From NCBI GenBank assembly GCA_913778455.1, contig CAJYVK010000221.1:1-40191 (forward strand): a stretch of DNA of 40,191 nt, given 5' to 3'. The DNA is from an uncultured Hymenobacter sp. Lineage in GTDB: Bacteria; Bacteroidota; Bacteroidia; Cytophagales; Hymenobacteraceae. A program made the translations under genes and the position numbers. Below, in pieces: positions 1 through 40,191 of this stretch; position 1 is the stretch's first letter, and each line of letters opens with the position of its first letter. The notes below the pieces were generated by a model. It was not told where the DNA came from and made no database searches. It saw nothing but the letters and a program-made list of their open reading frames with translations.

Positions 1-659
1 CGGCCGGCGAAGTGGAAGCGGTGTACGCCATCTGCCGTATCGGGCAACTGCGAACCCGCCGCACCGATGAGCTATCAGGGGGTGAGCAGCAGCGGGTAGC
101 ATTGGCGCGGCTGCTGCTGGGCGGGCCACGCCTACTGCTGCTGGATGAGCCGTTTTCCAACCTCGACCGCGTGCACAAGCAAGTGATGCAAGGCATTATT
201 GAGGAGGTGGGGCAGCAGTTGGGTATCACTTGCCTGCTGGTTTCGCACGACGCGGCCGATACGCTGGCGTGGGCCGACGAGATTATGGTGTTGCAGCGGG
301 GGCGGGTCGTGCAGCGGGGCACGCCGCAGCAGGTGTATCACGAGCCGGCGACCGCGTACGTGGCGGGGCTGTTTGGCGAGTACAACCTGGTGCGGGGTGC
401 CGACCAGGCGGCGCTGTTACCCGGTATACCGACAGACAAGGCCCTGCTGGTACGGCCCGAGCAGCTGCGGCTAGGAAGCGCCCTCGACGGTGGGGCCAGC
501 GGTACGGTGCGGGCGGTCCGCTTCTTCGGCAGCCATTACGAGGCGGAAATTCAGCTAGCCACTACGCTGGTGCGGGTGCGGACTAGTGCGGCGGTTGTGG
601 CCGTGGGCGAAGAAGTAAGCGTAACGGTGGCACCCGGAAGCGGGTGGCTGCTGGAGTAG
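1..659 (+). CDS. ABC transporter ATP-binding protein, 3' part
   Basis: This is the C-terminal part of an ABC ATPase; the reading frame is open to the left edge, so the Walker A region lies outside the window. The ABC signature LSGGEQQRVALARLL is followed by Walker B (LLLLDEPFSNLD) and the switch histidine (VSHDAADT). The last roughly 75 residues (from LLVRPEQLRLG) look like a TOBE domain, as in the PotA/FbpC-type import ATPases. It would energise import through a permease encoded upstream, outside the window. The substrate cannot be read from this fragment. A GTG at position 12 is an internal codon, not the start. The gene converges with the DUF3037 gene that follows. Confidence 0.93.
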   Translation, partial: AGEVEAVYAICRIGQLRTRRTDELSGGEQQRVALARLLLGGPRLLLLDEPFSNLDRVHKQVMQGIIEEVGQQLGITCLLVSHDAADTLAWADEIMVLQRGRVVQRGTPQQVYHEPATAYVAGLFGEYNLVRGADQAALLPGIPTDKALLVRPEQLRLGSALDGGASGTVRAVRFFGSHYEAEIQLATTLVRVRTSAAVVAVGEEVSVTVAPGSGWLLE

Positions 660-702
660 GCAAAAGCCGTAGCAGGCTGCCCTTACTCCAGCAGCCATTC
701 AA

Positions 703-1092
703 TCAGTCGCTTACTAACTGCGCGTGCAGCCGGGCTAGGGTAGCGGCAGCATCGTCGCACAGGCCGGGGTGCACGGGTGAAGTCTGGATAATGGTGCTGC
801 GCTGCGCCGTGAGCCAGCGGAAGCGCGAGGCAATGGCCAGCTGCCCGATGGGGCCGCCCGTGGTCCGGCCCCCGCAGATGCGCTCGAACGAGCGCAGGCG
901 CTCGCGCACGTCGGCCAGGTCGAGGCCCGCGCCGGCGAAGGCCAGCAGGCGGGCTTCGTTCAGCTCGCAGGTGACTTGCAGAAAGCCCTGGGCGGCGCAG
1001 TATAGGATAACGCCCACGTTCAGAAACTCTTCGCGCTCCACGCGGGGCACTACGCGCAGCACGGCGTACTCAAACAAGTGCTTGGCGGGCAT
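703..1092 (-). CDS. DUF3037 family protein
   Basis: A 129-residue protein starting at the ATG whose complement lies at 1090-1092. The frame extends further upstream but would then run deep into the HipA-like gene. Its conserved blocks are the N-terminal FEYAVLRVVPRVEREEFLNVGV, the central GGPIGQLAIASRFRWLTAQR and the STIIQTSPVHPG motif, which are characteristic of DUF3037. Its start overlaps the 3' end of the HipA-like kinase gene by 23 bp, so the two are probably translationally coupled. DUF3037 genes commonly sit beside this kinase family. The biochemical role is unknown; acting as a partner or substrate of the kinase is only a guess. Confidence 0.85.
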   Translation of the reverse strand: MPAKHLFEYAVLRVVPRVEREEFLNVGVILYCAAQGFLQVTCELNEARLLAFAGAGLDLADVRERLRSFERICGGRTTGGPIGQLAIASRFRWLTAQRSTIIQTSPVHPGLCDDAAATLARLHAQLVSD

Positions 1093-1858
1093 GGTCGGCT
1101 TCCTGGGTAAAGGTGGCGGAAACGGCCAGGCGCGCCTCCAAAAACTGTTGATACTGGGCGCGCTGCTCGGCGGGCGTGAGGTCGGGCTCTTGCAGCCACT
1201 CGTCGGGAACGAGGGCGATGAGCCGGGCCAGTACCTCGGGTGTGAGGCGGGCGCGACCCTCGGCATCGGCGGCGGCCAGATCGGTAGCCCGGGGCAGCAG
1301 CACGTGGTCTTTTACCGACGGAAAGGGCCGGGTGGCGGCCTTCACCCAGCCGGGGCCGGTGTGGTGCACGTAGAGTGCCGCGCCGTGGTCGATGAGCCAC
1401 AGCTCCTTGTGCCAAAGCAGCATGTTGGTATTGCGGGCGGTGCGGTCTACGTTGAGCGTGAGGCAGTCGAGCCACACGATGAGCGAGGCCAGCCGCGGCT
1501 CGACGGTGGTCACGAGGGGGTCGAAGGTGCTGGCCCCGGCCAGGAAGTGCAGGGCCAGATTCTGGCCGGTGCTGGCTTTCAGCAAATCCTGAATCTCCTC
1601 GTCGGGCTCGGTGCGGCCGAAGGCTTCGCTGAGCTCGGCAAACACCAGCTCGGGCACGCGCAGGCCCAGCGCCCGGGCCAATTCGCCCACCAGCAGCTCC
1701 GCGATCAGTACCTTGATGCCCTGGCCCGCGCCTCGAAACTTGAGCACGTACATAAAGCCATCATCGGCCTCAACCAGCGCGGGCAGCGAGCCGCCTTCGC
1801 GCAGGGGCGTGATGTAGCGCGTGACCTCAACGGTGCGCAGGGTGGGGGTTTCACTCAT
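1070..1858 (-). CDS. HipA-like kinase family protein (HipA_2 type)
   Basis: A 262-residue protein resembling the minimal HipA-fold Ser/Thr kinase. The visible kinase features are a candidate ATP-contacting lysine in YVLKFRG (K40), a helix GIKVLIAELLVGELARALGL, a catalytic loop LTLNVDRTARNTN (N136, D138, R139, N143) and a metal-binding DHG motif (WLIDHGAAL, D157) in place of DFG. It is much shorter than classical HipA (about 440 residues), and no HipB-like helix-turn-helix antitoxin is next to it. The neighbour is instead the overlapping DUF3037 gene. The fold assignment is fairly secure. A toxin, signalling or housekeeping role cannot be decided from sequence. Confidence 0.85.
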   Translation of the reverse strand: MSETPTLRTVEVTRYITPLREGGSLPALVEADDGFMYVLKFRGAGQGIKVLIAELLVGELARALGLRVPELVFAELSEAFGRTEPDEEIQDLLKASTGQNLALHFLAGASTFDPLVTTVEPRLASLIVWLDCLTLNVDRTARNTNMLLWHKELWLIDHGAALYVHHTGPGWVKAATRPFPSVKDHVLLPRATDLAAADAEGRARLTPEVLARLIALVPDEWLQEPDLTPAEQRAQYQQFLEARLAVSATFTQEADHARQALV

Positions 1859-1877
1859 GAATGGCGTAAAAAACGTT

Positions 1878-1962
1878 TGTCATGCTGAGCTTGCGAAGCA
1901 TCTTCTCGTGCCAGGGCAATTAACCCAACTGAGAGAAGATGCTTCGCAGGCTCAGCATGACA
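1878..1962. repeat. Long palindromic repeat, family A copy 1
   Basis: Two 30-nt arms (1878-1907 and 1933-1962) are inverted copies with one mismatch, separated by 25 nt. The left arm begins TGTCATGCTGAGCTTGCG. The element lies between the HipA-like gene start and the end of the dehydrogenase gene. As RNA it would form a long hairpin on either strand. It may act as a transcription barrier or mRNA stabiliser; its dispersal points to a REP-like element. Confidence 0.95.
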
Positions 1963-1993
1963 AATTATAGAGAGAGCCTAAGAACGACCAAAG

Positions 1994-3223
1994 CTACACT
2001 AGCTGCCGCAGCGCCATCTCAAACGAGCGCTGCGCGATGCCCGTTGTCTCGGCGCTCTGGCGGCGGGTGCGGGCCAGCGCGGCCTCGATAATGCGCGAGG
2101 TATCGGAGAAAATGGCCTGGTCGGTGATTTCGGCCCCCGTTTCCATGAGGTAGGCGAACACGCGGGCCATGCCGCAGTTGGCGATGAAATCAGGAATGAC
2201 GGCGCAGTGCGCATCGGCCCACTCGCCGGTGGGGCCGAAGAAAATGGCCGGGTCGGCAAAGGGCACGTTGGCCCCGCACGAAATGACTTCGAGCCCGGCG
2301 GCTACCAGGGCTTCGACCTGCGGCTGGGTAACGAGGCGCGAAGCCGCGGCGGGCACGAAGATCTCGGCCCCGGCCGACCAAATCTTGTGGTTGACTTCCT
2401 CGAAAGAAAGCAAGTCGGGCGCGTGCAAAGCATTGCCGTCGCGGCTTAGGAACAGCTCGCGCACCTCTTCCATCGTCAGGCCCTCGGGCCGTAGCAGGCC
2501 GCCTGCCCGGTCGATAATGCCCACGATGCGGGCACCCTGGCTGGCCAGGTAGTAAGCCGCCGCCGCGCCCACGTTGCCCCAGCCCTGAATGATGACCCGC
2601 TTGCCCGCCACCGCCCGGCCGCCCCACAGGGCGTAGTAGTGGCGCACGGCCTCGGCCACGCCGTAGCCAGTGATGAGGTCGGCTACGGTGTATTTGCGGG
2701 CCAAACTGGGAGTGTAGGTAGCGTCTTCGAGTACCTTCACCACACCCTGGCGCAGCTGGCCGAGCTTTTGGATTTTCTGGGGCTCGGTGGCGCGGTAGTG
2801 GCCGTTGACCACCCCTTCCTGCGGGTGCCAGAGGCCGTAGTCTTCGGTGAGTGGAATTACTTCGTGAATCTCGTCCACGTTGAGGTCGCCGCCGGTGCCG
2901 TAGTAGGCTTTCAGCAGCGGAATGACGGCCTTGTACCAGCGCTCCAGCACCCCGCGCTTGCGGGGGTCCTGGGGGTCAAAATTGATGCCCGACTTGGCCC
3001 CGCCGATAGCCGGGCCGGAGACGGTAAACTTCACTTCCATCGTCTTGGCCAAGCTCTCGACCTCGCGCTTGTCGAGGCCCTTGCGCATGCGGGTGCCGCC
3101 GCCGGCCGCCCCACCGCGCAGCGAGTTGATGACCACCCAGCCTTCGGCTTCGGTCTCGGGATCTTGCCATTCAAAAACGACTTCGGGGCGCTTTTGCTCA
3201 AATTTGGCGAGTAGTTCTTTCAT
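1994..3223 (-). CDS. Glu/Leu/Phe/Val dehydrogenase family enzyme
   Basis: A 409-residue NAD(P)-dependent amino acid dehydrogenase, most likely a glutamate dehydrogenase that interconverts glutamate with 2-oxoglutarate and ammonia. The glycine-rich substrate loop GGAAGGGTRMRKGL (about 37-50), the catalytic lysine in GGAKSGI (K77) and a Rossmann nucleotide loop IIQGWGNVGAAAAYYLASQG (from about residue 210) are all present, and the length is normal for the hexameric family. It lies downstream of hmgA on the same strand, separated by a heptad inverted repeat, so nitrogen recovery during amino acid catabolism is a plausible role. Leucine or phenylalanine specificity is not excluded. Confidence 0.93.
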   Translation of the reverse strand: MKELLAKFEQKRPEVVFEWQDPETEAEGWVVINSLRGGAAGGGTRMRKGLDKREVESLAKTMEVKFTVSGPAIGGAKSGINFDPQDPRKRGVLERWYKAVIPLLKAYYGTGGDLNVDEIHEVIPLTEDYGLWHPQEGVVNGHYRATEPQKIQKLGQLRQGVVKVLEDATYTPSLARKYTVADLITGYGVAEAVRHYYALWGGRAVAGKRVIIQGWGNVGAAAAYYLASQGARIVGIIDRAGGLLRPEGLTMEEVRELFLSRDGNALHAPDLLSFEEVNHKIWSAGAEIFVPAAASRLVTQPQVEALVAAGLEVISCGANVPFADPAIFFGPTGEWADAHCAVIPDFIANCGMARVFAYLMETGAEITDQAIFSDTSRIIEAALARTRRQSAETTGIAQRSFEMALRQLV

Positions 3224-3227
3224 GTAG

Positions 3228-3317
3228 TAAGCTGGTAGCTTTTAGCTGCTAGCCGTTAGCTTTCCGATTGGGAATAGCCTGATAGCTAAAGGCTAGCAGC
3301 TAAAAGCCAACAGCTTA
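3228..3317. repeat. Heptad-unit inverted repeat pair, site 1
   Basis: Two 33-nt arms (3228-3260 and 3285-3317) are inverted copies with three mismatches. Each arm reads as tandem 7-mers (TAAGCTG, GTAGCTT, TTAGCTG, CTAGCCG, TTAGC on the left). The spacer is 24 nt. The pair begins 4 nt upstream of the dehydrogenase start and ends 6 nt before the stop of hmgA, filling the whole gap between the two genes. Confidence 0.9.
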
Positions 3318-3323
3318 GCAAGG

Positions 3324-4532
3324 TTATTCAGGCCGTTCGAGGCGCTGGTCGTCGGTGGCGGTGGCTGGGCTCTCGGGCTCCAGCCATGCTTTATAGTACA
3401 CGCCGTCGTCGAGCTTCAGGGCGGCTTCCGTCACCATCAGCGGGCGGAAGGTGTCAATCATTACCGCCCATTCGTCGGTGCCGGTTTTGCCGATGCTGCG
3501 CTCATAAGCGCCCGGTGCGGGACCGTGCGGAATGCCGCCAGGGTGCAGCGTGATGTGGCCCTGGGCAATGTTATTACGCGACATAAAGTTGCCGTCGACA
3601 TAGTACAGCACCTCGTCGGAGTCGATGTTGGAGTGGTGGTAGGGGGCCGGAATGGCCTGTGGGTGGTAGTCAAACAGCCGGGGTACGAACGAGCACACCA
3701 CAAACGCCTTGGTCTCGAACTGCTGGTGCACGGGTGGCGGCTGGTGCACCTTGCCGGTGATGGGCTGAAAGTCGCGGATATTCATCCCGTAGGGGAAATT
3801 ATACCCGTCCCAGCCCACCACGTCGAACGGGTGGCTGGGGTACACCAACTCGTGCAGCACCCCCTGCTTTTTGATCTTTACCGTGAAGTCGCCGAGCTCA
3901 TCGTGCGTTTCCAGCTCGTCGGGCAGCTTATAGTCGCGCTCCGAATAGGGCGCGTGCTCCAACAGCTGGCCGAAGTGGTTGCGGTAGCGCTTGGGCGTGT
4001 AGATGGGGTGGAACGACTCGGCGATAAACAGCCGGTTGTCTTCCGTATCGAATGTAATCTGGTAGATGATGCCGCGGGGTATCAGCAGGTAGTCGCCCGG
4101 CTCGAAGCAGATATTACCCAGTTGCGTGCGCAGCTTACCCGTGCCCTTGTGAATGAACAATAACTCATCCGCATCGGCATTCTTATAGAAGTACGCCGTG
4201 AGCGAGTGGCGCGGCGCGGCGAGCACGATGTGCACGTCGCTATTGACTAGCACCGGCGTGCGGCTGGCCAGATAGTCATCCTGCGGCGGCACCTCGAAGC
4301 CCTTGAGCAGCCGCGCTTTGATGCTCTTCTCTACCGCAATTTTCGGCGTGAGGTCGGTTTCCCCCACAATCTCCTTCACCGTAGTGGGCCGGCGCAGGTG
4401 GTACATGAGCGACGACATCCCATCGAAGCCGATGGTGCCGAATAGCTGCTCGTAGTACAGCCCGCCCCCGGGCTTCTCGAATACCGTGTGGCGCGTGTGC
4501 GGCAGCCGGCCAAGCTTGTGGTAGACAGGCAT
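3324..4532 (-). CDS. hmgA: Homogentisate 1,2-dioxygenase
   Basis: A 402-residue cytoplasmic Fe(II) dioxygenase that opens the ring of homogentisate to give maleylacetoacetate, the step after HppD in tyrosine breakdown. The protein has the double cupin layout of the family. Likely iron ligands lie in the PYHHSNIDSDEVLYY block (H299 or H300, and E307) and in ITLHPGGIPHGP (H336). The N-terminal PVYHKLGRLPHTRH is typical of the bacterial form. It follows hppD on the same strand, separated by a heptad inverted repeat rather than by a tight operon junction. Maleylacetoacetate isomerase and fumarylacetoacetase genes are not in the window. Confidence 0.95.
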   Translation of the reverse strand: MPVYHKLGRLPHTRHTVFEKPGGGLYYEQLFGTIGFDGMSSLMYHLRRPTTVKEIVGETDLTPKIAVEKSIKARLLKGFEVPPQDDYLASRTPVLVNSDVHIVLAAPRHSLTAYFYKNADADELLFIHKGTGKLRTQLGNICFEPGDYLLIPRGIIYQITFDTEDNRLFIAESFHPIYTPKRYRNHFGQLLEHAPYSERDYKLPDELETHDELGDFTVKIKKQGVLHELVYPSHPFDVVGWDGYNFPYGMNIRDFQPITGKVHQPPPVHQQFETKAFVVCSFVPRLFDYHPQAIPAPYHHSNIDSDEVLYYVDGNFMSRNNIAQGHITLHPGGIPHGPAPGAYERSIGKTGTDEWAVMIDTFRPLMVTEAALKLDDGVYYKAWLEPESPATATDDQRLERPE

Positions 4533-4539
4533 TTGTTTT

Positions 4540-4687
4540 TAATTATGAATTATGAGTTATGAATTATGAGTTGGGCTTTTCGAGCGCAATGACTGAATTA
4601 AGTAGGGAGCTAGTAACGGCTACAGTAACTACAACAGTGACCATTGGCGAGCCCAATTCATAATTCATAACTCACAATTCATAATTA
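4540..4687. repeat. Heptad-unit inverted repeat pair, site 2
   Basis: Two 37-nt arms (4540-4576 and 4651-4687) match as inverted copies with two mismatches. The arms are tandem 7-mers AATTATG/AGTTATG. They enclose 74 nt with no ORF of note. The element fills the gap between hmgA and hppD. Confidence 0.93.
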
Positions 4688-4689
4688 AA

Positions 4690-5820
4690 CTACAGGTTTC
4701 CGCGGCGGTCTTGCTCGCGCTCCAGGCTTTCGAAGAGGGCTTTGAAGTTGCCGGCACCGAAGCTCTTGGCTCCCTTCCGCTGGATGATTTCGAAGAACAC
4801 CGTGGGGCGGTCTTCGACGGGCTTGGTGAAAATCTGGAGCAGGTAGCCTTCCTCGTCGCGGTCGGCCATGATGCGCAGGGAACGCAGAGCCTCTACATCC
4901 TCGTCGATGTTGCCGACGTGGGCGCGCAGGTTGTCGTAGTATGTATCGGGCGTGTGCAGAAACTCTACGCCGCGGGCTTTCAGCTCGCGCACGGTGCTGA
5001 TAATGTCGTCGGTAGCTACTGCGATGTGCTGCACGCCCTCCCCCTCGTAGAAGGTCAGGTATTCCTCAATCTGCGACTTTTTCTTACCCTCGGCCGGCTC
5101 GTTGATGGGGAATTTCACGTAGCCGTTGCCGGTGCTCATCACCTTGCTCATGAGGGCTGAGTACTCGGTGGTAATCTGCTTGTCGTCGAAGCTCAGGATG
5201 TTGGCGAAGCCCATCACGTCCTCGTACCATTTCACGGTTTCGTTCATGCGGTTCCAGCCCACGTTGCCCACGCAGTGGTCTACGTAGCGCAGGCCCACCT
5301 CGCTGGGGTTGAAGCTCGATTGCTGCGCCACGTAGCCGGGCAGGAAAGCGCCGCGGTAGTTTTTGCGCTCCACGAAGAGGTGTACCGTCTCGCCGTAGGT
5401 GTAGATGCCCGCCGTGCGCACCTCGCCAAACTCGTCGGTGAGCACCTTGGGCTCCTGGTACGAGCGGGCCCCGCGGCTCATGGTCTTCTCGTAGCTTTCG
5501 AAGGCGTCGTCTACCCACAGGGCCAGAATTTTAACGCCGTCGCCGTGCTGCCGTACGTGCGCCGAAATCTCGTGGTCGGAGTGCATGGCGGTGGTGAGCA
5601 CCAGTCGGATCTTACCCTGCTGCAATACGTAGCTGGCGCGGTCACGTACGCCGGTTTCGGGGCCGGCGTAGGCTACGGTCTGAAAGCCGAAGGCCGCCTT
5701 GTAGTAGTAGGCCGCCTGCTTGGCGTTGCCCACGTAAAATTCGAGGTAATCGGTGCCGAGCAGCGGCAGAAAATCGGTAGTAGCGCGCTGTTGAAGCTCC
5801 TGGGCGACGAGAGTTTCCAT
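4690..5820 (-). CDS. hppD: 4-hydroxyphenylpyruvate dioxygenase
   Basis: A 376-residue Fe(II) enzyme that converts 4-hydroxyphenylpyruvate to homogentisate. It has two VOC-fold halves. The expected 2-His-1-Glu iron site is complete in the C-terminal half: H182 (RYVDHCVGN), H265 (GVQHIAVATDDI) and E344 (VFFEIIQRKG). The start chosen is the ATG for METLVAQ; an upstream TTG in the same frame at 5859 would add 13 residues that run into the divergent promoter region. It is transcribed away from the LysR gene, with palindromic operator candidates between them, and hmgA follows on the same strand. Confidence 0.95.
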   Translation of the reverse strand: METLVAQELQQRATTDFLPLLGTDYLEFYVGNAKQAAYYYKAAFGFQTVAYAGPETGVRDRASYVLQQGKIRLVLTTAMHSDHEISAHVRQHGDGVKILALWVDDAFESYEKTMSRGARSYQEPKVLTDEFGEVRTAGIYTYGETVHLFVERKNYRGAFLPGYVAQQSSFNPSEVGLRYVDHCVGNVGWNRMNETVKWYEDVMGFANILSFDDKQITTEYSALMSKVMSTGNGYVKFPINEPAEGKKKSQIEEYLTFYEGEGVQHIAVATDDIISTVRELKARGVEFLHTPDTYYDNLRAHVGNIDEDVEALRSLRIMADRDEEGYLLQIFTKPVEDRPTVFFEIIQRKGAKSFGAGNFKALFESLEREQDRRGNL

Positions 5821-5860
5821 GACTGACGGAGATGGTGATAGTAGGTGGATTAAACGCAAT

Positions 5861-5876
5861 ACTAACGTGCGTTAGT
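5861..5876. promoter_or_regulatory. Palindrome in the hppD-lysR divergent region
   Basis: ACTAACGTGCGTTAGT is a perfect 16-bp palindrome about 40 bp upstream of hppD. A second palindrome, CCAATATTGG, lies at 5885-5894. Either could be an operator or part of the hppD promoter; the binding protein is not shown by the sequence. Confidence 0.5.
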
Positions 5877-5907
5877 TGAGAAGTCCAATATTGGTTACTT
5901 ATGAGGC

Positions 5908-5926
5908 CAATAAGAATTTCTTATTG
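5908..5926. promoter_or_regulatory. Candidate LysR-type operator (T-N11-A palindrome)
   Basis: A 19-bp perfect palindrome with a single central base (CAATAAGAA T TTCTTATTG) ends 11 bp before the LysR start codon. Its core, 5911-5923, is exactly T-N11-A, the classical recognition pattern of LysR-type regulators. It is placed for autoregulation of the LysR gene and control of divergent hppD. Confidence 0.7.
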
Positions 5927-5937
5927 AAATTTGCGGT

Positions 5938-6828
5938 ATGGAACTCCGCCAGCTACGCTACTTCGCCGAGGTTGCCACCGGGCTGCACTACGGCCGGGCG
6001 GCCGAGCGGCTGTGCGTGTCGCAGCCTGCCCTCAGCCAGCAGATTCAATTATTGGAGAGCGAATTGGGCGTTGAGCTGTTCGACCACCAGCAGCGCACGC
6101 GTCAGCGGCGGGTGGTGCTCACCGAAGCCGGTACCGCCTTCTTGGCCGATGCCCAGCAGCTATTGCAGCTTAGCCGCCAAGCTATTGAAAACGTGCGCCG
6201 CGTGGGCTCGCAGCAAAAGTCCGTGGAGCTGGGCTACTACCAACTGCTGCGCCCCGACCGCCTGGTAGGCATTGTGCAGCGTTTCAACGAGAGCTTTCCC
6301 GATGTACAGTTTCACTTGCACGAACTGCCGACGTTCCGGGCGGTGCAGGAGGCGCTGGTGGCGGGCCGCATCGAGCTGGGTCTCACCATGCTGCCGCTGC
6401 TGCACCCCGAGTTGGCCGCGCGGCCCTTTGGCCGGGGCGGGCTGGCGGTGGCGCTGCCCGCCGCGCACCCGCTGGCCCGCCAGCCCGAGGTGCCGCTGGA
6501 AGCCCTGGCCCACGAAAAGTGGGTGGAAATCAGCCGCCCGCTGCACCCGGTGTACGAGGAGATTGAGCACTTGTGCCAGCAGGCAGGCTTTAGTCGGCGC
6601 GGGGCCATCGTGCAGGAAGTATCGTCGCTCGAACTGCTCAGCAACCTCGTGCGGTTGGGGCTAGGCGTAGCCTTTGTGCCCTCCTTTTTCGACTTGAGCG
6701 CGGTGCCCGGCGTAGTGGCCCGGCCGCTACGCGTAGCGGGTGGCGAAAACGTGTTACTGACGCAGTGCGTGGCTTACCTGGCCGAGCGCCCCGCCCCGCT
6801 GCTGCAAGCATTAGTGGCATTGGTGTAG
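5938..6828 (+). CDS. LysR-family transcriptional regulator
   Basis: A 296-residue regulator. The N-terminal winged helix-turn-helix (MELRQLRYFAEVATGLHYGRAA, then SQPALSQQIQLLE) is followed by a linker helix and a periplasmic-binding-protein-like effector domain from about residue 90. It is divergent from hppD with a T-N11-A palindrome between the two, so it probably controls hppD and perhaps hmgA in response to an aromatic intermediate; the effector is an inference. Its stop codon lies inside a large inverted repeat shared with the convergent FAD enzyme gene. Confidence 0.93.
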   Translation: MELRQLRYFAEVATGLHYGRAAERLCVSQPALSQQIQLLESELGVELFDHQQRTRQRRVVLTEAGTAFLADAQQLLQLSRQAIENVRRVGSQQKSVELGYYQLLRPDRLVGIVQRFNESFPDVQFHLHELPTFRAVQEALVAGRIELGLTMLPLLHPELAARPFGRGGLAVALPAAHPLARQPEVPLEALAHEKWVEISRPLHPVYEEIEHLCQQAGFSRRGAIVQEVSSLELLSNLVRLGLGVAFVPSFFDLSAVPGVVARPLRVAGGENVLLTQCVAYLAERPAPLLQALVALV

Positions 6829-6902
6829 GGTAAGCTTTAGCTTGCCCGGCGTCCAACGAGCCGCGACGCACCTCACGCCGGGCAAGCTGAAGCTTACCCT
6901 AC
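6825..6902. repeat. Inverted repeat spanning two convergent stop codons
   Basis: Two 28-nt arms (6825-6852 and 6875-6902) are inverted copies with one mismatch, and the loop is 22 nt. Each arm starts GTAGGGTAAGCTT as read into the element. The LysR TAG lies in the left arm and the FAD enzyme TAA in the right arm. It can act as a bidirectional terminator, although no long T tract follows. Confidence 0.93.
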
Positions 6903-8165
6903 AAGCATCTCGGCCACTTGGCGGCCGGTACCAAGCGCCGCATTAAGCGAAGGATAGCTAACCCAGTCACCGCAGCGGAAAAGCGTATCACTGAGGCGTA
7001 ACTCTTGTTGCACAGGCTGGCCGGGGCCGTAGATAGGCAGAGCCTGCTCGATGCGATACGTGCGTAAGTGCCGCCACATAGTGGCCACCGGCCCAAACCA
7101 AGCAGCCAGCTCGGCCCGCAGGCGGTCCGTCAATTCATCTTCCGATAAGCCATGCTCGCCGTGCGTGCTCACCGATACCAGCCCCTGGCCAGCAGGGGCC
7201 ACCGCCGGGCTGATTTCGGCCGGGAAGGCTACGTTGTGTACCAAAGCACCGGGCCGAGCATTGAGGTGCAGTAGTCGCTGCCCGTGGCTGGGAGCCGCGC
7301 CGGCCGTAGCAAAATACGTGCAGGTAGTCAGCCGGGCCACGGGGTGGGCTGGGGCGGGCAGGTCGGCCCCGAGCAAGCGGGCGGCGGCCGGGCCGTCGGT
7401 AGCCAACACTACGGCGGTGGCGGATAGGGGCTCGCCGTTGGCCAGGTGCACGCGGCGCCCGCCCTCGGTTATGGCGGCTACGGGCGTATGCAGGCGGATG
7501 GCCGCCGCGGGCAGGCGGGCCGCCAACTGCTCGGGCAGCTGCTGCATGCCCAGGGCCGGCACCGTGGCCGCGCCCTGCATGAACTGCTGGAAAACGAATT
7601 CGAAGAAATTACTGGCCGTGCCCAGCTCGCGGTCGAGGTACACGCCGCCGAAGAAGGGCTGGAAGAAATTAGTAATAATCTGCTCGCTCCAGCCAAACTC
7701 ACGCAGGTAAGCGAGGGTAGTCGTAGCCCCGGTCCGGCCCAGCAGTTGCTCGGGCGGGCGGCCCGCCAGCTGAGCCGCTAGCTTCATGATGAGCGCCTTG
7801 TCCTTGGCCGTGCCGATGGGGGAGGCCAGCGCGGCAAACGCCATCATGGGGGCGTGCAGCGGGTTTTCGAGGGTAGTTTCCTGGCCGTCGGGTAGCCGGA
7901 TGATGGCCCCCGAGCGGTAGGATTTCAACTTGAGCGCCCCGTAGTCGAACATGCGCCGGGCCTCGGGATAATTATTCAGTAAAATCTGGAAGCCCCGGTC
8001 GAGCCGAAAGCCGTCGGGCGTGAGGTCGGTACGCACGCGCCCGCCCACGCCGTCGGCGGCTTCGAGCAGCAGCACGGGGCGGCCGGCGCGGTGCAGCCAG
8101 GTGGCGCAAGCCAGCCCGGCCATGCCCGCGCCGATAATGATAACAGGGTCAACAGCACTAGCCAT
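6894..8165 (-). CDS. FAD-dependent amine oxidase / phytoene-desaturase-like oxidoreductase
   Basis: A 423-residue flavoprotein. The N-terminus carries the dinucleotide motif VIIIGAGMAGLACATWLHRAG, followed by LLLEAADGVGGRVRTD, the signature of the amine oxidase, protoporphyrinogen oxidase and phytoene desaturase superfamily. The C-terminal FAD contact LFRCGDWVSYPSLNAALGTGRQVAEML is also present. No transmembrane anchor is evident. The start is taken at the ATG for MASAVDP; an in-frame TTG six codons upstream is possible. The substrate is unknown, and no carotenoid or haem biosynthesis genes adjoin it. Confidence 0.88.
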   Translation of the reverse strand: MASAVDPVIIIGAGMAGLACATWLHRAGRPVLLLEAADGVGGRVRTDLTPDGFRLDRGFQILLNNYPEARRMFDYGALKLKSYRSGAIIRLPDGQETTLENPLHAPMMAFAALASPIGTAKDKALIMKLAAQLAGRPPEQLLGRTGATTTLAYLREFGWSEQIITNFFQPFFGGVYLDRELGTASNFFEFVFQQFMQGAATVPALGMQQLPEQLAARLPAAAIRLHTPVAAITEGGRRVHLANGEPLSATAVVLATDGPAAARLLGADLPAPAHPVARLTTCTYFATAGAAPSHGQRLLHLNARPGALVHNVAFPAEISPAVAPAGQGLVSVSTHGEHGLSEDELTDRLRAELAAWFGPVATMWRHLRTYRIEQALPIYGPGQPVQQELRLSDTLFRCGDWVSYPSLNAALGTGRQVAEMLVG

Positions 8166-8237
8166 AGCAGATAGTATAAGCAAGAAAATAAGCTGTACGC
8201 AGAAACGTCCGGCTTAGCCTAAACGAGCCCGGTACCG

Positions 8238-8906
8238 CTAAAACAGCTTCGGCATCTTGTGCTCCTTCCACTTCTTGCGCGTTTTCAGGGTGTAAAACTC
8301 GGCCACGCCGCTACGCTCCAGCGTGAGCTGCCAGGCCCCGAGCACCTGCCCGGGCTGCCGGCCTACCGATTTTAGCCCCGGGTGCTGCTGCTGAAGCAAT
8401 TGCGCCTCGGCGGCCGTGAGGTCGCGGCCCGGCTGGCCGTGGCAGCGCAGGCACAGGCGGTTGGCCAGCACGATGGGCCGCTGGTAATAAAACGTATCGG
8501 CGGCTGGTCGGCCGATGAGGCGGAGCGTGTCGGGGCGCAGGCCCGCGGCGGCCAGGGTGGTGCTGGCCGGAGCGGCCTGCCACTCGGCGCGGCGGGGACT
8601 AGCGTGCCACTTGCGGGCCATCGAATCGACGGCCGGGTAGCTTTGCGGGCGGCAGAAGGTAGCGGCCCGGGCGAGGCTGCCCTTGGCTAGCTCGCGGGCC
8701 AGGGTGCGGCGCAGCAGCGTATCGGCGTAGGCCGTGAGGGAGTCGCCGGCCCAGCGGGTGGCGTGCAGCAAGTCGTTGGGCATGATGCGCTTGACCTCCC
8801 AGTTGGCGGTTTCTTCGGCTATCTGCTTGGTGCCGGGCAGGTGTTCTACCTGGTCGGGGCGGCAGGCGGCGAAGAAGAAGGGCAGCAATAAGAGCGCTTT
8901 TCGCAT
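8238..8906 (-). CDS. Haem-binding lipoprotein with CxxCH (Tll0287-like / DUF3365)
   Basis: A 222-residue predicted lipoprotein. The start is taken at MRKALLLLPFFFAACRP, which gives a short signal peptide with a lipobox cysteine; the longer frame upstream runs into an intergenic repeat. One c-type haem motif, CLRCH, sits near residue 165, within a segment (FYYQRPIVLANRLCLRCHG) typical of Tll0287-like haem sensor domains. There is no attached kinase or methyl-accepting module, so it is probably a stand-alone periplasmic or outer-membrane haem protein. The family name is by motif resemblance. Confidence 0.8.
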   Translation of the reverse strand: MRKALLLLPFFFAACRPDQVEHLPGTKQIAEETANWEVKRIMPNDLLHATRWAGDSLTAYADTLLRRTLARELAKGSLARAATFCRPQSYPAVDSMARKWHASPRRAEWQAAPASTTLAAAGLRPDTLRLIGRPAADTFYYQRPIVLANRLCLRCHGQPGRDLTAAEAQLLQQQHPGLKSVGRQPGQVLGAWQLTLERSGVAEFYTLKTRKKWKEHKMPKLF

Positions 8907-8929
8907 GGTGTGGTGGGGAGTTTCCCGCT

Positions 8930-9001
8930 GAGGTACGCTGGGGTGAACCGCGGAGGTTCGCCGAGTGCCAGAACAGCCCAACGTACCTCCGCGTTTACCC
9001 C
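8930..9001. repeat. Imperfect inverted repeat upstream of the haem lipoprotein gene
   Basis: The segment 8940-8960 pairs with 8982-9001 with a few mismatches (GGGGTGAACC... against GGGGTAAACG...). In addition GAGGTACG at 8930-8937 is the exact inverse of CGTACCTC at 8982-8989, so the right arm has two competing partners. It fills most of the gap between thrC and the haem lipoprotein gene. Confidence 0.7.
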
Positions 9002-9022
9002 GGCGGAAAATTCCCGCGCAAA

Positions 9023-10315
9023 TTATCCCAACAGCCAGGCCCGCAATGCCTCGTAGCTGGGGGCCAGCGGCACACTCTGCTTGGGCTTTTCCAGTAAGTA
9101 ATGCAGGGCGGCCGGCAGCTCAATTTGGCGGCCGATGAGCGGCTCGACTACCTCTGGGAATTTCACCGGGTGGGCCGTGGCCAGCAGAAAGCCTGCGGCG
9201 GCCGGGTGCGCCGCCAGGTAATTTTCGAGGGCGAAAAACGCCACCGCGCCGTGCGGGTCGAGCAGGTACTTGCGCTCGGCCTCCACGCGCTGAATGGTGG
9301 CGCTGGTGTCGGCGTCGCTCACCGTGTAGCCGCTCAGCAATTGGCTGATGGTGGCGTGCTCGTGTCGAAACAGCTCCAGGATGCGCACGAAATTGCTCGG
9401 GTGGCCCACGTCCATGGCGTTGGAGATGGTCGCCACGGCCGTTTTAGGCGCGAAAGTGGCCGTGCGCAGGTACTCGGCCCCGGCATCGTTGGCGTTGCAG
9501 GCGGCGATGAAGTGCCCTACTGGCAGGCCCGAGGCGTGGGCCAGCAGCCCGGCGCATAGATTGCCGAAGTTGCCGCTGGGCACCGCTATCACGGGCGGCG
9601 CGGCCCCTGCCCACTGTTGCAGGGCAAACAGATAGTACAGCTGCTGCGGTAGCCACCGCGCTACGTTGATGCTGTTGGCCGACGTGAGCGTGCGCCGGCT
9701 CGTCAGCTCCTGGTCCAGAAAAGCCTGCTTGACGAGCCGCTGGCAGTCGTCGAAATTACCGCTGACTTCCAGCGCCGTGATGTTCTGTCCCAGCGTGGTA
9801 AGCTGCAATTCCTGCAAGGGACTCACCTTGCCCGAGGGGTACAGAATGACCACCTCCACGCCCGGCACCCCCAGGAAGCCATGCGCCACCGCGCCCCCCG
9901 TATCGCCCGAGGTGGCTACCAGCACGGTTACCGGCTGGGTTTCGCCCCGCGAAAAATACCCCAGGCAGCGACTCATGAAGCGCGCCCCCACGTCCTTAAA
10001 CGCCAGCGTCGGCCCGTGAAATAACTCCAACGCGCCGATGCGCTCAGTGATGGGTACCAGCGGGAAGGGAAAGTCCACCGTCTCGGCGCAGATGCGGCGC
10101 AGGTCGGCCTCCGGGATGGTGTCGCCCACGTAGGGCCGCATTACTTCGTAGGCGATGTCGGCCTGCGAAAGGCTGGCCAGATTACCCAGCAAGTCGGCCG
10201 AAAACTGTGGGATGCTTTCCGGAAAATACAAGCCGCCGTCGGGGGCCTGCCCGGCGATGGCGGCAGTGCGAAAATCGACGGGGGGCGACTGGCGGTTGAG
10301 GCTGTAGTAGCGCAT
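9023..10315 (-). CDS. thrC: Threonine synthase
   Basis: A 430-residue PLP enzyme that converts O-phosphohomoserine to threonine. The Schiff-base lysine is K107 in ELFHGPTLAFKDVGARF. The phosphate-binding block VLVATSGDTGGAVAHGF and the later VPSGNFGNLCAG follow in the order expected for the long (fungal and enterobacterial) threonine synthase type. It is the last gene of a same-strand thrA-thrB-thrC series and is separated from thrB by a palindromic repeat. Confidence 0.96.
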   Translation of the reverse strand: MRYYSLNRQSPPVDFRTAAIAGQAPDGGLYFPESIPQFSADLLGNLASLSQADIAYEVMRPYVGDTIPEADLRRICAETVDFPFPLVPITERIGALELFHGPTLAFKDVGARFMSRCLGYFSRGETQPVTVLVATSGDTGGAVAHGFLGVPGVEVVILYPSGKVSPLQELQLTTLGQNITALEVSGNFDDCQRLVKQAFLDQELTSRRTLTSANSINVARWLPQQLYYLFALQQWAGAAPPVIAVPSGNFGNLCAGLLAHASGLPVGHFIAACNANDAGAEYLRTATFAPKTAVATISNAMDVGHPSNFVRILELFRHEHATISQLLSGYTVSDADTSATIQRVEAERKYLLDPHGAVAFFALENYLAAHPAAAGFLLATAHPVKFPEVVEPLIGRQIELPAALHYLLEKPKQSVPLAPSYEALRAWLLG

Positions 10316-10337
10316 GTTATCTCAAGAAAATACGATT

Positions 10338-10418
10338 GTCATGCTGACGAAGGAAGCATCTTGTCAGGGTGGAATGAAGTGTTGGGACGCGATAAGATGC
10401 TTCCTTCGTCAGCATGAC
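10338..10418. repeat. Long palindromic repeat, family A variant (copy 2)
   Basis: Two 28-nt arms (10338-10365 and 10391-10418) are inverted copies with one mismatch. They begin GTCATGCTGA like the other family members, but continue CGAAGGAAGCATCTT instead of GCTTGCGAAGCATCTT. The element lies between thrB and thrC within the threonine operon. Confidence 0.93.
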
Positions 10419-10427
10419 GGCAGAGGG

Positions 10428-11360
10428 CTATGCTGACGCTACCACCCGCGCGCCCTGGCTGGCAATCGGCCCCACGTGCAAGTGAAAATCAATGCCCATT
10501 TTGCGGTACACGCTGCCCAGCGCCTCGGCGGCGGCGTTGGCCGTGGCCTCGTCTTTATTCAGCATGAAAATCGACGGCCCCGAGCCCGAGATACCGCCGC
10601 CCAGCGCGCCGGCCGCCAGGGCCAGCCGCTTGGCATCGCCCAGGCCGGGGATAAGCGCGGCGCGGGCCGGCTCCACGATGTAATCTTCTAGGGCGCGGGC
10701 AATCAGTGCGTGGTCATGGGTGAGGAAGCCGGCCACCAGGCCCCCCACGTTGGCCCACTGGCGCACGGCCAAGGCCAGCGGTACCGAGGTGGGTAGCACG
10801 GCGCGGGCCTCCTTGGTTTTGACTTCAAACTGCGGGTGCACCACGGCCACCCACAGGGGCAGGGCGGGCAGGGCCAGCACGTCGAGCGTCGGCTGCACGG
10901 CCCGCACCAGGGTAAAGCCGCCGCAAATGGCCGGCGCGATGTTGTCGGCGTGGCGCACGCCCGAGGCCACCGCTTCGCCATACATGGCCATATCAATCAG
11001 CTCGGTATTGCTGAAGCGATTGCCCAGCAGCGCATTGGCCGCCACCACGGCCCCGGCCGCGCTCGCCGCGCTGCTGCCGATACCACTGCCCGGCCGGATG
11101 CCCTTCGTGATCTCGACCTCGAAGCCCAGCGGCTCGGGCACGGCGCGCAGCAGGGCCAGCAGCGCCGCGCCGGCCACGTTGCGGTTGGGGTCGGTCGGTA
11201 GGTCGTAGTCGTCGAGGTGCCGGATTACGAGGCCCGGCTGGTCGCGGCGCGTGAGGCGCACCGTATCGTAGGGCGCGGTAAGGCACAGCCCCAGCACGTC
11301 GAAGCCGCAGCCAACGTTGGCAATGGTGGCTGGGGCGTGGACGGTTACTTCATTTAGCAT
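10428..11360 (-). CDS. thrB: Homoserine kinase
   Basis: A 310-residue GHMP-family kinase that phosphorylates homoserine. The family ATP loop PGSGIGSSAASAAGA starts at residue 90. The N-terminal VHAPATIANVGCGFDVLG and the C-terminal GGGISGSGPSIFML motif are both present. It lies between thrA and thrC in operon orientation. Its start codon falls inside the left arm of an AT-rich heptad repeat that borders the inserted four-helix-bundle gene. Confidence 0.96.
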   Translation of the reverse strand: MLNEVTVHAPATIANVGCGFDVLGLCLTAPYDTVRLTRRDQPGLVIRHLDDYDLPTDPNRNVAGAALLALLRAVPEPLGFEVEITKGIRPGSGIGSSAASAAGAVVAANALLGNRFSNTELIDMAMYGEAVASGVRHADNIAPAICGGFTLVRAVQPTLDVLALPALPLWVAVVHPQFEVKTKEARAVLPTSVPLALAVRQWANVGGLVAGFLTHDHALIARALEDYIVEPARAALIPGLGDAKRLALAAGALGGGISGSGPSIFMLNKDEATANAAAEALGSVYRKMGIDFHLHVGPIASQGARVVASA

Positions 11361-11381
11361 TTATCAATTAACATTTAACAG
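11356..11381. repeat. AT-rich heptad arm, left border of the inserted gene
   Basis: This 26-nt tract of 7-mers (CATTTAT, CAATTAA, CATTTAA) is an imperfect inverted copy of the 33-nt tract at 11794-11826, differing by one heptad and a few bases. It contains the thrB start codon and ends one base before the stop of the four-helix-bundle gene. Confidence 0.85.
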
Positions 11382-11774
11382 CTATTCAACGGATGGGTGG
11401 CTGCTAGTGGTTTTGATGCGGTTGGTGGAGCGCAGGGTGGTGAAGAGCATTCTGGCTAGCTCGTCGGCGTCATGGTGTAAGCTGCTAAACATGGCAGCGG
11501 TGAGGTAATCGGTATCGTGCAGTAGATTAAGCCAATACTTGGTTTCCAGGCATTCTTTGTAGCTGATGGAAATTTTGGCTGAAAAATCAGCATTGGAGAG
11601 AGCGCCATTCGCTTCCGCCACATTGGCCCCAATGCTGGTGCCGCAACGCAATAGTTGTTTGGAGAGCACATACTCACGCTTCTCCAATGAAAGAAACTGG
11701 TAAGCTCGCACCGCCCGAACGCCAAAAGCATAAGCCTTCTCATACAGCACATTCGGCTTTCCACCAATCATCAT
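11382..11774 (-). CDS. Four-helix-bundle protein (S23/IVS-encoded type)
   Basis: A 130-residue protein of the family first found in 23S rRNA intervening sequences and related to Avd proteins of diversity-generating retroelements. Diagnostic segments are LYEKAYAFGVRAVRAYQFLS, the QLLRCGTSIGANVAEANGA block and the SYKECLETKYWLNLLHDT helix. The gene is visibly poorer in GC than thrA and thrB on either side, and AT-rich heptad arms border it on both sides, which suggests insertion into the operon. There is no reverse transcriptase nearby. Its molecular role is unknown. An alternative ATG lies one codon inside. Confidence 0.88.
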   Translation of the reverse strand: MMIGGKPNVLYEKAYAFGVRAVRAYQFLSLEKREYVLSKQLLRCGTSIGANVAEANGALSNADFSAKISISYKECLETKYWLNLLHDTDYLTAAMFSSLHHDADELARMLFTTLRSTNRIKTTSSHPSVE

Positions 11775-11793
11775 TCAGTGCCGCAAAAACGGC

Positions 11794-11826
11794 CTGTTAA
11801 ATGGTAAATGATAATTGTTAAATGCT
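11794..11826. repeat. AT-rich heptad arm, right border of the inserted gene
   Basis: A 33-nt tract read as TTAAATG, GTAAATG, ATAATTG, TTAAATG units, in inverted orientation to the arm at 11356-11381. It overlaps the TAG stop of thrA, so the two arms meet the two thr genes at exactly the gene ends. Confidence 0.85.
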
Positions 11827-14275
11827 AAATGTTGCTGGCGCGGATGATATCGGCAAACACCCCGCTGGCCGTGACCTCGGCGCCGGCCCCCGCACCCTTC
11901 ACCACGAGCGGCTGCTCGGGGTAGCGGTCGGTGTAGAACAGCACTACGTTGTCCTTGCCGCGCAGCTCGTAGAGGTCGTGGCCGGGCGGAATCTGCTGCA
12001 AGCCAACCGCCGCTTTGCCGTTGTCGTACTGCGCCACGAATTTGAGGCGCTTGCCCTGGCTGGCCGCCGCGTCGTAGAGGGCGCGGAAGTGCGGCTCGTG
12101 CACGGCCAATTGCTCGTAAAAGGCGGCGACGTCGCCCTCCAGGCAGCTGGCGGGCAGGAAGCTTTCATTGGCTACGTCGCTCATCTCTAGTTGCTGGCCG
12201 GCCTCGCGGGCCAGGATGAGGATTTTGCGGGCCACGTCCGAGCCGTTGAGGTCGAGGCGCGGGTCGGGTTCGGTGTAGCCTTCAGCCTGGGCCTGGGCTA
12301 CCACTTCCGCGAAGGGCCGGCTGCCGTCGTAGTTATTGAATACAAAGTTGAGCGTGCCCGACAGCACCGCCTGCATCCGGCGCACCACGTCGCCGCTGCG
12401 GGTGAGGTCGCCCAGCGTGCCGATAACCGGCAGCGCCGCCCCCACGTTGGTTTCAAAGAGGTACTTGGTGTTGAAATCCTGAGCCAACTCCTTGAGGTGG
12501 CGGTAGCTGGCGTAGGCAGCCGAGGCAGCGATTTTATTACAAGCTACCACGGCCACGCTCTTGGCCAGCAGCGGCGCGTATTGGTCGGCGGCGGCGGGGT
12601 TGGCCGTTACGTCCACGAAAATGGAGTTACGCAGGTTTTTGCTGATAATGAGTTGGGTAAGCTCATCAAGCGAAAGCCGGGGCGCTTTGTCCAAGTCCTC
12701 GGGCCAGGTGCGCAGGTCGAGGCCGCCCTCGTTGCTCACGAGGCAGTGGCGGCTGTTGGCGATGGCCACCACGCGCAGGTCGAGGCCGAGCTTTTCGCGT
12801 AGGTAATCTTGCTGCTGCGCGAGCTGGCCCAGCAGTTTGCCGCCCACGTTGCCGGGGCCGAGGATGAACAGGTTGACTTGCTTGTACGTCGCCTCAAAAA
12901 ACTCTTCGTGCAGCACGTTGATGGCCTTGCGCACGTCGTCGGCCCGAATCACGGTCGAGATGTTGCGCTCGCTGGCTCCCTGGGCAATGGCCCGGATATT
13001 CACCCCATTGTGCCCCAGCGCGCTAAACAAGCGCCCGCTGATGCCAGGGTGGTTGCGCATGTTGTCGCCCACCAGCGCCACGATGGCCAGCCCCGTTTCG
13101 GGCCGTAGCGGCTCCAGGCGGCCGGCCGAGATTTCGGCGGCGAACTCCTCATTCACCACCTCCTGCGCCGCGGGCACGTCGCTCTCGCTCACGCCCACGC
13201 AAATGGAGTGCTCCGACGAGCTTTGCGTAATGAGTACCACGTTGATACGGGCCCGGGCCAGCGCCGCAAACAGCCGTGCCGAAAAGCCCGGCACGCCCAC
13301 CATACCGCTGCCTTCCAGGTTGAGCAGCGATAGGTTGCCGATGCTCGACAGCCCGCGCACTACCCCGATGCTGGGCGGCGGGGCTACCTCTACCAGCGTG
13401 CCGTAGTCGGCCGGGGCAAAGGTGTTTTTAATCCACATCGGGATGCCGCGCTGCCGCACCGGCTGCACTGTGGGTGCGTACAGCACCTTGGCCCCGAAGT
13501 GCGACAGCTCCATCGCCTCCTCGTAGCTGATGCGGGCAATGGGCCGCGCCGAGCGCACCAGGCGCGGGTCGGCGGTGAGCATACCGCTCACGTCGGTCCA
13601 GATTTCGAGCTTCTCGGCGCCCAGCGCGGCGGCCAGGATGGCGGCCGTGTAGTCGGAGCCGCCCCGGCCCAGCGTGGTGGTGTGCCCCTCGGCATCGGCG
13701 GCGATGAAGCCGGGCGCTACCCATAGCTTTTCAGTGGTTGCTGCTTGGAATTGGCGCACTTGGAGCTCGGTCGCGGCCTCGTCTACCTGGGCCATGCCAA
13801 AGCGCGAGTTGGTGCGAATGAGCTGCCGGCTGTCGGCCCAGGCCGTGGCGATGCCCCGCGCCTGAAACGCGGCCACCACGAGGCGCGACGACAGCAGCTC
13901 GCCGTAGCTCATCAGTTTATCCAGGGTGCGCGGCGAAAGCTCGCCCAGCGCAAAAATGCCATCGGCCAGCCGCGCCAGCTCGGCGAACTGGGCGGTGAGC
14001 CAGGGCTGAATCTCAGTCTGGCTGACTGCGTCGGGCAGCAGGTTTTCGGCAGCGGTGAGGTGGCGGGCTTCGAGCTGGCGCAGGGTGGTGCGGAAGGTTT
14101 CGTCGCCGCTGGCCGCCGTGCGGCCGATGGTAATGAGCGCGTCGGTGGTGCCACCCAGCGCCGATACGACCAGCCCCACTGGTCCTTGGGCCAGCGCGCT
14201 CGTCACGATGGCGATAACCTTTCCGATGTTCTCGGCGGAGGCCACCGAGGTGCCCCCGAACTTCAAAACTTGCAT
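11825..14275 (-). CDS. thrA: Bifunctional aspartate kinase / homoserine dehydrogenase I
   Basis: An 816-residue fusion enzyme catalysing the first and third steps of the threonine branch. The kinase domain opens with MQVLKFGGTSVASAENI, followed by GRGGSDYTAAIL. Tandem ACT-like regulatory segments occupy roughly 310-460 (LLNLEGSGMVGVPGFSARLF; IVALVGDNMRNHPGISGRLF), and the dehydrogenase starts near 465 with the NAD(P) loop LFILGPGNVGGKLLGQL. The length is typical for ThrA. The start is MQVLKFGG; the frame extends 26 codons upstream without a family match. Threonine feedback inhibition through the ACT region is expected from the family. Confidence 0.96.
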   Translation of the reverse strand: MQVLKFGGTSVASAENIGKVIAIVTSALAQGPVGLVVSALGGTTDALITIGRTAASGDETFRTTLRQLEARHLTAAENLLPDAVSQTEIQPWLTAQFAELARLADGIFALGELSPRTLDKLMSYGELLSSRLVVAAFQARGIATAWADSRQLIRTNSRFGMAQVDEAATELQVRQFQAATTEKLWVAPGFIAADAEGHTTTLGRGGSDYTAAILAAALGAEKLEIWTDVSGMLTADPRLVRSARPIARISYEEAMELSHFGAKVLYAPTVQPVRQRGIPMWIKNTFAPADYGTLVEVAPPPSIGVVRGLSSIGNLSLLNLEGSGMVGVPGFSARLFAALARARINVVLITQSSSEHSICVGVSESDVPAAQEVVNEEFAAEISAGRLEPLRPETGLAIVALVGDNMRNHPGISGRLFSALGHNGVNIRAIAQGASERNISTVIRADDVRKAINVLHEEFFEATYKQVNLFILGPGNVGGKLLGQLAQQQDYLREKLGLDLRVVAIANSRHCLVSNEGGLDLRTWPEDLDKAPRLSLDELTQLIISKNLRNSIFVDVTANPAAADQYAPLLAKSVAVVACNKIAASAAYASYRHLKELAQDFNTKYLFETNVGAALPVIGTLGDLTRSGDVVRRMQAVLSGTLNFVFNNYDGSRPFAEVVAQAQAEGYTEPDPRLDLNGSDVARKILILAREAGQQLEMSDVANESFLPASCLEGDVAAFYEQLAVHEPHFRALYDAAASQGKRLKFVAQYDNGKAAVGLQQIPPGHDLYELRGKDNVVLFYTDRYPEQPLVVKGAGAGAEVTASGVFADIIRASNI

Positions 14276-14416
14276 ACTCTCAGGTGTCGAAAGCCCGGCT
14301 GGCCGCAGCCCGCCGCGCAGGAAAAGAAGACCTAGCGAAAGCGGGAAGGCCAACCCTAGGCCAGCGTAAAGAATTGGCGCGGAACGCCGACCGCAAAGGA
14401 CGTTGTTGACAAGCCG

Positions 14417-14424
14417 TATCTTTG
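14417..14424 (+). promoter_or_regulatory. Bacteroidota -7 box for prfA
   Basis: TATCTTTG is an exact match to TAnnTTTG, 31 nt before the prfA start codon. A clear -33 TTTG at the usual distance is not seen. Confidence 0.65.
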
Positions 14425-14455
14425 CAAACTACTGACTATTTTTTTCGACCACAAA

Positions 14456-15526
14456 ATGCTGGATAAACTCGAAGCCATCCGCGAGCGCTACGACAACGTG
14501 AACCACGAGCTCATGCAGCCCGAGGTGATGAGCGACATGAAGCGCTTCAAGTCCTTGAACAAGGAGTACAAGGAGCTGGGCAAAATCATGGTGGAGTACC
14601 GGGCTTACCAGCAGGTGCTCAGTAATATAGAAGGGGCTCGCCAGGTTATCGCCACCGAAAAGGACGAGGACTTCCGCGAAATGGCCAAGGCCGAGCTCGA
14701 CGAGCTCCAGCCCGAGGCCGAACGCCTGGAGGGCGTGATAAAAGATTTGTTAATTCCGAAGGACCCCAACGATTCGAAAGACGTTATCATGGAAATTCGG
14801 GCCGGGGCGGGCGGCGACGAAGCCTCGCTCTTCGCCGGCGACTTGCAGCGTATGTACCTGCGCTTTGCCGAAAAGCAGGGCTGGAAGATGGAGCTCGTGG
14901 ACGCCATGGAAGGCACCGCCGGTGGCTACAAGGAAATCATCCTGGCCGTGAAGGGCGAGGACGTCTACGGCAAGCTCAAGTTTGAGTCGGGCGTGCACCG
15001 CGTGCAGCGCGTGCCCGCCACCGAAACCCAGGGCCGCATTCACACCTCGGTGGCTAGCATCGTGGTAATGCCCGAGGCGGAGGAATTCGACATCGAGCTG
15101 GACATGAACGATATCCGCAAGGACCTCTTCATGTCGAGCGGCCCTGGCGGGCAGTCGGTAAACACGACCTACTCGGCCGTGCGCCTTACTCACTTGCCTA
15201 CCGGCATCGTGGCCCAGTGCCAGGACCAGAAGTCGCAGCTCAAAAACTTCGATAAGGCGCTGCAAGTACTACGCTCGCGCATTTTCGAAATTGAGCTGGC
15301 CAAGAAAAACGAGGCTGAGGGTGCCCTGCGTAAGGGCATGATTGGCAGCGGCGACCGCTCCGATAAAATTCGGACCTACAACTACCCCCAGGGCCGCGTG
15401 ACCGACCACCGCATCGGCTACACCGTGTACAACCTGCCCACGGTAATGGATGGCAACATCGACGACTTTGTAGAGCAGCTGCGCCTGGCCGAGAGTGCCG
15501 AGCGCTTGAAAGTGGGTGCCGAATGA
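14456..15526 (+). CDS. prfA: Peptide chain release factor 1
   Basis: A 356-residue class I release factor that recognises UAA and UAG and triggers peptidyl-tRNA hydrolysis. The catalytic GGQ is at 231-233 ([16 protein letters not shown]). The codon-reading tripeptide is P-A-T (187-189 in [14 protein letters not shown]), which marks RF1 and not RF2. The stop-codon domains and the [14 protein letters not shown] block are intact. It is divergent from thrA and has its own -7 box. Confidence 0.97.
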
Positions 15527-15530
15527 CCGC

Positions 15531-15556
15531 AGATTCAACGGATTAAACGGATTTCG
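15531..15556. repeat. Nonamer tract (family C), copy 1
   Basis: The tract reads as 9-bp units CAACGGATT and AAACGGATT directly after the prfA stop. Reverse-oriented relatives occur at 21715-21743 and 29474-29502. Confidence 0.7.
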
Positions 15557-15563
15557 GGGATAC

Positions 15564-15601
15564 GCCCGCCTGCCTGCGGCGGCGGGCTGACTGTTTATTT
15601 G
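15564..15601 (+). terminator. Candidate terminator after prfA
   Basis: GCCCGCC (15564-15570) pairs with GGCGGGC (15581-15587), and a T-rich but interrupted tract follows (TTTATTTGGTTTT). It is a moderate candidate for ending prfA transcripts. Confidence 0.5.
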
Positions 15602-15616
15602 GTTTTACTTTAGGGT

Positions 15617-15694
15617 GTCATGCTGAGCTTGCGAAGCATCTTCTCACATCGGAATGGATAGGTCGGTGAAGATGGTTGGTAAGTTTGGCATGAC
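15617..15694. repeat. Family A palindrome, degenerate copy 3
   Basis: The left arm (15617-15647) is intact and identical in sequence to the common family A arm. The right arm (about 15665-15694) keeps GGTGAAGATG and GCATGAC but has lost most of the middle pairing, so the hairpin is decayed. Confidence 0.8.
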
Positions 15695-15769
15695 ATCTTT
15701 TTTTGGCGGGCACTACGGATTGCCGTTGGTCGTTGGCTTCTTACTTATTACTGGCTTCGTGCTTCTCTG

Positions 15770-17311
15770 ATGTTTAAAAAGCTACTGCTGCCTTTCCTTT
15801 TCTTTCTCAGTGCCGGAGTGAGCCTGCTACCCGGCTGCAAGCCGCGGGAGGAAGAGCTGCAAACCACGGGTGGACTGGCCTTCTCGGCCGATACGGTGAA
15901 GTTCGACACGGTTTTTACCACCCTGCGCACCGTTACCAAGCGGCTGTGGGTGTACAATCGCAACCCCCGGGCGGTCAACGTAGACCTCATCAGCCTCGAT
16001 AATTCGGCCACTTCGCCCTACACGCTTATCATCAACGGCGACCTGCGGCAGACGGCCAGCAGCGTCTACATTCGGGGCAACGACAGCCTGCTCATCCTGG
16101 TGCGGGCCCTGCTGAAAGACAACGGGCAGAGCTTGGCCGCCAAGAAGTACGTCCTGGAGGAAAAGCTCAATTTTCGCACCAACGGCCAGGAGCAGCACGT
16201 GCTGCTGCGCTCGTTTGGGCAGAATATCTATTTGCACAATAACGCGACGCTGGCCTGCGGTGAGGTGTGGCGTAACGACCGGCCGCACGTGCTTTACGGT
16301 ACCGTGCGCGTACCCACCAGCTGCACGCTGACTATCAAGCCCGGCACGCGCATCTACGCCCACGCCGGGGCGGCACTGGTGGTGCAGGGCCGGTTGGTAG
16401 TGAATGCGCCCGCCGACTACAGCCCCGGCAGCGGCGCTACCGATACCGTAAAGGCCAGCAACGCCAACCTCGTGCGCTTCAGCGGCGACCGCAGCGCGGA
16501 AACGCAGTACGCTACAGCCCCCGGCCAGTGGACGGGCATCGTGCTGGCTCCCGGCAGCCAGGGCAATCTCATCCGCTACGCCCAGATTCAAAACGCGACC
16601 ATCGGCGTGCTGTTGTATAATCCCGATAATGCTACGCAGCCCGACGTGACAATTCAGAACACAACCATCCGCTACATTTCGGGCAGCGACGTGAGCTTCG
16701 CCGGTGCTACCAGCACGCTGGGCGCGGGCGCGGGCGTGCTGAACATCCAGGGCAAGGCTACGCTGACCAATACTCTGTTGTACGATTGCTACGAATACGC
16801 GGTGCTGGGCGAAGGCGGGAATACCGCGCTCAATTTCTGCACCATCGCCAACTACGCCGCCACCGGCGGCGTGCGCAAGACCCAATCCTTAACCTTCACC
16901 AACGCGGTAGTTAACTCCCGGGGGGCTACCACCACGCAGGCGCCGACCGTGAGCGTGCAAAACTCCATCGTGTGGGGTGCCATTGATGACGAAGTATTTC
17001 TGGACCAGTACGATGCGTACAAGGGTAGCGTCAGCATCCAGAATTCCGTGCTCAAGACGCAGGTCTACGCGGCGGCCACCGATGCTCCCGGCAAGCCTGG
17101 CCTGAGCAATTCCGCACTCAACAATCTGGTTAACAAAGACCCGCTTTTCCTGAAGCCCATCGGTAGCGGCTTAGGTGATTACCGGCTAGGGGCCACTTCC
17201 CCAGCCCGCAAGCGAGCCAACCCCCTCAGCCCAGTGCCCGAGCGCGACCTGCTCAACTTACCGCGCACTACGGCCACGCCCAGCCTCGGCGCCTACGAAA
17301 GCACGAAGTAA
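15770..17311 (+). CDS. Right-handed parallel beta-helix lipoprotein
   Basis: A 513-residue predicted lipoprotein. The signal peptide ends in the lipobox LLPGC (Cys near residue 23). An N-terminal domain with a repeated DTVFTTLRTVTKRLWVYNRNPRAVNV-like segment resembles an immunoglobulin-like fold. From about residue 175 the chain is rich in short beta rungs (VTIQNTTIRYISG, LNIQGKATLTNTLLYDC, NFCTIANY), typical of a beta-helix. The C-terminal LGAYES motif resembles those of choice-of-anchor beta-helix proteins. It is probably exposed on the cell surface. No catalytic residues can be assigned. Confidence 0.8.
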   Translation: MFKKLLLPFLFFLSAGVSLLPGCKPREEELQTTGGLAFSADTVKFDTVFTTLRTVTKRLWVYNRNPRAVNVDLISLDNSATSPYTLIINGDLRQTASSVYIRGNDSLLILVRALLKDNGQSLAAKKYVLEEKLNFRTNGQEQHVLLRSFGQNIYLHNNATLACGEVWRNDRPHVLYGTVRVPTSCTLTIKPGTRIYAHAGAALVVQGRLVVNAPADYSPGSGATDTVKASNANLVRFSGDRSAETQYATAPGQWTGIVLAPGSQGNLIRYAQIQNATIGVLLYNPDNATQPDVTIQNTTIRYISGSDVSFAGATSTLGAGAGVLNIQGKATLTNTLLYDCYEYAVLGEGGNTALNFCTIANYAATGGVRKTQSLTFTNAVVNSRGATTTQAPTVSVQNSIVWGAIDDEVFLDQYDAYKGSVSIQNSVLKTQVYAAATDAPGKPGLSNSALNNLVNKDPLFLKPIGSGLGDYRLGATSPARKRANPLSPVPERDLLNLPRTTATPSLGAYESTK

Positions 17312-17416
17312 TAGAAGAAAGGCTATTACGGCTGCAAGGTCAACTTACCGCCAAGAAGTAGCGTGGACTTTTGATCCGCGAATTGAAGCTACTACTTGCT
17401 TGTCACTCATCACTCC

Positions 17417-17839
17417 ATGCGCTTTATTCAAAAACGCCTGCGCCTGCCCGCCGTGGCCGAAGGCTTTCACCTCGTTACCGACTTGTTGCTGAGCGAGCTA
17501 CCCGAGCTGGAAACGCTACGTGTGGGCACGGCCAACTTTTGCATTCAGCACACCTCGGCCAGCTTGTTCATTACCGAAAACGCCGACCCTACCGTGCGGC
17601 GCGACTTTCAGGAGTATTTCCGCCGGCTGGCCCCCGACAATGCCCCGTATTTCCAGCATACCCTGGAAGGCCCCGACGATATGACGGCCCACCTCAAAGC
17701 CGCTATGTTGGGAACCTCGGTCACGGTGCCCATTGCCGATGGCCGCCTGCTGCTGGGTACCTGGCAGGGCCTGTGCCTGGGCGAGCACCGTCGTCACGGC
17801 GGCCGCCGCTGGGTGGTCGCCACGCTGATGGGGGAGTAG
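17417..17839 (+). CDS. YjbQ / UPF0047 family protein
   Basis: A 140-residue protein of the YjbQ family (secondary thiamine-phosphate synthase-like). Family marks are IQHTSASLFITENADP, the histidine-bearing DDMTAHLKAAMLG region and the C-terminal GRLLLGTWQGLCLGEHR. The start is the ATG for MRFIQKRL; an upstream in-frame TTG would add seven residues. The family shows weak thiamine-phosphate synthase activity in other bacteria, but its physiological role is unsettled. It converges with the lipoprotein gene that follows. Confidence 0.9.
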   Translation: MRFIQKRLRLPAVAEGFHLVTDLLLSELPELETLRVGTANFCIQHTSASLFITENADPTVRRDFQEYFRRLAPDNAPYFQHTLEGPDDMTAHLKAAMLGTSVTVPIADGRLLLGTWQGLCLGEHRRHGGRRWVVATLMGE

Positions 17840-17849
17840 CGTCCGTGGG

Positions 17850-18446
17850 CTACTGCACCCGCGCCGCCGTAGCATAGCGCAGGGTATCAAATAGCACGAG
17901 CTTCTGCACGCCGCGTACGCTGTACTGGCTGATCTGGCCGTTTTGCAGCGTCAGTAGCAAGTCTTTTTGGCCGAAAAAAAGCGTGTTGTCCTGCCGGAGA
18001 GTAGCCGCTAGCGATTGGGGCTGGTGGCCGGTGCTGGTCACGGTCAGGCGCAGAACCGGGGCGTTGTCGTGGCCGGGTTGCAGGCGATACGTGCGGCGCA
18101 CGGCCCCGCCGGGCAGGCTGGCCGAGTCCACCGCGTAAGCTCCGCGCAGGGCCGCCTTGTTGATGTCGGCCTGGTAAAAAATCTGGAGCTCATCGGCCCA
18201 TTTCACGGTGGGCACCCGTACGATTTCGGGGGCGTCGCCGCGCAGGCTCACTTGCTTCTCCACGCCGGGCCGGCGGGCGCTGAGGGCTTTTACCTGCGCA
18301 TCGAGCAAGCCCCGCACGTCGAAATAAGGACCAGCGCGGTGGGCTGCGCCCGGGGCCGCTGGGTCGGGGCCGGCGGTGCCCTGGCCGCAGCCCGCCAGGG
18401 CCAGCAAGGTACTGGCGGCTAGGTAAATGCTCGTTCTACAGCTCAT
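17850..18446 (-). CDS. Hypothetical lipoprotein
   Basis: A 198-residue protein not recognised beyond its signal. The N-terminus MSCRTSIYLAASTLLALAGCGQ is a signal peptide with lipobox LAGC (Cys20). The rest is a soluble domain with alternating beta-rich stretches (VRRTYRLQPGHDNAPVLRLTVTS; NTLFFGQKDLLLTLQNGQISQY) and no TM segment. It follows gpmI on the same strand but is separated from it by a terminator, so it probably has its own promoter; a near-consensus TAGTTTAG lies just upstream of the start. Confidence 0.75.
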   Translation of the reverse strand: MSCRTSIYLAASTLLALAGCGQGTAGPDPAAPGAAHRAGPYFDVRGLLDAQVKALSARRPGVEKQVSLRGDAPEIVRVPTVKWADELQIFYQADINKAALRGAYAVDSASLPGGAVRRTYRLQPGHDNAPVLRLTVTSTGHQPQSLAATLRQDNTLFFGQKDLLLTLQNGQISQYSVRGVQKLVLFDTLRYATAARVQ

Positions 18447-18457
18447 ACTAAACTAAT

Positions 18458-18487
18458 GTCCCGCCCGGTGCTGGCACGGGGCGGGAC
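18458..18487. repeat. GC-rich hairpin
   Basis: GTCCCGCCC (18458-18466) pairs exactly with GGGCGGGAC (18479-18487) around a 12-nt loop, just upstream of the lipoprotein start. It could be a second terminator element after gpmI or a leader structure. Confidence 0.6.
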
Positions 18488-18494
18488 ACTGCGA

Positions 18495-18531
18495 CAAAAG
18501 AAGAAAGCCGCCTTTTTGTTTGGGGGCGGCT
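18495..18531 (-). terminator. gpmI terminator
   Basis: On the minus strand AGCCGCC, a 12-nt loop and GGCGGCT are followed by a T-rich run (TTCTTCTTTTG). The stem overlaps the gpmI stop codon. Confidence 0.7.
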
Positions 18532-20065
18532 AGCGGCCGGCGGGGCGTAGTAGGCTCTGGCCGGTCATTTCGGTGGGCTGGGGCACGCCCATCAGCTCCA
18601 GCACGGTGGGAGCGATGTCGCCGAGCTTGCCGTTGGCCAGCGTGCCCTGGTAAGTGGGGTCGGCCAGGATGCAGGGTACGAGGTTGGTCGTGTGGGCCGT
18701 GTTGGGCGAGCCGTCGGCATTGCGCATAAACTCGGCGTTGCCGTGGTCGGCAATGACGATGGTCGCGTAGCCGGCCGCCAGCGCGGCCTCAATCACGTCG
18801 TGGGCGCAGGTATCAGCCGTTTCCACGGCTTTCACCACGGCCTCGAATACGCCAGTGTGACCCACCATGTCGGGGTTAGCAAAGTTGATGACCACGAAAT
18901 CGGCCGAATTGGCGCGTAGCTCGGGCACCAGGGCATCGCGCAGCTCGTAGGCGCTCATCTCCGGCGCGAGGTCGTAGGTGGCTACCTTGGGCGAGGCCCG
19001 CAGAATGCGCGTTTCGCCAGTAAATTCCTTTTCGCGGCCCCCCGAGAAAAAGAACGTCACGTGCGGATATTTTTCCGTCTCGGCCATGCGGATCTGCGTG
19101 CGGCCGTGGGCCGACAGGACTTCGCCGAGCGTGTTGTTGAGGTTGTCCTTGTCGAAAATCGGCGTTACCCCCACGAACGTCGCGTCGTAGTTCGTCATGG
19201 TGAGGTAGCGCAGGGCCAGGCGGTGCATCTGGTAGGCGTTGAAATCCTGCTGCGTGAGCGCCTCCGTGATTTCGCGGCCCCGGTCGGTGCGGAAGTTGAA
19301 GCACAGCACCACATCGCCCTCCTGAATGGTCGCCAGCGGCAAGCCGTCGGCCCCGGTCTTCACGATGGGCTTCAGGAACTCATCCGTGACACCTTCTTTG
19401 TATTGCTCCTGAATGCTTTGAATCAGGTTTTGCGAGGGCGTGCCCACGCCGTTTACGAGCAGGTCGTAAGCCACTTTCACGCGCTCCCAGCGCTGGTCGC
19501 GGTCCATGGCGTAGTAGCGACCCACGATGGAGGCGATTTTGGCCCCCGTGCGCTCGTTGTGCTGCTCCAGGTCATTGACGAAGTGCACGCCGCTCTTGGG
19601 GTCGGTATCGCGCCCATCGGTAAAGGCGTGCACGAAAACTTTGTGCACGTCGGCCTCGTGGGCGATGGTGCACAGCGCCTTTACGTGGTCGATGTGCGAG
19701 TGCACGCCACCATCCGACAGCAAGCCAATGAGATGGAAGGCCTTGTTGTTCTGCTTGGCGTACTCCAGCGCATCCTTCAGCGCGGGTACTTGGCCCAGCT
19801 TGCGCTCCTGAATGGTTTTGCCGATACGCACCAGTTCTTGGTACACCACCCGGCCAGCGCCGATGTTCATGTGGCCTACCTCCGAGTTGCCCATCTGGCC
19901 ATCGGGAAGCCCTACGGCCTCGCCCGATGCCTGCAACGTGCTGTGCGGAAAGCGATTGAGTAAGTGATGAAAATAAGGCGTCTTCGCCTTGTCAACGGCC
20001 GAAACCTCCACATTCGGGGCGATGCCCCACCCATCCAGAATAACTAAGAGGACCTGCTTGTTCAT
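18530..20065 (-). CDS. gpmI: 2,3-bisphosphoglycerate-independent phosphoglycerate mutase
   Basis: A 511-residue Mn-dependent glycolytic mutase interconverting 3- and 2-phosphoglycerate. The N-terminal metal aspartate is D11 (VILDGWGIAPN) and the phosphoserine nucleophile is S61 in GQMGNSEVGHMNIGAGR. The later metal sites NFANPDMVGHTG and VIADHGNAE are present, and the length is normal. The ATG at 20065 is preferred over an in-frame GTG two codons upstream, because the GTG abuts the -7 box and would lie upstream of the expected transcription start. Confidence 0.96.
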   Translation of the reverse strand: MNKQVLLVILDGWGIAPNVEVSAVDKAKTPYFHHLLNRFPHSTLQASGEAVGLPDGQMGNSEVGHMNIGAGRVVYQELVRIGKTIQERKLGQVPALKDALEYAKQNNKAFHLIGLLSDGGVHSHIDHVKALCTIAHEADVHKVFVHAFTDGRDTDPKSGVHFVNDLEQHNERTGAKIASIVGRYYAMDRDQRWERVKVAYDLLVNGVGTPSQNLIQSIQEQYKEGVTDEFLKPIVKTGADGLPLATIQEGDVVLCFNFRTDRGREITEALTQQDFNAYQMHRLALRYLTMTNYDATFVGVTPIFDKDNLNNTLGEVLSAHGRTQIRMAETEKYPHVTFFFSGGREKEFTGETRILRASPKVATYDLAPEMSAYELRDALVPELRANSADFVVINFANPDMVGHTGVFEAVVKAVETADTCAHDVIEAALAAGYATIVIADHGNAEFMRNADGSPNTAHTTNLVPCILADPTYQGTLANGKLGDIAPTVLELMGVPQPTEMTGQSLLRPAGR

Positions 20066-20070
20066 GCCCA

Positions 20071-20078
20071 CAAAAGTA
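20071..20078 (-). promoter_or_regulatory. Bacteroidota -7 box for gpmI
   Basis: TACTTTTG on the minus strand matches TAnnTTTG and ends five bases before the gpmI ATG. Initiation at the usual distance would put the 5' end at or next to the start codon. Confidence 0.65.
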
Positions 20079-20222
20079 CACCTCGCACCCTAATGCGCCT
20101 GCTTCCCGTAGTAGAGCCGCTGACTATATTGCCTTCAGAAAGGCTTCAAAATATCGCCGGCTGGCATAGTTTTAGCTTACCGTTCACCAAGCGCCTCCGA
20201 CCAGTTCGCGAAGCTTGTTTTT

Positions 20223-20624
20223 ATGAAAGTATACTTTACTAAAGCATTTTTATTTAGCTGGCTATTCATTGCCTTGGTTTTCACCGGCCGGGCGCAGGCC
20301 GACCAGTTGTCGGTGGTTCGCTCGGCCATTGCCAGCGGCTCGTCGCGAACGCTGGCTCAGTACCTGGCCCCGTCGGTTGAGGTAGGGTTCGATGGTGATA
20401 AACAAAGCTATAACGCTACCCAGACCGAGTTGGTGATGAAAAATTTTTTCGCCAAAAACCCGCCGGCTAGCTTTGATATTGTGCACCAAGGGGCCAGCGG
20501 CGAAGGCATTTTGTACGCCACCTGCCGCTACGCCGGGCGTAATGGCAACTACCAAGTATTCATCAAGCTCAAGCCCAAGCAGAGCACGCCCACGATAGAT
20601 ACCATCGATTTTACCAAGGAATAG
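20223..20624 (+). CDS. DUF4783 family secreted protein
   Basis: A 133-residue protein with a cleavable signal peptide (AFLFSWLFIALVFTGRAQA) and a small alpha+beta domain typical of DUF4783. Landmarks are VRSAIASGSSRTLAQYLAPSVEV, the TELVMKNFFAKNPPASFDIVHQG block and YATCRYAGRNGNYQVFIKLK. The domain resembles the NTF2-like fold. Its function is unknown. It precedes nadC on the same strand, but a strong terminator separates them. Confidence 0.85.
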   Translation: MKVYFTKAFLFSWLFIALVFTGRAQADQLSVVRSAIASGSSRTLAQYLAPSVEVGFDGDKQSYNATQTELVMKNFFAKNPPASFDIVHQGASGEGILYATCRYAGRNGNYQVFIKLKPKQSTPTIDTIDFTKE

Positions 20625-20643
20625 CGGGCTTACCTGCTCTCGA

Positions 20644-20673
20644 CCCGGCTGCTGCCCGCAGCCGGGTTTTTTT
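20644..20673 (+). terminator. Rho-independent terminator after the DUF4783 gene
   Basis: The 9-bp perfect stem CCCGGCTGC / GCAGCCGGG with a 5-nt loop is followed by seven T residues. Confidence 0.92.
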
Positions 20674-20692
20674 ATGCGCCCGCCCGCTGGCG

Positions 20693-20700
20693 TACCTTTG
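20693..20700 (+). promoter_or_regulatory. Bacteroidota -7 box for nadC
   Basis: TACCTTTG matches TAnnTTTG and ends four bases before the GTG start of nadC. With the terminator just upstream, the promoter must lie in this short gap. Confidence 0.6.
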
Positions 20701-20704
20701 CCGG

Positions 20705-21580
20705 GTGTTAGCTTATCCCGCTCCTTACCTTACGCCCGCAGCGCTCACCACGTTCATTCGCACGGCCCTGGCCGAAGACGTGGGCGACGGCGACCACTCG
20801 GCCCTGGCGGCCATTCCGGCCGAGGCCCGCAACCGCGCCAAGCTGCTGGTGAAAGCCGAGGGCGTACTGGCCGGCGTGCAGCTGGCCGAGCTGATCTTCA
20901 AGGAAGTAGACCCCGCGCTCACGCTCAGCGTGCAGCTGGCCGACGGGGCGCGGGTGAAGCACGGCGACGTAGCCTTCACGGTGGAAGGCCCGGCCCGCAG
21001 CATCCTCACTGCCGAGCGCCTGGTGCTCAACTGCATGCAGCGCATGAGCGGCATTGCTACGCACACGGCGCAGCTCACCGCCCGGCTGGCCGGTACCAAG
21101 GCCCGGCTGCTCGACACCCGCAAGACGACGCCCAACTTCCGAATCTGCGAAAAGTGGGCGGTGCTCATTGGCGGCGGCGTCAATCACCGCTACGGGTTGT
21201 TCGACATGATTATGTTGAAAGACAACCACGTAGACTACGCCGGGGGCGTGGCGGCGGCCATCACGGCCACCCACGAGTACCTGCGCCGCACCGGGCGCGA
21301 CCTGCCCATCGTGGTTGAAACCCGCACGCTGGCCGAAGTGGAAGAAGCGCTGGAAGTCGGGGGCATTACCCGCATTATGCTCGACAACATGCCGCCGCCC
21401 CTGCTGCGCGAGGCCGTGGCCCTGGTAGCCGGCCGCCTGCCGCTGGAGGCCAGCGGGGGCATTACCGAGCAAACCATCGCCGAAGTAGCCGCCACGGGCG
21501 TCGATTACATCTCGGTGGGGGCGCTCACGCACTCCGCCCACATCCTGGACCTCAGCCTCAAAGCATTCAGCATCGACTAA
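20705..21580 (+). CDS. nadC: Nicotinate-nucleotide pyrophosphorylase (carboxylating)
   Basis: A 291-residue quinolinate phosphoribosyltransferase that makes nicotinate mononucleotide in de novo NAD synthesis. Family motifs are present in order: EDVGDGDHSALAAIP, RLVLNCMQRMSGIATHT, DTRKTTPNFRICEKWAV, GGGVNHRYGLFDMIMLKDNH and the phosphate site LEASGGITEQTIAEVAATGVDYISVGALTHS. The start is a GTG, and no ATG lies between it and the conserved N-terminus. The -7 box almost touches this codon, suggesting a leaderless or nearly leaderless mRNA. nadA and nadB are not in the window. Confidence 0.95.
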   Translation: MLAYPAPYLTPAALTTFIRTALAEDVGDGDHSALAAIPAEARNRAKLLVKAEGVLAGVQLAELIFKEVDPALTLSVQLADGARVKHGDVAFTVEGPARSILTAERLVLNCMQRMSGIATHTAQLTARLAGTKARLLDTRKTTPNFRICEKWAVLIGGGVNHRYGLFDMIMLKDNHVDYAGGVAAAITATHEYLRRTGRDLPIVVETRTLAEVEEALEVGGITRIMLDNMPPPLLREAVALVAGRLPLEASGGITEQTIAEVAATGVDYISVGALTHSAHILDLSLKAFSID

Positions 21581-21714
21581 AGCCAGCGAAGCCAGCCAGC
21601 GCATCAGCCTTCGCCCCCTGTGAAGCGAAGCCGCCAGCAAGCAGCATTAAATTAACTAGTTAGCTCATCATCAACTAAATAGCTATCGGGGAAACCGGCC
21701 ACTGTCATCATCGG

Positions 21715-21743
21715 TGAAATCCGTTAAATCCGTTAAATCCGCG
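21715..21743. repeat. Nonamer tract (family C), copy 2
   Basis: The tract contains tandem AAATCCGTT units ending in AAATCCGCG and lies 5 nt upstream of the next start codon. Confidence 0.75.
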
Positions 21744-21748
21744 ATCTT

Positions 21749-22369
21749 ATGAACCTACCCAACCAGCGCGGCGGGGGCGGCGGCTACCGCCAGCAGCAGG
21801 TGCCGCAGTCGTTGCCCGGCACGATTAAAACCAAGAAGTACCAGTTCGACCCCAACACCTACACCCGCATCGCGATGGCCGAGGTGTGGCGCAAGGAGTG
21901 GTGGTACGCCCTCATTCCGTTTGCGGTAGGGGTGCTGCCGGCCGCCATCTGGCATTCGTGGTGGTGGCTGCTGCTGGGCGTGGCCCTGGCGGCGGTATTC
22001 GTGCTCATCCGCTCGTCGCTCGTGACGGGCGTGACGCAGATGGAGCAAAGCAAGCCGCTGTTTGAGCGCATGAACTACGAGGCCGACCAGCGCCAGTTCA
22101 TCCTGCGCCAGAGCGAGCAGCGGGCAATGGCCCTGCCCTGGGATCAAATCGGCCGCGTGCGCCGCGAGCCCGATGCCTTCCTGCTGTACCTCAAGCCGGC
22201 CGCCCCGCCGGCCGAGCTGGCCGCCTGGCGCCGCTGGGTAGCCAGCACGTTCGACGTGCCGGTGTTTCTACATTTGCCCCTGCGTTTGTTCAACAACGAC
22301 AACGACCGCAAGCTATTTGAGGCGCTGCTGCGTCGCAAGGGCCTGCTTACCGATACCCCCGCGGCCTAG
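21749..22369 (+). CDS. YcxB-like membrane protein
   Basis: A 206-residue protein. A Gly/Gln-rich N-terminus precedes two adjacent membrane segments (about 52-68 and 71-88, rich in Trp, Leu, Val and Ala). The soluble C-terminal part reads as a YcxB-like beta domain: FERMNYEADQRQFILRQSEQ, then MALPWDQIGRVRREPDAFLLYL and FLHLPLRLF. The function of that domain is not established. A nonamer repeat tract lies just upstream of the start codon. Confidence 0.7.
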   Translation: MNLPNQRGGGGGYRQQQVPQSLPGTIKTKKYQFDPNTYTRIAMAEVWRKEWWYALIPFAVGVLPAAIWHSWWWLLLGVALAAVFVLIRSSLVTGVTQMEQSKPLFERMNYEADQRQFILRQSEQRAMALPWDQIGRVRREPDAFLLYLKPAAPPAELAAWRRWVASTFDVPVFLHLPLRLFNNDNDRKLFEALLRRKGLLTDTPAA

Positions 22370-22434
22370 CGCCGGCCGTATAACCCGGCCCTTTCCGAGT
22401 TTTTCCTTTACGTTTCGCCAAGACTTTTACCCGT

Positions 22435-22815
22435 ATGAAAAAGCTGCTTTCCTGCCTGGCTCCGGCCGCGGTGCTGCTGTTTGCCTCGTGCAGCAGCGAG
22501 CCTTCCGACTGGCGCCCCGAGAATAAAGTGTCGCTCGACATGGTTCCGCCGGGCACCCGCCCCAGCGACAACTTCGACCAGGCCACCGACTACGCCCCGA
22601 GCCAGGAGAAAGGCGCGGCCATCAGCGAGCCTCTCAACTCGGGCACGCGCCTCGAAAAGCGTCCCGCTCCCTCCGCCGGCGCCGTGATGTCGGCCGATAC
22701 GCAGGAAGGCACGGCCATGAAACCGGGCGAAGGCAAGGCCAGCGGCGGCAAGAACAACGCCGACTCGGCTACGCCCGATACGGCTCAGGGCCAGGCCGGT
22801 GCCCGTCGTCAATAA
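22435..22815 (+). CDS. Hypothetical lipoprotein
   Basis: A 126-residue predicted lipoprotein with lipobox LFASC (Cys about 19). The mature part is hydrophilic and low in complexity, rich in Ala, Gly, Ser, Asp and Lys, with no recognisable fold. A near-consensus -7 box, TACGTTTC, lies about 20 nt upstream. It is followed by the hairpin that precedes the ZIP transporter. No function can be assigned. Confidence 0.7.
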   Translation: MKKLLSCLAPAAVLLFASCSSEPSDWRPENKVSLDMVPPGTRPSDNFDQATDYAPSQEKGAAISEPLNSGTRLEKRPAPSAGAVMSADTQEGTAMKPGEGKASGGKNNADSATPDTAQGQAGARRQ

Positions 22816-22874
22816 GCTCAAGAAGTAGTAGCTCAGCAGTAAGGAATTACTGAAGCTTGATTTAAACCTAGTTG

Positions 22875-22926
22875 CAGAACTTGCAGCAGTGTTGCGAAAA
22901 CAGCCGCAACATTGCTGCAAGTTCTG
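22875..22926. promoter_or_regulatory. Large hairpin / double palindrome upstream of the ZIP transporter
   Basis: Two 22-nt arms (22875-22896 and 22905-22926) are inverted copies with one mismatch and an 8-nt loop. Each arm contains a GCAACA/TGCTGC core (GCAGCAGTGTTGC on the left, GCAACATTGCTGC on the right). The right arm ends 15 nt before the ATG of the transporter, and a T-rich stretch follows. It could be a terminator for the gene upstream or a metal-responsive operator. Confidence 0.75.
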
Positions 22927-22941
22927 TTGTTTTGTGCCCCT

Positions 22942-23685
22942 ATGTGGATTGCGATAAGTTTATTGACGGTGGCGGTGCTGGGGGCGGGGGTACTGGTCGG
23001 GATGGTGCCCGTGGCGCGTACTACCCGGTGGCTCAAGCCGCTGCTGGCATTTAGCGGGTCTTACCTATTTGCCCTCACCATCACGCACATCCTGCCCGAA
23101 GCCCTGACGCTGCTACCCGCTACCCCGCAGCGGGTGGGCTACTGGGTGCTGGCGGGCTTCTTCGGGCAGCTACTGCTGGAGGTCTTATCGCAGGGTATCG
23201 AGCACGGCCACGTGCACGCGCCCGATGCCAGCGAGCAGGGCCGCGTGCCGCTGCTGCTGGTGCTGGCCCTGGTAGTACACTCGCTGCTGGAAGGTAGTAT
23301 CCTGGTGAAGGGGGTAGGTAGCGGGGAACTAGGCAAGCACTTTTACGCCCTGGTGCTGGGGGTAGCGCTGCACCACGTGCCGGCGGCCGTGGCGCTGGCT
23401 ACTTTGCTGTTGCTGCGGCTAGGGTCTTTGCGAAGGATGTGGCCGTGGCTGCTGGTGTTTGCCCTGGCCTCGCCGGTGGGGCTGGTATTCAGCAATTACC
23501 TAGTGCTAGAGCAACTGCTGGGCCCGGCCGTGTACGCGGGCCTGCTGGGCTTCGTGGCCGGCACTTTCCTGCACGTTTCGACGACTATTCTCTTCGAAAC
23601 TAGTCCCGAGCACCGCCTCAACTGGCCTAAGCTGGGTGCCACATTGGGCGGCTTGCTGCTGGCACTGGCGGTAAATGCAGTGTAG
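22942..23685 (+). CDS. ZIP family divalent metal transporter
   Basis: A 247-residue polytopic membrane protein. The TM4 metal motif is HSLLEGSIL (H113, E117) and TM5 carries ALHHVPAAVAL (H144, H145), where many ZIPs have HxxPE, so the TM5 glutamate is absent. A histidine-bearing loop (EHGHVHAPDA, about 87-96) lies between TM3 and TM4, as usual for zinc or iron carriers. The start is the ATG for MWIAISLL; the upstream TTG in frame lies inside the hairpin. It probably imports zinc or a related metal into the cytoplasm. Confidence 0.9.
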   Translation: MWIAISLLTVAVLGAGVLVGMVPVARTTRWLKPLLAFSGSYLFALTITHILPEALTLLPATPQRVGYWVLAGFFGQLLLEVLSQGIEHGHVHAPDASEQGRVPLLLVLALVVHSLLEGSILVKGVGSGELGKHFYALVLGVALHHVPAAVALATLLLLRLGSLRRMWPWLLVFALASPVGLVFSNYLVLEQLLGPAVYAGLLGFVAGTFLHVSTTILFETSPEHRLNWPKLGATLGGLLLALAVNAV

Positions 23686-23716
23686 CACGGGTGCGGGGAT
23701 AGTACATTAGTTGCCG

Positions 23717-24424
23717 ATGAGCTACCGGTGGTCTTTTCTGCGCTCCGCTTTGGTACTGCCGTTGGCAAGCCTGTCGGCTTGCGCGCCGATGCAGCTCGCT
23801 ACGGGCTGCTATACCGAAACGCGGGGGCCGGGCGTCGTGCTGCTTACCGGCCAAACGTTATGCCTGGCCGCCAACCATACGTTTGCGTACCGCTATTGGA
23901 GCGATAACGTGAGTAGTAGCTACTACGGGCAAGGGGTATATCACCTGCGGGGTAATAAGCTGCATCTGCGATTTGAGGCAGTGCCGCCCGCAGCAGCTAC
24001 CACGGTAGCCCGGCCGCTCGTCACTCCGCCCGACTCGCTGTATATGAAATTTCTGGTGCTGGCGCGTTCGCCCGCTGGTGGGGCTAGCCCTGCGCCGCTG
24101 CCCTACGCCACCATTGCCGCCCATGCTGAGTCAGGGAATGCGGTGGCGTCGGCAATGAGCGACACCGCCGGATTTGCGGTGCTGCGGGTGCCCCACGGCA
24201 CCCGCTGGCTGAGCGTGCAAAGCTTGGGTTTCGGCATCTGGCGGCAGGAGTGCCCACCCAGCAGCACAACCTACCGCCTGGAGCTGCCCGCTAATCAAGG
24301 CACGCCTTATACCGCTGGCACAAGCAAAGTTCTCCACTTAGTACGCCAGCAATCTCCCAGGACGCTGCTGGTAGAGCAGGGGGAAGCGCGAATCGTATTC
24401 AAACGGGAGCCCAGCCCTGAGTAA
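23717..24424 (+). CDS. Hypothetical lipoprotein
   Basis: A 235-residue protein with a signal peptide and lipobox LSAC (SLSACAPM). The mature chain is beta-rich (GVVLLTGQTLCLAANHTFAYRYW) and contains a segment resembling a carboxypeptidase-regulatory-like beta-sandwich (LPYATIAAHAESGNAVASAMSDTAGFAVLRVPHGTRWLSVQSLGF). It is not recognised further. The ATG for MSYRWSF is used; a TTG two codons upstream is possible. No partner genes suggest a role. Confidence 0.75.
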   Translation: MSYRWSFLRSALVLPLASLSACAPMQLATGCYTETRGPGVVLLTGQTLCLAANHTFAYRYWSDNVSSSYYGQGVYHLRGNKLHLRFEAVPPAAATTVARPLVTPPDSLYMKFLVLARSPAGGASPAPLPYATIAAHAESGNAVASAMSDTAGFAVLRVPHGTRWLSVQSLGFGIWRQECPPSSTTYRLELPANQGTPYTAGTSKVLHLVRQQSPRTLLVEQGEARIVFKREPSPE

Positions 24425-24501
24425 GGGAAAATATTCCCTGGTAAGTGGCGTGCTTTTTCAGTGAAGAGTAAGCCCGCAGCAAGTGCGAAGCAGCCGGGGC
24501 G

Positions 24502-24828
24502 CTACACGTCGCTCACTGCCCCGTGGCCGCGCAGAAAGAGCTCTAAATCGCGGGCGCGGGCGGTTTCGCGGGCCAGCGCGGCTTGCAAACCCAGCAGGCG
24601 CTGACGCATCAGCAATACCAAGTCGATAGCCTCGGGTGCCAGGCCCAGGCCGTGGTGCAGGCGGGCCAGGCGCGGCAGCAGCTCATCGGGCTCCTCTACT
24701 TCGATGGTATCGGGGGCGGGAGCAGGGCGCAGCAGTCCCAGCTCGACAAACTGGTGCAGCGCGGCGCGACCCAGGCCATAGCGGGTATCGACTTCCTGGA
24801 AGGTCAGCAGCAAAACGCGGGTTTCCAT
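24502..24828 (-). CDS. cbpM: Chaperone modulator CbpM
   Basis: A 108-residue MerR-like small protein. It reads as one winged-helix (LTFQEVDTRYGLGRAALHQFVELGLLRP) followed by LPRLARLHHGLGLAPEAIDLVLLMRQRLLGLQ, the CbpM arrangement. In other bacteria CbpM binds the J domain of CbpA and inhibits its co-chaperone activity. It lies directly downstream of the CbpA-type gene on the same strand, with 40 nt between them. Confidence 0.88.
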   Translation of the reverse strand: METRVLLLTFQEVDTRYGLGRAALHQFVELGLLRPAPAPDTIEVEEPDELLPRLARLHHGLGLAPEAIDLVLLMRQRLLGLQAALARETARARDLELFLRGHGAVSDV

Positions 24829-24868
24829 AGGCTAAATATTAAATAACTAGTTGTACTAAAAAGACTTG

Positions 24869-25804
24869 TTAGGCTTCGCCGCGTAGCTGGGCCAGCTGCT
24901 GAATAAGGGCACGCTCCTCGTCGGTGAGATTAGTGGGCAGCTGCACGTTGAGGCGCAGGTAGAGGTCGCCGTGCTTGCCCGCCTCGCGGTACACCGGGAA
25001 GCCCTTGCCACGCAGGCGCAGGCGGCTGCCGTTGGCCGTTTCAGGCTTGAGCTTGATTTTGACCGGGCCGCCGAGCGTTTCTACCGTTTGTTCGCCGCCG
25101 AGCAGGGCGCGGTAGAGCGGTACCGGCACATCCTGGGTAAGGTCGTCGCCGGTGCGGGCGTAGCGGGCATCGGGCGAGATGCGGAAGGTAATGAGCAGCG
25201 AGCCGTTGGGGCCACCGTTGCGGCCCGGGCCGCCCTGGTCGCGCAGCCGGATGGTTTGCCCGTCGGCCACGCCTGGGTGGATGGTAATCCGCAGGTTCTT
25301 CCCGTTGACCGTGATGGTGCGTGGACCGCCCTCGTAGGCTTCCTGCAAGGTGAGCTCCAACTCGGCCTGGTAATCCTGGCCCGCGCCGGGCCGGCTGCTG
25401 CGCCCGCCCCCGCCACCCATGCCCCCAAACATGGAGCTGAAAAAATCGGAAAAGTCCTCGCCCTCAAACTGACCGCCGCCGAAGCCCCCAAAGCCGCCCC
25501 CGCCGCCCTGCGCGTACTGGCTCCAGTCGAAGCCGCCGGCCCCGGCGCCCGGGCCGCGTCCGCCGCCCGCCTGCTGGTAGCGCTGGTAGTCGGCCCCTAG
25601 CTGGTCGTACTTCTGCCGTTTTTCGGGGTCCGACAGCACTTCATTGGCCTCGTTGGCCTCCTTGAATTTTTGCTCGGCCGTGGCGTCGTTGGGGTTTACG
25701 TCGGGGTGATACTGGCGCGCGAGCTTGCGGTAAGCCTTCTTGATTTGCTCAGTGGTCGCCGTTTTTTCGACGCCCAGGATTTTATAATAGTCTTTGTAGT
25801 CCAT
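24869..25804 (-). CDS. cbpA: CbpA-type DnaJ co-chaperone
   Basis: A 311-residue class II J protein. The J domain is N-terminal with HPD at 33-35 (ARQYHPDVNPND). A Gly/Phe-rich linker spans roughly 75-135. Two substrate-binding beta domains follow, with no zinc-finger CxxCxGxG repeats, which separates it from canonical DnaJ. It would stimulate DnaK ATPase. The start is MDYKDYYKILGV; the frame continues upstream without a match. Adjacent cbpM supports the CbpA assignment. Confidence 0.93.
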   Translation of the reverse strand: MDYKDYYKILGVEKTATTEQIKKAYRKLARQYHPDVNPNDATAEQKFKEANEANEVLSDPEKRQKYDQLGADYQRYQQAGGGRGPGAGAGGFDWSQYAQGGGGGFGGFGGGQFEGEDFSDFFSSMFGGMGGGGGRSSRPGAGQDYQAELELTLQEAYEGGPRTITVNGKNLRITIHPGVADGQTIRLRDQGGPGRNGGPNGSLLITFRISPDARYARTGDDLTQDVPVPLYRALLGGEQTVETLGGPVKIKLKPETANGSRLRLRGKGFPVYREAGKHGDLYLRLNVQLPTNLTDEERALIQQLAQLRGEA

Positions 25805-25909
25805 ATCGCGAAGAAAGCGGCGGCACAACAAGCCGGCCACCTGTTCGTTGCTTTGAACGCGAAAAAAGGTTGCGGCGTTGGGCTATACTAAGTGCACAGC
25901 CGCGCATAA

Positions 25910-25926
25910 ATTTGTATTTTACAAAT
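25910..25926. promoter_or_regulatory. Palindrome ATTTGTA-N3-TACAAAT upstream of cbpA
   Basis: A perfect 7-bp inverted repeat about 105 bp upstream of cbpA and 145 bp upstream of the divergent DUF6799 gene. It is a candidate operator for either direction; no known consensus is claimed. Confidence 0.45.
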
Positions 25927-26072
25927 ACCGCCCCTTATTTCGTGGTGCGCAGCTCAGCATCTATTTGCTTGTCGGCCCTCGTACATACTCTTGTGCGGCT
26001 AGGGCTTAGAGTGCTCACTCCCGTGCTTAGCTTGTTCTTTCGCTTGCCTATTTTTCTCTTTTTTTACGCTAT

Positions 26073-26666
26073 ATGAAAGTAATCGCCTCTTCGCTACTGC
26101 TCGGTGCCACGCTACTGCTGGCTCTCGGTGCTGAAGCTCAAACCCAGCCGACTCCGGCCGCCGCACCCGCTCAAGGGACACCGCCCGCCCCGGCTACTAC
26201 CCAGCCGCCCGCCGCCCGCCGCGTGCTGGCCCCGCGCCGGGTGGTGGCCCCGCGCCGCGCCGGGGGAGCTGCGACTCCCACGCGGGCTAAAGTCAACGGC
26301 GTAATGGCTAAGGATGGCCTCATGCTGCAAAACGGGCGGGTTATCCTCACCGAGCTAGGGCGCACGGCCCCGATTGAGCAAGACAAACGCTTGCTCAACG
26401 GTACCCTCATCACGACCAAAGGACAGATAACCAACGTGGAAGGTGTAACCTCGCAAATGGGTGAGGGCGACTACGTCTCCCTCACCGGCCGCCTCACCAC
26501 CAAGCGCGAGATGGTAGAAGCCGACAGCGTGCGCAAGCTCGTGGCTTACGACCTCAAGCACCCCGGCAAGCGCAAGGAGATTGAAAAGGCCCGCGAAAAG
26601 GCCGAAAAGGAGCGGGCCAAAGCCGAAAAGGAAGCTGCCAAGGCGAAGGCCAAGGCTAACCGCTAG
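26073..26666 (+). CDS. DUF6799 domain protein, secreted
   Basis: A 197-residue protein with a signal peptide (cleavage near ALGAEAQT), a Pro/Ala-rich linker with basic repeats (RRVLAPRRVVAPRRAG), a central DUF6799-like segment (about 75-135: MAKDGLMLQNGRVILTELG, LLNGTLITTKGQITNVEG) and a C-terminal Lys/Glu/Ala-rich helix (about 165-197). The domain occurs mainly in Bacteroidota and has no known activity. Its long tail may form a coiled coil. It ends two bases before the stop of the convergent small gene. Confidence 0.8.
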   Translation: MKVIASSLLLGATLLLALGAEAQTQPTPAAAPAQGTPPAPATTQPPAARRVLAPRRVVAPRRAGGAATPTRAKVNGVMAKDGLMLQNGRVILTELGRTAPIEQDKRLLNGTLITTKGQITNVEGVTSQMGEGDYVSLTGRLTTKREMVEADSVRKLVAYDLKHPGKRKEIEKAREKAEKERAKAEKEAAKAKAKANR

Positions 26667-26667
26667 G

Positions 26668-26862
26668 CTAGCGACGCGTGTAGCTCACGAGAATGGCCAG
26701 GCCCTCGGCATCGTCGCGAGCTTCGACTACCTCGTCGATAATGAATTGAATTTCAGCCTCCGTCCAGTCTTCGTCTTCGGCGGCACGCACAAAGCTGTCG
26801 AGGGCGGAAAAGCGATTGCCGCCAGCGGGCGGCGTCCAGGTGAGCTGCTTGCGAATGTTCAT
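26668..26862 (-). CDS. Small hypothetical protein (64 aa)
   Basis: A short acidic protein (MNIRKQLTW... WTEAEIQFIIDEVVEARDDAEGLAILVSYTRR). It is not recognised. The start is the ATG at the conserved-looking MNIRK; the frame continues 11 codons upstream into a terminator. The helical acidic pattern suggests a real small protein. A plus-strand terminator lies just beyond its 5' end, so it may be covered by antisense transcription from the DUF6799 gene. Confidence 0.6.
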   Translation of the reverse strand: MNIRKQLTWTPPAGGNRFSALDSFVRAAEDEDWTEAEIQFIIDEVVEARDDAEGLAILVSYTRR

Positions 26863-26882
26863 ACTGCGAAGATGGCACCCAG

Positions 26883-26915
26883 CGGCCCCCGCCACCCGGC
26901 GGGGGCCGTTTTTTT
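26883..26915 (+). terminator. Strong rho-independent terminator, plus orientation
   Basis: The 11-bp perfect stem CGGCCCCCGCC / GGCGGGGGCCG with loop ACCC is followed by seven T. Only the plus strand has the T tract, although both flanking genes are on the minus strand, so it most likely ends the DUF6799 transcript after it crosses the small antisense gene. Confidence 0.88.
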
Positions 26916-26922
26916 GCCGCCG

Positions 26923-27342
26923 CTATTTGCGGGACGCGGGCCCCATTTCGAGCACCTGGAGCTTCATGGGAGCCACGCCGGCGTCGATGATGTCGAGCTT
27001 GCGAGCGGCTTTTTTCGACACGTCGATGATGCGGCCCTTGGAGTGGGGACCGCGGTCGTTGACGACTACCTTTACCGAGTGGCCGTTGCGGGTGTTGGTG
27101 ACCTTGAGCTTGGTGCCGAAGGGCAGCGTATTGTGGGCCGCCGTGAGCTGGCCCGGTCGGTAGGGTTCGCCGCTGGCCGTGCGCCGGCCGTCGAACTTAT
27201 CGGCGTAGTACGAGCCATCGCCCGACTGCGTGAACAGGGATTTGCTGCCGCCGCAAGCCGCCGCGGCCAGGGCCGTCAGGCTGATGATGAAGTAGTTGGA
27301 AAAGCACTGGGATCTAAGTCTGTACATAATTTGGGTATTCAT
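26923..27342 (-). CDS. rlpA: RlpA-family septal ring lytic transglycosylase / DPBB lipoprotein
   Basis: A 139-residue protein consisting of a lipoprotein signal (lipobox AAAAC, Cys30) and one double-psi beta-barrel domain. Family motifs are GSYYADKFDGRRTASGEPY, TAAHNTLPFGTKLKVTN and VVVNDRGPHSKGRIIDVS. It lacks a C-terminal SPOR domain, so septal targeting would have to come from elsewhere. RlpA proteins cleave or bind denuded peptidoglycan. The start MNTQIMYR is preferred; an upstream ATG at 27408 adds 22 residues ahead of a signal peptide. It is divergent from the Lys/Met-rich gene. Confidence 0.9.
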   Translation of the reverse strand: MNTQIMYRLRSQCFSNYFIISLTALAAAACGGSKSLFTQSGDGSYYADKFDGRRTASGEPYRPGQLTAAHNTLPFGTKLKVTNTRNGHSVKVVVNDRGPHSKGRIIDVSKKAARKLDIIDAGVAPMKLQVLEMGPASRK

Positions 27343-27416
27343 TTTGCCTTCACGCGGCGTGTCAGAAATAAAGCTCAACTTTCGGCCGAAATCACCCATT
27401 TCTTTCACCCCAACCC

Positions 27417-27638
27417 ATGAAAAACTCGCTGAAGCTCGTTGCTGGTCTCGCCCTGTCGGGCCTGTTTCTCACCGCCCACGCCCAAACCACGCCCGCCAAG
27501 GATGGCAAAATGGCTGATGGCAAAATGATGGACGGCAAGATGAAGGAAGAGAAAAAAGAAGGCAAGATGCACAAAGAAAAAATGGGCAAAATGCACAAAG
27601 AGAAAATGGACGGCGAGAAGATGAAGACCAAAATGTAG
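27417..27638 (+). CDS. Small secreted Lys/Met/Glu-rich repeat protein
   Basis: A 73-residue protein with a clear signal peptide (MKNSLKLVAGLALSGLFLTAHAQ) and a mature part made almost entirely of short degenerate repeats around GKM, DGKM and HKEKM. It contains about a dozen Met and two His and no Cys. Such Met/His-rich secreted peptides often bind copper or silver, but that is only an inference here. The repeat resembles a degenerate DUF6799 strand. Its terminator lies inside the opposing GH25 gene. Confidence 0.75.
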   Translation: MKNSLKLVAGLALSGLFLTAHAQTTPAKDGKMADGKMMDGKMKEEKKEGKMHKEKMGKMHKEKMDGEKMKTKM

Positions 27639-27647
27639 GTCTTAGCC

Positions 27648-28556
27648 TCAGCGCTCCACTACCGAGGTCGCCCGGTTCAGCAACTTGCGAAGGTTGCTGG
27701 GCCGGGCGGCTTTTTTGGGAGGGGGCGGCGGGGCTACGCGCAGGGCCTGCAAGGCAGCGTAGCTGCCCTGAAAAACGTTGAAATCGACCGTGCCCCGGAT
27801 GCCGGGCACGTAGGCTTCGTCGGAGTGCTGCCAGATAATCCAGCGCTCGGCGGGCAGGGCGGGGCGGGCCACCTCGTAGTGGGCCAGCCATAGCGGGTAG
27901 TCGTCGAAGTGCCCGGCTAAGTAGCGGCGGTAAAAGGCGTAGTTAGAGTACAGAATGGGCCGCACGCCGTAGTGGGCCTGCACGGCGGTCAGCCACTGCC
28001 GCACGCCGCGGCGCATCTCGGCCACGTCGTGAAAGCGCGGGGCCTCTACGTCGAGCACGGGCGGCAGGTCGCCGACGCGAATGGGGACCGTGGCAATAAA
28101 GAGGCTGGCCTGCTCGTCGCCGTCGCGGTTGGGCTGGTAGTAGTGGTAGGCCCCGCTAAGAATGCCCGCCCGGCGGGCCTCGCGCCAGTTGCGCTGAAAG
28201 CGGGCGTCGCGCATGGTAGCGCCCTCACTGGCCTTGATGAAGGCGAAGCGCACCCGCTGCTGCGCCACGCGGGGCCAGTCGATGTGGCCCTGGTAGGCCG
28301 ATACGTCGATACCATGTACTGAGTAGCCTGCCAGCAGCGGTGTGCGCTCGTGGCCAGTGAGGTAGCGCGTGGTGAGCGTGGCCCAGGTGCGGCGGGCGTA
28401 GCGGTTGAGCTGGCGCTGATGGCGGAGGTAATAGGCCCCGCCGCCCAGCAGCCCCAGCAGCAGACCCGCCAGCACCCAGCGTCGCCAGCCCCGGCGCGGG
28501 GCCGGGGGCGGCGGGGGGGCCGGGGCAGCGGGGAGGGGCAGTTCGGGCGTGAGCAT
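27648..28556 (-). CDS. GH25 family lysozyme (N-acetylmuramidase)
   Basis: A 302-residue membrane-anchored muramidase. A Pro-rich cytoplasmic stretch and one TM helix (about 30-47, WVLAGLLLGLLGGGAYYL) precede the GH25 barrel. Its motifs are HGIDVSAYQGHIDW, FAFIKASEGATMRDARF, LPPVLDVEA with the acidic pair, and IIWQHSDEAYVPGIRGTVDFNVF. It would cut peptidoglycan between MurNAc and GlcNAc. The ATG for MLTPELPLP is used; the -7 box lies 12-19 bases upstream. Neighbouring RlpA suggests a local cell-wall remodelling group. Confidence 0.92.
   Translation of the reverse strand: MLTPELPLPAAPAPPPPPAPRRGWRRWVLAGLLLGLLGGGAYYLRHQRQLNRYARRTWATLTTRYLTGHERTPLLAGYSVHGIDVSAYQGHIDWPRVAQQRVRFAFIKASEGATMRDARFQRNWREARRAGILSGAYHYYQPNRDGDEQASLFIATVPIRVGDLPPVLDVEAPRFHDVAEMRRGVRQWLTAVQAHYGVRPILYSNYAFYRRYLAGHFDDYPLWLAHYEVARPALPAERWIIWQHSDEAYVPGIRGTVDFNVFQGSYAALQALRVAPPPPPKKAARPSNLRKLLNRATSVVER
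27670..27716 (+). terminator. Terminator of the Lys/Met-rich gene inside GH25
   Basis: A 15-bp stem (27670-27684 with 27693-27707, two G-U pairs in RNA) with an 8-nt loop is followed by GGC and six T. It lies antisense within the 3' end of the GH25 coding sequence. Confidence 0.8.
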
Positions 28557-28567
28557 GGGGAGCAGGC

Positions 28568-28575
28568 CAAAAGTA
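28568..28575 (-). promoter_or_regulatory. Bacteroidota -7 box for the GH25 gene
   Basis: TACTTTTG on the minus strand matches TAnnTTTG and ends 11 bases before the ATG, leaving a leader of only a few bases. Confidence 0.6.
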
Positions 28576-28672
28576 ACGCACGGTCGCACGCTTCGCGTAT
28601 GGGAGCCGGAGTCGTAGCTTGCACTTTTAAAGCCTGCGGGCGTATTTCCGGTTCATTTTTCCAAACAAGCTT

Positions 28673-28933
28673 ATGCCCGAAGCCCGCGATGCCAACGGCC
28701 ACCTCATCCGCGAACTGCACGGCGTGACGCTGGCCGCCATTCTCGATTACCTGGTAGCGCACTACGGCTTTGCCGGGCTCGATGAGCGCCTGCGCCTCAA
28801 CTGCTTCGCCGTAAATCCGAGCATCAAATCCAGCTTGAACTTTCTCCGGCGCACGGCTTGGGCGCGGGCCAAGGTCGAAGAGTTGTACGTGCGCCTGCGC
28901 ACGGCCGAGGTACTGGGCCAGCGGCTGCCGTAG
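28673..28933 (+). CDS. VF530 family (DUF2132) DNA-binding-like protein
   Basis: An 86-residue protein. The family core is evident: LHGVTLAAILDYLVAHYGFAGLDERLRLNCFAVNPSIKSSLNFLRRTAWARAKVEELYVR. The VF530 fold was solved for a Vibrio fischeri protein and resembles DNA-binding domains; its cellular role is unknown. It stands before a small membrane protein on the same strand, 30 nt apart. Confidence 0.92.
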   Translation: MPEARDANGHLIRELHGVTLAAILDYLVAHYGFAGLDERLRLNCFAVNPSIKSSLNFLRRTAWARAKVEELYVRLRTAEVLGQRLP

Positions 28934-28963
28934 CGTCTATCCCACCATACTTTATCCGTTGCA

Positions 28964-29287
28964 ATGGCTGAGCTGCGCGACAAGTCGGGACCGCTGGCGC
29001 TGGTAGTGGGCGCAGCCATTTTCGTGGCCTTCGAGACAGCCGCCTTTCACCTGCTGCGGTTTCTGACGGCGGGCCTGGGCGAGGCTAATCAATATCAGCC
29101 CGAGAACACCATCGTCAGCAACTGGGTGAAGACGGTGGCTTTCCTGCTGCTGCACTTGGTGCTGGTGCTGTCGGCCATGCTGCTGCTCAGCAACAAGCTG
29201 CCCCGCCGCTACCGGGGGCAGATTACGGGCTGGCTTTTCCTGAGCCTGCTGGTAGGTTTCGGCATGCTTATTCCGCTGTTTTATTGA
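28964..29287 (+). CDS. Small integral membrane protein
   Basis: A 107-residue protein with three predicted membrane helices (about 11-34, 53-75 and 87-106) joined by short charged loops (NQYQPENTIVSNW; NKLPRRYRGQ). It is not recognised. A near-consensus -7 sequence, TACTTTAT, lies about 10 nt upstream, but co-transcription with the VF530 gene is also possible. Confidence 0.7.
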   Translation: MAELRDKSGPLALVVGAAIFVAFETAAFHLLRFLTAGLGEANQYQPENTIVSNWVKTVAFLLLHLVLVLSAMLLLSNKLPRRYRGQITGWLFLSLLVGFGMLIPLFY

Positions 29288-29473
29288 AGGCAGCGTGGTG
29301 CTCGGGGTGGTGTACACTCAGCACTCGTATCATTCGCCATCTCAACCACCTAGACGTGGGCGCCTCACCCCCCGGCCGCATCTGCTTTATGCGCAGAGTC
29401 TCCGAAAAGGAAAGGGGGGGCCAGACAATAATAAGGGTAATTTACTTCCGCTTACTTGCTCGCCCACATCCCC

Positions 29474-29502
29474 GAAATCCGTTGAATCAGTTAAATCCGC
29501 GG
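29474..29502. repeat. Nonamer tract (family C), copy 3
   Basis: GAAATCCGTT, GAATCAGTT and AAATCCGCGG form imperfect 9-bp units in the same orientation as the copy at 21715-21743. Confidence 0.7.
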
Positions 29503-29559
29503 TCATAACAAAGCCACTGCTCATCGCAGTGGCTCTCAAGAGGGGGTGAAACCAAGGGT

Positions 29560-29613
29560 GGCCGGTCGGTCCCGGCGTTATTGCGGTAGGAGAGGGGGCC
29601 GGTCGGTCCCGGC
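29560..29613. repeat. 17-bp direct repeat
   Basis: GGCCGGTCGGTCCCGGC occurs at 29560-29576 and again at 29597-29613, with a period of 37 bp. Each copy is itself nearly palindromic (GGCCGG...CCGGC). Confidence 0.85.
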
Positions 29614-29623
29614 CGTATCGAAG

Positions 29624-29647
29624 GGCCGGGCAGCCTTAGCTGCCCGG
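29624..29647. repeat. GC-rich hairpin at the Hsp20 stop
   Basis: GCCGGGCAGC, CTTA and GCTGCCCGGC form a perfect 10-bp stem that includes the Hsp20 stop codon. No T tract follows on either strand, so its termination strength is uncertain. Confidence 0.6.
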
Positions 29648-30025
29648 CTGAATGTCGATTTCGCGCGACTGGCTGGCGGCCGGGTCGCGGAAGGGGATGG
29701 CTACGCGCAGCTCGCCGTTTTCGTGGGTGGCATTGATGCCGAGCAGGTCCAGGTTTTTGGGCAGGTCGAGGGTCTGCACGAAGAGCGGGGCGGCGAGCTG
29801 GTCTTCGGGGCCGTGGCGGTATTCGCCGTATACGGTGAGGTGGTTATCCTTGAGTACTACGTGAAAGCTTTCGGCCGGCACGCTGGGCATGGCTACGTGC
29901 AGCACCACACCCTTGGGCCGTTTGTTGACGTGCAGCTTGGGCTGGGCCACGCCGCCGCCAATGGTGTTCAGAAGGTCGAGCTGGGGGGCGATAGTGCGGA
30001 TAAATTCTCGGCTGATAAGTTTCAT
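29636..30025 (-). CDS. Hsp20 / alpha-crystallin small heat-shock protein
   Basis: A 129-residue ATP-independent holdase. The alpha-crystallin domain spans about 25-125, with PKLHVNKRPKGVVLHVAMPSVPAESFHVVLKDNHLTVYGE and the family motif GELRVAIPF near 105. The N-terminal arm is short and a C-terminal IxI-like IDIQ is present. It is monocistronic. The upstream 200 bp shows no obvious CIRCE or heat-shock operator. Confidence 0.93.
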   Translation of the reverse strand: MKLISREFIRTIAPQLDLLNTIGGGVAQPKLHVNKRPKGVVLHVAMPSVPAESFHVVLKDNHLTVYGEYRHGPEDQLAAPLFVQTLDLPKNLDLLGINATHENGELRVAIPFRDPAASQSREIDIQPGS

Positions 30026-30228
30026 AAGGAGGGAGCCGTATTAAGAGGCTTCGTCCTTGTTTAATCAAATGCCGTACCAGCTTCTACAGAATAGCGAGAG
30101 TGTTGGTTTTCAGTCGATATGGCAGGTATCATTGGGATGAGTAGCGAGTAGGGTGACACCCTGGCCGACGGGCCGACGAAGTGGCAGATAATGCAAAACG
30201 ACTGACCGGAGTTTTTCGCCCCGGTTGT

Positions 30229-32112
30229 TCAAAATCGGCTAGTCAACCCAAAGTGAATCTTGGAATTAGTTAGCGAAAAGCCCGTATTCAAAAACTGCGA
30301 CCGACCTACCGAATACACAAACTGAAACAGGCCCGCCGCCGTGCGAAAGCTCAGGCCCGCGCCCAGGCCGGTGGGCGAGTCGAGCGCCCGCGAGCTGAGC
30401 TGGCTGGTGGTAAACGTATAGGCTTGCAGCAGCGCTTGGTCGGCGAAAACGAACACGTAGCCCTCGGGGCCGGTAAATTGCCGCAGCTCAACCGTTCCCA
30501 CGCCGTAGGCACTGGTGTAAAACTGATTTTCGGTGAAGCCGCGCAGCGAGTTCAGGCCCCCCAGCCGGAAGAGGTCGTTGAGAAAAAACTGTTGGTTGAA
30601 TAACCCTTCGCCCCGCGCCCGCACCAGCAGCACGCCCTGCCGGCCCAGCGCCCAGTAGTGCTCGGCCCGCCCACCAAAGCTGTACTGCGTCGAGCGTAGG
30701 TTCACGCCCGCGTACAGCGTCTCACTGATGGCCGCGTTGCGGCGGATAGTCTTGGTGCCCACGCCGCCTTGCAGGCTCACGAACAGCCCCCGGTGCGGAA
30801 AGTACAGGTCGTCGAGGTTGGCTCGCGAGTAGCCCAGGCCGTAGGAAGTGTATTCCGAATCGACGTAGTTGGGCAGGGTGCCGAGCTGGGCGTAGGCGGC
30901 GCTGTCGAGGAGCAGGCGCGAGCTGCTCTGCTCGGCAAAAAAGGTGAGCCGCCCGGCCCGCGCCGTAGGGTAGCTCACTTGCAGCCGGGGCCGCAGGGTG
31001 AGGTAGTTGCCGGTCTGCTTGTAGAGGTTGAACGTCGCGCCCACCTCCAGCGGCGTACCGAAGATATTGGGGTGCAAGTAGCTGGCATCCAGCAATTGCG
31101 ACACGGCGTCGGTTTTGCGCCACTGCAAGCCCACTTGCTTGCCACCGCCGCGCAGATTACGTAGGTTGATGGTCACGTCGCCCGTAAACTGCACCCCGCT
31201 GGCCCCATTGGCCGCCGGTAGCAGCCCCACGATGGCGTCGAACTGGTTCGACGGCCGCTCGTCGAGCAGCAGGTACACCCGGGCCTGGTTGCGGGCGAAG
31301 CGCACCTCGGGGGCGGCCCGCAGGCGCACGTAGGGCAGTTGGCGCAGCAGGGCTACGGCGGCATCTACGCGCTGCTGGCTGTAGGGCGAGCCGGGAGTAA
31401 GCTGCAAGTATTTAGTAAGAAAACGCTTTTTGGTCTTGCTGGTGCCCACCACTTGCAGCGAGTCGAAGTACACCGCTGGCCCGCGCTTGAGTACCACCCG
31501 GCCGGCGATGTCGCGCCCGGTCAGCTGCAGCGAGTCGAGGCCCACGGTGGCGAAGGGGTAGCCCTGGTTTTCGGCTTCCGTGAGCACGCGCTCCTGCAAG
31601 GTGGCCCAGTCGGCGGGCCGCCAGGGCGTGCGCCGAAAAAACTTTTCGCGGTAGCCGGCGCGGGTAAGCAGACCGTCGCCGAGGTTGCCGTTGTGCAGGT
31701 AGGCCCAGCGGAACTGCTCGCCTACGTACAGGCGCACCCGCACCGTGTCGCGCTCCCAGCGGATGCCGTCGGCCGAGGCCGTGAGGTAGGCGTCGGCTTG
31801 CAAGGCCAGCGCGAGCTCACGCACCGTGCGCAGGGCCGTGAGCGAGTCGGGTACGGTAGCCCGCGGGTGCAGCCGGCGCACCAGCGCCCGCTCGGCCGGC
31901 TCCGTTTCAAACGTCAGCACCCGGGTGCGGCCCGCCTGGCGCGGCGCGGACGCCGGCTGGCCGGCTGGGGGCGGCAGGGGCGGCGAGGCCAGCCCCGGCG
32001 CGTTGGGTACCGCCACGCCGGGCCCGGCCCCGGGGGCCTGGGCGCGCAGCCGCCCGGCACTCCCCAGCACCAGCCAGCAGCTCCACAGAAATACGGTAGC
32101 AAGTCGAACCAT
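30229..32112 (-). CDS. BamA/TamA family outer-membrane protein
   Basis: A 627-residue Omp85-superfamily protein with a signal peptide (cleavage after AGRLRAQ). A Pro/Ala-rich linker is followed by POTRA-like segments (for example VYFDSLQVVGTSKTKKRFLTKYLQLTPGSPYSQQRVDAAVALLRQLPYVRL). The C-terminal barrel from about residue 290 ends in the outer-membrane signature phenylalanine (HFGLTSRF). The barrel motif FRLGGLNSLRGF is the conserved loop 6 VRGY/LRGF equivalent. It probably inserts or exports outer-membrane or surface proteins; it is shorter than BamA itself. Confidence 0.9.
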   Translation of the reverse strand: MVRLATVFLWSCWLVLGSAGRLRAQAPGAGPGVAVPNAPGLASPPLPPPAGQPASAPRQAGRTRVLTFETEPAERALVRRLHPRATVPDSLTALRTVRELALALQADAYLTASADGIRWERDTVRVRLYVGEQFRWAYLHNGNLGDGLLTRAGYREKFFRRTPWRPADWATLQERVLTEAENQGYPFATVGLDSLQLTGRDIAGRVVLKRGPAVYFDSLQVVGTSKTKKRFLTKYLQLTPGSPYSQQRVDAAVALLRQLPYVRLRAAPEVRFARNQARVYLLLDERPSNQFDAIVGLLPAANGASGVQFTGDVTINLRNLRGGGKQVGLQWRKTDAVSQLLDASYLHPNIFGTPLEVGATFNLYKQTGNYLTLRPRLQVSYPTARAGRLTFFAEQSSSRLLLDSAAYAQLGTLPNYVDSEYTSYGLGYSRANLDDLYFPHRGLFVSLQGGVGTKTIRRNAAISETLYAGVNLRSTQYSFGGRAEHYWALGRQGVLLVRARGEGLFNQQFFLNDLFRLGGLNSLRGFTENQFYTSAYGVGTVELRQFTGPEGYVFVFADQALLQAYTFTTSQLSSRALDSPTGLGAGLSFRTAAGLFQFVYSVGRSQFLNTGFSLTNSKIHFGLTSRF

Positions 32113-32233
32113 CGCTGGGGAGCTAACGCAAGGCGCAGCTTTTAATTTCCGCCGCCCGATTTTTGTTGAATTATGGGCGGGGCGGCGCTGTTTTACAGCA
32201 CCCGCGCCCGCAAAAATCGCGTGCTTTCGCCTT

Positions 32234-33388
32234 ATGTCCGGCCTCTACCTCCACATTCCGTTTTGCAAGCAGGCCTGCCACTACTGCGATTTTCACTTCA
32301 GCACCTCGCTGGGGTTGAAAGAGCGGTTTGTGGAGGCGCTACTAAAGGAGATGACGCTGCGCCGCCAGTACTTGCCCGACGCGGGGGCACCGCTGCAAAC
32401 CATCTATTTCGGCGGGGGCACGCCTTCGTTGCTGACGGGCGCGGAGCTGGCCCGCATCTTCGACGCTATCTACAACAACTTCGCGGTGGCGCCCCAGGCG
32501 GAAATTACCCTCGAAGCCAACCCCGACGACCTCAGCCCCACCAAGCTGGCCGAGCTGGCGGCCTCGCCCGTCAACCGCCTCAGTATCGGGCTGCAAAGCT
32601 TTCACGAGCCGCACCTGCGACTGATGAACCGCGCCCACTCGGCCCAGGAGTCGGGGCAGGCCGTGCGGGCGGCGCAGGCGGCGGGCTTCGAGAATATTTC
32701 GGTAGACCTTATATACGGGGTGCCGGCGGCCAGCCACGCTATCTGGGAAGACGACCTGGCCCACCTGCTCGCGCTGAACGTGCCGCACGTGTCGGCCTAC
32801 GCGCTCACCATCGAGCCCGATACGGCCTTCGGCCGCCGCCTCAGGAAAGGTACGTTCGTAGCGCCGCCCGAGGAATTCGTGGCTCGTCAGTTTGAGACGC
32901 TGCTGACCACGCTGCGTGGCCACGGGTACGAGCAGTACGAAATCAGCAACTTTTGTCAGCCCGGCCGCGAAAGCCGCCATAATGCCAACTACTGGCGGGG
33001 AGTGCCTTATCTCGGGCTGGGGCCGAGCGCGCACTCCTTCGACGGCCGCAGCCGGCAGTACGCGGTAGCCAACAACCCGCAGTACGTGGCCGTCGTGCTG
33101 GAGCGCGGCGAGGTGCCCGCCACCGTGGAACTGCTCTCGCCCCTCGATCAGGCCAATGAATACCTGCTCACCACCCTCCGCACCAGCCGAGGCTGCGACC
33201 TGGCCCACCTGCGCGATGCGCTGGGCCTCGACCTGCTGGCCGAGCGTGCCGATTACCTAGCCAGCCTCACCGGCCAGGGCATGGCCACGCTGGAGGGCGA
33301 CGTGCTGCGCCTCACCGACGCCGGTAAGCTGCTGGCCGACCACATCACGCTGGAGCTGTTTGCCGAGGCACCGGCCGCCGGGGCGTAG
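32234..33388 (+). CDS. hemW: Radical SAM haem chaperone HemW
   Basis: A 384-residue radical SAM protein. The cluster cysteines are C11, C15 and C18 in IPFCKQACHYCDF; the residue after the last cysteine pair is D-F, the HemW pattern, and not the CxC extension of HemN coproporphyrinogen oxidase. YFGGGTPSLL, LEANPDDL and SIGLQSFHEPHLRLMNRAHS follow. HemW binds haem and delivers it to target proteins. The ATG at MSGLYLHIPF is used, although the frame is open 400 bp further upstream across the BamA gene. Confidence 0.94.
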   Translation: MSGLYLHIPFCKQACHYCDFHFSTSLGLKERFVEALLKEMTLRRQYLPDAGAPLQTIYFGGGTPSLLTGAELARIFDAIYNNFAVAPQAEITLEANPDDLSPTKLAELAASPVNRLSIGLQSFHEPHLRLMNRAHSAQESGQAVRAAQAAGFENISVDLIYGVPAASHAIWEDDLAHLLALNVPHVSAYALTIEPDTAFGRRLRKGTFVAPPEEFVARQFETLLTTLRGHGYEQYEISNFCQPGRESRHNANYWRGVPYLGLGPSAHSFDGRSRQYAVANNPQYVAVVLERGEVPATVELLSPLDQANEYLLTTLRTSRGCDLAHLRDALGLDLLAERADYLASLTGQGMATLEGDVLRLTDAGKLLADHITLELFAEAPAAGA

Positions 33389-33448
33389 CTTGCAGGGGTG
33401 GCCGGCCATACCGCCGGTATATAGTGTTTCCCTTTTCCCCGCGCAGCC

Positions 33449-33865
33449 GTGAAACTTTTGAGCGATGCCCTGGTCAGCAACGATGACTTTTTTGTGGAGC
33501 AGGTCCACCTTACGGCCATCGTCTTCGATAATACCGACGACGTAACCCTCTGGGCTACTACGTTTCGCGACGACGACGACCATTTCTTCCACCTCGGCCT
33601 GCCCTTCCACGCCCTCGATACCCTGCTGCGCGTGGCCGGCGAGCGAGCCGAGACCCTGGCCGAAGAGGTAGCCGATGCCCTGGCCACCGCCGAGGAGTGG
33701 CCCTGCCTGCTCGAATACACCACCGCCGAAAACCCACCCGTGCCCCTGCCCGGCGTGGCCCTCAAGCTGGCCGTCACCTTCCCCGCCGACGCCGACGAAA
33801 CCGACGATCCCCAGCCACACAATATCTTTTATCTGGAGGGTATCTACGCCCGCCTGGCCCCGTGA
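33449..33865 (+). CDS. Acidic hypothetical protein
   Basis: A 138-residue, strongly acidic cytoplasmic protein starting with GTG. It is not recognised. Asp/Glu-rich stretches occur at DNTDD, FRDDDDHFFH and FPADADETDD, and no signal or membrane segment is present. It follows hemW on the same strand by 60 nt and precedes a hydrolase. Codon use resembles neighbouring native genes, so it is probably real. Confidence 0.7.
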   Translation: MKLLSDALVSNDDFFVEQVHLTAIVFDNTDDVTLWATTFRDDDDHFFHLGLPFHALDTLLRVAGERAETLAEEVADALATAEEWPCLLEYTTAENPPVPLPGVALKLAVTFPADADETDDPQPHNIFYLEGIYARLAP

Positions 33866-33913
33866 GAAAGCGTGAGAGCAGCCAGTGTAGAGTATGCGCC
33901 GATGCAATACAAG

Positions 33914-33937
33914 TAATTCATAATTCATAATTCATAA
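33914..33937. repeat. Single heptad tract overlapping a start codon
   Basis: Three tandem ATTCATA units run directly into the ATG of the hydrolase gene. Unlike the other heptad sites, no inverted partner was found within the next kilobase. Confidence 0.8.
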
Positions 33938-34575
33938 TGTGGTACCTCATTCCCGGTTTAGGGGCCGACGAGCGTGTATTTCGTCGCCTGCGGCTGATGG
34001 GGGAGGTGCGGGTACTCACTTGGCTGCCGCCGCAATCGCCCGCCGAGCCGCTGGCCTACTACGCGGCCCGCTTGGCTCAAGCTGTACAAATAGATGAGCC
34101 CTGCTGGCTGGTGGGCGTGTCGTTTGGCGGCTTGTTGGCGCAGGAAATCGGGCGGCTACGGCCATTGGCGCGGATAGTGCTCATTTCCAGTTTGAGCAGC
34201 CCGCGCGATTTGCCGCCCTTGCTGCGCTTGGCGGGTGCCACGGGCTTGCACCGGTTGTTACCCTTCGGCATGCTGAAGTGGTTGCCCCGGCTGGCCCAGT
34301 GGTTTTTTGGTGCTCGTGGTGGCACCGAGTACCGGCTGCTGCGCCAGATACTGGCCGATACCGACCCGCAGTTTGCCCGCTGGGCCACGGCGCAGCTGCT
34401 GTGCTGGCCGGGGCCGGGCCTGCCCGCCGTGCGCCTGCACGGCACCCGCGACCGCCTGTTGCCCGCTGGGGCTGGCCCCATCGACTACCTAGTGCCGGGG
34501 GCTGGCCATTTTCTCATCGTCAGCCACGCCGCTACGGTGAGCGATTTTCTTAATAGATTAGCCGTTACCGGCTGA
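33937..34575 (+). CDS. Alpha/beta hydrolase
   Basis: A 212-residue alpha/beta-fold hydrolase. The nucleophile elbow is GVSFGG (Ser about 63) after LVGVSFGGLLAQEIGR. The acid and His are likely in LHGTRDRLLP and GAGHFLIVSH. The N-terminal IPGLGADERVF supplies the oxyanion loop. It is cytoplasmic and its substrate is unknown. The start codon is part of a heptad repeat tract. Confidence 0.87.
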   Translation: MWYLIPGLGADERVFRRLRLMGEVRVLTWLPPQSPAEPLAYYAARLAQAVQIDEPCWLVGVSFGGLLAQEIGRLRPLARIVLISSLSSPRDLPPLLRLAGATGLHRLLPFGMLKWLPRLAQWFFGARGGTEYRLLRQILADTDPQFARWATAQLLCWPGPGLPAVRLHGTRDRLLPAGAGPIDYLVPGAGHFLIVSHAATVSDFLNRLAVTG

Positions 34576-34644
34576 GCATCGGCCTATTTGTGACTTGTAG
34601 CTAGTATCTTAGAGCTGGTTTTCAGCCTCTAAACTTATTAGCTT

Positions 34645-35295
34645 ATGGTTCAACGCTACCTTTTTAAGAGTTTACTGGTGGGGGCTGGCCTGCTGGCCCT
34701 GGGCAGCCCGGCCCTGGCGCAGCGGGCCGCGCCCGATTCGGTGCAGCGGCCCCGTTCGCTCCTGCTCAAGGCTGGCCTGCGTCTCACGCACCTGCGCTAC
34801 ACCTACGATGCCAAGGCGTGGCAAGTGCAATTGCCGCTCTCGCTCGGCGCAGAATACCGCGTGGCCCCGCGCCTGAGCGTGTACACCCAGCTAGAGGCCG
34901 ATATGCAGGCCAGCTATACCACCATCCGGCGGCGTGCTACGCGCCGCAACGCCCTAGCCGCCGCCACGGTCGCGCTGGGCATCCGTTATTATTACGGAGG
35001 GGGGCCGCAGGCTGTCCCTCGCTTCGGCCGCTACCTGGCCCTGGAAGGCACCACCGATTGGGAGCAGCTAACCGCTACCCGCCTGCGGGGCCGGCCTGCT
35101 ACGCCTACCGTGCTTACCCCCGGCGTGTACGCGCTCTGGGGAGTGCAGCATCGCCTGCGGGGCCATACCTATTATGACCTGAATGCCGGGGCGGGCTTAC
35201 TGGCCCCACCTTATTATAATTTCGAGCGCCCCGGCTCCGTCAACCGCTGGAACGTGGGTGGGCAGGCCAACATTCGCGTTTACTTGGGGTGGTAG
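34645..35295 (+). CDS. Small outer-membrane beta-barrel protein
   Basis: A 216-residue protein with a signal peptide (cleavage after ALAQ). The mature chain has alternating amphipathic strands (LGAEYRVAPRLSVYTQLEADMQ; LGIRYYYGG; LRGHTYYDLNAGAGLL) and ends in an aromatic residue (RVYLGW), the pattern of small outer-membrane barrels. No enzymatic motif is present. A near-consensus promoter (TTTG 34587-34590, TATCTTAG 34607-34614) lies upstream, and a strong terminator follows. Confidence 0.75.
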   Translation: MVQRYLFKSLLVGAGLLALGSPALAQRAAPDSVQRPRSLLLKAGLRLTHLRYTYDAKAWQVQLPLSLGAEYRVAPRLSVYTQLEADMQASYTTIRRRATRRNALAAATVALGIRYYYGGGPQAVPRFGRYLALEGTTDWEQLTATRLRGRPATPTVLTPGVYALWGVQHRLRGHTYYDLNAGAGLLAPPYYNFERPGSVNRWNVGGQANIRVYLGW

Positions 35296-35323
35296 GCAGC
35301 GGCCTGCATAAGCTACCGCACGC

Positions 35324-35358
35324 AAAAAGGGCTGCCCCGTCAGGAGCAGCCCTTTTTT
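35324..35358. terminator. Bidirectional terminator between the barrel gene and rpmA
   Basis: GGGCTGC (35329-35335) pairs with GCAGCCC (35346-35352). Five A precede and six T follow, so the structure has a T tract on both strands and serves both converging genes. Confidence 0.9.
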
Positions 35359-35375
35359 AGGGTTGAGGCCAGCAG

Positions 35376-35651
35376 TTACGCAGCAGCAGCTTCCGTAGCT
35401 ACGGGCACTACCGATACGAACGAACGGTCGTCGCGACCTTTCTTGAACTGTACGGTGCCATCAACCAGCGCGAACAGCGTGTGGTCTTTGCCCATGCCCA
35501 CGCCCGAGCCAGCGTGGTGCTTGGTGCCGCGCTGACGCACGATGATGTTACCGGCGATGAGCGACTGACCACCGAAGATTTTTACGCCGAGGCGTTTGCT
35601 ATGCGATTCACGGCCGTTGTTAGACGAGCCTACGCCTTTTTTGTGTGCCAT
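35376..35651 (-). CDS. rpmA: 50S ribosomal protein L27
   Basis: A 91-residue L27. The N-terminal [29 protein letters not shown] that reaches the peptidyl-transferase centre is canonical and has no cleavable extension. It is downstream of rplU, as in most bacteria, but here a heptad inverted repeat occupies the junction. Expression probably depends on the rplU promoter. Confidence 0.97.
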
Positions 35652-35662
35652 GTTAGTAAGGG

Positions 35663-35755
35663 AGTTATGAGTTAGAAGTTATGAATTATGAGTTTCCAGT
35701 TCAGAGCCTGAGCGGCTGGGGCCAACTCATAACTCATAACTTTTAACTCATAACT
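35663..35755. repeat. Heptad-unit inverted repeat pair, site 4
   Basis: Two 32-nt arms (35663-35694 and 35724-35755) are inverted copies with two mismatches. The units are AGTTATG, AGTTAGA, AGTTATG, AATTATG. The spacer is 29 nt. The pair fills the rplU-rpmA junction. Confidence 0.93.
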
Positions 35756-35757
35756 AA

Positions 35758-36063
35758 TTACCCAATGCTGTTAATCAGAACTTTGGTGAACTGCTGACGG
35801 TGGCCGTTCAGCTTCTTGTAGCCCTTGCGGCGCTTCTTCTTGAACACCAGAACTTTGTCGCCCTGCACGTGGGCTACGATGGTGCCTTTTACGGCTACGT
35901 TCAGGGTAGGAGCACCTACGCTGATGGTGCCGTTGTCATCGGTCAGCAGGGCGTTGCCCAGCTCTACCGAGTCGCCGACGTTACCAGCCAGGCGATTGGC
36001 ATAAACAAATTTATTAGCCTCAACCTTAGTCTGTTGGCCGGCGATATTAACAATGGCGTACAT
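35758..36063 (-). CDS. rplU: 50S ribosomal protein L21
   Basis: A 101-residue L21, starting MYAIVNIAGQQTKVEANKFVYA and ending with the basic KKKRRKGYKKLNGHRQQFTKVLI segment that binds 23S rRNA. It is the first gene of the rplU-rpmA pair and has a well-formed Bacteroidota promoter 35 nt upstream. Confidence 0.97.
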   Translation of the reverse strand: MYAIVNIAGQQTKVEANKFVYANRLAGNVGDSVELGNALLTDDNGTISVGAPTLNVAVKGTIVAHVQGDKVLVFKKKRRKGYKKLNGHRQQFTKVLINSIG

Positions 36064-36097
36064 CTTATTTCCGCTGGAGGTTTCTCAAAAGGGAACG

Positions 36098-36129
36098 CAA
36101 AAGTACGGCGGCTTTTCGGTAAAACCAAA
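36098..36129 (-). promoter_or_regulatory. Complete Bacteroidota promoter for rplU-rpmA
   Basis: On the minus strand TTTG (36126-36129) and TACTTTTG (36098-36105) are separated by 20 nt, the expected -33/-7 arrangement. The start codon is 35 nt beyond the -7 box. Confidence 0.8.
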
Positions 36130-36243
36130 CCTAAGTAGCTAATCTTCATCCGTTCGGCAAAAAGCACGGTCGGTTCAAGCACATTTTTTCCGGCGGGGCC
36201 TAACTGATTGAGTGCAAGCCGGTGGCCCTGCCGGGGGTGCTTG

Positions 36244-36252
36244 TGTGGACAA
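36244..36252 (-). promoter_or_regulatory. DnaA-box-like site (one mismatch)
   Basis: The minus strand reads TTGTCCACA, one base from TTATCCACA. Confidence 0.45.
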
Positions 36253-36258
36253 CCAACG

Positions 36259-36267
36259 TTATCCACA
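36259..36267 (+). promoter_or_regulatory. DnaA box
   Basis: TTATCCACA is an exact match to the strong DnaA box. It forms an inverted pair with the box at 36275-36283. Confidence 0.75.
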
Positions 36268-36274
36268 GGCAAAA

Positions 36275-36283
36275 TGTGGATAA
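36275..36283 (-). promoter_or_regulatory. DnaA box, inverted partner
   Basis: TGTGGATAA is the exact reverse complement of TTATCCACA, 7 bp from the first box, and lies about 190 bp upstream of nrdB. Confidence 0.75.
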
Positions 36284-36377
36284 CTCACTAAAAATCGGAC
36301 GTTTTCCCGCCCTGGCTTCGTACCGGGCTCCGGGCCGGCCTAGCGGGGCGGCTTTCCGGGCGAGGGGGTTGCCGGGC

Positions 36378-36385
36378 TATCTTTG
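36378..36385 (+). promoter_or_regulatory. Bacteroidota -7 box for nrdB
   Basis: TATCTTTG matches TAnnTTTG; a TTTC at 36353-36356 sits about where the -33 element belongs. The leader would be about 85 nt. Confidence 0.6.
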
Positions 36386-36474
36386 AAGACTGGCTGAGCC
36401 GGGGCCACCCCATCGTCAACGGGGGCGGCTGGCTCGTCAGGCTTCCCCCCCGTCACCCGAAAGCCGTTCGTTTT

Positions 36475-37434
36475 ATGGAGCCCTTACTCGCCGAAAACCC
36501 CAACCGTTTCGTGCTTTTTCCCATCCAGAACCCGCAAGTGTGGGAGTTCTACAAGAAGGCGGAAGCCTCGTTCTGGACGGCCGAAGAAATTGACCTCTCG
36601 CAGGACCAAAAGGACTGGAATAATCTGAATTCCAATGAGCAGCACTTCATCAAGCACGTGCTGGCCTTCTTCGCCGCCAGCGACGGCATCGTGAATGAGA
36701 ACCTGGCCATCAACTTCATGCAGGAAGTGCAGATGCCCGAGGCCCGCTGCTTCTACGGCTTCCAGATTATGATGGAAAACATTCACAGCGAGACGTATTC
36801 GTTGCTGATTGATACCTACATCAAAGACCCCAAGGAAAAGGATTACCTCTTCAACGCCCTCGAAACCGTGCCCGCTGTGCAGAAGAAGGGCCAGTGGGCG
36901 CTGACCTGGATCAACTCGGAAAACTTTGCCGAGCGCCTCATCGCCTTCGCCGCCGTAGAAGGCATCTTCTTCTCGGGCTCGTTCTGCTCGATCTTCTGGC
37001 TCAAGAAGCGCGGCCTCATGCCCGGCCTGACCTTCTCGAACGAGCTCATCTCGCGCGACGAAGGATTGCACTGCGACTTCGCCTGCCTGCTCTACAGCTA
37101 CCTCAACAACAAGCTGCCCGAGGCCCGCGTGCAAGCAATCATCCGCGACGCCGTAACGATTGAGCAGGAGTTCGTAACCGACGCGCTGCCCGTGAGCCTC
37201 ATCGGCATGAACGCCCGCTCGATGTCGCAGTACATCGAGTTCGTGGCCGACCGCCTGCTCGTGTCGCTGGGCTGCGGGAAGATTTACAACGCCACCAATC
37301 CCTTCGACTTCATGGAAATGATCTCGGTGCAGGGTAAGACAAATTTCTTTGAGAAACGCGTCGCCGAGTATCAGAAAGCCGGCGTAATGACCGAGCGCAA
37401 CGAAAACGTATTCTCGCTCGACGAGGACTTTTAA
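36475..37434 (+). CDS. nrdB: Class Ia ribonucleotide reductase, beta subunit
   Basis: A 319-residue di-iron subunit that holds the tyrosyl radical used by NrdA to reduce ribonucleoside diphosphates. Iron ligands are visible at D70 ([13 protein letters not shown]), E101 and H104 ([10 protein letters not shown]), then AVEGIFF and the E/H pair in RDEGLHCDF. The radical tyrosine is Y108, so this is not a tyrosine-less Ic type. The sequence resembles the eukaryote-like R2 group. nrdA is not adjacent: it starts 1.6 kb downstream, after a repeat-bracketed nuclease gene and two other genes. Confidence 0.97.
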
Positions 37435-37469
37435 GCTATTAATTTAGGTTAGTATAGCTTTTATAAACT

Positions 37470-37549
37470 GTCATGCTGAGCTTGCGAAGCATCTTCTCAC
37501 GGTTGGTTTTTCCCGATCGTGAGAAGATGCTTCGCAAGCTCAGCATGAC
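37470..37549. repeat. Long palindromic repeat, family A copy 4 (perfect)
   Basis: Two perfectly complementary 32-nt arms (37470-37501 and 37518-37549) surround a 16-nt loop. This is the best-preserved copy and lies 12 bp upstream of the GIY-YIG start. Confidence 0.97.
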
Positions 37550-37561
37550 GGTTTTTCTTTT

Positions 37562-37843
37562 ATGGCCTATTACGTTTACATCACGACTAATCCGGCTAAG
37601 CAGGTTTTGTACATTGGCGTGACAAATGATTTAGCTCGTCGTCTGGCGCAGCACTATGAGAATAGGGGGAATAGTGAGACCTTTGCGTGGCGTTACTTCT
37701 GCTATAACTTGCTGTATTTCGAGGAATTCGTAAGTATTAAAGCGGCTATCGAACGCGAAAAAGAGTTGAAAGGCTGGACACGGGCGAAAAAGGATGCGCT
37801 AATTGCCGAAGTGAATCCAAATTTGGATTTTCTGACGCTGTAG
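37562..37843 (+). CDS. Single-domain GIY-YIG nuclease
   Basis: A 93-residue protein of the small UvrC-N-like GIY-YIG group. The motif pair is degenerate at the first position (Y-V-Y-I at 4-7) and intact at the second (Y17-I18-G19). The following NDLARRLAQHY carries the conserved Arg, and EREKELKGWTRAKKDALI the catalytic Glu. No DNA-binding module is attached. The gene is clearly poorer in GC than its neighbours and is bracketed by two family A palindromes, suggesting acquisition as a unit. Cellular targets of this subfamily are not known. Confidence 0.92.
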   Translation: MAYYVYITTNPAKQVLYIGVTNDLARRLAQHYENRGNSETFAWRYFCYNLLYFEEFVSIKAAIEREKELKGWTRAKKDALIAEVNPNLDFLTL

Positions 37844-37866
37844 AAATGATAGTAACCAAAACCGTC

Positions 37867-37947
37867 CGTCATGCTGAGCTTGCGAAGCATCTTGTCACGC
37901 TAGATTTTCCCAATGGCGAGAAGATGCTTCGCAAGCTCAGCATGACG
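37867..37947. repeat. Long palindromic repeat, family A copy 5
   Basis: Arms at about 37867-37899 and 37917-37947 are inverted copies with two mismatches. It lies 23 bp after the GIY-YIG stop and has the same arm sequence as the copy upstream of that gene. Confidence 0.95.
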
Positions 37948-37988
37948 AACGTTTTTTGCAGGTGTAAGGCCTCAATGATAGCCCAACG

Positions 37989-38009
37989 GTGAGAAGATGC
38001 TGACGGACG
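37989..38009. repeat. Family A fragment
   Basis: GGTGAGAAGATGCTGACGGA keeps the inner part of a right arm (GTGAGAAGATGCT) and then breaks off, like a deletion remnant of a further copy. Confidence 0.55.
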
Positions 38010-38039
38010 TTTGGGGTTACTCTGTGGCCAATAATCGAT

Positions 38040-38510
38040 CTACATCCCCAACTCCGTCAGTCCCGGGTGGTCGGCCGGGCGCGGCCCCAGCGGCCAATGA
38101 AACTTTCGCTCGGCCTCCGCAATGGCTACGTCGTTGATGCTGGCTTCGCGGCGCTGCATGAGGCCGCGGGCGTCGAATTCCCACTGCTCATTGCCGTAGG
38201 CACGAAACCACTGGCCGGCCGCGTCGTGGTATTCGTACTGGAAGCGCACGGCGATGCGGTGTTGGTGAAAGCCCCACAGCTCCTTGATGAGGCGGTATTC
38301 CTGCTCTTTTTCCCACTTGCGGGTGAGAAAGTCGGCAATGGCGGCGCGGCCGCTGAAGAACTCGCTGCGGTTGCGCCACCGGCTGGCCTCGGTGTAGGCC
38401 AGGGCCACGCGGGCGGGGTCGCGGGAGTTCCAGGCGTCTTCGGCGAGGCGGGCTTTCTGGGTGGCGGTTTCGAAGCTGAACGGGGGCAGTGGCGGGCGGG
38501 CGTCGGACAT
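38040..38510 (-). CDS. DUF1348 / NTF2-like family protein
   Basis: A 156-residue protein of the SnoaL/NTF2-like fold, DUF1348 type. Landmarks are [33 protein letters not shown], the [19 protein letters not shown] helix and the strand-rich [34 protein letters not shown]. The C-terminal [11 protein letters not shown] and the HWPLGPRP motif complete the family. The reaction is unknown. It lies opposite to the nrd genes. Confidence 0.92.
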
Positions 38511-38588
38511 GGGGCGGGTGACCTTTCGGGGAGACGCGGTATTGACAACTGGCTACCGCCGTTGGTTTGGCCGCTCACCCGTTTTCCC

Positions 38589-38804
38589 ATGACTTCTGCC
38601 TCCGAAAAGTGGCCGCTGCCCGGCCAGGTTGACCCCGCCATTACGCCCTGCGCCTTCTGTCGGCGGCGCATTACGCTGGGCGGAAAGCCATTGTTTAAAA
38701 GCTGCTCGTGCAAGGCGTTCGGGCCCCCGGTAACCATCGCCGCGCTGGCCTTCGGAGCCGCCTTGGTGGTGGCTGGCCTGTGGGCCTACGGCCGCCGCAA
38801 GTAG
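38589..38804 (+). CDS. Small Cys-rich, single-TM protein
   Basis: A 71-residue predicted protein starting MTSASEKWPLPG. A CAFC pair and a CSC pair (residues about 21-42) could hold one zinc ion, and a hydrophobic helix (about 48-66, VTIAALAFGAALVVAGLWAY) followed by RRK would anchor it with the Cys-rich end outside the membrane core. It is not recognised. The frame is open far upstream as an antisense shadow of the DUF1348 gene; the ATG after that gene's start is used. Confidence 0.55.
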   Translation: MTSASEKWPLPGQVDPAITPCAFCRRRITLGGKPLFKSCSCKAFGPPVTIAALAFGAALVVAGLWAYGRRK

Positions 38805-38850
38805 CCGAAAAGCCACTGTATATAAGCAATAAAAGTCGAAACCTCCTCCC

Positions 38851-38890
38851 CGCCGTCCGGCCCGTTTTATAAAAAACGGCCGGGCGGCCT
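38851..38890. terminator. Hairpin after the Cys-rich gene
   Basis: GCCGTCCGGCCCGTTTT pairs imperfectly with AAAACGGCCGGGCGGC around a short AT loop. It has an A/T-rich inner stem and is followed by CTCATTTT, making it a moderate terminator candidate ahead of nrdA. Confidence 0.6.
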
Positions 38891-38933
38891 CATTTTCAGG
38901 CTATGTGGAGGAATTCTAAATTTTTCCTTTGCC

Positions 38934-38941
38934 AAGCCAAA
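38934..38941 (+). promoter_or_regulatory. Near-consensus -7 box for nrdA
   Basis: TTCCTTTG differs by one base from TAnnTTTG, about 95 nt before the nrdA ATG. It would allow nrdA to be transcribed separately from nrdB. Confidence 0.35.
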
Positions 38942-39034
38942 ACATGGGAACTAATTTCCGGCTTTAAAGCACCGCGGCCCGACCCGCGAAGCCAGTCATA
39001 TTAGCACCCCGCTCTTTAAAGCTCCCGTTATAAC

Positions 39035-40191
39035 ATGCTCGTAATCAAACGTGATGGCCGCCGTGAGTCGGTCAAGTTCGATAAAGTAACCGCCCGCATT
39101 GAAAAACTTTGCTACGGGCTTAATCAAAACTACGTGTCGCCCATCGAGGTGGCCAAAAAGGTCATCGACGGCATCTACGACGGCGTGACGACCATCGAGC
39201 TCGACAACCTGGCGGCCGAAACCGCTGCCTCCCTGACCACCCGGCACCCCGACTACGCCATCCTGGCGGCGCGCATCGCGGTGAGCAATTTGCACAAGGT
39301 GACCTCGAAGTCGTTTTCGAGCACCATGAAGCGCCTCTACACCTACGAGGACCCCAAGAACGGCGACAACGCCTCGCTCATCGCCAAGGACGTGTGGGAA
39401 GTGATTCACAAGCACGCCCACACCCTCGACTCGGCCATCATCTACGACCGCGACTACAACTACGATTTCTTCGGCTTCAAGACCCTGGAGCGCTCGTACC
39501 TGCTGCGCCTCGACGGCAAGGTGGTGGAGCGGCCCCAGCACATGCTGATGCGCGTGTCGGTGGGCATCCACAAGGACGATATCGAGTCGGCCATCAAGAC
39601 CTACAACATGATGTCGGAGCGCTGGATGACCCACGCCACGCCGACCTTGTTCAACGCCGGTACGCCCAAGCCGCAGATGTCGTCGTGCTTCCTACTCACG
39701 GTGAAGGACGACTCGATTGAGGGCATCTACGAGACGCTGAAGGACTGCGCGCTGATTTCGCAGTCGGCGGGCGGCATCGGGCTGGCCGTGCACAACGTGC
39801 GGGCTACCGGCTCCTACATCAAGGGTACCAACGGCAACTCCAACGGCCTGGTGCCGATGCTGAAGGTGTTCAACGACACGGCCCGCTACGTGGACCAGGG
39901 CGGTGGCAAGCGCAAGGGCGCCTTCGCCATTTACCTCGAGCCCTGGCACGCCGACGTGTTCGAGTTCCTCGACCTGAAGAAGAACCACGGCAAGGAGGAA
40001 ATGCGCGCCCGCGACCTGTTTTACGCCATCTGGACGCCCGACCTGTTCATGAAGCGCGTGGAAGCCAACGCCGACTGGACGCTGATGTGCCCGCACGAGT
40101 GCCCCGGCCTGGAAAACTCCTGGGGCGAGGAGTTCGAGAAGCTCTACACCAAATACGAGCGCGAGGGCCGCGGCCGCCGCACCATCAAGGC
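39035..40191 (+). CDS. nrdA: Class I ribonucleotide reductase, alpha subunit (5' part)
   Basis: The first 385 codons are in the window and the gene runs off the right edge. The N-terminal ATP-cone ([30 protein letters not shown], about 1-90) is intact, so allosteric activity control by ATP/dATP is expected. The catalytic barrel follows, with the first redox cysteine in PQMSSCFLL (about 226), [23 protein letters not shown] and [29 protein letters not shown]. The active-site radical cysteine and the C-terminal tail lie outside. The sequence is of the same eukaryote-like group as NrdB. Confidence 0.96.

Follow-up and report, generated by a model that had tools for sequence, protein, structure and literature searches.

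Organization of the Locus

The window (the whole stretch of 40,191 nucleotides analysed here, from a Hymenobacter genome of 5.41 Mb) holds a small gene for a GIY-YIG nuclease enclosed by two long palindromes (Table 1). The order is nrdB, palindrome 1, the GIY-YIG open reading frame (ORF), palindrome 2 and an NTF2-like ORF; nrdB and the NTF2-like ORF are so named from their sequences. A GIY-YIG gene between two palindromes was the layout given in the original prediction, which had been made from the letters alone, and it was confirmed by repeat, ORF and Pfam analysis. Palindrome 1 has perfect arms of 32 nt each (37470–37501 and 37518–37549), which can be extended to 42 nt (37465–37506 and 37513–37554) at a complementarity of 93%. 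The outer 26 nt of each arm are identical in palindromes 1 and 2 and the sequences differ further in. The spacing of 12 bp between palindrome 1 and the gene was given correctly, whereas the gap to palindrome 2 (37868) is 24 bp and not 23.

Table 1. Positions of the GIY-YIG unit, its neighbours and related repeats in the window.
Feature	Position	Strand	Remarks
nrdB (presumed)	36475–37434	+	unit sits at its 3′ junction; the junction recurs as a unit site in the genus
Palindrome 1	37465–37554		two GTCAT-tagged, REP-like arms, inverted; outer complementary AAAC left, GGTTT right
Small GIY-YIG (UPF0213-like) nuclease gene	37562–37843	+	93 aa; PF01541 match; predicted structure with pLDDT 91.9
Palindrome 2	37858–37956		REP-like arms 37868–37893 (+) and 37921–37946 (−)
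Decayed half arm, same family	37982–38001		3′ of palindrome 2; from the search for direct repeats and inverted pairs
NTF2-like ORF (presumed)	38040–38510	−	
Gene-free palindrome, same family	1879–1961		also in sister genome G107
Gene-free palindrome, other loop type	10339–10417		TCATGCTGACGAAGGAAGCAT arms; common to G107
Single arm of the family	15617–15642	+	common to G107

The gene is AT-richer than its surroundings, as predicted: its GC content is 45.0%, while the window has 62.1%, nrdB 55.7% and the next ORF 66.7%. The other palindromes of the window are indeed gene-free: two of them leave no room between their arms and the third site is a single arm. Seven matches to the 26-nt arm word (up to three mismatches) were found in the window as opposed to none in 100 shuffles, and the 22-nt arm core, at the same tolerance, gave 87 + 88 matches across the genome and none in the reversed control. 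A further imperfect inverted repeat (37851–37871 and 38001–38021; 21 nt, 86%, 129 nt apart) encloses palindrome 2. This outer repeat and the decayed half arm may be what is left of a larger element that existed earlier.

The GIY-YIG Protein

The window protein matches Pfam family PF01541 with 62.3 bits (cut-off 22.6; E = 5.5e-17). Twenty positions, among them Y17, G19, R27 and E66, are invariant across 19 sequences including the window protein. In the profile search against solved chains only the UPF0213 proteins 1zg2 and 1ywl were matched, and the fold search with the predicted model placed 1zg2 first and Slx1 next, with E < 0.001 for 1zg2 only, while the I-TevI-type homing endonuclease fold was a weak match. 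The protein is a minimal stand-alone GIY-YIG domain with the conserved residues, and shares sequence and fold family with the UPF0213 or prokaryotic Slx1-like proteins. Four PHROG families were matched, three of which are homing endonucleases. In passages of a 2006 superfamily paper (PMC1564403), 1zg2 and 1ywl were placed in the Slx1 cluster, mainly vertical inheritance was described for the Slx1-type lineage including its prokaryotic members, and the question was raised whether further members may be molecular parasites. The literature passages on UPF0213, for their part, draw no link to repeats; in this respect the present gene differs.

The dN/dS ratio is 0.07 between the window gene and its relative in G071, with synonymous sites near saturation, and 0.05 to 0.10 in those 7 of 16 comparisons that were computable, the other nine being saturated at synonymous sites. 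These codon comparisons show strong purifying selection on the protein.

Association of the Gene with Inverted Repeats

The relatives of the gene were sampled as the best 80 in the genome collection, and 473 other ORFs of the same loci were used as controls; here as in the genus and phylum tests the controls are mechanical ORFs and not annotated genes. A motif-free test, in which an inverted repeat with an ungapped score of at least 14 was sought between the 200 bp on either side, was positive for 46 of the 80 relatives and 5 of the 473 ORFs (Fisher p 2e-39). The arms were also counted by a grammar: TCAT, three bases, GA, loop, GA, complement of the three, A, and finally C or T. By this grammar, which was derived from the flanks of the same 80 loci so that the count is circular in part, an arm lies within 200 bp of 70/80 relatives in comparison to 58/473 control ORFs, and inward arms on both sides surround 41/80 as opposed to 1/473. 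The enrichment for which the original prediction proposed a test was found and is strong, both for single arms and for inverted arms on the two sides. Outside Hymenobacter and Solirubrum, an inward pair was observed for 25 of 54 relatives and for none of 313 controls. The motif-free test and the plasmid-collection and phylum samples are less circular than the grammar count on the 80.

In the genus sample, which shares species with the 80 relatives and consists of 70 of the listed matches (30 read as loci and 40 hand-picked), any arm was present at 62 loci and an inward pair at 41; the scrambled grammar gave 0. For the phylum, a GIY-YIG match was obtained in 241 of the 395 Bacteroidota genomes sampled, with at least 13 in some, which is a lower bound on copy number as 13 candidates were scored per genome. 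The phylum loci, one per genome, comprised 29 new and 40 hand-picked ones, of which 65 were tested and four of the 69 were not located. The motif-free repeat was found at 21/65 of these loci against 2/158 control ORFs (0/73 for controls away from the unit), any arm at 48/65 against 56/158 (8/73) and an inward pair at 19/65 against 4/158 (0/73). No arm by grammar was found at 10 of the 80 relatives, 8 of the 70 genus loci and 17 of the 65 phylum loci.

Structure of the Arms and Layout of the Units

Arms within 200 bp were recorded at 148 loci (150 minus two duplicates). At 40 loci, more than for any other layout, the gene is enclosed by one inward arm pair with no further arm. A palindrome lies upstream and a right arm downstream at 19 loci; the layout of the window, in which each side has arms of both directions, was seen at 18, and no arm at another 18. 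Complete palindromes on both sides, the layout of the original prediction, are thus not the most frequent one by arm count (18/148), the gene being situated in the loop of a single pair at 40/148. The window genome itself contains four ORFs that match PF01541, two small (that of the window and C23:1836) and two long (frames of 500 and 660 aa). At C23:1836, a palindrome with 34-nt arms lies just upstream of the small ORF and a right arm downstream, while nothing comparable was found within 500 bp of the two long ORFs, one of which has a 13-nt hairpin.

The variable stem triplets are complementary in 91 of 107 arms beside GIY-YIG genes (shuffles: mean 26, maximum 38), and the triplet is the same in left and right arms at 74 of 81 loci (shuffles: mean 21, maximum 33); related arms were each counted, so the covariation figures do not represent a count of events. 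The covarying pairs include TTC/GAA, GCT/AGC, CCT/AGG, GTC/GAC, CTC/GAG and TCT/AGA, and others. The constancy of the TCAT and GA...GA positions is by design, as these were fixed by the search. Judged from the base pairs, the covariation points to recognition of the folded hairpin, or to selection on it.

The arms begin with (C/T)GTC-AT in the window and at most loci, which is the terminal tag of the CGTC superfamily of REPs. A stem of at least 7 bp was present at 14 of 20 plasmid-collection loci, and the Hymenobacter stem carries a conserved GA/GA interruption and variable loops. Like members of that superfamily, the repeats are of high copy, mostly inverted dimers and intergenic; the window shows arm pairs, and the arm pattern, counted in all 120 genus genomes, ranges from 0 to 357 per strand with 0 in the reversed control. 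The text of Di Nocera et al. 2013 (PMC3733652), in the part available, describes CGTC REPs with a terminal CGTC, often TGTC or CCTC, a stem of 8–9 bp that opens with A-T pairs, a loop of 4–5, a short unpaired tail that is mostly CCA, and an arrangement mostly as inverted dimers. They were reported there from five phyla, among them Proteobacteria and Bacteroidetes, and Neisseria is one of the hosts named. The GA...GA interruption of the Hymenobacter arms is a difference, as it is not mentioned in that portion of the text. The palindromes fit a known REP superfamily, the CGTC-tagged type.

Co-Inheritance of Arm Type and Nuclease Clade

A tree was constructed from 82 Hymenobacter GIY-YIG proteins, of which 74 rows were classed by inner-arm motif and eight were without class; 23 of the 148 loci had been dropped before as they had no usable arm or full-length protein. 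The inner-arm motif requires three changes on this tree, the minimum for four classes, in comparison to a shuffled mean of 31.7, in a test that is post hoc since the classes were fixed after a first look at the tree, and on a tree that is modestly supported owing to the shortness of the protein. The class-free Mantel test is cleaner: for the 68 proteins differing by more than 3% (14 of the 82 rows were left out as within 3% of another), r is 0.65 and none of 5000 permutations was as high. The covariation and tree tests both use related sequences. In seven genomes with two or three sampled genes, nucleases of different clades carry different arm types, G077 having three. Genome-wide, the median number of c-type arms is 34.5 in the 14 genomes with a c-clade nuclease, as delimited by our choice of at least 74% identity to P0001 (next match 73%), in comparison to 0 in the 106 others (p 1e-4). 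Any c-type arm was present in 12/14 and 47/106 of these genomes, respectively, and at least 20 in 8/14 and 12/106; two of the 14 genomes with the c-clade nuclease are without c-type arms by the strict pattern. Arm type and nuclease clade are co-inherited.

These observations bear on a homing model, according to which CGTC REPs spread otherwise, and a free-standing GIY-YIG homing gene uses the REP pairs as target and homology arms, the gene-free palindromes being its empty sites. The 40 loci with the gene in the loop of one REP pair are what insertion into an empty palindrome would give, three of the four PHROG families matched are homing endonucleases, and palindromes greatly outnumber the genes and occur without them. 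GIY-YIG homing endonucleases of the I-TevI type share the catalytic domain fold, if weakly, and are a known precedent for nuclease-driven spread. As differences from these enzymes, the 93-aa protein has little beyond the domain, no intron was seen, and the unit is flanked by inverted hairpin repeats. The close co-inheritance of inner-arm motif and nuclease clade, which requires that a nuclease keep to a single arm class, speaks against the homing model, and the spread of the REPs themselves is left unexplained by it. We consider this model unlikely.

Occurrence in Other Bacteria

The plasmid collection was searched by tblastn (33 and 45 matching records in two overlapping searches) and 20 loci were read. 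Relatives were found in Rhizobium, Sinorhizobium, Shinella, Neorhizobium, Sphingobium, Novosphingobium and Azospirillum, and further in Aeromonas, Photobacterium, Salinivibrio, Neisseria, Planktothrix and Spirosoma; phage records searched for relatives gave no match. By a strict CGTC-REP rule, which was written after viewing these flanks, an inward pair surrounds the gene at 11/20 loci in comparison to 0/71 coding sequences, and any REP was found at 14/20 in comparison to 10/71, where several of the 20 loci are near-duplicates and the 71 controls come from two 40-kb stretches of two records. At the six loci with no REP by the rule, tagged or near-form hairpins were seen by eye in Planktothrix, Spirosoma and Novosphingobium, the gene of Sinorhizobium K101 has on either side a hairpin tagged CTCAT, which falls outside the strict rule, and the Rhizobium tumorigenes and Salinivibrio loci have no hairpin visible by rule or by eye. 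The pairing thus recurs in Proteobacteria and, by eye, in a cyanobacterium, and the flanking association of gene and REPs is found in several bacterial classes.

Whole records were also inspected. The 4.94 Mb of the Aeromonas caviae record contain two copies of the pattern, one lying ~60 bp before the best GIY-YIG match and the other ~20 bp beyond it, and a second, weak match (E 2e-5, 202-aa frame) is without such a hairpin. In Sinorhizobium meliloti the pattern occurs three times in 3.72 Mb, each within 350 bp of the best GIY-YIG match; CCTCAT-tagged hairpins lie, by eye, alongside a second small match, and a third match in a 680-aa frame has none of these hairpins. Both records are low-copy by the pattern used (2 and 3). 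In Neisseria gonorrhoeae the pattern occurs 127 times, with six forward-strand copies within ~900 bp of the sole GIY-YIG match.

Coincidence, or a shared preference for gene-poor, terminator-rich spots, was also considered as the source of the association. An arm near 58 of the 473 control ORFs is consistent with such a preference, and so is the nrdB 3′ junction, which attracts other genes, for example the HNH-like ORF in G107. However, inward pairs around controls number 1/473, 0/71 and 4/158 (0/73 for those away from the unit), the arm type goes with the clade of the nuclease, and the only two pattern copies of A. caviae both bracket its best GIY-YIG match. For the association itself we regard coincidence as refuted, with hardly any probability left to it.

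Two minor observations concern the sites. The N. gonorrhoeae match (L293) sits among clustered GTCATTCCCGC...GCGGGAATC repeats, which are presumably neisserial dRS3. In Azospirillum the GIY-YIG gene and its REPs lie between sufB and sufC, and in a Shinella record the gene follows an upstream coding end very similar to that of Azospirillum, hinting from sequence likeness that the two units share an insertion site.

The nrdB Junction and Mobility

Comparison of the best 30 nrdB loci showed that the gene with arms is present at the 3′ junction in six (the window, G071, G081, G009, G029 and G102), the copies in G081 and G102 containing stop codons, and a palindrome alone in one (G068). The unit is absent from the stretch examined at 23 of the 30 loci (for G108, 119 bp only), and at the G033 locus an arm lies ~330 bp further on. 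Sister genomes differ: G071 has the unit and G087 a terminator-like hairpin, G081 has the unit and G079 is without it, and G107, the closest to the window genome among the nrdB loci, has the HNH-like ORF in place of the unit. By the junction comparison proposed along with the original prediction, gene and arms are thus found together at this site (both at 6/30 loci, a palindrome without the gene at 1/30). By eye, a GIY-YIG match lies 130–271 bp beyond nrdB in at least 13 of the genomes listed, eight in the same direction and five in the opposite one, and this points to insertion at the junction on more than one occasion.

The same junction bears on a host-function model, in which a resident enzyme acts on REP hairpins of DNA or RNA by trimming or removing them and is itself controlled by the REPs on its flanks, with neither partner being selfish. 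The strong purifying selection described above is in line with this model, as are hairpins at gene ends and, beside nrdB, at the place occupied by a terminator-like hairpin in relatives. The patchy occurrence, the at least 13 copies in some genomes, the copies with stop codons and the presence or absence of the unit at one orthologous site argue against it, and the model appears improbable to us.

REP pairs vary in presence and absence at orthologous sites of sister species. For gene-free pairs, four clear cases were found in G092 as compared with G008, one in G107 as compared with the window, and two in G072 as compared with G073. In one shared element both arms have changed together, one orthologous site carries different REP families in two species, and where a sister seems to lack a pair, the site in some cases holds decayed arms or a different REP family. 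The G072/G073 pair has long blocks mostly 98–99.5% identical over 400 kb and shares 13 forward arms; of its differences, one palindrome lies in a replaced segment and one within a longer inverted repeat of the flank. This pair was rejected for defining the junction, its differences being too few and too complex, and more distant sister pairs gave presence/absence cases and no clean junction. A target-site duplication was not definable from filled and empty sites, since the flanks are too diverged or rearranged. In G072 near 18720–18880 (L190), a small GTCAT palindrome that is absent in G073 sits inside an inverted flank duplication of ~30 bp; by analogy, template switching at a hairpin would leave such a duplication.

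Relation to Known Systems and Proposed Mechanism

Among the nearest known systems are REPtrons (GTAG REPs with RAYT), in which, as here, one enzyme gene is flanked by its paired REPs. Repeat-specific enzymes where REP families coexist, and REP genomes without the enzyme, are further likenesses described in the portion of PMC3733652 considered. The differences are in the enzyme, RAYT being an HUH tyrosine transposase and the present one a GIY-YIG nuclease, and in the tag, GTAG there and GTC(AT) here. As the enzyme has a GIY-YIG domain and is no HUH/Y1 transposase, the unit does not qualify as a REPtron if the term is used strictly. The parallel to REP/RAYT that was drawn at the outset, with another class of enzyme, fits these findings. 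Gene-free palindromes that share arms with a gene-bearing relative also resemble MITEs, with the difference that there is no transposase here and no target-site duplication was definable. Rhizobial, Neisseria and Aeromonas hairpins found here fit the CGTC-tagged REPs of PMC3733652, passages of which state that these ‘apparently lack a dedicated transposase’ and name no associated enzyme; here there is a GIY-YIG gene. The term ‘GIY’ is absent from the main text of PMC3733652, PMC12306157 (RepRanger 2025) and PMC6006769 (2018 HuH survey) by term search, and no title or abstract opening linking GIY-YIG genes to REPs was found among the papers listed from the literature searched, preprints and most subscription papers being outside its scope.

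The pairing is not due to chance, and its best reading is a second REP-plus-enzyme system. In this reading, to which we assign a probability of roughly 0.62, gene and palindromes together form a single system, and the nuclease would recognise REP hairpins and spread them through host repair. A palindrome would consist of two CGTC-tagged REPs in inverted orientation, with the tag GTC and a hairpin that opens with A-T. Having REPs on both of its sides, the gene would constitute the autonomous unit, and the gene-free REP pairs would be its non-autonomous derivatives. GIY-YIG enzymes are hydrolytic nucleases and not strand-transfer enzymes, and insertion at new sites would therefore need help. The nuclease, whose fold is closest to those of UPF0213 and Slx1, would most likely recognise the hairpin extruded in single-stranded or cruciform DNA; Slx1 processes branched DNA according to the titles of structure entries, so a hairpin or cruciform would suit as substrate. 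It would then nick or cut at the extruded REP hairpin, and the repair of this break, through copying, template switching or conversion, could spread the REP pair and occasionally the gene too, the new REP sites being probably intergenic and terminator-like. Recognition, cleavage and cleavage-driven spread by the nuclease are what we infer, and so is any order in which the gene-bearing and gene-free forms arose. The earlier interpretation is thus borne out in part: the association and the parallel to REP/RAYT stand, and its mechanism does not share in that support.

The recurrence of the pairing in many unrelated bacteria makes the nuclease a candidate for the partner enzyme that an old and widespread class of bacterial repeats has lacked. 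CGTC REPs occur in many genomes and are without a known enzyme in the passages of PMC3733652 and in the literature searched. A specific partner makes the spread of CGTC REPs a bench-testable question. Such a partner would further point to a role for a small-nuclease family that is common, being found in more than half of the Bacteroidota genomes sampled (241/395), and would mean that the enzyme of a REP-plus-enzyme system can belong to a class from which no transposition chemistry is expected. A broader proposition, for which we see even odds, is that UPF0213-type GIY-YIG nucleases are the missing enzymes of CGTC REPs across bacteria, forming a second, independently evolved REP system that would spread by hydrolytic hairpin cutting and host repair copying without transposase chemistry; this system would take in the repeat clusters of Neisseria as well as the rhizobial GTCATCC...GGATCC hairpins.

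RAYT-Type Loci and Genomes without the Gene

The reading of gene and palindromes as one system has to be compared with movement of these REPs by RAYT or another transposase, the GIY-YIG gene being a passenger. The window genome contains four matches to Y1 transposases of the RAYT type, which gives this alternative its footing, but none of the four loci (2.6–3.2 kb each) holds an arm by grammar, and other repeats are found there. Moreover, in the part of the 2013 survey available (PMC3733652), no RAYT gene is flanked by CGTC REPs and a few associations with other transposase genes are described as fortuitous. Transposition by RAYT is therefore disfavoured and, in our view, very improbable.

A GIY-YIG match was not detected in 21 of the 120 genus genomes, four of these 21 being only 81–83% complete. 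Two near-complete genus genomes without a match have 706 and 438 arm matches, and the median number of arms per genome is 145 with the gene and 74 without (p 0.027), a difference of only about twofold. The tie between gene and palindromes is thus upheld as an association but is not strict genome by genome, as some genomes in which no GIY-YIG match was detected are rich in palindromes. By analogy, gene-less REP-rich genomes may resemble orphan REPs after loss of RAYT; REPs moving by another route would fit equally. Finally, a AGCGCGGACTCTGCGAGTCCGC hairpin beside one of the RAYT-type loci (L037 of L035–L038) also adjoins nrdB in G067.
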